From assembly GCA_003645255.1 (NCBI GenBank), contig QNES01000020.1:1-38913 (forward strand): DNA of 38,913 nt, read 5' to 3'. The notes under the pieces were generated by a model, which did no database searches, was not told where the DNA came from, and worked only from the letters and a program-made list of their open reading frames with translations. The position numbers and the translations under genes are program-made. Every line of letters begins with the position of its first letter. Positions within the stretch are counted from its first letter, which is position 1. The stretch comes from Gammaproteobacteria bacterium (GTDB lineage: Bacteria > Pseudomonadota > Gammaproteobacteria > Beggiatoales > Beggiatoaceae). Below, one piece after another: positions 1 to 38,913 of the stretch.

Positions 1-1
1 T

Positions 2-997
2 ACCATCAGTTACCAAACGCTGGATCCTGGTGGAGAACTCACACCTGCTTCAGCACTGATCGCGTTTCCTACTGGGCTTGATACGCCCTCACCTTTGGTT
101 GCGTACCAGCACGGAACGCTAGTAAAACGCAGCGATGCTTTGACTGAGAACACGTTTAATGCGCCGACGTTGGGATTGGCGGCAAGCGGCTATGTGGTGG
201 TTAGTGCTGATTATCTGGGCTTTGGTGCCTCAAAATTGTTGCATCCTTATATACACGCCCACTCTTTGGCAATCAGTTTAATTGATGCGTTGCGTGCAGT
301 CCGTAAACTGGCGGAGACGGAAAATATAGACTTGAACCAGCAGTTATTTTTAGCGGGCTATTCTGAAGGAGGATACGCTACCCTGGCTTTACAAAGAGAG
401 CTGGAAACCCACCATGCTGATGAATTTTCAATCACGGCTTCCGCGCCTATGGCAGGGTCCTATGATTTGTCCGGCACAATGGTTCAGCGCATATTAGATC
501 CCTCTCCCCACCCCAATCCATATTATTTTTCTTATATTGTCCTCATGCTGGAACAGGTGTATGGCTTGTTTGATGATTTCGCCGAAGTGTTTCAAGCCCC
601 TTATAACACCTTAATACCCAATTATTTTGACGGTGAACACGACGGTTCAGAAATTAATGCCTATCTGCCTAATTCCACTGAACAGTTGTATCAGGCAACG
701 ATTTTAGAAGCTTTAAATGATCCTGGCTCAAAAATTAACGCTGCCCTGGCTGCTAATGACCTAATTCGCTGGAAACCAACCGTTCCAACCCGGCTTTATC
801 ATTGCCAGAATGATGAACAAGTCCCTTTTGCTAATAGCCAGGTGGCTTATGACAATTTTCAGGCAAGAGGTGCCACGAATGTTGAACTCATTATCGTGGA
901 TGATAGCGGCTTTGATCAAAATGAAGTGCATGGAAGATGTGGAATTCAGGCTATATTGATGGCTAAAGAATGGTTCGATAGTTTAGTCAGTGACTGA
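2..997 (+). CDS. Alpha/beta hydrolase (secretory lipase / prolyl oligopeptidase-like), 5' end outside window
   Basis: The frame is open from base 2 with protein-like sequence (TISYQTLDPGGELTPAS) before the TTG at 95, so the true start lies upstream of the window and 95 is not the start. The nucleophile elbow G-Y-S-E-G-G is visible in AGYSEGGYATLAL. An acidic residue follows in CQNDEQVPFANS, and the catalytic His probably lies in EVHGRCG near the C-terminus. This order (Ser, Asp, His) and the long lid between Ser and Asp fit bacterial secreted lipases and esterases of the alpha/beta hydrolase fold. The protein is probably exported, but the N-terminus that would show a signal peptide is missing. 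The substrate cannot be told. A hairpin (1015-1043) lies just downstream. Confidence 0.8.
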   Translation, partial: TISYQTLDPGGELTPASALIAFPTGLDTPSPLVAYQHGTLVKRSDALTENTFNAPTLGLAASGYVVVSADYLGFGASKLLHPYIHAHSLAISLIDALRAVRKLAETENIDLNQQLFLAGYSEGGYATLALQRELETHHADEFSITASAPMAGSYDLSGTMVQRILDPSPHPNPYYFSYIVLMLEQVYGLFDDFAEVFQAPYNTLIPNYFDGEHDGSEINAYLPNSTEQLYQATILEALNDPGSKINAALAANDLIRWKPTVPTRLYHCQNDEQVPFANSQVAYDNFQARGATNVELIIVDDSGFDQNEVHGRCGIQAILMAKEWFDSLVSD

Positions 998-1014
998 GCT
1001 AAGTTTTAGCCTAG

Positions 1015-1043
1015 ACCTGCCAGGTTTTTAAAACCTGGCAGGT
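1015..1043. repeat. Short palindromic repeat / possible terminator
   Basis: Perfect 14-bp inverted arms (acctgccaggtttt and its complement) with a 1-base loop, followed by TTTT on the + strand. It sits 18 bases after the hydrolase stop, so it could act as an intrinsic terminator. The same core (ACCTG.CAGGT) recurs at 4448-4476 and 9607-9639, which makes it a dispersed palindromic repeat as well. Confidence 0.7.
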
Positions 1044-1084
1044 TTTGTAGCAGGGACAAAACTTTGAACTATCAAACGGTGCGC

Positions 1085-2080
1085 ATGATGAAACCATTTA
1101 TTTTGATTTGCTTATTAATATTATCCAGCTATACTTATAGCGAGGTTAATTCTTCCATAAGTTCTATAAAACGCATTGCTCATGCCGGGGGCGGATATCA
1201 AGGGGAAACTTATACTAATTCCTTAGAAGCCCTTAATGATAATATTACTAAAGGCTTTGAATGGTTTGAAATTGACTTTTCTTTGACAAAAGATGGTCAT
1301 TTAGTGTGTATCCATGATTGGAAGCATACATTTGAAAAATTATTTCATTTTGAAACCACAGAAAAACCTTCGCTGGAAACCTTTCAATTTCTAGTTAAAC
1401 AGGTTTCGCCTTATCATGTATGTACGCTTGATGATTTAAGGATATGGCTGAAAAAACATCCTAAAGCTAAGTTAATCACTGATGTAAAAGAGGATAATTT
1501 AGGGGCTTTAGCCATGATTACCAAGCATATTGAAAATTTCCAAAATCGCGTTATTCCACAATGCTATTTTCCGGAAAATTATCCTAAAATACGCCAGTTA
1601 GGTTATAAAAGTATTATTTGGACCTTGTATCGTTATAGTGGCAATAATCAAAACGTGATAAAAGTGATTGAACAATGGGATAAACTACTTGCTGTTACGA
1701 TGCCACCTCATAGAGCCGAAGCGGGATTGGGACACGCTTTGCTGAAAGAGGGTATTCCATCTTATGTTCATACCATTAATACGGTTGAAGAATTACACAA
1801 ATATACCCAAGAGTATGCGATTACTGAAATTTATACTGATTTTTTAGCACCACTAGAAAATACGACTTTCCTTGAGGCAGAAAAACCACTTTCTGAAAAT
1901 CCGTTGTTTTTGAATGATTGTATGGCAACCTATTCAGTAGATGGCACTCTTTATATTCCTTGTCTATCGCTATCCGATTCCAACCAAACCGATGTTTATA
2001 AAGTGTATATGCAGCGGCAATCTCCTGAATTTATATTTAAATTAGATTTGAAAAAGATCAAATATAACCTGACAAAGTAA
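1085..2080 (+). CDS. Exported glycerophosphodiester phosphodiesterase-like protein
   Basis: The GDPD fold opens with RIAHAGGGYQGETYTNSLEA (the HR/HA..G...ENT-like motif, here H-A-G-G-G...T-N-S) and the metal-binding EIDFSLTKDGHLVCIHD (E.D....DG..V..HD). These are hallmarks of enzymes that split glycerophosphodiesters into glycerol-3-phosphate and an alcohol. The hydrophobic N-terminus (MKPFILICLLILSS) is a signal peptide, so it acts outside the cytoplasmic membrane. I chose ATG 1085 (ATG 1088 is equally possible) over TTG 1064, because the signal peptide starts there; no clear ribosome site helps. The C-terminal ~60 residues (DGTLYIPCLSL) resemble the end of the next protein. The stop overlaps the next start by one base (TAATG), so the two genes are translationally coupled. 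Confidence 0.8.
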   Translation: MMKPFILICLLILSSYTYSEVNSSISSIKRIAHAGGGYQGETYTNSLEALNDNITKGFEWFEIDFSLTKDGHLVCIHDWKHTFEKLFHFETTEKPSLETFQFLVKQVSPYHVCTLDDLRIWLKKHPKAKLITDVKEDNLGALAMITKHIENFQNRVIPQCYFPENYPKIRQLGYKSIIWTLYRYSGNNQNVIKVIEQWDKLLAVTMPPHRAEAGLGHALLKEGIPSYVHTINTVEELHKYTQEYAITEIYTDFLAPLENTTFLEAEKPLSENPLFLNDCMATYSVDGTLYIPCLSLSDSNQTDVYKVYMQRQSPEFIFKLDLKKIKYNLTK

Positions 2081-4464
2081 TGAGCAAAATCATGATGTAT
2101 TTATTCCTTTACGCGATTTTTTCATTTCCTTTGATTATGAGCTTTTATTATAGCTATGATCAAAATATTCCCTGGTTATTCAGTTCTTTTACCTTTTTGT
2201 TCTTTACTTCTTCAAGCTTCCTATTTTTAAGCGCACAATTTAAGAAAAAGTGGGCTGCTTTCATGTTCGCGTTGCTACCACTTTTATTGATCTTCTTGTT
2301 CGAGATTATCCAACTGATTTCGTTCTATTTTCAAGGTGAAGGTTTCAATGAAAGATTCTTTTTTCACTTTAGCTTAAACACGATACAAGAAGCAGGAACT
2401 GGATACCCTTGGCTAATTTTCAGCCTAATTTTTATGCTGTTGTTTTTTATGATAGCCATTTATTTATGCACAAGATGCTTTAAATTTATTCCCCTTTATT
2501 TATCTAGTGCGGCTCTATTAATTTCCCCTTTTCTAGATTCAGCCATCAAGGATTTTGTAAACAAGCGTTTTTTGACACAAAATACATTATCCCAATTTGA
2601 TATTAAAAGGGGATCGGCATTAGGACTCAATGAAAAGGCGATTATGCCAGATCAATTGTCAGCCTCTCCTGGCAAAAATCTGGTGTTAATATACCTTGAA
2701 AGCCTTGAAAGGCTCTATTTAGATGAGTCGGTATTTAAGGGACTTACACCTACGATAAATCAGCTTTTAAAGGACAATTTTTCATTCACCAATACTTCTC
2801 AAATACCAGGTGCAGAATGGACAATGGCTGGGATAGTGGCATCACAATGTGGAACACCGCTCTTATCTGATAATAGCCTAGTTGACGGTAATGATATTAT
2901 TCAAAACGGATTTCTCACTGAAGCTATCTGTTTGGGTGATATTTTGCATCAGGCGGGATATGTTCAAAGCTATATTGGGGGAGCTTCCAATCGGTTTGCT
3001 GGTAAAGGATATTTTCTTAAAGCACATCATTATGATGAAGTCAAGGGATATAATGAATTAAAATCAAGACTCCAACGCAAAAAATACCGAACGGGGTGGG
3101 GATTATATGATGACTCTCTCTTTAAAATCGCCGAGGAAGAATATGTGCGACTTGCTAATCTGAATAAGCCCTTCAATCTCACTTTGCTCACATTAGATAC
3201 CCACCATCCGAAAGGGCATCCATCCCAGTCTTGCACACCTTATCCCTATCAGAAAAACAGCATTTTGGATGCGGTTCACTGTACGGATCAACTATTGGCA
3301 AGATTTCTCAATCACCTCTCTCGCCATCCCTCTGCTAAAGAAACTATAGTCGTTTTATTCAGCGATCACCTTGCCATGCGTAATGAGGCGGAAAAATTTT
3401 ACCCTGCAAAATATGACAGAAAACTCCTCTTTTCAATACTGAATAGCAGCCTGAAAGGGGTTAGCCACGAACCTGGCACCCATACAGATATAGCACCTAC
3501 GATATTGGAAGCGATGGGAGTGAAACACAATGCAGCGTTCCTAGCCGGTAGAAATATGTTGGCGCAAAGCGATAAACTTAATCATCCCGATTTTTCTGAT
3601 GCTGAAACGATGCAAATTATTAGATATGTCAACTCCAATATTTTTACCAAAGGAAATGAATCGCTTTGTGGGGCAAAATATTTGGCGATAAACGAGAATA
3701 CTTCACAAACTATCAAAATTGGGAATAAGCGTATATTCCTTTCTTATACTGGAAAACCCGTCGCCAAACACCGATTCAAAAAAGATCTTGCCATCCTCAC
3801 TTTTATTGATGATAAAGGCTCAATAAAGGGAGCGGCTATTATTTTTATTGGCAAGTTACCCTACATTCTGGCTAAAAATAAAGAAAAGATATTTTTGCTT
3901 ATTACACCCAATAAAAATTTACCTCATGAACTAAACAATGGGAACCCGATGAATCAAGAGGCAATATCAGTCTTGTTTGGCAGATTCGATAAATCAATCA
4001 TTAATTTAGGCAACTTCGCCGATTTACAAAATCTTCAAATCAAAAATTCTCAATGCGAGAAGCTAATAAAGGACGCACAAAAACCCTCCCATCAAAAACG
4101 AACAACCCTAATTTTTGCAGAACTTTGCCCGAATAATAGTCAATATACTGCCTTATACACAAGAGAATCAAAACAAATAAGGATACCCAGAGTCGGTGTA
4201 AAAGATATGATGACAAAAGTCACTTTGATACAAAAAACATCCCATCAATTTGTGGTAAAAGAAGCATCTTCTTTCAATCCAATAATAAAACCGTGGAATT
4301 ACTGTCACGCATACTACGCTGATGATAGCCTGTATATTCCTTCTATACTCATTAATGGTGTGAAACACAGTTTGGAAATGAAGAAGGTTTCCGATGAGCC
4401 ATTAACTTTTGAAATCAATGAAGAAGCTGCTGCCTGGTTTACGAAAAACCTGACAAATTTTTAA
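2080..4464 (+). CDS. LtaS/MdoB-type phosphoglycerol transferase (sulfatase fold) with extra C-terminal domain
   Basis: The N-terminus has about four to five hydrophobic segments (residues ~5-25, 33-52, 58-82, 110-130, 136-152), followed by a sulfatase-fold domain from residue ~198. E207 in IYLESLE, T248 in GAEWTMAG and D429-H430 in FSDHLAM match the metal ligands and the catalytic Thr of LtaS and OpgB/MdoB, which move phosphoglycerol from phosphatidylglycerol to glycans or polymers at the outer face of the membrane. Residues ~540-794 exceed the usual family length. They contain degenerate modules ending in YADDSLYIPSILI, a pattern shared with the upstream phosphodiesterase. One enzyme adds glycerophosphate and its overlapping partner cleaves glycerophosphodiesters, so a common glycan or lipid substrate is likely (inference). 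The last codons lie in a palindromic repeat. Confidence 0.78.
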   Translation: MSKIMMYLFLYAIFSFPLIMSFYYSYDQNIPWLFSSFTFLFFTSSSFLFLSAQFKKKWAAFMFALLPLLLIFLFEIIQLISFYFQGEGFNERFFFHFSLNTIQEAGTGYPWLIFSLIFMLLFFMIAIYLCTRCFKFIPLYLSSAALLISPFLDSAIKDFVNKRFLTQNTLSQFDIKRGSALGLNEKAIMPDQLSASPGKNLVLIYLESLERLYLDESVFKGLTPTINQLLKDNFSFTNTSQIPGAEWTMAGIVASQCGTPLLSDNSLVDGNDIIQNGFLTEAICLGDILHQAGYVQSYIGGASNRFAGKGYFLKAHHYDEVKGYNELKSRLQRKKYRTGWGLYDDSLFKIAEEEYVRLANLNKPFNLTLLTLDTHHPKGHPSQSCTPYPYQKNSILDAVHCTDQLLARFLNHLSRHPSAKETIVVLFSDHLAMRNEAEKFYPAKYDRKLLFSILNSSLKGVSHEPGTHTDIAPTILEAMGVKHNAAFLAGRNMLAQSDKLNHPDFSDAETMQIIRYVNSNIFTKGNESLCGAKYLAINENTSQTIKIGNKRIFLSYTGKPVAKHRFKKDLAILTFIDDKGSIKGAAIIFIGKLPYILAKNKEKIFLLITPNKNLPHELNNGNPMNQEAISVLFGRFDKSIINLGNFADLQNLQIKNSQCEKLIKDAQKPSHQKRTTLIFAELCPNNSQYTALYTRESKQIRIPRVGVKDMMTKVTLIQKTSHQFVVKEASSFNPIIKPWNYCHAYYADDSLYIPSILINGVKHSLEMKKVSDEPLTFEINEEAAAWFTKNLTNF

Positions 4465-4476
4465 AACCTGTCAGGT
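4448..4476. repeat. Palindromic repeat overlapping a gene end
   Basis: Arms acctgaca (4448-4455) and tgtcaggt (4469-4476) belong to the same family as 1015-1043. The left arm codes for the last residues (NLTNF) of the phosphoglycerol transferase, and the stop TAA lies in the loop. It may serve as a terminator. Confidence 0.6.
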
Positions 4477-4610
4477 CAAAATCAAGTTCCGATTTCAAAT
4501 AAAACATATTCTGCTGGTATCCAAAAATAAAGTTGACAAAATCGAAAAATAAGTTTAGTTTTTTACAATCCAATACCGGATGAACACTACATAATTGGAA
4601 TAGCGTATAA

Positions 4611-6053
4611 ATGACATATCAACATGAAAAAACCCACGAAATTTTAAAGTGGTTTGAAAAAATGAATCAGATTCCCCGTTGTTCTGGCAATGAGGAAGCC
4701 ATTAGAACTTGGTTAATTAATTGGAGCAATGAGCATCATTTTGCTATAAAAACCGATAAAGTGGGTAATCTCTTAATATCAGTACCTGCTTCATCCGGAT
4801 ATGAAAATGCCCCTATCGTTGTGATTCAAGGACATTTAGACATGGTGTGTGAAAAAACGCATGATTCCAAGCATGATTTCACGAAAGATCCCATTAAATT
4901 GATTGAAGATGGAGAATGGCTAAGGGCTGATAATACGAGTTTAGGGGCTGATAACGGTATTGCTATTGCTATCGCAATGACTTTATCCCTGGACAAATCA
5001 ATTTCTCATCCCCCCTTGGAATTACTATTTACAATAGATGAAGAAAGAGGTTTAGTCGGTGCCGGTGCATTAGAGCCTGGGTTTTTCGAGGGGCGCATTT
5101 TAATCAATCTGGATTCTGAAGATGAAGGCTATTTCATGATTGGTTGCGCCGGCGGTCTGAATACACTTTTATCTATACCCCTTGAATGGACGGATGTACC
5201 TAATCATTACCAAGTGATGAAAATCCAGGCTGGTGGCATGAAAGGGGGTCATTCCGGCATTGACATTAATGCCCAAAGGGCTAATGCCATCAAAGTACTT
5301 GCCCAAATATTGCTGATGACAAAATCACAGGTGGATTTAAGATTAGTCAAGTTCAATGGTGGTACAGCCAATAATGCTATTCCCCGTGATGCGGAAGCCT
5401 TTGTATTGGTTCCAGAAGAACAAGCTCAAACAGTCAAAAAACTTGCGCTAGAAGCGGCAAAAAACATAAGGGCTGAATTTCAAAATACCGATCCCGACTT
5501 ATTTATCAAAGTCGATACTGTGAGTGAAACCTTCACTCAAACTATCACAGCGATAGACACTCAAAAGCTCATAGATGTTATTATGGTATTACCGCATGGC
5601 GTAATCGCTATGTCCACCGATATGAAAGAACTGGTAGAAACCTCCAATAATATCGCCAAAATCAGTATTGAGAATGGGCAATTAAAAGTCTTAAATACCC
5701 AAAGAAGTTCAGTAGAATCAAGAACTTATGCTGTCAGTCAGCGAATTGAAGCGGTCGCTCGATTAGTCGGCGGTGAAGTCTCCCGTGATACTTATTATCC
5801 TGGCTGGCAGCCCAATATGGCATCGCCACTCTTAGCCAAGAGTATTGATGTTTATAAAAAGCAGTTTGGTAAAAAACCTCAAGTGACAGCGATCCATGCA
5901 GGGCTTGAATGTGGTATAATTGGTAGTCAGGTTTCAGGTATGGATATGTTATCCACCGGGGCGACGATTAAAGATCCCCATTCCCCAGATGAAAAAATCC
6001 ATATTGGTAGTATCGGAAAAGTTTGGGATTTTATGGTGGCATTACTTGTCTGA
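4611..6053 (+). CDS. pepD: Aminoacyl-histidine dipeptidase (peptidase D, M20/M28-type)
   Basis: Full-length (480 aa) relative of cytosolic PepD, which hydrolyses beta-alanyl-L-histidine and other Xaa-His dipeptides using two zinc ions. Visible motifs in order are IPRCSGNEEAIRTWL at the N-terminus, GHLDMVCEK (H75, D77), LGADNGIAIA (D114, bridging ligand), TIDEERGLVGA (E144/E145, general base and ligand), KGGHSGIDI in the lid domain, and IHAGLECGI near the end (last zinc-ligand region). All expected ligands are present, so it should be active. A TTGACA at 4533-4538 could be a -35 box, but no convincing -10 box is seen. There is no strong ribosome site before ATG 4611. The stop codon overlaps the left arm of an inverted repeat (6052-6147). 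Confidence 0.95.
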   Translation: MTYQHEKTHEILKWFEKMNQIPRCSGNEEAIRTWLINWSNEHHFAIKTDKVGNLLISVPASSGYENAPIVVIQGHLDMVCEKTHDSKHDFTKDPIKLIEDGEWLRADNTSLGADNGIAIAIAMTLSLDKSISHPPLELLFTIDEERGLVGAGALEPGFFEGRILINLDSEDEGYFMIGCAGGLNTLLSIPLEWTDVPNHYQVMKIQAGGMKGGHSGIDINAQRANAIKVLAQILLMTKSQVDLRLVKFNGGTANNAIPRDAEAFVLVPEEQAQTVKKLALEAAKNIRAEFQNTDPDLFIKVDTVSETFTQTITAIDTQKLIDVIMVLPHGVIAMSTDMKELVETSNNIAKISIENGQLKVLNTQRSSVESRTYAVSQRIEAVARLVGGEVSRDTYYPGWQPNMASPLLAKSIDVYKKQFGKKPQVTAIHAGLECGIIGSQVSGMDMLSTGATIKDPHSPDEKIHIGSIGKVWDFMVALLV

Positions 6054-6147
6054 ATCAGAATTAACAGAATTTGAAAATTTTCATAATATTTTATTGACGT
6101 TATTGGGTTTTATTCTGTTAATTCTCAAATTCTGTTAATTCTGATTC
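6052..6147. repeat. Inverted repeat with perfect 23-bp arms
   Basis: Left arm 6052-6074 begins gaatcagaattaacag and is exactly complementary to 6125-6147, with 50 bases between them. The left arm overlaps the pepD stop codon. The same unit (cttgtctgaatcagaatt) recurs at 24253-24270, also right after a gene, so it is a dispersed intergenic repeat that may form a hairpin in the pepD mRNA. Confidence 0.8.
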
Positions 6148-6194
6148 AAACAATTAATTTTAAAATTCTATCAATTTTAAGACAAATATTCATT

Positions 6195-6914
6195 ATGCAA
6201 TATACTAAATTTTCTTTTCCTTTAAATGTTTATGCACACGCCCTTTGCTTAGAAGAAGGGCATTTTCACTATTTACACTATGGCTTTAATTTGCAACAAG
6301 GGATTCATCAAGCGCAACAAAACTCGACAGATTTTGTGATGACAAAATTGCCCCCCGTACCCGCAGATATTCTTGAAGTGGGTATCGGAGTCGGTACAAC
6401 GGGCAGTCAATTGGATAATGCGGGTTACAATTATACAGGTGTCGTACCCGATCCCGTACAAATTGCTTATTGTCAAGATAAAAAGCTACATTTGATAGAA
6501 AACCGTTTTGAACTGATGCCGCAAGAGGTACAATATGACGTTATCCTGTTTCAGGAATCCGCTCAATACATCCCAACTCATACATTACTGCAAAAAGCTA
6601 ATGCCCTATTAAAGCCGAATGGACAAATATTGATTCTTGATGAAGTCACAACCGAATTAATCGAAAAATTAGAGCAACTTGCTAATCAATTTGGCTTTGA
6701 TATATTAGCTCAACAAGACTTTACTGAAGCCGCCGCACCTTCATTAGGTTATTTGATAGAAATTATCTACAAGCACCGTCGCGCTCTATTACAAGAACTG
6801 CAGATATCCAATCTGCAACTGAGCAAATTACTTTATCAATTAGAAATCAGAAATCAGGGCTATCAAGATAAAACTTTTTCCTATATGTTTTTTCAATTGA
6901 GCAAACAACCCTAA
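6195..6914 (+). CDS. SAM-dependent methyltransferase, class I
   Basis: Motif I of Rossmann-fold methyltransferases is clear in ILEVGIGVGTTG (residues ~59-70), the glycine-rich loop that binds S-adenosylmethionine. It is followed by an acidic loop region (YTGVVPDPVQIAY), motif IV-like YDVILFQESAQYI, and motif VI-like LLKPNGQILILDEV. The C-terminal 60 residues are helical and polar (RRALLQELQISNLQLSKLL) and may recognise the substrate. There is no signal peptide, so it is cytoplasmic. It stands alone between two repeat elements, so context gives no substrate; a small-molecule or lipid target is as likely as any. ATG 6195 is the first in-frame start that leaves the fold intact. Confidence 0.75.
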   Translation: MQYTKFSFPLNVYAHALCLEEGHFHYLHYGFNLQQGIHQAQQNSTDFVMTKLPPVPADILEVGIGVGTTGSQLDNAGYNYTGVVPDPVQIAYCQDKKLHLIENRFELMPQEVQYDVILFQESAQYIPTHTLLQKANALLKPNGQILILDEVTTELIEKLEQLANQFGFDILAQQDFTEAAAPSLGYLIEIIYKHRRALLQELQISNLQLSKLLYQLEIRNQGYQDKTFSYMFFQLSKQP

Positions 6915-6920
6915 AAAAAT

Positions 6921-6990
6921 CAGGGTGGATAGGAATTTCATTACAACCCACCATTTTTCAAGGTAGCGGTGGGTTTCCTACCCACCCTAC
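6921..6990. repeat. Palindromic intergenic repeat (nested hairpins)
   Basis: The outer arms agggtggataggaat (6922-6936) and tttcctacccaccct (6974-6988) pair at 13 of 15 positions. An inner acccacc/ggtgggt pair lies between them. A related copy (taggaat...caacacaccatttttcaa) is at 37337-37385. It lies between the ends of convergent genes and could terminate both. Confidence 0.65.
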
Positions 6991-7026
6991 ATGTATATTT
7001 TAAGTTATTTAGGGACAAGTCTAATG

Positions 7027-8577
7027 TTAACACCCAACCAGATGAACCGTTTTCTGAGCAATCGACTTAGTTTGCCAAAAAATCTTGTCATCCCAGGAAA
7101 CCGTTTTTCGTTTATCAAAAACGATGAGCCAACCTTCGGCGCAATCAAGTTTATTCATGTAATTCACTAACTGTTCCTGCCCTTCCTTATAGGTTTTTTC
7201 CCCGTAACGGATTTTTAATTCAATGGGATAATTTAATCCTTGAAAATGTACGTACAAATCCAGCCGCCCTGCACCGGAAGCCATTTCCCGTGTCACAAAA
7301 CCACCATGATTGATAACTCGTTGTAAAAATGCTTGAAGTGTCAAATGGGGTGCCGCTTCAACATATTGATATCGCTTAATCCAAACTTCACTATTTTCCC
7401 GCCAAAATTGTTGAAAATCGGAAAGCAAATATTTCATATCCAATTTACCATCGGTGATATAATTGGGTACGATAATTTCATCAAGCTCCTTTTGGGAACG
7501 AAAACTGAGGGTGCGAATAATCACTTCCCCATAAATCGGATTAGAAGGCACAATATGTTTGCCCTTTTCCCGTAATAATCCCAAATCCAGAACATATTGA
7601 TAGTCATCGTCAAGCAAATCATAGCGTTGACTATCACCAACGATTAAGGGTTCAACAATTTTTTTGACCCGTTTCTCTTTTAAGCGTTCCATCAAACTAT
7701 CAATATGCGTATCACGTCGCAGAATAATGGTTTGCACCGCTTGCTCAACCTGTGTGGGCAAAATTTTTCTGGAAACGTCAAATTCCAGAATTTGCTCAAC
7801 GATTTCACAAGCAATGGCGTTCACTAACCAAGGCTGCCCTTGAGTTTTATCATAGACTTTTTGGATAACGTCAGGTGAAAAGGCTTGCTCCGTTATTTCC
7901 GTATGTTGTGCATAGAGTTGAGTAATTTCACCCAGCGTAAAATTACGCAATGTTTTTGAGGCTTTCACAATATTAAATGGGCTATAACTCCCCAAGGTTT
8001 CTCGATCATCGCGAATATCACTCTTATAGTCACGGATATTGCGCATCCCAACCAGGGCAATGGAATGAACGAAAGGAATCCGGTTACGATTGACATATCC
8101 ATTCCTAAGCTGCCGTAAAAAGCCAATGAGTGTGCCATTTTCCAAGCAATCCACTTCATCAAACAAAATCACTAAGGGCTTGTCTAACTGCTGACAAAAT
8201 TGTGATAATGTCTTGATCAAAATCGTCGTAAATTTGGAATAATTAGCCTGCCCCGCAAAGGAATAACTACTTAATTGTTCATGCAGTTCGATATTCAGTT
8301 CCAATTGATCAACAATCGCTGGAATCCCTTTTTCAGCATAAGAAATGCCCTGAACCGTTTCCAGTGAACAATATAAGGCATAATAGTTTCCCGTCTCATT
8401 CAATTGTTGGGCTAATTCGAGCAAAAGCGTGGTTTTGCCGGATTGCCGTGCTGCATGGATCACGAAATATTGTTCTTGCTCAATCAGTTGCATCAAACCT
8501 TGACACCGTTCCTGAGTGGGCAGCATGTAGTGTTTGTTTGGGTGACAAGGTCCTGCAATATTAAACGTTTTTTTCAT
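7027..8577 (-). CDS. AAA ATPase with C-terminal PD-(D/E)XK nuclease-like domain
   Basis: Walker A lies in HAARQSGKTTLLLEL (residues ~42-50) and Walker B in LVILFDEVD (~135-143). An arginine-rich segment follows (LVGMRNIRDYK), then a helical lid and winged-helix region. Residues ~435-460 read GRLDLYVHFQ...YPIELKIRYG, giving D440 and E453-x-K455 with 12 residues between D and E, the PD-(D/E)XK nuclease signature. This resembles the AAA_35 (AAA-ATPase-like) plus PDDEXK group that is abundant in filamentous bacteria; its role there is not established. ATG 8577 has a good ribosome site (AGGAGA) placed in the 14-base gap after the HEPN gene, so it is the last gene of a three-gene operon. It is probably cytoplasmic and defence- or mobile-element-linked (inference). 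Confidence 0.85.
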   Translation of the reverse strand: MKKTFNIAGPCHPNKHYMLPTQERCQGLMQLIEQEQYFVIHAARQSGKTTLLLELAQQLNETGNYYALYCSLETVQGISYAEKGIPAIVDQLELNIELHEQLSSYSFAGQANYSKFTTILIKTLSQFCQQLDKPLVILFDEVDCLENGTLIGFLRQLRNGYVNRNRIPFVHSIALVGMRNIRDYKSDIRDDRETLGSYSPFNIVKASKTLRNFTLGEITQLYAQHTEITEQAFSPDVIQKVYDKTQGQPWLVNAIACEIVEQILEFDVSRKILPTQVEQAVQTIILRRDTHIDSLMERLKEKRVKKIVEPLIVGDSQRYDLLDDDYQYVLDLGLLREKGKHIVPSNPIYGEVIIRTLSFRSQKELDEIIVPNYITDGKLDMKYLLSDFQQFWRENSEVWIKRYQYVEAAPHLTLQAFLQRVINHGGFVTREMASGAGRLDLYVHFQGLNYPIELKIRYGEKTYKEGQEQLVNYMNKLDCAEGWLIVFDKRKTVSWDDKIFWQTKSIAQKTVHLVGC

Positions 8578-8591
8578 AGATTCTCTCCTGA

Positions 8592-9119
8592 TTAGTTCAA
8601 TAATAAAATGTTGACAATTTCATTCAATGTTTGATAAGTATAGACAGGTGTCATGGCTTTGACGGAGGAGGTTTTTTTCATATCTTTGCCATGCGCGATC
8701 CAATTCCGATATTCAAGGATTTGTTTGGCTTTACCAATGGTGTTTTTGTCTATTGACTGAACATTTTTGAGTAAATCCAAAATGTCTTTTGGAGTCCAGT
8801 ATTCCATTTCTTTCTGAACGTATTCAGACAGAGGATTCGCTAAGGTAATCGGAACAACGGTTTTTTGTAACCCGATTGCTTTGGTTTGCAAATAAGTGAT
8901 AACAAAACGTTCAAATGCTGCCCATAACGAAAAAACAAATAAGTCACTCACTTCTGTTGCGGTTTTGTCAATGTCTTCATGAGCATTTTGTCGATTTAGC
9001 CAATTTGAATAGGCAAATAAGTTGCTTTGTTGCTGTTTGACGGCTCTCTTGGCGACTTTAAAACAGTCAGTAGAGATTTCGTAAGCCTTCAAAATAGGTA
9101 TCAGTGGGTTAGAGTTCAT
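8592..9119 (-). CDS. HEPN-domain protein (putative RNase toxin, MAE_28990-like)
   Basis: 175 residues, mostly helical. Near the C-terminus EYRNWIAHGKD gives R138-x4-H143, the metal-independent RNase motif of HEPN proteins, in the R-N-x-x-A-H-G form typical of MAE_28990/MAE_18760-like members. A conserved helix SDLFVFSLWAAFERFVITYL (residues ~58-77) fits the first HEPN helix pair. Many HEPN proteins with this motif are toxins of toxin-antitoxin pairs or effector RNases in defence systems. Its start overlaps the end of the upstream small gene by 11 bases and the AAA-nuclease follows 14 bases later, so all three are likely co-expressed. The upstream 152-residue protein is the candidate antitoxin or partner. 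The ribosome site is weak, as expected for coupled translation. Confidence 0.7.
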   Translation of the reverse strand: MNSNPLIPILKAYEISTDCFKVAKRAVKQQQSNLFAYSNWLNRQNAHEDIDKTATEVSDLFVFSLWAAFERFVITYLQTKAIGLQKTVVPITLANPLSEYVQKEMEYWTPKDILDLLKNVQSIDKNTIGKAKQILEYRNWIAHGKDMKKTSSVKAMTPVYTYQTLNEIVNILLLN

Positions 9120-9567
9120 AGTCTGTCGCCTGTGTGAAAAGCTTAAAGAAATTTTCCTGGTTCATAAAGTGAGCTTTGTTTTTCAGATTATTCTCTGCCC
9201 AGTACCAGCCATTGGCATCAATGTCTTTGAACATTTGTTGACCGCCTAAAATAGGACCGCCGTTGACCATGTAGATGATGTACTCTACTCCCAACCAACC
9301 TAACACATCAATTCGCCCTTCCGCTTCAATAATACAAGCACCTTCTGGCTTAAACTCAGCCAGCTTTTCGGTGGAACTGGATACCACCAAAGTCGGCGCA
9401 GTATAAAATCCGGTTAAATCTTCACCAATTTCAACGGCGTGTTGTTCTAGGTGCAGTTCTTTCTGGTCTTTCAACCAGTTCCTTATGTCACTATAGAGTT
9501 GATTAACTCTCGTTAAATAGCGTTGTTTGACCCATTCACCGTCTTGACTTTCTATTGCAGTCATCAT
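9109..9567 (-). CDS. Conserved hypothetical protein, putative partner/antitoxin of the HEPN protein
   Basis: 152 residues without signal peptide or membrane segment. The N-terminus is helical (WVKQRYLTRVNQLYSDIRNWL), followed by a beta-rich middle with LTGFYTAPTLVVSS and ACIIEAEGRIDVLGW, and a C-terminal YIIYMVNGGPILGGQQMF. I recognise the general pattern as that of a small conserved bacterial protein but cannot give it a family name. It heads the three-gene operon, and its last 11 bases overlap the HEPN start. This order (small non-toxic protein first, RNase second) is common in toxin-antitoxin pairs, hence the suggested role, which is inference. ATG 9567 is preceded by AAGGA at about 9 bases; ATG 9564 is a less well-spaced alternative. 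Confidence 0.65.
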   Translation of the reverse strand: MMTAIESQDGEWVKQRYLTRVNQLYSDIRNWLKDQKELHLEQHAVEIGEDLTGFYTAPTLVVSSSTEKLAEFKPEGACIIEAEGRIDVLGWLGVEYIIYMVNGGPILGGQQMFKDIDANGWYWAENNLKNKAHFMNQENFFKLFTQATDYEL

Positions 9568-9606
9568 AATTGTTGTCCTTTGGTGTGTTGAGAAATCAAT
9601 TTGTTT

Positions 9607-9639
9607 AGACCTGACAGGTTTCTCAAACCTGTCAGGTCT
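9607..9639. repeat. Palindromic repeat, perfect 15-bp arms
   Basis: agacctgacaggttt (9607-9621), loop ctc, and its exact complement (9625-9639). Same family as 1015-1043 and 4448-4476. It lies about 40 bases upstream of the HEPN operon start. Confidence 0.8.
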
Positions 9640-9694
9640 GCCGTTTTTAGCCGTTCAAAGTATAGCACCCAAATTCGTTCTACTATACCTATCT

Positions 9695-9871
9695 TTAATA
9701 AACCTCAAAACATTGTTGAGAAGACACCCATTTATCCATAACCGCCAAAAGATCATCTCCCTGGGGAGATAGAATCCCGTATAGGCAATAAGTACCCGTT
9801 GCTAATTCAGAGGGCAGCATCATATCAATGGCTGTCACATTTTCATTATATTTCAATGACTTATACCATTT
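9695..9871 (-). pseudogene. Orphan C-terminal fragment of a larger protein
   Basis: On the minus strand an open stretch of 58 codons ends at a TAA (9695-9697). It encodes DMMLPSELATGTYCLYGILS followed by DKWVSSQQCFEVY. This looks like the tail of large secreted or calcium-binding-type proteins of Beggiatoa relatives (LP..L..G.YCLYGILSP..), which is a recollection and not a search result. It has no start with a ribosome site, and upstream stops close the frame, so it is a remnant. The rest of 9568-9962 holds the 9607-9639 repeat and a GGGGTCAGA-type sequence (9918-9940). Confidence 0.5.
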
Positions 9872-9962
9872 TTATTACAAAACGATTAAATGTATGCCGC
9901 TTCTATTCGGAGCAAATCAATTGAGTCTGACCCCATTGATTTCATTGCAAATGGTTTGCCAC

Positions 9963-10274
9963 CTATTTCATTTTATCCGCAAAATACTGAGCAGCAAACC
10001 AATTAAACCCTATGGATTCTAATTCAAAAATTGCCACGCCTTGTTCAAGGCTCGTTTCATCCCAAGTTGGACTCAGCGTGGCATCACCAACCTTAAGATC
10101 GTATACCGCATTGATAAAGTTGGCTAGATGATTGGAATCTAAGGACAAATTAATGGGTACTATTAAAAGACTTATCATTTGCGGTGAGTTTTGAATTTCC
10201 ACCTTTTGCCAAGGGTAATGGTTAGCTGAGAAAGTGGTTTTAGGAACAAAGTACGGTACTTGAACAAATACCAT
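9963..10274 (-). CDS. Hypothetical protein, 103 aa
   Basis: I do not recognise a family. The predicted protein is soluble, with VPYFVPKTTFSANHYP at the N-terminus and a patterned middle (MISLLIVPINLSLDSNHL). There is no signal peptide or repeat. The codon pattern looks real, but the gene is short and flanked by mobile-looking sequence (GGGGTCAGA motifs on both sides, a gene remnant downstream), so it could itself be a fragment. ATG 10274 has no clear ribosome site. Confidence 0.45.
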   Translation of the reverse strand: MVFVQVPYFVPKTTFSANHYPWQKVEIQNSPQMISLLIVPINLSLDSNHLANFINAVYDLKVGDATLSPTWDETSLEQGVAIFELESIGFNWFAAQYFADKMK

Positions 10275-10287
10275 TTTGATAGGTAAA

Positions 10288-10610
10288 AATAATTGGGGTC
10301 AGAGTCACATTAACTTATGTAGTGAACTGAACATTTTTTGCGTGCTAACCTACTGTTATTTAACATTTTTTTAAGCGTCAAAGAAATCCGATTTTTCCAA
10401 AAATCGGATTTCTAGCTGATTTAAATTTTTTGCCAATAGAAACTTATGAATTTTAACCATACAAAATCTATATTAGTTTTGCTTAGGCAAAAAGTGTTCC
10501 GATCACTATTGGTAGTGAACCATTTATCACCAATCAATTAGGTATAGATATTGATTGATAGTTTTTTGTTATTTCTATAAATTATTAATTTTACTCTGAC
10601 CCCAATTATT
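10288..10610. mobile_element. 323-bp element with 18-bp perfect terminal inverted repeats (GGGGTCAGAGT type)
   Basis: The left end aataattggggtcagagt (10288-10305) is exactly the reverse complement of 10593-10610. The interior has no gene longer than a few codons. It contains a strong hairpin (10382-10413) and AT-rich sequence. The right end runs on inward (agtaaaattaat) and matches 30981-31007 over 27 bases. Sequences of this type are often found near IS200-like / REP-associated (Y1) transposase genes, which is recollection; no transposase is present here. The right end includes the stop codon of the DNA methyltransferase (TAA at 10606-10608). Confidence 0.65.
10382..10413. terminator. Strong hairpin downstream of the methyltransferase gene
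   Basis: agaaatccgattttt (10382-10396), loop cc, then the perfect complement (10399-10413): a 15-bp stem. It lies about 190 bases after the minus-strand methyltransferase stop and before the next minus-strand gene. The T tract is not ideal, so its use as a terminator is uncertain. Confidence 0.45.
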
Positions 10611-11808
10611 TTGTTTTTTGATTTAAACATTTTTCTATTTTAAGTGATGGAGATTTAAGAATTATCATTCCATCATAACTAACATTCTCATCAAATAATC
10701 CAATTTCATTAGTTTGAATAAGAATAACTTTTTTTGATTTTTTTGATTTCTTAGCATTCATTAAATAGGCAGCAGCCTCAGCTATTGTTTCGTTATCTCT
10801 CTGAATACGAACTAATATCGGGCTATTTTTATAAGTATCAACTAAGATTGCATCAATGCCCTTATTCCTTTGAACCGGGTTAAAGTCAATACCTTTCAAT
10901 AAAGCTAAAGCATCTTTATCCACATTAATATAAGATTCTCTTCCATTTTTCAACAGATTAGAATTAGTTTTAATAGGATTATCTAAGCGAGTTAGCGAAA
11001 GATCTACCGCTTCTTTTGATTTATCTATCCCTATAAAATTACGCTCAAGTAATTTTGCAGCAACACATGTCGTTCCACTGCCACAGAAAGGGTCTAAAAC
11101 TAAATCGCTTTTTTCAGTTGTAATCTGAACAATTCTCTCTAAAAGTAGCAAGGGTTTTTGTGTTGGGTATCCTACTCGTTCTTTTGCTTTCGGATTCAAA
11201 AAGGGTATTTCCCAAACATCACTTAAAGGAACTCCTTTTTTTTTGTCCCCATGTTTAAATTCACCATTATCATCAATATCATATACCGATTTATTATGTT
11301 CGTCCCTTGTTCTACGTTGTAATATTTGATCGATATTTGTTGTTTCTGAGTAAGGTGTATAAATTGGAATAAACCTAAATTTTTTAGTTTTTGAATAAAA
11401 ATATATATTTTGATGGTTCGGTAACAACCCTTTTTTTGAACTCGACCATCTTTTGTAGCTCCAAATTATTTCTGATTGAAAGTTATTTTCACCAAAAACC
11501 TGATCTAATATAGCTCGAATAATATGCTCTCCACTTTTATCACAGTGAACAAATATAGAACCCGTATCCTTTAGGAGACCATGCATCATTAATATTCGTT
11601 CTTTTATAAATTCCGCATATCTCTTATCACTACCCCAAATATCATCGAAACTAAATTCTTTAGTTCGTTCTCTATTTTTTAAGACATGTTTTTTTTCAGT
11701 AAAAAATGGCGGATCAATATAAATTAGGTCAATGGAGTCTTTGGTAATTAAATTCATTTTCTCTAGGCAGTCACCTTGAAGAATAGTGTTAATTATCTTC
11801 GGTTTCAT
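10606..11808 (-). CDS. Site-specific DNA methyltransferase, N4-cytosine/N6-adenine, beta class
   Basis: The catalytic motif IV is DPPF (residues ~32-35 in LIYIDPPFF) and comes before the SAM-binding motif I LDPFCGSGTTCVAA (~residues 235-250). This order defines beta-class amino methyltransferases (N6_N4_Mtase). The target recognition region lies between them. The C-terminal ~130 residues (GIDFNPVQRNKGIDAILVDT) form an added domain seen in some restriction-modification enzymes. I chose ATG 11808 (MKPKIINTILQGDCL) with GAAGAA upstream over a TTG at 11826. It overlaps the restriction enzyme gene end by 20 bases, so the two form one operon, with the nuclease gene first. Its job is to protect host DNA from that nuclease. 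The last codons lie in the inverted repeat of a small element. Confidence 0.9.
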   Translation of the reverse strand: MKPKIINTILQGDCLEKMNLITKDSIDLIYIDPPFFTEKKHVLKNRERTKEFSFDDIWGSDKRYAEFIKERILMMHGLLKDTGSIFVHCDKSGEHIIRAILDQVFGENNFQSEIIWSYKRWSSSKKGLLPNHQNIYFYSKTKKFRFIPIYTPYSETTNIDQILQRRTRDEHNKSVYDIDDNGEFKHGDKKKGVPLSDVWEIPFLNPKAKERVGYPTQKPLLLLERIVQITTEKSDLVLDPFCGSGTTCVAAKLLERNFIGIDKSKEAVDLSLTRLDNPIKTNSNLLKNGRESYINVDKDALALLKGIDFNPVQRNKGIDAILVDTYKNSPILVRIQRDNETIAEAAAYLMNAKKSKKSKKVILIQTNEIGLFDENVSYDGMIILKSPSLKIEKCLNQKTK

Positions 11809-12580
11809 TGTTTCTTCTTTTCGCAATTTCTGTTAGGATTAACTTTAAGTTATAACCAGTTATTTTTGTAAGGTAGTTCCAAGCTTCGTCACCAGCGTAA
11901 TATTCACCATTAACTCCACTGTATATAGTTTTCAGAGTTTCTTGGATTTTTATAGCTTGTTCTCTTTGTGGGTAATAAAACATCACACGAACTGGTTTAT
12001 AGCCATATCCCTCAATAACTTTAACTCGTGTATGTTCTTTGGTAATATGATCTCCGTCAGTAGTAGCATCTCGCCACTTTAGCTCAACAGCATCATTGTT
12101 GTTCAGAAAATCAATTTCAAATTTTTTTGGTTTTTTTCCTTCCGTGTTTTCTACCGTCGTTTTACCACCTTTGTTATTGGCAAAAAATAAGCAAAGGGAG
12201 GCTGATTCTTCAAGGAATGAGCCTGCATATTTATACAAAAAGCGTCCGGTATTTTGGTATTCGTCAATTAGTGAACCTTCATTTTTTGAAATGCCCAACA
12301 CTTTATATATCAAGTAGTGAGAATTATCATCGGCTTTCATCTCTTCTCTTCGATTATCAATCTTTTCGCGTAAGTTATTAGCATATTCATCTGCCAAATT
12401 GTTAATCTTTAACTTCAATAAATCCAAGCAATTTCCAGTTTTAATTGCTCTGTCAATTTCTGCTCTGTGGTGACTGTACACTTCAGAAATTAAGTCAATT
12501 TTGTTTTTTCCTTTAGTTTCAATGCTCAAAATTTTGCAATATTCATCTAATTCTGCTTTTTTGAGCCTTTCTACTTTCAT
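11789..12580 (-). CDS. Type II restriction endonuclease, ApaLI-like
   Basis: 263 residues from ATG 12580 (MKVERLKKAELDEYCKIL). The longer reading from 12664 adds only low-complexity sequence and is unlikely. The N-terminus looks like a SAP-type DNA-binding helix pair (KKAELDEYC...KGKNKIDLISEV). The core has D157 and E166-L-K168 in KFEIDFLNNNDAVELKWRDA, a PD-(D/E)XK active site, followed by TTDGDHITKEHTRVKVI and PVRVMFYYPQREQAIKIQ. These blocks match my memory of the RE_ApaLI family, whose prototype cuts GTGCAC. The family call is by recognition only, and the cut site cannot be read from the sequence. The partner methyltransferase overlaps it downstream. Confidence 0.7.
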   Translation of the reverse strand: MKVERLKKAELDEYCKILSIETKGKNKIDLISEVYSHHRAEIDRAIKTGNCLDLLKLKINNLADEYANNLREKIDNRREEMKADDNSHYLIYKVLGISKNEGSLIDEYQNTGRFLYKYAGSFLEESASLCLFFANNKGGKTTVENTEGKKPKKFEIDFLNNNDAVELKWRDATTDGDHITKEHTRVKVIEGYGYKPVRVMFYYPQREQAIKIQETLKTIYSGVNGEYYAGDEAWNYLTKITGYNLKLILTEIAKRRNNETEDN

Positions 12581-12678
12581 ATATATTTCCAAATTTAATA
12601 ATTTTTGATTTATGTGTGTGATTGCGAGAACTAACACCATTCTTGAGCCAAGGTCGGCCTCCAAGATAAAGTTAAAAA

Positions 12679-13440
12679 TTACAATCTATGGATTAATTCC
12701 TTAAAATGTTCCCAATCACGGACAACATCCATTTCTAGGAGGGTAATCAACTTTTCTTCAAACTTAGCACGTTTCGTTAATTGTACTGGCGTAGCATTAT
12801 TCCAGTTGCCTTCATCACCAAGTATCTTAGCTTTAAGTAATTTAGCCGTGTTAATGTAAATACCCATGTTAGAACTTTTGGCCTCACGACCGGGCAAGAA
12901 CTTATCAATCGCAATATTCAGGGAAATATAATTATCGCCACCAATATCACGCCATCCTAATATCTTGTCATTTAGAAAGACATGGATAATTTCTACTAAA
13001 AAATCAGCATTTAACTTTCCAGCCGCATGGGTTAAAACTTGCAAATGCGCCCATGTACCACCATACTTGCCACGTTTAGTTTTGATGATGGATAATTCAC
13101 CACCTACTACTTTTGCATATCCCGTTTTTTTATTATATTCAATAGTTAAACCTTGTTTTGGGGACAAGTCAGAATCGCCCGTATTCATTGGCTCTCCTAA
13201 ATACGTGGATTCAACGCATTTGGAAATGCCCGTCCCATAACGCTTTTCAACTGCTAGCAAAAACTCTATTGTGTCGGGTGAACGTAGATAATTATCTAGC
13301 TGCAATTCATTCAATCCCTTTGCTTTACGTAACCCATTACCATAAGCCCATAACGCATTTAATGAACCCATCTGAGTTTTATGGCCAATCGGTAATGTAA
13401 AGCCACCAATATTAACCTCCATCATTTTGTTAGTTTTCAT
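12679..13440 (-). CDS. KilA-N domain protein
   Basis: 253 residues from ATG 13440 (MKTNKMMEVNIGG); the frame is open to 13500, but that part lies in a repeat element. The central region has GGTWAHLQVLTHAAGKLNAD followed by FLVEIIHVFLNDKILGWRD, the tryptophan-containing helix pattern of KilA-N, a DNA-binding domain of phage antirepressors and bacterial accessory proteins. The N-terminal half (LDNYLRSPDTIEFLLAVEKRYG) fits the start of the same domain, and the C-terminal ~70 residues are a separate helical part. It lies 98 bases before the restriction enzyme gene on the same strand. It may be a regulator of the restriction-modification genes or a phage remnant; neither can be decided here. Confidence 0.7.
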   Translation of the reverse strand: MKTNKMMEVNIGGFTLPIGHKTQMGSLNALWAYGNGLRKAKGLNELQLDNYLRSPDTIEFLLAVEKRYGTGISKCVESTYLGEPMNTGDSDLSPKQGLTIEYNKKTGYAKVVGGELSIIKTKRGKYGGTWAHLQVLTHAAGKLNADFLVEIIHVFLNDKILGWRDIGGDNYISLNIAIDKFLPGREAKSSNMGIYINTAKLLKAKILGDEGNWNNATPVQLTKRAKFEEKLITLLEMDVVRDWEHFKELIHRL

Positions 13441-13461
13441 ATCTACCGTGTAAACTATGTT

Positions 13462-13576
13462 CAGCGAGCGTAGCATGGGTAGATTGACAGCAAAACCCAC
13501 TATTTCTCAATTGGCATGATGAGCATTTTATTAATCATAAGGTTGTGGTGAAACTCTACCCACCCTACGCTCGCTG
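13462..13576. repeat. Inverted-repeat element, ~115 bp
   Basis: cagcgagcgtagcatgggtag (13462-13482) pairs with 13556-13576 at 19 of 21 positions. The element lies just upstream of the KilA-N gene and fills most of the gap to the next gene. It could be a small non-autonomous element or a hairpin in the leader. Confidence 0.6.
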
Positions 13577-13664
13577 ATTTTCAAATCAAAAAAATGAGGG
13601 GGAACAAAAACGGGATCACATTCAGTCATTCTGTCTCTTACATTTTCACCACCCCAGGTCGGGG

Positions 13665-13680
13665 GCAAGGCTTAGTTAGG
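13665..13680 (-). other. Half of an attC-like site
   Basis: Read on the minus strand, CTAACTAAGCCTTGC is identical over 15 bases to 31009-31023 and continues with a CCGAC block in both. The matching GTTRRRY end is not seen downstream, so the site is partial or decayed. It overlaps the stop codon of the 247-aa gene. Confidence 0.35.
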
Positions 13681-14419
13681 TTTTTACCATACTTATTATT
13701 TCATTCTTAACAAATAATAGGTTCTTGTATATCAAGATTAAATCGTCTATTTTGGTAGAATCAAAATTTTGTGATATAAAATATTGATATTTACCAACAT
13801 TTAACTTTTCCAAAATAGCAAAATGCCAACTTCCACCTATGATGTAAGCACCTTTTATAAATTTCCAATCATTTAACTCAATAGCACTTATAAGTTCGGC
13901 TAAAAGTTGTGGCCTTGGATTTCCATATTCTTCACTTCTTTTAAACTCTTGAATAAAAAAATAAGGTTTTTTACTCTCTACCAATCCTTCAGAAACGACA
14001 AAATCTATTGTACCGTTTAATATAAATTTACTCGTTTTGTAGGTCATTCGTAATTCATAAAAATCTCTCATTTTCTTTTCAAATGATTTAAACCTTATTT
14101 TATTCAAAATTGGAACTATAAAATTAACTTTTAAATCTTCTTCACTATAACTTTCAATCAAAGATTTATTATCTTCTATCAAATCTTTAAGAAATACTTC
14201 TATTGAATTATTTATCTCAATTTTATTGTTTAACCATTCATCGAAAATACTATCATCCAAATTTTTTTCAATATCAAATAACTCTTTTAAGTCAATATCT
14301 CTAATTTTACGATATTGATAAGTGGGAATCTGGTTTTCATTTTTACCTTCTAGGATACTAAATTTTCTTTTTAATTCTTCTATCTCTTTTAACAATTTTA
14401 ATTCAATCTCAGTATTCAT
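13676..14419 (-). CDS. PD-(D/E)XK-like protein of unknown role, possible gene cassette
   Basis: 247 residues from ATG 14419 (AGG about 9-12 bases upstream); the frame is open to 14458, but that part is not protein-like. Residues 1-25 are a short coiled coil (EIELKLLKEIEELKRKFSIL). The second half has D139 in NGTIDFVVSE and E158-F-K160 in FFIQEFKRSE, then PRPQLLAEL with Q171. This fits the D...ExK...Q layout of PD-(D/E)XK nucleases, close to the N-terminal nuclease of type I restriction subunits. The gene is clearly more AT-rich than its neighbours. Its stop codon lies inside a sequence (gcaaggcttagttagg, + strand 13665-13680) that repeats the first 15 bases of the attC-like site at 31007-31065, as expected for an integron cassette. 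Confidence 0.6.
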   Translation of the reverse strand: MNTEIELKLLKEIEELKRKFSILEGKNENQIPTYQYRKIRDIDLKELFDIEKNLDDSIFDEWLNNKIEINNSIEVFLKDLIEDNKSLIESYSEEDLKVNFIVPILNKIRFKSFEKKMRDFYELRMTYKTSKFILNGTIDFVVSEGLVESKKPYFFIQEFKRSEEYGNPRPQLLAELISAIELNDWKFIKGAYIIGGSWHFAILEKLNVGKYQYFISQNFDSTKIDDLILIYKNLLFVKNEIISMVKT

Positions 14420-14781
14420 ATTGAATATCCTGTCTTTTTGCCCGCATATTCCATACATGGAACAGGAAATTCAGGCCAATTTGCCCTGTTAAAAAATTAT
14501 CCTGTCAAATAGACTTGACGTTATCTACCAAAACAAGCATACTGATCATCTAAGTTCAATAAGCTTATTATAATTCAAATTTAAATCTATGTCAAGCGAA
14601 AATCCAACAAAAAATAATTTGCTAACCGAAATGCGGAATTTAAGGGATGCTGATAAAATATAGCCATTCCCGTTTGGGTTAAATACAAAAAAGGGCAAAC
14701 ACGCAGGTTTGCCCTTACGAATAATGTGCTTTAGGCCATCGGGAAACGCTATACTTACAATTTAGAACTTATATAAAAAAT
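14420..14781. repeat. Intergenic region with a 10-bp perfect hairpin
   Basis: aagggcaaac (14691-14700), loop acgcag, gtttgccctt (14707-14716). A decayed relative is at 30851-30880 (aaggacaaac acacaggttt). The rest of the gap is AT-rich, and I see no gene in it. It must hold the divergent promoters of the 247-aa gene and of the phosphoribosyltransferase, but no clear boxes could be picked. Confidence 0.6.
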
Positions 14782-15342
14782 ATGAAAAATCAAATAGACA
14801 TTGAAGAAATCCAAAATGTATTGGCTAAAGCCGATCAACTTTATACTGAGCGAGACGTATCAGAGGCTTTGGACGAGATGGCGGTAGCTATCACTCAACG
14901 TTTACAGGAAAAACAACCTTTATGTTTAAGCGTCATGATTGGGGGGTTAATTCCTGCTGGACAACTTATACCGCGCATCAATTTGCCTTTGGAAATTGAT
15001 TATATTCATGCCACCCGTTATCGTGGTGCCACTTCTGGCAGAGATTTACATTGGATGAAATATCCCAGTGCCGATTTATCCGAGCGCACCGTATTGGTGA
15101 TTGATGATATTTTAGACGAAGGTTTGACTTTGCAAGCCATTGTCAAATATTGTCAAGAAGCAGGTGCAAATGAAGTCTTAACCGCCGTTTTAGTTGAAAA
15201 ACAATTGGATAGCCGCCCCGGCTTACAACAAGCCGATTTTACAGGATTAATCGTACCTAACCGTTATGTATTTGGTTATGGTATGGATTACCAAGGGCAA
15301 TTGCGTTATGTACCGGGAATTTATGCGGTGCATGGTTTGTAG
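14782..15342 (+). CDS. hpt: Hypoxanthine-guanine phosphoribosyltransferase
   Basis: 186 residues of the type I PRTase fold. The PRPP-binding loop is LVIDDILDEGLTLQAI (residues ~109-123, two acidic residues followed by a D-E-G-x-T loop). The flexible-loop region is TRYRGATSGRDLHW, and the C-terminal purine-binding hood has VPNRYVFGYGMDYQGQLRYV. FGYGMDY is typical of hypoxanthine/guanine enzymes in gammaproteobacteria. It salvages hypoxanthine and guanine to IMP and GMP with PRPP in the cytoplasm. It is a single gene with its own start (ATG 14782); upstream bases are A-rich with no strong ribosome site. The gene symbol is by function; some genomes name this branch differently. Confidence 0.9.
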   Translation: MKNQIDIEEIQNVLAKADQLYTERDVSEALDEMAVAITQRLQEKQPLCLSVMIGGLIPAGQLIPRINLPLEIDYIHATRYRGATSGRDLHWMKYPSADLSERTVLVIDDILDEGLTLQAIVKYCQEAGANEVLTAVLVEKQLDSRPGLQQADFTGLIVPNRYVFGYGMDYQGQLRYVPGIYAVHGL

Positions 15343-15356
15343 GTATACTTCAAAGA

Positions 15357-15435
15357 AGGGGCAACCACAAGGGATTGCCCATACAAAGCGTCGATGACTG
15401 AAGGGTTGCCCTGATTATTTCAGGCACGTTCCTAA
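15357..15435. repeat. Dispersed repeat (GGGGCAACC...TTGCCC plus CAGGCACGTTCCT)
   Basis: gggcaacc/gattgccc hairpin at 15358-15380, then ggttgccctgattatttcag and caggcacgttcct (15421-15433). A second copy of the tail with a related hairpin is at 17131-17186. The element overlaps the last bases of the polyphosphate:AMP phosphotransferase gene. Confidence 0.6.
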
Positions 15436-16919
15436 TCTAATGCCTTTTCTAAATATTTACACATCGTTTTCAACACTTGTACACGCGCAAAACGTTTATC
15501 ATCACCTGCTACCAACATCCACGGCGCAAAATCTGTACTCGTTCGTGCCACCATTTCATTAACGGCAAGGCTATAGTTTTCCCATTTTTCCCGATTGCGC
15601 CAATCTTCTTCCGTAATTTTATGCTGTTTATACGGAATTTTCTCACGTTCTTTAAAACGACGCAATTGTTCATCCTGACTAATATGTAGCCAAAATTTAA
15701 GGATAATACTACCATGTTTAACGAGTTGCTCTTCAAAATCGTTGATTTCTAAATAAGCTCGTTGCCATTCTTTTTCCTGGGCAAAACCTTCAACGCGCTC
15801 TACTAATACGCGTCCATACCAAGAACGATCATAAATAGTCACCCTACCCGCACGGGCAATATGTCGCCAAAATCGCCATAAATAGTGATGAGCACGTTCT
15901 TCATCTGTCGGTGCGGCGCTCGAAATGACTCGATACAATCGCGCATCCATTGCCTGAGTTATTCGCCGAATCGCACCGCCCTTACCGCCTGCATCCCAGC
16001 CCTCAAATACAATAATAGTCGAACACTTTTTTTCATACGCAGCCCAAGCCAGGCGGTGTAATTTACCTTGATAAGTTTCTAACTCCTTACGATAATCTTT
16101 ACTCCGCAATTTTTGACTTAAATCCACAGTATCCAAAATCGTTTTAGAATCAGATGATTGGATAGGGGGAAATTGGGTTGCTGCCACCTGCTCAGTATTC
16201 GACTTGGATTGAGCATCAAGATGCTTACGCAAAGTTTCTAACACGGTATGTGCTACAGTTAAATTACGATAACACCAATCTGTCGCCTCTACCAATAACC
16301 ACGGGGCATTACCAGAATCGGTATGTCGAATCGCCTGTTCTGCGGTTTTAACAAATTGTTCATACAAGTCAGCATGCTTCCAATCTCGTTTAGAAACGGA
16401 ACGCTTCGTATGCGGATTGGTTTCAAGCTTTTTTAAGCGTTTATGTTGTTCCTTTTGGGACAGGTGTAACCAAAATTTTAGAATTAATGCGCCATCTTCT
16501 ACCAACATGGTTTCAAAACGACGTATGTGTGTCATCGCTTCATTGAACTGCACGGTATCCATTTTTTGATAAGCGGTTTTCACGATGGGCTCGACATACC
16601 AGCCTCCAAAAAACACCCCAATGCGTCCTCGCGCCGGTAAACTTCGCCAAAATCGCCAGTAATAGGGACGTTCACTTTCTTCATCAGTCAGTGAATCAAT
16701 GGCTATCGTTTCCAAGCCGCGTGTATCTAACCATTCATTCAGGGCATTAACCACATCGCCCCGCCCTGCACCATCAATCCCAGACACAATAATAATGACA
16801 GGCGTATTCGTTTTGCTTAAAGCAAATTGTGCTTGCAATAATTCTGCCCTTAATTCGGGCAACTGTTTTTTATAGTCTTTCCTATCAATCTGCCTATTCA
16901 ATTCTGCGGTTTCAAACAT
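15432..16919 (-). CDS. pap: Polyphosphate:AMP phosphotransferase (PPK2 family, two-domain)
   Basis: 495 residues made of two PPK2 domains in tandem, the usual layout of class II PAP enzymes, which use polyphosphate to convert AMP to ADP. Domain 1 carries Walker A SGIDGAGRGDVVNAL (residues ~46-60) and a Walker B/lid segment RIGVFFGGWYVEP. Domain 2 carries EGWDAGGKGGAIRRIT (second Walker A), WRFWRHIARAGR and the lid YDRSWYGRVLVERVEGF. Domain 2 has the complete catalytic set. Domain 1 has FGGWY in place of DRSWY, as expected for the non-catalytic half in this family. It is cytoplasmic. Polyphosphate use fits large sulfur bacteria that store it (inference). ATG 16919 gives the standard N-terminus (MFETAELNRQID). 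It is convergent with hpt. Confidence 0.92.
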   Translation of the reverse strand: MFETAELNRQIDRKDYKKQLPELRAELLQAQFALSKTNTPVIIIVSGIDGAGRGDVVNALNEWLDTRGLETIAIDSLTDEESERPYYWRFWRSLPARGRIGVFFGGWYVEPIVKTAYQKMDTVQFNEAMTHIRRFETMLVEDGALILKFWLHLSQKEQHKRLKKLETNPHTKRSVSKRDWKHADLYEQFVKTAEQAIRHTDSGNAPWLLVEATDWCYRNLTVAHTVLETLRKHLDAQSKSNTEQVAATQFPPIQSSDSKTILDTVDLSQKLRSKDYRKELETYQGKLHRLAWAAYEKKCSTIIVFEGWDAGGKGGAIRRITQAMDARLYRVISSAAPTDEERAHHYLWRFWRHIARAGRVTIYDRSWYGRVLVERVEGFAQEKEWQRAYLEINDFEEQLVKHGSIILKFWLHISQDEQLRRFKEREKIPYKQHKITEEDWRNREKWENYSLAVNEMVARTSTDFAPWMLVAGDDKRFARVQVLKTMCKYLEKALD

Positions 16920-17455
16920 AATAAATTGACTCTATGTAAAGTTGAAATATTGTATATCTTCACCCAATTTAAAATTTAACTTCGCACTGTTGCAACTGAC
17001 AACCTATTAATAATTGTAATTAATAATTATACTTTCCAGTATCACAACCAGATAGATTAGGAACATGCATGAACTAGAGCAACTAAATTGCACCTACATA
17101 ATATAAAGTTTAGCTTCCCTTCCGTAAGTCTCGTAGGGGTTCCCTTGTGGTTACCCTAAAATTATCGATCAGGCACGTTCCTTAATATTATAATGCGAAA
17201 TCACAGCCGTTTTAAAGAATTAAACTCCGATTTTGCCATTTGAAAAAGTGGATAATAATTTATTTATTTGAATATCTATATGATATACTTTAAACGGTTG
17301 AAATTTGGACTTCTATATAGGATGGGTAAAGTCTTGCCCAACGAAAAAATACGAAAAACGATTTGAAAATAAACAATTTAAGTACTTATATATAACGATG
17401 AGAGCCTTAGCGAGGGCTAACACGTAAAGCTGCCCCTACTGATTAAAAAAAAATA
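16920..17455. other. 536-bp intergenic region between divergent genes
   Basis: AT-rich with no gene visible. It holds a dispersed repeat at 17131-17186 (gtaggggttcccttgtgg ... caggcacgttcct, related to 15357-15435) and direct repeats attaataatt around 17005-17028. It must hold the promoters of the phosphotransferase (-) and of the lipid synthase (+). The synthase ATG 17456 follows an A-tract with no recognisable Shine-Dalgarno sequence. Confidence 0.5.
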
Positions 17456-20400
17456 ATGGAAAAAATTGCAATCATCGGTCTCTCTTGCCTACTTCCAGGG
17501 GCTGATAACCCTGAACAATATTGGCAAAACCTCATTGACAATAAAAATTTGACCTCAAAGGCAACCGTTGAGCAAATAGGTGTAGATGCCCAAATTTTTT
17601 ATGATCCCATCAAGGGCAAAACCGATAAATACTATTGTATGAACGGTGGCTATATTCGAAATTTTCAATTTGATGCCAGTGGCTATCAAATTTTGCCTGA
17701 TGTGCTGAAAAAATTGGATAAATTGTATCAATGGTCGCTCTATGTCTCGAAACAAGCTTTACAAGATAGTGGTTATTTAGGGAATAATGCAGCACTTAGT
17801 CAGTGTGGTGTTATTTTAGGGAATCTCTCTTTTCCGACTAAGCTCTCCCACCATTTATTTGAACCTATTTACCATAAAACACTGGAATCCGCTATTCAGA
17901 CATTATTACAGCGCGACACTTTCAGCTTGAAAAGTGTAGAAACGGATGTGTCACCTCTAAATGCGTTGATTTCAGGTTATCCAGCCACCCTTATTGCTCA
18001 GGGCTTATCTTTATCAGGACCCCACTTGTCTTTAGATGCTGCTTGTGCGTCATCACTTTACGCTGTCAAATTGGCTTGTCAATATTTATCATCTGGCAAA
18101 GCTGACTTGATGTTAGCTGGTGCTGTCAGTGCTGCTGATCCTTTATTTATCAAAATGGGATTTTCCATATTTCAAGCCTATCCAGAAAATGGCAAAAGTC
18201 GTCCTTTTGATAAATCATCCGGCGGACTTTTTGCTGGGGAAGGGGCTGGTATTTTAGTTCTAAAACGCTACCATGACGCGATTCGAGATGGTGATAAGAT
18301 TTATGCCACTATCGGTGGAATCGGCTTATCAAATGATGGCAGAGGGAAATTTGTACTTAATCCCAATCCGAAGGGACAATTGCTGGCATTTGAACGGACA
18401 TACAGCAATGCCGGTATCAACCAAAATGAAATTGATTATATTGAGTGTCATGCCACTGGTACACCGGTTGGTGATATTGCTGAACTTAATTCAATGGAAG
18501 CCTTTTTTGGAGATGCCACACCTTTGCTAGGGGCAGTCAAATCTAATTTAGGTCACTTATTGACCACCGCCGGCATGGCAAGTTTGATTAAAGTTATTTT
18601 AAGCATGGCTAAGGGGGTTATTCCAGCCACAATTAATTTGAAAGAGCCCTTGACTTCAAATAAGGGCTTGTTTTCCATTGAGCAAATGGTTAGAACGATT
18701 ACACCGTGGCCTCAAAAAAATCATCATAAACGCGCTGCCGTTAGTACCTTTGGTTTCGGTGGTACCAATGCCCATCTTATTTTAGAAGAGTTAGAGGTTC
18801 CCAATTCCCAACTTCCAATTCCCAATGAACCTAGCAGGAACGAAGTTTCGCCATTTCCAATTAAACTTGCCATTATCGGCATGGATGCTTTTTTTGGAGG
18901 CTGTCACGGATTAGATGCTTTTGATCGTACTATTTATGACGGTACTCAACATTTTATTCCCGTTCCACCAGAAAGATGGCAAGGTATTGACACGCAAAAC
19001 GAATGGCTCAAAAATAATGGTTTTGAAAAGGGCGAAGCGCCTTTGGGTGCTTATATTCAAGATTTTGACATGGATTTCCTACATTTTAAAATTCCCCCTC
19101 GTGATGAAGATCAACTTATTCCACAACAATTGTTGATGCTCAAAGTAGCTGATAATGCAATCAAAGATGCAGGATTAGTTGAAGGTGGAAACGTTGCCGT
19201 TATTGTAGCGATGGGAACGGAATTAGCTTTACACCAGTTTTTAGGGCGATGTGATTTATCTTGGCAAATAAAAGAAAGTTTGGCACAAGCCAATATTGTT
19301 TTGTCTCCTGACAAAACTGAAGAATTAGAGGCGATTGCTAAAAATAGTCTTTTTCCACCAGCGCAACTCAATCAATATACAAGCTTTATTGGCAATATCA
19401 TGGCAACCCGTATTGCGACGCAATGGAATTTTAATGGCCCCGCTTTTACCATTTCGGCTGAAGAAAATTCCGTATTTAGCGCGTTGGAAGTCGCTCAACA
19501 GTTTCTGGATGCTGGCGAAGTTGACGCAGTTGTCGTGGGTGCCGTTGATTTAGCGGGAAGTTTTGAGCATGTTCTATTACGCCATCAATTAGCACCTATT
19601 AACAGCGGTGTCAATACCTTCAGCTATGATGAAAAAGTCAATGGTTGGATGGTGGGTGAAGGTGCAGGCGCGGTGGTTTTAAAACGCTTTGACACTGCAT
19701 CGCAAGATCGCATTTATGCCGTCATTGATGCCATTAGTTTAATCGCAAATAAGGCTAACAACGATTCTTTAGGACATTTACCAAAAACACCCACTGATGA
19801 AACCGTTACTCATTCTTGCCAGCGAGCTTTTGAGGTTGCAGGTATAAAAGCCACTGATATAGGCTATATGGAAGTATTTGGTAGTGGAGTAGCACAAGAA
19901 GACGAAGTCGAAATTAAAGGCTTAACCAATGCTTATCAAACTCAAAATGATTTATTGACAACAGCAATAGGCAGTGTAAAAGCCAATATTGGTCATACTT
20001 ATGCCGCTTCCGGCATGGCGAGTTTAATCAAAACAGCATTGTGCCTATATCATCATTATATTCCAGCGGTTCCGCAATGGGAAAGCCCAAAAATGCCTGA
20101 GCAATGGCAAGGCAGTCCTTTTTATGTTGCCACTAAATCAAAAACATGGTTTTTGGAAGAAAGCCAATCTAAAAGAGTGGCAAGCATTAACGGCTTAGGG
20201 CTTGATGGTACTTATGCACATTTAATTTTATCTGAAGACCAAAGTTCAAGGCGTATCGAAGCTGAATTGGATAAATACCGACAACAAGCACCGTTTTATC
20301 TTTTTCCTATAGCGGCTGATAATCAGTCGGTTTTGCTCAAGCAACTTAACGAATTACAAAATACGATTGAAAAGAGTGATAATCTGGGTGTGACAGCGAG

Positions 20401-23400
20401 CCAAACGTTTGCCACTTTTCAAAATCAACCAGAAGCAAATTACCGGTTATCTATTGTTGGCCATCATCAAAACGAATTGCTTCAACAAATTGCTTTTGCG
20501 ATGCAAGGTGTTAAAAAAGCTTTTGCAACCGGGAAGGAGTGGAAAACACCGTTGGGTAGCTATTTTACGGCAAAGCCTTTAGAAAAAGTGGCGTTTGTTT
20601 ATCCGGCGATGGGCACAACTTATATTGGTTTGGGACGGGATATATTTCGACAATATCCGACACTTTATGAAACATCAACACTGGGTAATCTAGTCGATAC
20701 GCTACTGCATGATAAATTGCTCTATCCTCGGAGTTTGGAAAAACTCCCCATAAAGAAACAACAAGAGATTGAAGCACAATTACACAATAGTGGCGTAGCT
20801 ATGTGCCAAATTGGTATCAGTTTTGATGTATTACACACTTCGATTTTAAGGGATTATTTCCAAATTCAACCCCAAGCTGCCTTTGGATATAGCCAAGGGG
20901 AATTGAGCGGTATGATGTATGCGCTGGGTGTTTGGCGTGATAATAAGTTAAATGAAGATTTGGCTTCATCACCTCTTTATCAAACGCAATTAACAGGTCC
21001 TTGTATAGCGGCACGTCAATTTTGTGGATTGCCCCAGAATTTGCCAACAAAAGACGTTTGGCGTTCTTATGTACTTAAAGCTTCAGCAACTGCTGTCAAA
21101 GATATTCTCAAACGTGAAAAAAATGTCTATTTGACATTTATTAGCACACCTGAAGAAGTCACTATCGCCGGTGAGCCAAAAGCTTGTTTGAGAGTGATTA
21201 AAACGCTTAAGTGCCAGCATTTTCTTATCCCGTTTAACAATGCTTCACACTGTGAAGTCGCACAATCTGAATATGAAGCACTGGTTCAAATACATCTCCA
21301 AAAAGTGCATAAAATACCAGATATTACATTTTATTCAGCCGTTGATTGTGCGCCGTTGCCTTTCGACAGCCATTATATTGCCCATAACGCGGCGAAACTG
21401 AGCTGTCAAACGGTTGATTTTCCAGCCATCATTAATCGTGTTTACGAAGATGGGTTTAGAGTATTTATTGAACTTGGGGCGGGAAACAGTTGCACTCAAT
21501 GGATTGATGAAACATTGAAAGGCAAAGAGCATGTTGCTATGTCTATCAATAGCAAAGGGCTTGATGATCAAACAGGAATTGTCAAAATGTTAGCCAAATT
21601 GGTGAGCCACCGTGTTTCGATGGATTTATCACCGCTTTATCCCATGAAGGATTCCAAAAAACGTAAATCACTGATTAAAAAAATTATATTAGGGGGGAAA
21701 CCCATTCATACCACCATCTTGACTGATGAAAATCGGAAAAGCTTTGAAAATCAAATTATATCTCATAGTCCAATGTTAAAGATAATTCAGTTGCAAATAG
21801 CGGGTGCGATGCAAAGTTCCACAGCTAAAGCGTTGACACCACGCGATGACGTGATTTGGGATGAGGCAGATTTGCTGGAATTTGCCGAAGGCAAAATTGC
21901 CAATGTTTTTGGTCCAGAATATGCCATTATCGACTCATACTCTCGCCGGGTGCAATTGCCTCTACCACCTTATTTACTAGTGAGTCGCGTCACGAAACTT
22001 AATGCTGAAAAGGGTAGTTTTAAACCTTGTACGCTGACCACCGAATATGATGTTCCCCACAATATGTGGTATTCGGTGGATGGTCAAATTCCCTGGGCTG
22101 TTTCCGTCGAATCGGGGCAGTGCGATTTGTTATTAATCAGTTATTTAGGGATAGATTTTGAGAATAAAGGTATTCTTGTTTATCGCCTACTTGATTGCAC
22201 CATGACATTTTTAGAGGATATACCGACAGAAGGAGATACCCTGCGTTATGATATTTCTATCAATTCCTTTGTCAGACACGGCAATAATTTGCTGTTTTTC
22301 TTCAGTTACGACTGTTTTGTGGGTGATAAAATGGTGCTGACGATGGAGGGTGGCTGTGCTGGGTTCTTTACTGATGATGAACTAGATAAAGGTAAGGGGG
22401 TTGTTTATTCTAAAAAAGAATTGCTAGAACGCGATAAAATCCAAAAACAACAATTTGAACCTTTGCTGATTTGCCAAAAATCCTTTTTTGAGCAAAAAGA
22501 TATGATACAGCTGACTGAGGGCAACATCGCTGCTTGTTTTGGTGAGCATTATAGGCAAGCCGGATTAAACCCTTCTTTGCGAGTTCCCCCAAAACAAATT
22601 TTGATGATTGATCAAGTGACATCAGTGGATTTCAATGGGGGCGCGTATGGCTTGGGTTTGATTGTCGGTGAAAAAGTGCTTGAACCAGAGCATTGGTATT
22701 TTCCTTGCCATTTTAAAGATGATCAAGTGATGGCGGGTTCATTAATGGCTGAAGGGTGTGGTCAACTTTTGCAATTTTATCTATTGTATTTGGGTTTCCA
22801 AACTTGCACCACCGATGCGCGTTTTCAACCCATTCCAAATTTACGACAAGTCGTTCGCTGCCGGGGGCAAGTTACACCTATTTCAGCTACCTTGATTTAT
22901 CGGTTGGAAATCACTAAATTGGGTTTAAGCCCAAAACCTTATGCAAAAGGGGACGTAGAAATTATCTTGAATGGCAAAATCGTCGTGCATTTTAAAGATG
23001 TCGGGGTGCAACTCTCTGAAAAAAATCAGTCTCTTTCCGTTGAAGATAACAAGGAACCATTAGCGAGTTTAGTCAAATTACCCAATAAATCGGCTTTATT
23101 GAATGAAGAGCAAATCCAAGAATTTTGCCTCGGTTCAGTGGGCAAGTGTTTTGGACCGGAATTTGATATTTATGACACTGGTGAAATCACTGCGTCACGG
23201 ATGCCCAATACACACCTGAATTTCGTGCATCGCGTATTGGAAGTTCAAGGTGAACGACATAAATTCACCCCAAAGTCAACGATTATAACGGAATATGATG
23301 CGCCGATAGAAACTTGGTATTACCGTCATAATTCATCAGATACAATTCCGTACTCCGTTTTGATGGAAATCGCTTTGCAACCCAATGGTTTTCTATCGGC

Positions 23401-24247
23401 TTATTTGGGCACAACTTTGCTGTATCCCACAGATAGTTTATACTTTCGTAACCTGGATGGACGCGGGCGCATTCTTAAAAAGGTGGATATTCGCGGCAAA
23501 ACTGTGACAAATAGATCACGATTACTGTCGCAATCTAACATTCAGGGCATGATTATTCAAAGTTTTGATTTTGAAATGCTTTGTGATGGCGAACCGTTTT
23601 ATCAAGGCGATGCCAGCTTTGGTTTTTTCAGTGGAAACGCTTTGGCTAATCAAGTCGGGTTAGATAGAGGTAAAGATATTCGCCCTTGGGTTGAAAATAC
23701 CGGTGGCTTACCAGTAGCCAGTATTGATTTGAGTAGCCAAAAAAACCGTAATCGTTTTTATAATATTAATGCTGAACAGCCTCATTATCGGTTAGCGCAA
23801 CATCAGTTAGATTTGCTTAATTTCGTTCAGATTGTGGAAGGCGGGGGAAGCCATCAGCAAGGCTATATCTATGCAAAAAAAGAGGTTAAGTTTACTGACT
23901 GGTTTTTTAAATGCCATTTTCACCAGGATCCTGTTATGCCAGGCTCATTAGGCGTTGAAGCCATTTTGCAAGCGATGCAAGTTTATGCACTTCAGCTTGA
24001 TTTGGGTAAACACTTGAAGTCTCCCCGTTTTGCACAACTCATAGATCATGAGATCATTTGGAAATATCGTGGGCAGATTCCGCAACCCGAAGTTCACACT
24101 GATATGTATTTAGAAGTACATCTATCTAAAGTGGAAATCAGCAATGATAAAGTCACTCTCATTGGTGATGCCAGTTTGTGGAAACCTAAGTTGAGGATTT
24201 ATGAAGTGAAAAATGTAGCGGTTTGTTTGTTGGAATCGTCATTATAA
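17456..24247 (+). CDS. PUFA/secondary-lipid synthase subunit, KS-CLF-AT-DH-DH (PfaC-like with internal AT)
   Basis: 2263 residues. KS (1-450) has the full triad C197 (DAACASSL), H332 (ECHATGTP) and H367 (SNLGHL). A second KS fold (~468-930) has the Cys replaced by Glu669 (TISAEENSVFSAL) and the first His replaced (EVFGSGV), so it is a chain-length factor. The acyltransferase (~1010-1370) has S1146 in FGYSQGELSG and H1265. Two double-hotdog FabA-like dehydratases follow. H1752 (PCHFKDDQVMAG) and H2154 (KCHFHQDPVMPG) are their active-site His, and the preceding hotdogs lack it. The parts match marine PfaC, but the AT (PfaB in Shewanella) is built in, as I recall for myxobacterial Pfa3. There is no ACP or KR. 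A PfaD reductase follows, so this is a cytoplasmic long-chain polyunsaturated acid or related lipid synthase. A heterocyst-glycolipid-type product is the alternative. Confidence 0.88.
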   Translation: MEKIAIIGLSCLLPGADNPEQYWQNLIDNKNLTSKATVEQIGVDAQIFYDPIKGKTDKYYCMNGGYIRNFQFDASGYQILPDVLKKLDKLYQWSLYVSKQALQDSGYLGNNAALSQCGVILGNLSFPTKLSHHLFEPIYHKTLESAIQTLLQRDTFSLKSVETDVSPLNALISGYPATLIAQGLSLSGPHLSLDAACASSLYAVKLACQYLSSGKADLMLAGAVSAADPLFIKMGFSIFQAYPENGKSRPFDKSSGGLFAGEGAGILVLKRYHDAIRDGDKIYATIGGIGLSNDGRGKFVLNPNPKGQLLAFERTYSNAGINQNEIDYIECHATGTPVGDIAELNSMEAFFGDATPLLGAVKSNLGHLLTTAGMASLIKVILSMAKGVIPATINLKEPLTSNKGLFSIEQMVRTITPWPQKNHHKRAAVSTFGFGGTNAHLILEELEVPNSQLPIPNEPSRNEVSPFPIKLAIIGMDAFFGGCHGLDAFDRTIYDGTQHFIPVPPERWQGIDTQNEWLKNNGFEKGEAPLGAYIQDFDMDFLHFKIPPRDEDQLIPQQLLMLKVADNAIKDAGLVEGGNVAVIVAMGTELALHQFLGRCDLSWQIKESLAQANIVLSPDKTEELEAIAKNSLFPPAQLNQYTSFIGNIMATRIATQWNFNGPAFTISAEENSVFSALEVAQQFLDAGEVDAVVVGAVDLAGSFEHVLLRHQLAPINSGVNTFSYDEKVNGWMVGEGAGAVVLKRFDTASQDRIYAVIDAISLIANKANNDSLGHLPKTPTDETVTHSCQRAFEVAGIKATDIGYMEVFGSGVAQEDEVEIKGLTNAYQTQNDLLTTAIGSVKANIGHTYAASGMASLIKTALCLYHHYIPAVPQWESPKMPEQWQGSPFYVATKSKTWFLEESQSKRVASINGLGLDGTYAHLILSEDQSSRRIEAELDKYRQQAPFYLFPIAADNQSVLLKQLNELQNTIEKSDNLGVTASQTFATFQNQPEANYRLSIVGHHQNELLQQIAFAMQGVKKAFATGKEWKTPLGSYFTAKPLEKVAFVYPAMGTTYIGLGRDIFRQYPTLYETSTLGNLVDTLLHDKLLYPRSLEKLPIKKQQEIEAQLHNSGVAMCQIGISFDVLHTSILRDYFQIQPQAAFGYSQGELSGMMYALGVWRDNKLNEDLASSPLYQTQLTGPCIAARQFCGLPQNLPTKDVWRSYVLKASATAVKDILKREKNVYLTFISTPEEVTIAGEPKACLRVIKTLKCQHFLIPFNNASHCEVAQSEYEALVQIHLQKVHKIPDITFYSAVDCAPLPFDSHYIAHNAAKLSCQTVDFPAIINRVYEDGFRVFIELGAGNSCTQWIDETLKGKEHVAMSINSKGLDDQTGIVKMLAKLVSHRVSMDLSPLYPMKDSKKRKSLIKKIILGGKPIHTTILTDENRKSFENQIISHSPMLKIIQLQIAGAMQSSTAKALTPRDDVIWDEADLLEFAEGKIANVFGPEYAIIDSYSRRVQLPLPPYLLVSRVTKLNAEKGSFKPCTLTTEYDVPHNMWYSVDGQIPWAVSVESGQCDLLLISYLGIDFENKGILVYRLLDCTMTFLEDIPTEGDTLRYDISINSFVRHGNNLLFFFSYDCFVGDKMVLTMEGGCAGFFTDDELDKGKGVVYSKKELLERDKIQKQQFEPLLICQKSFFEQKDMIQLTEGNIAACFGEHYRQAGLNPSLRVPPKQILMIDQVTSVDFNGGAYGLGLIVGEKVLEPEHWYFPCHFKDDQVMAGSLMAEGCGQLLQFYLLYLGFQTCTTDARFQPIPNLRQVVRCRGQVTPISATLIYRLEITKLGLSPKPYAKGDVEIILNGKIVVHFKDVGVQLSEKNQSLSVEDNKEPLASLVKLPNKSALLNEEQIQEFCLGSVGKCFGPEFDIYDTGEITASRMPNTHLNFVHRVLEVQGERHKFTPKSTIITEYDAPIETWYYRHNSSDTIPYSVLMEIALQPNGFLSAYLGTTLLYPTDSLYFRNLDGRGRILKKVDIRGKTVTNRSRLLSQSNIQGMIIQSFDFEMLCDGEPFYQGDASFGFFSGNALANQVGLDRGKDIRPWVENTGGLPVASIDLSSQKNRNRFYNINAEQPHYRLAQHQLDLLNFVQIVEGGGSHQQGYIYAKKEVKFTDWFFKCHFHQDPVMPGSLGVEAILQAMQVYALQLDLGKHLKSPRFAQLIDHEIIWKYRGQIPQPEVHTDMYLEVHLSKVEISNDKVTLIGDASLWKPKLRIYEVKNVAVCLLESSL

Positions 24248-24252
24248 TTTCA

Positions 24253-24366
24253 CCCTTGTCTGAATCAGAATTTTCAAAATTTCAGAATTAACAGAATAAA
24301 ATCTATAGTATTTCAGATAAAGATTTTGCCCAAAAACCTCCGAGGTTTGCCAAACCTCAGAGGTTT
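24253..24366. repeat. Two repeat units between the synthase genes
   Basis: 24253-24296 carries the cttgtctgaatcagaatt repeat also seen at 6045-6062. 24334-24348 (aaacctccgaggttt) pairs with 24352-24366 at 14 of 15 positions around a 3-base loop. The hairpin could reduce read-through from the large subunit gene into the PfaD gene. Confidence 0.7.
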
Positions 24367-24438
24367 AGGTTTGAGATATTTTTCTGAAAAGCTATAATAT
24401 TCCTAAAATTCTAACAAAATTATTTTCAAAGGAAAAAA

Positions 24439-26055
24439 ATGTCAACAATACCTAACAATGGACTCCATTTTGGGGGGCAGACTAGCAGTCAAAATCCTAT
24501 TTGGCAAGGCTCCTTAAATTCTATTGCCTTTGATGAAAAAGGTATCAAAGCCAAATTGCTGAATTTAGCTCAACCCTGTTATGTTGTCAGAAAACAAGGA
24601 CAAATTGGCATGACCAATGAAGGTGAATTGGGTGATGCCAATGAAAATACGCAGGTAGAAACCCTAACAGCTGTGCCACCGTTATTACCTCAACAATTGG
24701 GTGATCGCCGTTTTCTGGATTATTATGGGCTGGAATATGCTTATGTTGGCGGTGCAATGGCAAATGGTATCGCCTCAGAAGAAATGGTTATCGCCTTGGG
24801 AAAAGCAAAAATGTTGGGTTCTTTTGGCGCGGGTGGCTTAGTTCCTTCCCGAATTGAAACAGCGATTCAACGCATTCAAGCGGCATTGCCCGAAGGACCT
24901 TATGCCTTTAATTTTCTTCACAGTCCCAAGGAACCGGCTATTGAGCGAAGTACAGTTGATCTTTATCTCAAATATGGCGTAACCACGATAGAAGCGGCGG
25001 CATTTCTGAATCTAACACCTAATATTGTTTACTATCGCGCTGCTGGACTCAGTCTCAATTCTGCCAATCAAATCGAAATGAAAAACCGAGTAATTGGCAA
25101 AATTTCTCGGCGCGAAATGGCAACGCAATTTATGCAGCCTGCTCCAACCAAAATTCTCCAACAACTGGTTGCACAAGGACTTATTACAGAGTTGCAAGCA
25201 AAGCTTGCTGAAAAAGTGCCGATGGCAGACGATATTACCGTTGAAGCGGATTCAGGTGGACATACCGATAATCGTCCGTTGGTGTGCTTACTTCCTTCGA
25301 TTCTTGAACTGAGAAATGAAATTCAAGCACAATATACCTATAAAAATCCGATTCGAGTAGGTGCAGCCGGTGGAATTGCTACACCACAATCCGCTTTAGC
25401 TGCCTTTATGATGGGGGCTGATTACATAGTCACCGGTTCTATTAATCAGTCTTGTGTTGAAGCGGGCACTTCTGATTATGCTAAAAAACGGCTGGTTCAA
25501 ACGGGTATGACTGATATTATGATGGCGCCGGCAGGGGATATGTTTGAAATGGGGGTAAAAGTCCAAGTTCTGAAAAAAGGGAGTATGTTTGGCATGCGAG
25601 CCCAGAAACTGTTTGAATTGTACAAAACTTATGATGCCATTTCTGACATTCCGCCGGCAGAAACAGAAAAATTAGAAAAACAAGTCTTTAAAAAGCCACT
25701 TGATACCATTTGGCAGGAAACGGAAGCTTATTTTTCAAAACGTGATCCTGAACAAATAAGCAAAGCTGCTGATGATCCTAAACGTAAAATGGCTTTGATT
25801 TTTCGCTGGTATTTAGGGCAAACCTCCCGATGGGCTATTGCCGGAGAAAAAGGGCGTGAGATGGATTATCAAATTTGGTGCGGTCCAGCAATGGGGGCTT
25901 TTAATGATTGGGTGAAAGGTTCACACCTAGCAGAAGCGGATAATCGGCGTGTTGTTGACGTTGCTCACCTTATGATGAAAGGTGCCGCATTTTTATATCG
26001 GCAACACAATTTGAAACTGCAAGGATTGTCGATGTCGGCGCGGTTTGTTCCCTAA
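24439..26055 (+). CDS. pfaD: PfaD-type enoyl reductase (FMN, 2-nitropropane dioxygenase fold)
   Basis: 538 residues, the usual PfaD length. The N-terminal cap has QPCYVVRKQGQIGMTNEGE, and the TIM-barrel has YVGGAMANGIASEEMVIAL, GSFGAGGLVPSRIE, TVEADSGGHTDNRPL (FMN-proximal, like the SGGHT of nitronate monooxygenases), RVGAAGGIATPQSALAAFMM and ADYIVTGSINQSCVEAGTS. In PUFA synthases this protein is the separate enoyl reductase that uses NADPH and FMN to saturate selected double bonds of the ACP-bound chain. It lies 191 bases after the KS-CLF-AT-DH-DH gene on the same strand. ATG 24439 has a good ribosome site (AAGGAAAAAA). The C-terminal ~130 residues include a helical extension (FRWYLGQTSRWAIAGEKGRE) common to PfaD. 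Active-site-like motifs all appear intact. Confidence 0.93.
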   Translation: MSTIPNNGLHFGGQTSSQNPIWQGSLNSIAFDEKGIKAKLLNLAQPCYVVRKQGQIGMTNEGELGDANENTQVETLTAVPPLLPQQLGDRRFLDYYGLEYAYVGGAMANGIASEEMVIALGKAKMLGSFGAGGLVPSRIETAIQRIQAALPEGPYAFNFLHSPKEPAIERSTVDLYLKYGVTTIEAAAFLNLTPNIVYYRAAGLSLNSANQIEMKNRVIGKISRREMATQFMQPAPTKILQQLVAQGLITELQAKLAEKVPMADDITVEADSGGHTDNRPLVCLLPSILELRNEIQAQYTYKNPIRVGAAGGIATPQSALAAFMMGADYIVTGSINQSCVEAGTSDYAKKRLVQTGMTDIMMAPAGDMFEMGVKVQVLKKGSMFGMRAQKLFELYKTYDAISDIPPAETEKLEKQVFKKPLDTIWQETEAYFSKRDPEQISKAADDPKRKMALIFRWYLGQTSRWAIAGEKGREMDYQIWCGPAMGAFNDWVKGSHLAEADNRRVVDVAHLMMKGAAFLYRQHNLKLQGLSMSARFVP

Positions 26056-26077
26056 GTTTCACCAATAGATTCCAGTA

Positions 26078-26098
26078 ACCACAGGTTCCACCTGTGGT
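26078..26098. terminator. Bidirectional hairpin between convergent genes
   Basis: accacaggt (26078-26086), loop tcc, acctgtggt (26090-26098): a perfect 9-bp stem between the PfaD stop and the pseudokinase stop. There is no long T tract, so efficiency is uncertain. Confidence 0.5.
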
Positions 26099-26123
26099 CA
26101 CTAAATTTTGTTCAGATACAGGC

Positions 26124-27710
26124 TCACTTTGATTCATCAATAAGCCAATTATTGCTTGCATCCTTTACTAATTTAAACGTGTGACTATTATCAACAACAC
26201 GCCCTTTTCTCTTAAAATAACGCAAACTGACTTTGACTATGGCAGTATTATCATGCTGTTCCTGCACATTCACATTCAAAACATCAACTTGACGGATAGT
26301 TTTCCACCATCTGAGGTAAGCATCTTCTTTATAACTCCCATCAGCGTTACAGCAATGAAATTGATCTTTGAAATGATGTGACAACATCAACCAAGTTTTA
26401 TCATGCTGCTGATTGCTAATTGCAGTGTAGTAATCTTGAATAAATTGCGCAGGTTCCACTTGAGGCGGCTGTTCAACCGGTACTGTTTCTGGCAGAGGTG
26501 TGTTAATGGGTGCTGTTTCCGCGGGCGGCGGTTCTGCTAAAGGCGGCACATTCTTCACCTCTGGTGGCGTTTTAACGGGAGGGCTTGGTAGTTCTTCAGC
26601 AACGGGCTCCTTAGCTTCTTGAGCAGTATCCATCGGTGGTGTGAAGAAAGCAACTTGCTTCTTATCGGCTTCTTTAAGAGTCGTAGCTGTATTTTCAGAC
26701 ACAGGTTGCTCCTTTGATTTCGTATAGAAAAAATAAGCCCCCCCTATCAATCCGCCTACTATTATCACCGCCACAATTCCGACAGCGGCACGTTTAAATA
26801 GATGAAATAAGGTTGATTTCGGTGTCGAATCTTGTCGCTGAATTTCTTCAGCCCATTCTTCCACCGTTTGTGGACGTTCGGTTTCTCGTGTTTCCAGTGT
26901 CCAATCAATGGTTTCCAATAATTCTTCAGAATAGCGTCCACGACCCACTTCAACGGCTGGTGTTAAAGGATCGGATTGATTATAGAGAATCGCGTCAACG
27001 CGCTGTGTGGATTCAACGGGTGTTGTACCACCGATCATCCAATATAATACGGCTCCGAAGGCATAAATATCTGTCCATGGTCCATCATTGCCCTTATATT
27101 GATATTGTTCAAAGGGCGTATAGCCTGGAACCAGTATCGAAGTAATGCCACGATGACTCATATAATAATGGTTCATGCCTAAACCCATTAATACAGGACT
27201 GTTATCTTTCTCTCGTAAGTAAATATTCTCCGGTTTGATATTGCGGTGCCAATATTCCGCTTGATGAAGAATTTCTAAAGCCGCTAAAATGGGAGATAAT
27301 ATAGCCCTTAACTCATCTTCAGTGGCGGAATTTTCTTTAAACCGCTCCGCCAAACTTTCTCCAGCTTCATAATCCATCACCATATAAGCCGTATTATTGG
27401 CACGAAAAAAATCTTTTAGACGTACCAAGTTAGGATGAACCAACGGTTTTAAGGTGCGGGCTTCCTGGATAAATTGTTCAAGCCCCCAGGTAAAATCATC
27501 AGCTTCTTGTTGAGATTTAGGCTGCACCGTATCATCATCCTGACGCACGGCAAGTTTGCTTGGTAAATATTCTTTTATAGTGACTAGCGTATCTGCCTCT
27601 TTAGCAAGATAAGTGATGCTAGAACTCATCCGCTCTAAAACAGATTCGATACGATACACCTGTAATTGATAGCCCTGAGGAAGGGCATCATTATTAGCTG
27701 ATATAGACAT
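26124..27710 (-). CDS. Membrane-anchored Ser/Thr pseudokinase with C-terminal NTF2-like domain
   Basis: The kinase fold covers residues ~14-290, with K46 (VTIKEYLP), E83, Y/M hinge AYMVMDYEAGESL and the F-helix PWTDIYAFGAVLYWM. The catalytic HRD is H155-R156-N157 (YWHRNIKPENIYL), and the DFG metal loop is G176-L177-G178 (VLMGLGMN). Both aspartates needed for phosphotransfer are gone, so it should be inactive. Active relatives have HRDIKP and LLDFGAA. A membrane helix follows (~308-328), then a Pro/Glu-rich stretch (~355-420) and an outer domain (FIQDYYTAISNQQHDKTWLM...NNWLIDES) like NTF2/SnoaL folds. Topology is therefore kinase fold inside and small domain outside. It is convergent with pfaD, so no operon link. 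A regulatory or scaffold role is inferred. ATG 27708-27710 starts it, with a weak ribosome site. Confidence 0.85.
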   Translation of the reverse strand: MSISANNDALPQGYQLQVYRIESVLERMSSSITYLAKEADTLVTIKEYLPSKLAVRQDDDTVQPKSQQEADDFTWGLEQFIQEARTLKPLVHPNLVRLKDFFRANNTAYMVMDYEAGESLAERFKENSATEDELRAILSPILAALEILHQAEYWHRNIKPENIYLREKDNSPVLMGLGMNHYYMSHRGITSILVPGYTPFEQYQYKGNDGPWTDIYAFGAVLYWMIGGTTPVESTQRVDAILYNQSDPLTPAVEVGRGRYSEELLETIDWTLETRETERPQTVEEWAEEIQRQDSTPKSTLFHLFKRAAVGIVAVIIVGGLIGGAYFFYTKSKEQPVSENTATTLKEADKKQVAFFTPPMDTAQEAKEPVAEELPSPPVKTPPEVKNVPPLAEPPPAETAPINTPLPETVPVEQPPQVEPAQFIQDYYTAISNQQHDKTWLMLSHHFKDQFHCCNADGSYKEDAYLRWWKTIRQVDVLNVNVQEQHDNTAIVKVSLRYFKRKGRVVDNSHTFKLVKDASNNWLIDESK

Positions 27711-27844
27711 TGGTAATTGTTAGCTCCATGATTGAACACATTTTAGAAAGCAAGTTTTTTTAAAACTTGGTATAAATTCCATCAAAAAATTCTTATGGAG
27801 GTTGTTATTATAGTAGAAACTTGGTTTTTCATCATTATAAGTTT

Positions 27845-28531
27845 CTAAAGCTGAGAGTTATTTTGTAACCATTTTTTCTTAGGTTTATTTAATTCTTCAT
27901 GCTTTTTTTTCTCACATAATCTTGCCCCCACTTTTTTATGATCAAAGCCTTCTGGCCATCTTGTCATAATATTATACACAGCCGCTTCTAGGTTAGTACC
28001 TGATAACTCGGCTTTCAAAAAATTGGCTCCCCTTATATCTGCCTTTCTCAGATCGGCTCCCTTCAACTGGGCTTTTTCCAAATTAGCACCTCTCAGATCG
28101 GAGCCTAATAAGTTGGCAGACTGAAGATTGATTTCTGTCAAATTGGCTCCTTTGAGAAAAGCCCCTTTCAGATTGATATTACTGATTCCATAATTATTAA
28201 GCCTTTTGATATTTGCAACGATTCTATAAGTTGCCTCATCATCATTCCATCCCAGATAGTCTTCTATTTCTTCTCGATATCTTGTGATAGTTATTTGTTT
28301 GTGGCCCAAACTTTCGAGCCATAAAAGAAATACACCCATAATCAGAAGTTCAAATAACAATCCATGGATTTCTATTAAAACATTTCCCCAAAAATGCCAT
28401 AGATCTTCAAAGTAAAATGGCAAAGATAAACTCATGACAATAATTGTTGTTATACAGAACACATAAAACACTAATTTGACCGGTTTTTGTGCGGAAGCAT
28501 TCTTTAACCATTTTTTTATTTGCGTAAGCAT
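27845..28531 (-). CDS. Pentapeptide-repeat membrane protein
   Basis: 228 residues. Two hydrophobic helices lie at ~18-40 (LVFYVFCITTIIVMSLSL) and ~52-75 (LLFELLIMGVFLLWL). After a helical linker (REEIEDYLGWNDDEATYRIV) come pentapeptide repeats at ~118-185 of the A(N/D)LXX type (GANLTEINLQSANLLGSDLR). These fold as a right-handed square beta-helix. It ends with the common capping pattern VYNIMTRWPEGFDHKKVGARL. No enzymatic role is implied. Such repeats mediate protein contacts, and those mimicking DNA act on gyrase, but nothing here points to that. The ATG has a good ribosome site (AGGAG about 9 bases upstream). It lies 134 bases before the pseudokinase on the same strand, so the two may be co-transcribed. 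Confidence 0.85.
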   Translation of the reverse strand: MLTQIKKWLKNASAQKPVKLVFYVFCITTIIVMSLSLPFYFEDLWHFWGNVLIEIHGLLFELLIMGVFLLWLESLGHKQITITRYREEIEDYLGWNDDEATYRIVANIKRLNNYGISNINLKGAFLKGANLTEINLQSANLLGSDLRGANLEKAQLKGADLRKADIRGANFLKAELSGTNLEAAVYNIMTRWPEGFDHKKVGARLCEKKKHEELNKPKKKWLQNNSQL

Positions 28532-28852
28532 TAAACTTATCTCCTAATACTCAATACTCAAGTTTTAAGTCATTTGATTTGAATTGATTTTATAAAACTA
28601 TACTGCACACAGGCATAATTTAAACTTTTAGCAAGCGTAAGGTGCCTCCCACGCACCATTCATTGAACATGTCCCATATAATGATTTTAAATATCGTCGT
28701 GTTCGTGTTGATTATATCCACTACAATTCGGTTTAACAGGCTTATGTCAAACAAATGATTTAATTATATTACATTTTTCATAAAAATGTCAAAACCGGCA
28801 TTTATTTTGTTCATTGGGTGGTATTTTTTTGAAGCGAAGATTTTTGGGGGCG

Positions 28853-28975
28853 AAAATCGTCCTAAAATATAGGAGGGCTGATATTGTACGAGCCTGGTTT
28901 TTTGGACATGATGGTTTGCCAAAACACTAGTATGAAAGAACAAGGGGTGTTTTGGTCCACGAGTGATACTTTTTT
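28853..28975 (+). pseudogene. Decayed 3' end of an AAA-nuclease gene (sister of 29072-30841)
   Basis: The stretch tracks 30666-30790 inside the following ATPase gene. Blocks such as gctgatattgt.cgag.ctgg, tttttggacatgatgg and gaacaaggggtgttttgg match it with point changes, in-frame stops and a deletion. Its translation still shows ADIVRAWFFGHDG beside ADIVRVWFFGHEG of the intact gene. It is in direct orientation, so a tandem second copy was probably lost. The rest of 28532-29071 is AT-rich and holds a small GGTGC...GCACC palindrome (~28631-28650) and a cccattcccaattcccc tract (28982-28998). Confidence 0.7.
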
Positions 28976-29071
28976 TTATTCCCCCATTCCCAATTCCCCA
29001 ATTTCCTTGGAGATCATGTTATAATAAAATTTAAACTCGGTGTTTTTTTAACTCGACAATCAAAAAAAACT

Positions 29072-30841
29072 ATGAACTTACACACTCCAAAATGGGCGAT
29101 TAAAACTATAGTACCCGAAGAAGTTTATACGGATCGTCAATATTTTTTAGACTCTTTCTATGAAGCTGCCCTTAAAGCGCGAACTCGTCGAACAATGTCT
29201 ACCGTTTTGCTTGGACAGCGCCGAATGGGTAAGACGGAAATTTTTAAGCGCGTTGTTAATCGACTGTTTTTTGAGCAGGATCATCGTGATCCAGATGCGG
29301 TAGTACCGATTTATTATAGTTTTCCTGAGAATGTGACGGATAAATGGCATTTTGCTACTAAGTACGTAGAAAATTTCATGCGTTGGTATGCCGCCTTTCG
29401 GTTGCGTGACACTCAATTATTGTCGGCTGAGACTTATGAACGTCATAAGTTAATTGAGCTGATTTCTAATCATCGTGGTTTGAGTGAGACATTTAAAACA
29501 ACGCCTAACCTGCTTAAAACAATTCTTGAGCAGGATGTCACTTTGCCAGAAGAAAGGGCAGTCTGGTTGCCCCGTCGGATTTCAGATTATGATGACAGCA
29601 CAATCGTTGTGTTCTTAGACGAATTTCAAAACACGCGATTGCCACAATATCACTTTGATGTGGTGGGCTATATGCAAGAAGCAGTCGAATCGCCTACTTG
29701 CCCTCACTTTGTGACCGGTTCAGCAATGAGTATTTTGGCACGGGAAATTTTAGGGCGAGGATCGTTATTTGGGCGTTTTGACAGTGAGCCAATTGAAGCA
29801 CTTACCGGCTACTTTGGTACCGAATTGACAAGTAAAGTCGCTAAGTATTATCAAGTCACTTTGACTGAAGAAATTGCGCCTGTTGTCGCTGAACGCTGTG
29901 GCGGAAATCCTTTTTATATCACTGCGATCATAAGGCAAGCGGCAAAACAAAAACAAGCCTTGATAGATGAATCAACACTGAATGCGATGTTAGCGGTTGA
30001 TTTAAGTTCAGGATTTATTTGGAACGAGTTGTCAGATCAAGTCAATCGTTGGATTGAGCGGATTAATGACTATGGTATTACCAAATGGATACTCTATCTG
30101 TCGGCTTTGGAAGAAGGAGATGAGATAGATATTAAACGCATCCAGCAACAACTGAAGGAACGAGATGGTCAAGAAGTCTCTATTGAGACGATCAAAGAAG
30201 TCTTGATTAAGCTATCCAGGGGTGATTTGATTGATTACAAAAGCTTTGGTGGCTGGTTTGGGAAGATTAATGATCCGATTTTAGTTGACTTTTTAAAAGT
30301 CTGGGGCAAAATTGAAGTTGAAAGGCAAGATAGAGGCATGGTCCGAGACGATTTACGTCAAGAATACACGAACCTTAAACTAAAAATAAGTGATCTTAAG
30401 GGTTATTTAGCTGAAATTTATTTGGCTCAAATTTTGCTGAATGCCCAACGGCAAAGCTTACCTGGAAAGTATTTTCATCAGGAAAATGATATACAGGTAC
30501 CCTATTTTACTTATGTCCGGCTCCGAGAACGCTTAGGACCAGGAAAAGACAGTGAAATGGATGTCCATGGCGGCGCAGGTGCTGAACAATGGGTGGCGGA
30601 AAGTAAATGGCGAGCAGGGCGAAAAGCCGGTCCCAAAGAGATAAAAATCTTGCTTGACAAAGCGGAAATAGTCAGAAAAGATAGGAATGCTGATATTGTT
30701 CGAGTCTGGTTTTTTGGGCATGAGGGTTTTACGGTGGAAGCCAAAACACTTATGAAGGAACAAGGGGTTTTTTGGTCCACGAGAGAAGATTTAGATGGAT
30801 TGTTGGACCATGTCAAGTTGAGACGGTTGCCAAAACTTTAG
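29072..30841 (+). CDS. AAA/STAND-type ATPase with C-terminal PD-(D/E)XK nuclease domain
   Basis: 589 residues. Walker A is LLGQRRMGKTEI (46-57) and Walker B is TIVVFLDEFQ, followed by sensor-like FVTGSAMSIL and the GRFDSEPIEALTGYFG block, as in archaeal-type ATPases (ATPase_2 group). A GGNPFYITAII segment precedes a winged-helix region (~330-400). The C-terminal domain has D497 (DSEMDVHGG) and E510-S-K512 (VAESKW), D-x12-E-x-K, a PD-(D/E)XK active site, then a beta strand NADIVRVWFFGHEGF. The layout parallels the gene at 7027-8577, though the sequences differ. ATG 29072 follows an A-tract without a clear ribosome site. A defence or element-maintenance role is plausible but unproven. A partial copy of its 3' end lies 100 bases upstream. 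Confidence 0.82.
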   Translation: MNLHTPKWAIKTIVPEEVYTDRQYFLDSFYEAALKARTRRTMSTVLLGQRRMGKTEIFKRVVNRLFFEQDHRDPDAVVPIYYSFPENVTDKWHFATKYVENFMRWYAAFRLRDTQLLSAETYERHKLIELISNHRGLSETFKTTPNLLKTILEQDVTLPEERAVWLPRRISDYDDSTIVVFLDEFQNTRLPQYHFDVVGYMQEAVESPTCPHFVTGSAMSILAREILGRGSLFGRFDSEPIEALTGYFGTELTSKVAKYYQVTLTEEIAPVVAERCGGNPFYITAIIRQAAKQKQALIDESTLNAMLAVDLSSGFIWNELSDQVNRWIERINDYGITKWILYLSALEEGDEIDIKRIQQQLKERDGQEVSIETIKEVLIKLSRGDLIDYKSFGGWFGKINDPILVDFLKVWGKIEVERQDRGMVRDDLRQEYTNLKLKISDLKGYLAEIYLAQILLNAQRQSLPGKYFHQENDIQVPYFTYVRLRERLGPGKDSEMDVHGGAGAEQWVAESKWRAGRKAGPKEIKILLDKAEIVRKDRNADIVRVWFFGHEGFTVEAKTLMKEQGVFWSTREDLDGLLDHVKLRRLPKL

Positions 30842-30850
30842 CCTATAAGA

Positions 30851-30948
30851 AAGGACAAACACACAGGTTTTTCCCCTACGATAAATGTAGAAGACGCAAA
30901 AGGTAAATGCTATAATTGTATTGAATCTGATATTGAATCGGATTCAAT
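30851..30948. repeat. Intergenic repeats after the ATPase gene
   Basis: 30851-30880 is a decayed copy of the aagggcaaac hairpin of 14691-14716. 30932-30948 is a perfect 17-base palindrome (attgaatcggattcaat) within three spaced copies of ATTGAATC/GGATTCAAT (30919-30950). The latter could be a protein-binding site, but no regulator is known. Confidence 0.5.
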
Positions 30949-30980
30949 CTGATTTTTCACTTCAACTGATAACGAATAAA

Positions 30981-31007
30981 AATAATTGGGGTCAGAGTAA
31001 AATTAAT
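30981..31007 (+). repeat. GGGGTCAGAGT repeat, left boundary of an AT-rich insertion
   Basis: aataattggggtcagagt (30981-30998) continues as aaaattaat and is identical over 27 bases to the complement of 10584-10610. An inverted, slightly decayed partner (actctgactccatttatt) is at 33949-33966. Confidence 0.7.
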
Positions 31008-31065
31008 TCTAACTAAGCCTTGCAGCCGACGCAAAAAGCCGCGCAGCTAAAGAGCGGTGTTATGC
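31007..31065 (+). other. attC-like recombination site
   Basis: 59 bp that begin TTCTAAC (R''-like, 31007-31013) and end GTTATGC (R'-like, 31059-31065), whose TAAC/GTTA cores are complementary. Between them CTTGCAGC and GCAGCTAAAG pair except for one extra base, a feature of attC hairpins. A C/G-rich centre (ccgacgcaaaaagccgcg) forms the loop. The length fits short attC sites. No integrase gene is in the window. Confidence 0.45.
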
Positions 31066-31114
31066 ATAAAATACGTAGATAAACCTAGGTGCGACCCCAG
31101 AAGAAATTAAAAAA

Positions 31115-31780
31115 ATGAAAATTTTTGATATAAAAAATAGAGTGAAACTATACAATTGTAATGATTTCCAATCATTAGGGAAATTATCGCATTTTAGTGA
31201 AGATGATGAAATCATAGAGCATTTAGCAGAGGCAAGTGATGAGGCTTGGTTTGCTTTGATTGAGGGCGATGTAGAGATAGAAGGGAATTTGGACTTAGAT
31301 AAATTCTTTGAAGATATCATCTCAACTTTTTCAAAAAATTCAGATGACTACATACAGCTTTTATGGATAACAGGAAAGCTAAATATTTCAAAAACTTTGC
31401 ATATTCAAGAGAATCAAAACTATTGTGATGATATGGTGGTTGAGGGTGATGTTATGATTAAAAATATCATAGCAGGTGGGATAAATCTCTATTTTTTGAA
31501 AGACTTAAATATACTTGATATTTATTATTCTAAATCAGGAGCAGAAGGTATGCTTTTTACAGAAGGTAAAGAAAACATAAGAATTGAAACAGACAATAAT
31601 AATATATGGAAAATAAATAAAAAACGATATGAATTTAACAAAGGAGTTAGTAAAAAACAAGTGCAAAAAATATTGACAGGAACTTATGATTTTTTGAATT
31701 TTGATGAAGAATTGTATTATTTAGAGAATGAGAAACCATTCATCAAAGCATTACTAAATGATAATATTATCTTGAATTAA
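31115..31780 (+). CDS. Hypothetical beta-rich protein, first gene of AT-rich cargo
   Basis: 221 residues, acidic, no signal peptide. The middle shows short alternating strands that return to similar patterns (ALIEGDVEIEGNLDLD, LLWITGKLNISKTLHI, MVVEGDVMIKNIIAGG), suggesting a beta-helix or bactofilin-like solenoid; I do not recognise a family. It is very AT-rich, with AAA/ATA/AAT-heavy codons unlike the flanking genes, which indicates transfer from an AT-rich donor (Campylobacterota-like codon use is one option). Its stop shares a base with ATG 31780, though the next gene probably starts at 31792. The start follows an A-rich stretch with GAAGAAA upstream. Such genes often occur in orphan immunity clusters of polymorphic toxins, which is inference. 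Confidence 0.65.
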   Translation: MKIFDIKNRVKLYNCNDFQSLGKLSHFSEDDEIIEHLAEASDEAWFALIEGDVEIEGNLDLDKFFEDIISTFSKNSDDYIQLLWITGKLNISKTLHIQENQNYCDDMVVEGDVMIKNIIAGGINLYFLKDLNILDIYYSKSGAEGMLFTEGKENIRIETDNNNIWKINKKRYEFNKGVSKKQVQKILTGTYDFLNFDEELYYLENEKPFIKALLNDNIILN

Positions 31781-31791
31781 TGGAGCAAAAT

Positions 31792-32403
31792 ATGAAACAA
31801 ATTGATATACAAGAAATCATAAACGATACAATGAAAGAGTTTGATGAATATGAAGAATATGAAGACTGTGAGGGAAAAGGGGCTGGAATAAGTCTTAGTT
31901 TTGAGAGCATAAACTCTATAAATAATATTGATTTGAAAAAACTCTCATGGTTATATATATATAACAATGAGATAACAAATATAGACAATATTGACTTCAA
32001 AGATTTAACTGATATTGATTTGAGTAATAATAAAATTGAAAATATAGATAATGTTAATTTTAAAAATATTGAGTGGGTTCGTTTAGATAACAACCGAATT
32101 AAAAATATAAATAATGTAGACTTTAACAATATAAAAACACTATATCTATCAGGTAATTTAATTAGCAATATTGATAAAGTAGATTTTAAAAACATTGACT
32201 CTCTTCATTTATACAATAACAATATAGAAAATATCAATGGCAAAAATTTGATTAAATTAAAATATCTTGAACTCACAGGAAATCCATTGTTCAATAGTAG
32301 TTTAGATATTTTGGAAACATTGAAAGAAAAAGGTATTGAAGTAATCTATGAGCAAAATACTCAAAAAAATTTTATAGAAAAATTAATTGATAAGATTAGC
32401 TAA
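31792..32403 (+). CDS. Leucine-rich repeat protein
   Basis: The frame is open from ATG 31780, but GGAG at 31782-31785 lies 6 bases before ATG 31792, so 31792 is the better start (203 aa). From residue ~40 there are about six LRR units with period 21-23 of the type NNxIxNIDNxxFKNIxxLxL (for example IDLSNNKIENIDNVNFKNIE and LYLSGNLISNIDKVDF), capped by KYLELTGNPLFNSSLDILE. The unit resembles SDS22/internalin-type LRRs, and its function is protein binding. There is no signal peptide or membrane anchor, so it is cytoplasmic. The three genes of this cluster are spaced 11 and 2 bases apart and form an operon. Confidence 0.8.
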   Translation: MKQIDIQEIINDTMKEFDEYEEYEDCEGKGAGISLSFESINSINNIDLKKLSWLYIYNNEITNIDNIDFKDLTDIDLSNNKIENIDNVNFKNIEWVRLDNNRIKNINNVDFNNIKTLYLSGNLISNIDKVDFKNIDSLHLYNNNIENINGKNLIKLKYLELTGNPLFNSSLDILETLKEKGIEVIYEQNTQKNFIEKLIDKIS

Positions 32404-32405
32404 AA

Positions 32406-32909
32406 ATGAATAAAATTAAAAATATAATAACACAAGCATTTGATAATGTTCCTTATCCTAAAAATATAACACTATATGTTGCCCAAGCTCATGATAATTA
32501 TGAATATGATGAGGATAAAAAATACAAAAAAAGTGATTTTGTAGGTAGATGGCAAGATATACCAAGTAGTCATATTGAAGACTGCTGTTGTGCTTTATCA
32601 CATTTAGACCCTGAAGGCATAAGGTTTTACCTGCCTGCTTTTATGTTATGGACACTTGATAATTATGAGAGTAAAACAGAAGAGATAAGTTATGCTACAT
32701 TTTCAGCATTCATAATATATAAAAATAAGAATTTAGAAAGTTTTCATAAGGAGCAATTTTCGCTATTTAGCAAAGAACAAAAATATGCTTGTGCAATGTT
32801 TCTAAAATATTTTATTGATAATTATAAAGAAGAGATAGATTATAATGCAGAAGTAAAGGTAGCAAAACAAGCTTTTGAGCAAAAATGGCATAAATACTTA
32901 ATTATTTAA
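32406..32909 (+). CDS. DUF6714-like protein
   Basis: 167 residues, soluble. The pattern YPKNITLYVAQAHDNYEYD followed by DFVGRWQDIPSSHIEDCC, ALSHLDPEGIRFYLPAFMLW and ISYATFSAFIIYKN fits my memory of the DUF6714 family (W..i....i......l..L.peg..fYlPa.m.......). That family occurs in accessory regions and beside polymorphic toxins. It starts 2 bases after the LRR gene stop and shares its AT-rich codon use. The molecular role is unknown. Confidence 0.6.
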   Translation: MNKIKNIITQAFDNVPYPKNITLYVAQAHDNYEYDEDKKYKKSDFVGRWQDIPSSHIEDCCCALSHLDPEGIRFYLPAFMLWTLDNYESKTEEISYATFSAFIIYKNKNLESFHKEQFSLFSKEQKYACAMFLKYFIDNYKEEIDYNAEVKVAKQAFEQKWHKYLII

Positions 32910-32918
32910 AGGTAAAAA

Positions 32919-32954
32919 ATGAAAAGATTTAAAATCAAAAATAGCCACTCGTAA
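32919..32954 (+). pseudogene. Stub of a fourth cargo gene, cut at the insertion junction
   Basis: ATG 32919 with the spacing and A-rich leader of the preceding genes begins MKRFKIK, then the reading frame runs into foreign sequence and stops at TAA 32952-32954. The composition changes at about 32940, so the fourth gene of the operon was cut off there. Confidence 0.55.
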
Positions 32955-33636
32955 AGTGTATACAAATGTTGATTTGTATTGAATACTGCCTGTTGCTGTT
33001 TGTCCAGATTCTACCGCATAATCCATTATGCCGCGAAAGCTTAGGCTGCTTCCTTCTACTTCGATAGTGCCGTTGTTATCAAAAATGACCTGCTTGACAC
33101 CTGACATTTTCTCAAAAAACGTGTATAACGCTTGAGGATATTTTGCAACGGGATAGAGGTATTGTTGTCGTTTTTGTCCGCTGTCGTCCAAATAGACTAG
33201 GATAATATTTAATACCCCAGGTAGTAAAGTGGGTAAGTTATGTAGCCCGAGTTGGGATCCAAGCTGGCGTTGAACTTAAATCCGGTCGTGCAGTGGCACT
33301 GATGGCGTCATTAATTGGGATGGTGAGGTTGCCATTGTCTTCAACAATGACTTTGCTGATACCATAATCATGTAGTGCCACTTTTAGGGCGGGTAAGTCT
33401 TGCATCGTGGGTTGCATGGTTATTTCTTGCCCTGAGGCGGTAATAAAAATCACGCTACCATCACTTTGTATTTCCATACTCGGTGGCGTATCATCGTTTA
33501 CCTGTTTGACACTTGAAACGGTCATCAATAATTGCGTATCGCCTTGTACTAATTGATAATTGCCCTGAAGTGCTTGGGAGACAGCATAGCCTGCCGTTTC
33601 GACCGCTTCAATCGCCTGAATGTCAGCTGCCACTTC
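32943..33636 (-). pseudogene. Frameshifted and truncated gene for a large repeat-type protein
   Basis: Two minus-strand frames (33636-33238 and ~33250-32943) read as one protein if a shift near 33255-33265 is allowed: AISATARPDLSST in the first, then QLGSQLGLHNLPTLLPGVLN and ILVYLDDSGQKRQQYLYPVA in the second. A repeat-like motif (VEDNGNLTIPI and FDNNGTIEVEG) occurs in both halves. A stop lies just upstream of GTG 33633, and the 3' end runs into the AT-rich insertion at ~32943, so both ends are missing. The intact parent is probably a large exported protein of this bacterial group (inference). Confidence 0.6.
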
Positions 33637-33703
33637 GCTTTAGTATCCGAAAATAAATAACTGGTACACTTGACAGTTATATGATATATTTACAACATGT
33701 CAA

Positions 33704-33943
33704 GTGAACTACAAAATCCAAATTATCAAAGAAGAATTCGCAGAGATATCATATTCTCTGGATGAAAGACGTGTTCGATTGTGGTGTGTGGCAAAAGCCA
33801 ATACATACAATCGTATTTACAATAGAGGCGGTGTAACAATTGTTCATAAAGCCACTGGTATTTCTCGCAGCAAAACAATTGGGGTCAGAAAAATAAATAT
33901 TGCTAGAAAAGCGGGGTGAAAAAAAGATTGATGATTAGGTTTA
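33704..33943 (+). pseudogene. ISAzo13-like transposase fragment
   Basis: From GTG 33704 the frame encodes IIKEEFAEISYSLDERRVRL followed by NRGGVTIVHKATGISRSKTI. This matches the start of ISAzo13-family transposases (..LDERSRRLWAA.EA...G.GG...V..ATG.SR.TI..G) as I recall them. After a frameshift near 33899 the pattern goes on as EKRGEKKIDD and then stops. Only the N-terminal tenth to fifth of the family length (usually >350 aa) is left. Inverted 9-mers cacttgaca (33667-33675) and tgtcaagtg (33698-33706) precede it. Confidence 0.5.
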
Positions 33944-33948
33944 ATTTT

Positions 33949-33966
33949 ACTCTGACTCCATTTATT
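33949..33966 (-). repeat. GGGGTCAGAGT repeat, right boundary of the insertion
   Basis: actctgactccatttatt, an inverted and slightly changed copy of 30981-30998; the match extends inward (ttaatttt before it). Confidence 0.6.
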
Positions 33967-33999
33967 CTCCATCTATTCTTTGAAATTGATGATTAAATA

Positions 34000-34149
34000 C
34001 TATAGACCATCGGTTCGGTTATTTTTTTAAAAGTATATATTTTTCAATTAGTTATACGGTGAACAAATTTTGCAATCGCAAGAATTATACTTAGTTTAAG
34101 TCATTGAATAATATAATAATTTTTAAATATAACCGAACCGAGGGTATAG
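34000..34149. mobile_element. MITE-like element, ~150 bp
   Basis: tcggttcggttat (34010-34022) is the exact complement of 34129-34141. With gaps, the similarity extends outward (ctatagacca / gggtatag) and inward through the T- and A-tracts to about 30 bp on each side. The interior is AT-rich and non-coding, so it is probably a non-autonomous transposable element. Confidence 0.55.
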
Positions 34150-34232
34150 ATGTTCAGATAAATAAATTCACACGATAAACCTTTCAGTCCTCGAATAGCT
34201 GACAGGTTTTTGGAAATTATTTACCTGAACAT
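34150..34232. repeat. Inverted repeat next to a gene end
   Basis: atgttcagataaataa (34150-34165) pairs with ttatttacctgaacat (34217-34232) at 15 of 16 positions. It lies directly after the minus-strand stop at 34239 and could end that transcript. Confidence 0.55.
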
Positions 34233-34238
34233 TTATAA

Positions 34239-35375
34239 TTACCGAATAAGTTGGCGATAACTTGTTCCAGTCATAGGTTCCGGCTTATCAACATAGTCAG
34301 AGTTAGGTTTGATCCGAACAATCGTTTTTGCTATTTCTGACACGATAGCACCATTTTTTTCAAAGTCATAATAGTTATCGTAGTACCCGATCTTGATCGT
34401 GGAACGATTTTTTGGAACAAAAAAATAAATATCACCTTCCGTTTCAATAAGCGCGATTAGGTTTTCTCCCCCTCTCTGATTACTGATAAAATCTATGGCA
34501 TCCCGTTTGGCTTCTTCTGATTTTACAGGCTTTTCTCTTTTTGCAAATATGACATCCGTCGGCACCACTCCAAAAAAATTCAGTGCTTTTTCATCAGACG
34601 GATTATTTATTAGCCTTTTGAGGTAGTACAAGAAATATGGAGAATTCACAATCTTAGGGTTCTTAACCAGTTTTTTCAACTGCATAAGATAATCTGGAGA
34701 ATCCTTAACATCTTCTATACCAAAAAAGCGCAAAGCCGATTTATCTCTTGGATTATTAATCAATCTTTGGATATTTTGTAAAATAGCCGGGGAATCTATA
34801 AGTGCTGAATTGTTGACAATCAGTTGAAAATTCCTCAGAAAATCGGGGGATTCTTTTACGAGTATATGTTTAACATAAACAGGATAATCCTGTTGATCAG
34901 AAACAGCGGCATCTCTAGGAAGGTTGATAACCTGTTTCCTTTTGATATTTTTCATAAAAGCAGCCCTTGCATAAACTTTGAGTGTACCCGTTTTTAAAAC
35001 GAACAATTTTAATTTCATTGTTCTTTTTGCATGGGCGTGCCAACGCTTATACCAATTTTCTACCATGATATCTTTGGTAATCACACGGGAAATATGCCCA
35101 TTTTTCATAACCCTAGAGCCTTCATAGTAAATTTTACTTTTCCTATTCTTATCAGTAATGATAAGATTTGAAGAGAATGATACTGTGATTCCGCCTTGCA
35201 CGGTTTTATTCAGGGGATTTATCGCTTCTATCTCAAGGGTAAATACTTCCCCCCATTTTACTTCAGTTTTATCAATATTGACTTTTAAATCAGCCCCCAA
35301 TACGTTTACAGAAAGCACTAATAATAGCACCAAAATTTTAGGGCTGATTGTTTTGACTAGATTATTTTTTAACAT
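34239..35375 (-). CDS. Exported protein with internal tandem duplication
   Basis: 378 residues. A signal peptide (KILVLLLVLSVNVLG, cut after LGA) leads into an Ig-like/BatD-like beta domain (~28-150: LKVNIDKTEVKWGEVFTLEI). Residues ~172-265 contain a ~48-residue unit twice: SPDFLRNFQLIVNNSALIDS..INNPRDKSALRFFGIEDVK and SPDYLMQLKKLVKNPKIVNS..INNPSDEKALNFFGVVP. A C-terminal domain (~290-360) has YFFVPKNRSTIKIGYYDNYY. I do not know the family. It is periplasmic or surface-located. It starts 3 bases after the stop of the Lgt-like gene with GAGG in that gene's end, so it is the last gene of a tight operon. Confidence 0.7.
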   Translation of the reverse strand: MLKNNLVKTISPKILVLLLVLSVNVLGADLKVNIDKTEVKWGEVFTLEIEAINPLNKTVQGGITVSFSSNLIITDKNRKSKIYYEGSRVMKNGHISRVITKDIMVENWYKRWHAHAKRTMKLKLFVLKTGTLKVYARAAFMKNIKRKQVINLPRDAAVSDQQDYPVYVKHILVKESPDFLRNFQLIVNNSALIDSPAILQNIQRLINNPRDKSALRFFGIEDVKDSPDYLMQLKKLVKNPKIVNSPYFLYYLKRLINNPSDEKALNFFGVVPTDVIFAKREKPVKSEEAKRDAIDFISNQRGGENLIALIETEGDIYFFVPKNRSTIKIGYYDNYYDFEKNGAIVSEIAKTIVRIKPNSDYVDKPEPMTGTSYRQLIR

Positions 35376-35378
35376 AGT

Positions 35379-36179
35379 TCAATGGTCCTCTTTAGTTGAT
35401 AATTTGTTTCTAGCGAAATCATATTTAAGGTAAATTAACAATACGATACTCAAAATAAACACGGCTAATGATATAAATTGACCGTTTGTTAATTGCCACA
35501 TAATCTTTTTCATATCTCCTCTAAAAAAACTAACCATGAAATAAGTGCCTGATATGCCTATCATTGCCCAAACCGTTATAGCACCTTTAATTTTTTTTAA
35601 GCGTCGCTCCAAAATAATTAATAAGTAATAAACACTTAATGTACTTAAACCATAATAAATTTGGGTAGGGTGTATGGATACATTAAGGAATGCGCTACCC
35701 GCCGGCGATGCTTCTGGAAAATAAAATCCCCAGGGCATATCAGTCGGGCTACCATGACAACAACCTGCTGAAAAACACCCAAATGTTCGTTGGATGGCAA
35801 TACCTAAAACCACATAAGGCAATAAAAAGTCTAAAGTGGGTAAAACAGGTATATTTCTTACTTTGCAGTAGAGCAATATTAAACTCATGGCAAAAAGCAA
35901 CGAGGGGTAAGTACCCAGGTTACTTTTTTCCCATAATTTGAATATTGCCATGAATGACTGAAGGCTAAAATCCCCATTCATGAAAAGTGCTATCAGTTTA
36001 TTACCGATTAGAAGGGAAACCAGGGTAATTAAACAAAAGTTATATATGTCAAAATAGGAAAGAATTTCTTTAGGAAAAGATTTGAGTACCAGAGTAATGC
36101 AGATAATAAAAGCACACACCATTACAAAACCGTAGGTGTAAATGGTGTAGTCACCTATTTTAAATAGTATCGGATACAT
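35379..36179 (-). CDS. Prolipoprotein diacylglyceryl transferase-like membrane protein (Lgt family)
   Basis: 266 residues with seven hydrophobic segments. The start MYPILFKIGDYTIYTYGFVMVCAF is typical of Lgt (P.....G.~~i~~YGl). Later motifs are RTFGCFSAGCCHGSPTDMPWGF and SIHPTQIYYGL, the second being the conserved HPTQLYE-like signature. Classical Lgt transfers diacylglycerol from phosphatidylglycerol to the lipobox cysteine. Here the GCF.AGCC.G loop replaces the R-x-x-N-F-x-N region of E. coli Lgt, and the Glu after HPTQxY is missing, so it belongs to a divergent branch whose substrate may differ. It lies 1 base after the upstream gene and 3 bases before the next, inside an operon for exported proteins that may be its clients (inference). 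Confidence 0.75.
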   Translation of the reverse strand: MYPILFKIGDYTIYTYGFVMVCAFIICITLVLKSFPKEILSYFDIYNFCLITLVSLLIGNKLIALFMNGDFSLQSFMAIFKLWEKSNLGTYPSLLFAMSLILLYCKVRNIPVLPTLDFLLPYVVLGIAIQRTFGCFSAGCCHGSPTDMPWGFYFPEASPAGSAFLNVSIHPTQIYYGLSTLSVYYLLIILERRLKKIKGAITVWAMIGISGTYFMVSFFRGDMKKIMWQLTNGQFISLAVFILSIVLLIYLKYDFARNKLSTKEDH

Positions 36180-36180
36180 A

Positions 36181-37290
36181 TTAATTTTGCGCCAACATAT
36201 TTGCTATTTTCATAGCAAGTTCATTAAGAGCAATCTCTATTCGTTTAACTTTAAGCTCTTCTATTTTAATTTTCTGTATAGGCTGTACCGATGTAATTTC
36301 ATTATCCGCTCTTGAATAGACACGAGCAACAATATATATAAAATCTGAAACTTCCTCTAAATGTCCAAAGATGATTTTATCAAGTCTTTGATTCTCACTT
36401 ATATTTAATAATATCTGTTCTGGAGTCGCAAAATCATCTGGATCGATATCGAATGGGGGGGCATTCATTTCGTCGTAGGTAAATGGTTGCTGAATATTTT
36501 GATATTCAGTCAATTCAATTGAAAATCCTTTCAAGGTGCTGAGAAATTGACTTTCTAAGTCATTATAATACTTACCTATCTTTTTTTTTACCTCGGCTGA
36601 AGTTAATTTCGAGAATGGAAGTATGCCCACCTTATTATCACTACCAAAAATATTCGCATCAATTGCAGGCACCAGTTTTTTATAGACATCTTGGCATAAT
36701 ACTTTGGGAGCGTCGTTTTGATGGGAATCACAAATCAGTTGTTCTCGTTTAAATACGAACACTTTTTCCATAATCTTCTTATTATTAATGGAAACAACGA
36801 TAAATTTTACCTTGATCGTGTTATCTTCAGTTTTTTCCAAATATCTACCCGTTACAATGACATCCACTTTCATTGGTTTAATCGACTTTTCGAGCATTTG
36901 AACTTTTTCGGTAGACGTTATAAAATCATCGCAACCTCTTAAAATTTGGGCTACTTTTATACTCATTTCCAGTGGTATAAGTTCTATAGAGGGATTCGCA
37001 TCAGCCATCACCGCTAGATAATTATGCAATGCATCGTTAAGAAGAGTGGCTGAATCAGGTTGATTTGTCGTTGTGATAATAACGTTCATCAGTGGCAAAT
37101 AAGCCACCTTAACCATTTCCTTGTCGTTATGTTGGTATTTTTTAACAAATCTTTCTGTTTTACCTTTGAAAAATTCCCCCGTCAAATATTGGTAAAACGG
37201 TAAATGACATACTTCTTCAGCGTAAAGTGTACCATGCCAATAAGCCAGTAAAACAACTAAGATGGCTTGAATGAACATTTTGTTTTTCAT
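36181..37290 (-). CDS. Exported protein with domain shared with the upstream gene
   Basis: 369 residues, signal peptide FIQAILVVLLAYWHGTLYA cut before EEVCHL. Residues ~60-200 (KVAYLPLMNVIITTTNQPDS..VDVIVTGRYLEKTEDNTIKVKF) look like a CsgG/TolB-N-type alpha/beta domain of periplasmic assembly proteins. Residues ~217-365 (NKVGILPFSKL, QQPFTYDEMNAPPFDIDPDD, FATPEQILLNISENQRLDKI, IFGHLEEVSDFIYIVARVYS) closely match residues ~35-190 of the 37464-38783 product. I cannot name this domain. The ribosome site is strong (AGGAG before ATG 37290). It is the first gene of the three-gene operon with the Lgt-like and 378-aa proteins. Confidence 0.7.
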   Translation of the reverse strand: MKNKMFIQAILVVLLAYWHGTLYAEEVCHLPFYQYLTGEFFKGKTERFVKKYQHNDKEMVKVAYLPLMNVIITTTNQPDSATLLNDALHNYLAVMADANPSIELIPLEMSIKVAQILRGCDDFITSTEKVQMLEKSIKPMKVDVIVTGRYLEKTEDNTIKVKFIVVSINNKKIMEKVFVFKREQLICDSHQNDAPKVLCQDVYKKLVPAIDANIFGSDNKVGILPFSKLTSAEVKKKIGKYYNDLESQFLSTLKGFSIELTEYQNIQQPFTYDEMNAPPFDIDPDDFATPEQILLNISENQRLDKIIFGHLEEVSDFIYIVARVYSRADNEITSVQPIQKIKIEELKVKRIEIALNELAMKIANMLAQN

Positions 37291-37309
37291 TTATATTCTC
37301 CTGGTACCT

Positions 37310-37410
37310 TATCAAAATTTAGAGATAAATAAAATGTAGGGGGGTAGGAATACTTCCTTCCAACACACCATTTTTCAACCCTACATTAGAGATACCACCA
37401 AATTTTGATA
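37310..37410. repeat. Repeat cluster between two exported-protein genes
   Basis: tatcaaaattt (37310-37320) is complementary to 37400-37410. Inside lies 37337-37385, a relative of the 6921-6990 repeat (taggaat ... caacacaccatttttcaa). The gap separates two paralogous genes, and the hairpin may end or weaken the upstream transcript. Confidence 0.55.
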
Positions 37411-37463
37411 GAATACTTATCCTGTTTAAATGTTGATAATATGAACTGCAATTATCGGAAAAA

Positions 37464-38783
37464 TTATGGGCAAGTACGCACAACTATTAATAGGGCAATA
37501 CCTCCTTTTAGAGGATCTGCAACATTAAAATCAATTCCATAAAAAGGTTGCCGTCGCCCAGTTTTTTTATTAAAACTGGAACCTGAAAAAACTTTTTCGA
37601 CAATCCAAAGATCAGCCCCTTTTGTTAAGGTAGAACTCCAAAAATAGTATGGTTCTGTTTTTGGAGATTTATCCCATGGCAAATACCGCGTTATGGCAAA
37701 CAATTCTTCAATTGTTGGAATACGCCAATCATCAAATGCCTTTCCGTCTTTCGTTACTGCTCTTGTTTTTATATCTGCAATAATGTCTTGGGCTTCTTGA
37801 TAAGTCATCCATCTAAACCCAAGATTTGGATTAAACCTACTGGGATTAAAAATACACAAGTTAAAAGTTTTATTTGAAGATTTAAGTAAACGCTTTGAAG
37901 TTTTACCAGTTGGTTTTGATTTAACTTTTATTATCCACTTAAATTTTTCATAGGTAGTAGAACGTGAATGATGCTTTAATTCTTTTGTTAATGTTTTCTT
38001 TGTCGTTTTCAATTCTTTTGTCAATTCATCAAGTTCTACCTGATAATGTTTATAGTCAGGATGAGCATAAAATTCATTTTCTAAAATCATCCTATAAATA
38101 TCTTTTGGTGTGGCATAATGTGAAACCGCTGTTTGCGAAGGTGAAGGTTCATCAAGTCCAAATAATAATCCTTCATCTAACATATCATCCTGCTGAGTCT
38201 GTTGAGGAGGAGCCGAAGGTGTTCTGAGTATTTTGGCAATTTCAACAACTAATTGACGAATAGCCGTTTTCACCTCCGCCGGATTGATTTTTTTTATTTT
38301 GATTTTCTGTTCGGGTGCAGACGCTATTGTATCTCCCTTCTTTGAGTACACACGAGCAACAAGATATAAAGCATCAGACACTTCCTCCAGATGTCCAAAA
38401 ATAATCTTATCAAACTTCTGTTGCGACGCTATGTCATTTAATATCTGTTCGGGCGTAGCAAAATCACCTAAATCAATATCGAAGCGGGGCGCTCCAATCT
38501 CGTCATAAGTAAAGGGCTGTTGCCCCTTTGAATAGGTAACTTGTTTGACATCATCAATGCCTTCTTTTTGCAGGGCATCAACCAGTGCTTTTTCCAGTTC
38601 CTTTTTTTGGTAATATTTTTTAATTTGCTTTGTCACAGGTTCTGAAGCTAACCTTGAAAAGAGAAGGATGCCAACTTTCTCAGTATTTCCACCATCAACA
38701 GCACAAGACACGCCACTGAAACATAATATTCCCATCAAAAAAACAACCGTTATCCATTTAGTATTTAACATAATATTATCCAT
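37464..38783 (-). CDS. Exported DUF1566-domain protein with shared N-terminal domain
   Basis: 439 residues from ATG 38783; ATG 38771 (MLNTKWIT) is an equally good start, and no strong ribosome site decides. Signal sequence WITVVFLMGILCFSGVSCA; the lipobox-like GVSC is imperfect. Residues ~35-190 hold the domain shared with the downstream gene (QQPFTYDEIGAPRFDIDLGD, ATPEQILNDIASQQKFDKII, FGHLEEVSDALYLVARVYSK). A Pro/Gln linker (~192-200) and a coiled coil (~245-275, ELDELTKELKTTKKTLTKEL) follow. The C-terminus (~325-439) is DUF1566: FRWMTYQEAQDIIADI, DDWRIPTIEELFAIT, YYFWSST, VVRTCP. DUF1566 proteins are secreted, often surface-associated. It is probably upstream partner of the 36181-37290 gene. 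Confidence 0.75.
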   Translation of the reverse strand: MDNIMLNTKWITVVFLMGILCFSGVSCAVDGGNTEKVGILLFSRLASEPVTKQIKKYYQKKELEKALVDALQKEGIDDVKQVTYSKGQQPFTYDEIGAPRFDIDLGDFATPEQILNDIASQQKFDKIIFGHLEEVSDALYLVARVYSKKGDTIASAPEQKIKIKKINPAEVKTAIRQLVVEIAKILRTPSAPPQQTQQDDMLDEGLLFGLDEPSPSQTAVSHYATPKDIYRMILENEFYAHPDYKHYQVELDELTKELKTTKKTLTKELKHHSRSTTYEKFKWIIKVKSKPTGKTSKRLLKSSNKTFNLCIFNPSRFNPNLGFRWMTYQEAQDIIADIKTRAVTKDGKAFDDWRIPTIEELFAITRYLPWDKSPKTEPYYFWSSTLTKGADLWIVEKVFSGSSFNKKTGRRQPFYGIDFNVADPLKGGIALLIVVRTCP

Positions 38784-38913
38784 TTTGCTGGCTAGGTTCG
38801 ATTAATATTAATCTTTATTAAAATATATGAAAGAATTTTATTAAAATATATTCACAACCTTAAATGGTGCGAACCCAGCACCTCTATTCCGTAGCTCTAT
38901 AAGTGAATCAAGA

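Follow-up and report, generated by a model that had tools for sequence, protein, structure and literature searches.

Genes for a probable Pfa-type PUFA synthase, divided over separate contigs, in a Beggiatoaceae genome and their kinship with rare cyanobacterial synthases

The window, a 38.9-kb stretch that makes up the entire contig C20, carries two forward-strand genes, pfaBC and pfaD (Table 1), with the reading frames and domain order claimed by an earlier note on this DNA. Pfam recognises two ketoacyl synthase stretches and two FabA stretches (1.1e-77) in the pfaBC product, whose C-terminus is formed by the second DH unit. The intact KS triad, the AT serine and both DH histidines are as the note had read them, and the KS cysteine is conserved in 19 of the 19 rows of the KS alignment. 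The Cys-to-Glu substitution in the CLF also stands, but local alignment of KS and CLF places it at Glu670, not Glu669.

Table 1. Features of the window, with positions counted from its first nucleotide
Feature	Position	Strand	Basis or remarks
pfaBC	17456..24247	+	2263 aa, ATG start; KS-CLF-AT-DH-DH; ORF, Pfam/NCBIfam, solved-chain matches, residue reading
KS domain, ~residues 1-450	17456..18805	+	Cys197/His332/His367
CLF domain, ~residues 469-935	18860..20260	+	Glu670 at position of KS cysteine
PfaB-type AT domain, ~residues 1020-1400	20513..21655	+	GYSQG with Ser1146, NASH with His1265
FabA-type dehydratase unit 1, ~residues 1461-1860	21836..23035	+	His1752
FabA-type dehydratase unit 2, ~residues 1891-2263	23126..24244	+	His2154
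pfaD, PfaD-family enoyl reductase, 538 aa	24439..26055	+	NCBIfam and 4yx6 match
Polyphosphate:AMP phosphotransferase	15432..16919	-	Pfam and NCBIfam; flank outside system
Kinase-like protein without catalytic Asp of HRD	26124..27710	-	Pfam and motif reading; flank outside system
Dispersed intergenic repeat copy	17284..17335	.	Directly upstream of pfaBC

Among solved chains, the KS-CLF region matches 6riw (53% identity, 888 bits), a Moritella-type PfaC with 90-94% identity to the PfaC of three Moritella loci; the runner-up, a PKS, scores 306 bits, which rules out an ordinary type I PKS. The CLF motif SAEENSV is identical in 6riw, so the CLF glutamate represents the normal PfaC state. As anticipated, the KS-CLF, like the KS of PfaA, clusters with Pfa/Hgl rows, away from the outgroups, for which three to six divergent rows of Pfa- or PKS-like type served rather than a modular PKS panel. 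The AT gives a weak Pfam Acyl_transf_1 match (23.1 bits vs a cut-off of 32.7) and falls slightly below the NCBIfam PfaB cut-off (143.9 vs 144.3 bits). Its best solved match is PfaBs, 9ry8 (2.9e-38), which, together with GYS in place of GHS, rules out a malonyl transferase; its NASH fits only partly the bacterial motif [NT]A[IM]H[ST], the meaning of which is given in PMC12895367. The domain combination is not the novelty that had been proposed, the built-in AT being a known pfaBC fusion: PMC3098273 (Shulse and Allen 2011) spells out KS-CLF-AT-DH2 for Types C and D, calls Types H and I pfaBC fusions and describes Type K as similar to I.

The pfaD product scores 672.9 bits on the NCBIfam PfaD model (cut-off 449.25) and matches 4yx6, a solved chain bearing the name omega-3 polyunsaturated fatty acid synthase subunit PfaD, at 4.6e-199. 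Both flanking genes are unrelated to the system, as the note held; by-eye reading of the kinase-like protein shows HRN in place of HRD and no DFG. Its claim that no PfaA or PPTase gene lies nearby also holds: on C20, the genome-wide PfaA profile matches nothing except the pfaBC protein, and the PP-binding domain and PF01648 PPTase searches each give zero matches. An Rfam search of the window returned nothing at gathering scores.

The ACP/KR subunit, which the note had placed elsewhere, is encoded on contig C150 of the same genome by pfaA1 (KS-MAT-ACP) and pfaA2 (KR-PKS/DH-acyltransferase), ruling out the absence of any ACP partner. All PfaA components (KS, MAT, ACP and KR) are present, divided over two genes, with one ACP where tandem ACPs had been expected. 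Against the PfaA model (cut-off 1010.1), P0003 alone reaches 1550 bits; P0004 matches the C-terminal part of the model up to its residue 824 and then runs on into PF01553. The genome search also located a PPTase, on contig C31, in which by-eye reading finds FNLSH and YGRP, consistent with the PUFA-type motifs P1b and P1a given in PMC3098273, and a P0 motif that is approximate only (VRTTLS). Its position away from the cluster, put forward as novel, is already known from other systems (PMC4882568). The four pfa genes of this genome are open end to end and retain the examined motifs; that pfaA is unlinked to pfaBC counts against the main reading below. A second copy of the repeat found upstream of pfaBC lies at 10098-10148 on C150, directly downstream of pfaA2. 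Since the genome holds 21 matches at E <= 0.001, the copy upstream of pfaBC included, the shared repeat is only a possible cause of the separation.

The C-terminal end of pfaA2 forms an AGPAT-like domain (PF01553, 36.5 bits vs a cut-off of 23). Canonical AGPAT/PlsC motifs are H-x4-D and EGTR; all seven rows compared carry NHQV(G/A)(V/I)ES, an H-x4-E form, together with V(D/E/Q)GTR, the first reading NHQVGVES in this genome. Because H-x4-E replaces H-x4-D, the acyltransferase activity is putative. The domain lies on the PfaA side in four Beggiatoaceae and is fused to pfaA2 also in Xenococcus and G1188; the Trichodesmium match is a stop-codon-bearing fragment on a separate contig, and AGPAT is absent from G949 and G936. 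A 2016 review describes AGPAT as known solely on myxobacterial Pfa3. By motif count, one LGIDSIK, and hence a single ACP, is found in 5/5 Beggiatoaceae loci; the counts are two in the DH-bearing cyanobacteria (Xenococcus, Trichodesmium, G1188, G949 and G936), one in the cyanobacterial clusters G962 and G1123, two or three in the remaining cyanobacterial clusters and three to seven in gamma rows. The single ACP, which recurs in all five Beggiatoaceae loci and in G962 and G1123, might also be an assembly-collapsed repeat. What makes the system unusual is that the PfaA side carries an AGPAT-like domain, that there is only one ACP, that pfaA lies apart from pfaBC-pfaD and that the affinity is with cyanobacteria.

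In Parabeggiatoa sp. 3, pfaA1, pfaA2, a FAD gene, pfaBC and pfaD share a single contig; all four pfa genes thus form one cluster there, and the window shows a dispersed one. Thiomargarita has pfaA2, pfaBC and pfaD linked, and pfaD comes after pfaBC in both relatives as in the window. Parabeggiatoa 1 carries a NAD_binding_4 reductase-like domain within pfaBC, so products may differ among family members. In the same-genus genomes G001 and G002, a PfaD search at 1e-60 found nothing and pfaBC matches did not rise above KS level, which counts against the main reading. The G1188 sister cluster encodes a protein like 2b9w (7.7e-54), presumably the PUFA isomerase of P. acnes, and this hints at a polyene product in that cyanobacterium. 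Equating this gene with the FAD gene of Parabeggiatoa sp. 3 is unsupported (37% across 68 residues in the nucleotide-binding part), and the window genome offers nothing beyond a 45-residue match to it.

In phylogenetic trees, the pfaA1 copy is sister to that of Parabeggiatoa 1 (98), and the concatenated C20 and C150 genes pair the two genomes (94 and 96). The pfaBC tree groups this genome with Parabeggiatoa 1 and Thiomargarita (94) with no internal resolution, and its PfaD adjoins G061 and 4572_84 jointly (86); the pfaBC and PfaD trees therefore do not each show one sister. Outside Beggiatoaceae, the closest kin are synthases of a few cyanobacteria, a rare type in which the FabA-type dehydratases are retained; this distribution suggests gene transfer, and we infer that the cluster is related by horizontal transfer to this rare cyanobacterial Pfa lineage. 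The KS-CLF tree, built from rows with >680 query residues and >340 bits plus two joined Hgl rows, with four duplicate loci omitted, is rooted differently. In tree tests from which the long-branch Leptolyngbyaceae row was dropped, a tree separating every cyanobacterial row from the Beggiatoaceae and gamma rows together was rejected (p 3.2e-12) and a clade of Beggiatoaceae with the three AGPAT-matching cyanobacteria was not (p 0.184), both values being weakened because the tested groups were named after the concatenated tree was seen. A binning error in the cyanobacterial clusters is unlikely, as that of G1188 sits on a 6.6-Mb contig.

Marine gammaproteobacterial PUFA synthases (Pfa Types A and B; Moritella) share domain types and motifs with the system described here but occupy a different branch of the concatenated tree; here, the AT is fused into PfaC, pfaA is split and bears an AGPAT-like tail, and one ACP is present, compared with 7 and 6 in two Moritella-order clusters counted. 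A split pfaA is also described for Types D and H (PMC3098273). Type D combines it with a fused pfaBC, as here, but with five ACPs in pfaA1 and, as described, KR alone in pfaA2; in that paper's description, through which alone Types C, D, H, I and K were compared, AGPAT goes without mention. Myxobacterial Pfa1-3 (Aetherobacter, Minicystis; Type L), again compared by description, resemble the present system in the AT between CLF and DH, the presence of AGPAT, the PKS-type DH on the PfaA side and a PPTase at another locus (PMC4882568), but AGPAT ends Pfa3 there and pfaA2 here, and the ER gene stands first, at the 5' end, where here pfaD follows pfaBC. Cyanobacterial Hgl synthases (Type F) are of related lineage (KS 55-60% and CLF 53-63% identity over four clusters) and have AT fused with CLF; DH/I domains are absent from them, both according to PMC3098273 and in our comparison of the four clusters, and the two FabA-type units here rule out identity with Hgl. 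Closest are the clusters found in Xenococcus MO_188.B8, a Trichodesmium MAG, G1188, G949 and G936, which share KS-CLF-AT-DH-DH, PfaD and PfaA parts, with per-domain identities of 45-82%, and differ in having two ACPs and, in Xenococcus and G1188, NRPS genes.

Gene content, domains, motifs and kinship together make it probable (roughly 0.7) that the pfaBC and pfaD products belong to an iterative Pfa (PUFA) synthase completed by pfaA1 and pfaA2, with the ACP presumably activated by the C31 PPTase, and that a cluster ancestrally forming one unit, related by horizontal transfer to cyanobacterial Pfa, has been dispersed in this genome. By analogy with the established working of Pfa synthases, MAT would load malonyl onto the single ACP, and the PfaA KS, then the PfaC KS-CLF, would elongate the chain by two carbons per round. 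After reduction by KR, dehydration and PfaD would yield a saturated chain; in an alternative branch, the FabA-type units would dehydrate and isomerise, keeping a cis double bond. The most likely product is a methylene-interrupted PUFA, perhaps C18-C22, made without oxygen, which, as the note allowed, need not be EPA or DHA. The PfaB-type AT would handle the long chain, and the C-terminal AGPAT-like domain may pass it to lysophosphatidate. To our knowledge, characterised Hgl synthases of the neighbouring branch do not make PUFA, which counts against a PUFA product. In its favour, a C20 PUFA is reported at 7.2% of FAME in environmental filaments of an Isobeggiatoa morphotype, which may differ from the window organism (PMC4331518).

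An Hgl-like synthase supplying an envelope glycolipid with a very long chain, saturated or hydroxylated, is unlikely. In the PfaD tree, cyanobacterial Hgl-type synthases lie closest to Beggiatoaceae (83), the reductase-like domain of Parabeggiatoa 1 pfaBC would suit such a product, and HetI is the best NCBIfam model for the C31 PPTase, though at 144.3 bits, far under the cut-off of 370. Set against this, DH-DH above the identity cut used occurs in 0/4 Hgl-type clusters, while both units with the His motif occur in 5/5 Beggiatoaceae and 5/5 DH-bearing cyanobacteria. No less unlikely is incorporation of the chain, as a lipid tail, into a hybrid NRPS or PKS metabolite. Hybrid routes joining Pfa with NRPS and PKS are on record (PMC13291983), NRPS genes stand beside or within the cluster in Xenococcus and G1188, an AMP-binding ligase comes after pfaA2 on C150, and further long frames with PP-binding domains occur in this genome (e.g. 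C141, 1865 aa). The AGPAT-like domain points instead to phospholipid, no NRPS was found among the few scanned flanking ORFs of Beggiatoaceae clusters, and the pfa stretches fetched from G949 and G936 have no neighbouring ORF >771 aa, the 771-aa ORF in G949 being a topoisomerase.

That the dispersed genes are decaying relics is very improbable: they occupy two contigs here, and 4572_84 has a broken pfaBC frame with PfaD on a different contig, but the full-length frames and kept motifs of this genome argue against decay. Conversion of the chain to a long polyene hydrocarbon via the Ole pathway, suggested by the co-occurrence of pfa and ole genes in some bacteria (PMC4882568), is rated as very unlikely.

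More tentatively, the Pfa synthase considered here might represent a distinct oxygen-independent class, characterised by one or two ACPs and by a lysophosphatidate acyltransferase integral to the PfaA side, that moved between cyanobacteria and giant sulfur bacteria and is the source of C20 PUFA in filaments; its kinship might then reflect the origin of Hgl synthases from a PUFA synthase by loss of FabA-type dehydratases. Whether the first hgl island made PUFA is a question raised in PMC11804610, on which a dehydratase-keeping cyanobacterial lineage bears. For biotechnology, a synthase that has a single ACP and brings its own acyltransferase would offer a compact design. Sedimentary long-chain PUFA serve as algal markers, e.g. 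EPA for diatoms (PMC4550312); if mat-forming sulfur bacteria have a genetic route to PUFA, these signals would have another possible origin. A Pfa synthase of sulfur bacteria could explain the unusual fatty acids seen in their filaments, and such a genetic route opens the report of a C20 PUFA in Isobeggiatoa filaments to testing.

pfaBC and pfaD lie side by side on contig C20 (38,913 bases), all of which makes up the window, in a 4.41 Mb Beggiatoaceae genome, composed of 313 contigs and 96.7% complete, whose family also includes Ca. Parabeggiatoa sp. nov. 2 isolate 4572_84 (here Parabeggiatoa 4572_84) and Thiomargarita sp. CSMAG_1650. The earlier note placed a KS-CLF-AT-DH-DH protein and PfaD here, and both reading frames and their domains were confirmed. 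The catalytic residues it named are right, except at the CLF, where it is Glu670 and not Glu669 that lines up with the cysteine of the KS. The solved chain 6riw, which shares 90-94% identity with PfaC of three Moritella loci, has exactly the same CLF motif. Among solved structures, the AT is best matched by PfaBs (9ry8), from S. baltica according to PMC12895367, and PfaD by 4yx6, named omega-3 polyunsaturated fatty acid synthase subunit PfaD.

Positions and contents of the synthase genes and of features observed beside them
Feature	Location	Content or basis
pfaBC (KS-CLF-AT-DH-DH)	window 17456-24247	ORF and domain profile matches
pfaD (PfaD)	window 24439-26055	ORF and domain profile matches
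Dispersed repeat, window copy	window 17275-17345	
Kinase-like protein	window 26124-27710 (-)	HRN for HRD, no DFG, hydrophobic segment, C-terminal tail
P0003 (pfaA1)	C150	1253 aa; KS-MAT-one ACP
P0004 (pfaA2)	C150, 29 bases after P0003	1149 aa; KR-PKS-type DH, then PF01553 acyltransferase domain
AMP-binding ligase	C150, after P0004	start only, gene cut by contig end
Type I PKS-like frame, window genome	G000:C22:32750-35716, close to contig end	1282 aa; KS-AT-ACP
Flavin amine oxidase-like gene, Parabeggiatoa sp. nov. 3	L065 7711-9129	between pfaA2 and pfaBC; best solved match LkcE
pfaBC in two frames, Parabeggiatoa 4572_84	L063 ~15541	near DH-unit boundary; real or assembly error
NAD_binding_4 in pfaBC, Parabeggiatoa sp. 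nov. 1	L064 4264-5817	thioester-reductase-like, in frame between AT and DH; this pfaBC is the closest relative of the window pfaBC
2b9w-like protein, cyanobacterium G1188	L173 7856-9145	
Second FAD protein, G1188	L173 9251-10966	weak MCRA match
NRPS modules, G1188	L174 2-4675	with thioesterase, ahead of PfaD

The earlier note reasoned that the ACP/KR partner must lie elsewhere unless the product differs from EPA/DHA, and a profile search of the genome found this partner as PfaA-type genes on contig C150 (10,635 bases), which scores above the PfaA model cut-off. The PPTase for which a genome-wide check had been proposed is also present: the single PF01648 match in the whole genome is a 248-aa protein on contig C31, carrying FNLSH and YGRP, in keeping with the P1b and P1a motifs of PUFA type given in PMC3098273, and a P0 motif that fits only approximately.

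In Parabeggiatoa sp. nov. 3, the genes are ordered pfaA1, pfaA2, a FAD-oxidoreductase gene, pfaBC and pfaD; the flavin amine oxidase-like gene of this locus is matched in the window genome over 45 residues only. The Thiomargarita order is pfaA2, pfaBC and pfaD, with pfaA1 on a separate contig whose end carries the first part of a pfaA2. Parabeggiatoa 4572_84 has a single 2455-aa PfaA adjoining pfaBC, with PfaD on another contig. In the window genome, pfaA1-pfaA2 are on a different contig from pfaBC-pfaD and therefore, if the assembly is right, separated from them by no less than roughly 13 kb. In the trees, its pfaA1 has the copy of Parabeggiatoa sp. nov. 1 as sister (support 98); its pfaBC, with a highest identity of 86% to Parabeggiatoa 1, groups with Parabeggiatoa 1 and Thiomargarita (94), the internal order unresolved; and its PfaD is placed beside G061, a further Beggiatoaceae genome, and 4572_84 (86). 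The concatenated C20 and C150 genes pair the window genome with Parabeggiatoa 1 (94 and 96), in accord with their forming one putative synthase on two contigs. We infer that the synthase genes were once one cluster, since broken apart in this genome. A 52-bp dispersed intergenic repeat lies beside both broken ends, with 21 matches in the genome, window copy included.

PfaD orthologues (>=77% identity) are present in 6 of 42 Beggiatoaceae genomes (the window genome, 4572_84, CSMAG_1650, G030, G060 and G061); four more have only matches of <=50%, and in the two genomes of the same genus there is none at 1e-60. pfaBC matches at 1e-180 occur in 44 of 386 cyanobacterial genomes, and among the matches listed, with two candidates per genome scored, the DH-DH part is covered in Xenococcus alone. 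When 388 genomes taken from the Xenococcus order were queried with DH-DH, 18 matched at 1e-60. Five of these, hereafter the DH-bearing cyanobacteria (Xenococcus, a Trichodesmium MAG, G936, G949 and G1188), show 68-74% DH-DH identity in frames of 2307-2369 aa, all with the KS-CLF-AT-DH-DH map; the frame of G1062 is shorter, and the other matches are mostly pfa-like clusters at ~50%. The Xenococcus AT carries GFCMG, with cysteine for serine. The Moritella order matches in 27 of 119 genomes (1e-150) and the Gammaproteobacteria in 10 of 369 (1e-120), the window genome counted; two of the ten, G669 and G769, are likewise KS-CLF-AT-DH-DH fusions.

Short-search trees were built for KS-CLF (34 rows), KS-MAT (22), PfaD (21) and 11 concatenated segments (21), with Beggiatoaceae forming one clade in each (100, 99, 99 and 100). 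In the concatenated tree, for which the gamma rows were chosen as root, Beggiatoaceae group with the five DH-bearing cyanobacteria (100); heterocyst-glycolipid (Hgl) synthases and further pfa-like clusters of cyanobacteria branch next (100). With six divergent rows as its root, the KS-MAT tree gives the same picture (93 and 91). Two single-gene trees differ: in that of KS-CLF, with three long rows as root, gamma Pfa, DH-bearing cyanobacteria and Beggiatoaceae unite (91) and leave Hgl outside; in that of PfaD, Hgl lies closer to Beggiatoaceae than do Xenococcus and Trichodesmium (83). A tree that separates all cyanobacteria from Beggiatoaceae and gamma together, a grouping named only once the concatenated tree had been seen, is rejected (p 3.2e-12). 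These placements and this rejection make gene transfer between cyanobacteria and Beggiatoaceae likely; with the root on the gamma side, it would have run from cyanobacteria. The Hgl synthases would have lost their DH.

The genes suggest, though not firmly, a polyene product. The FabA-type His is kept in both units in all 16 rows having them, and the G1188 cluster includes a protein similar (7.7e-54) to 2b9w, which we take to be P. acnes PUFA isomerase; both count for a polyene. 2b9w has six entries, and six structures of that isomerase are mentioned in PMC2885616. Also in favour of a polyene, a C20 PUFA accounts for 7.2% of the FAME of an Isobeggiatoa morphotype, though it is absent from a Beggiatoa one (PMC4331518, which cites an older report of similar kind). 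Against a firm claim stand the kinship with Hgl, the NRPS genes present in two of the cyanobacterial clusters and the reductase-like domain of Parabeggiatoa 1 pfaBC, which could alter the released product.

The 4572_84 cluster has probably been seen before, since Beggiatoa sp. 4572_84 is named in the methods of an hgl-homologue screen (PMC11804610); among the papers listed by literature searches on fatty acids in Thiomargarita, Beggiatoa and Parabeggiatoa, judged by title and abstract, no other deals with a PUFA synthase in Beggiatoaceae. The fused AT, which the earlier note set against the separate PfaB of marine clusters, belongs to a pfaBC fusion already described, and split pfaA is known as well (PMC3098273). 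An AGPAT-like domain is fused to PfaA2 in all four Beggiatoaceae whose locus spans the region and in Xenococcus and G1188; it was not found in the G936 and G949 pfa loci, and the Trichodesmium match is fragmentary, contains a stop codon and sits on a separate contig. A 2016 review knows AGPAT only in myxobacterial Type L, where, unlike in Beggiatoaceae, it is in pfa3 (PMC4882568); by that measure its place on the PfaA side is unusual, and a newer report may exist. By motif count, loci carry one ACP in five of five Beggiatoaceae and in G962 and G1123, and two in each DH-bearing cyanobacterium; the two Moritella-order rows have seven and six. The unusual traits are the AGPAT-like domain on PfaA2, the single ACP and, in the window genome, the dispersal of the genes.
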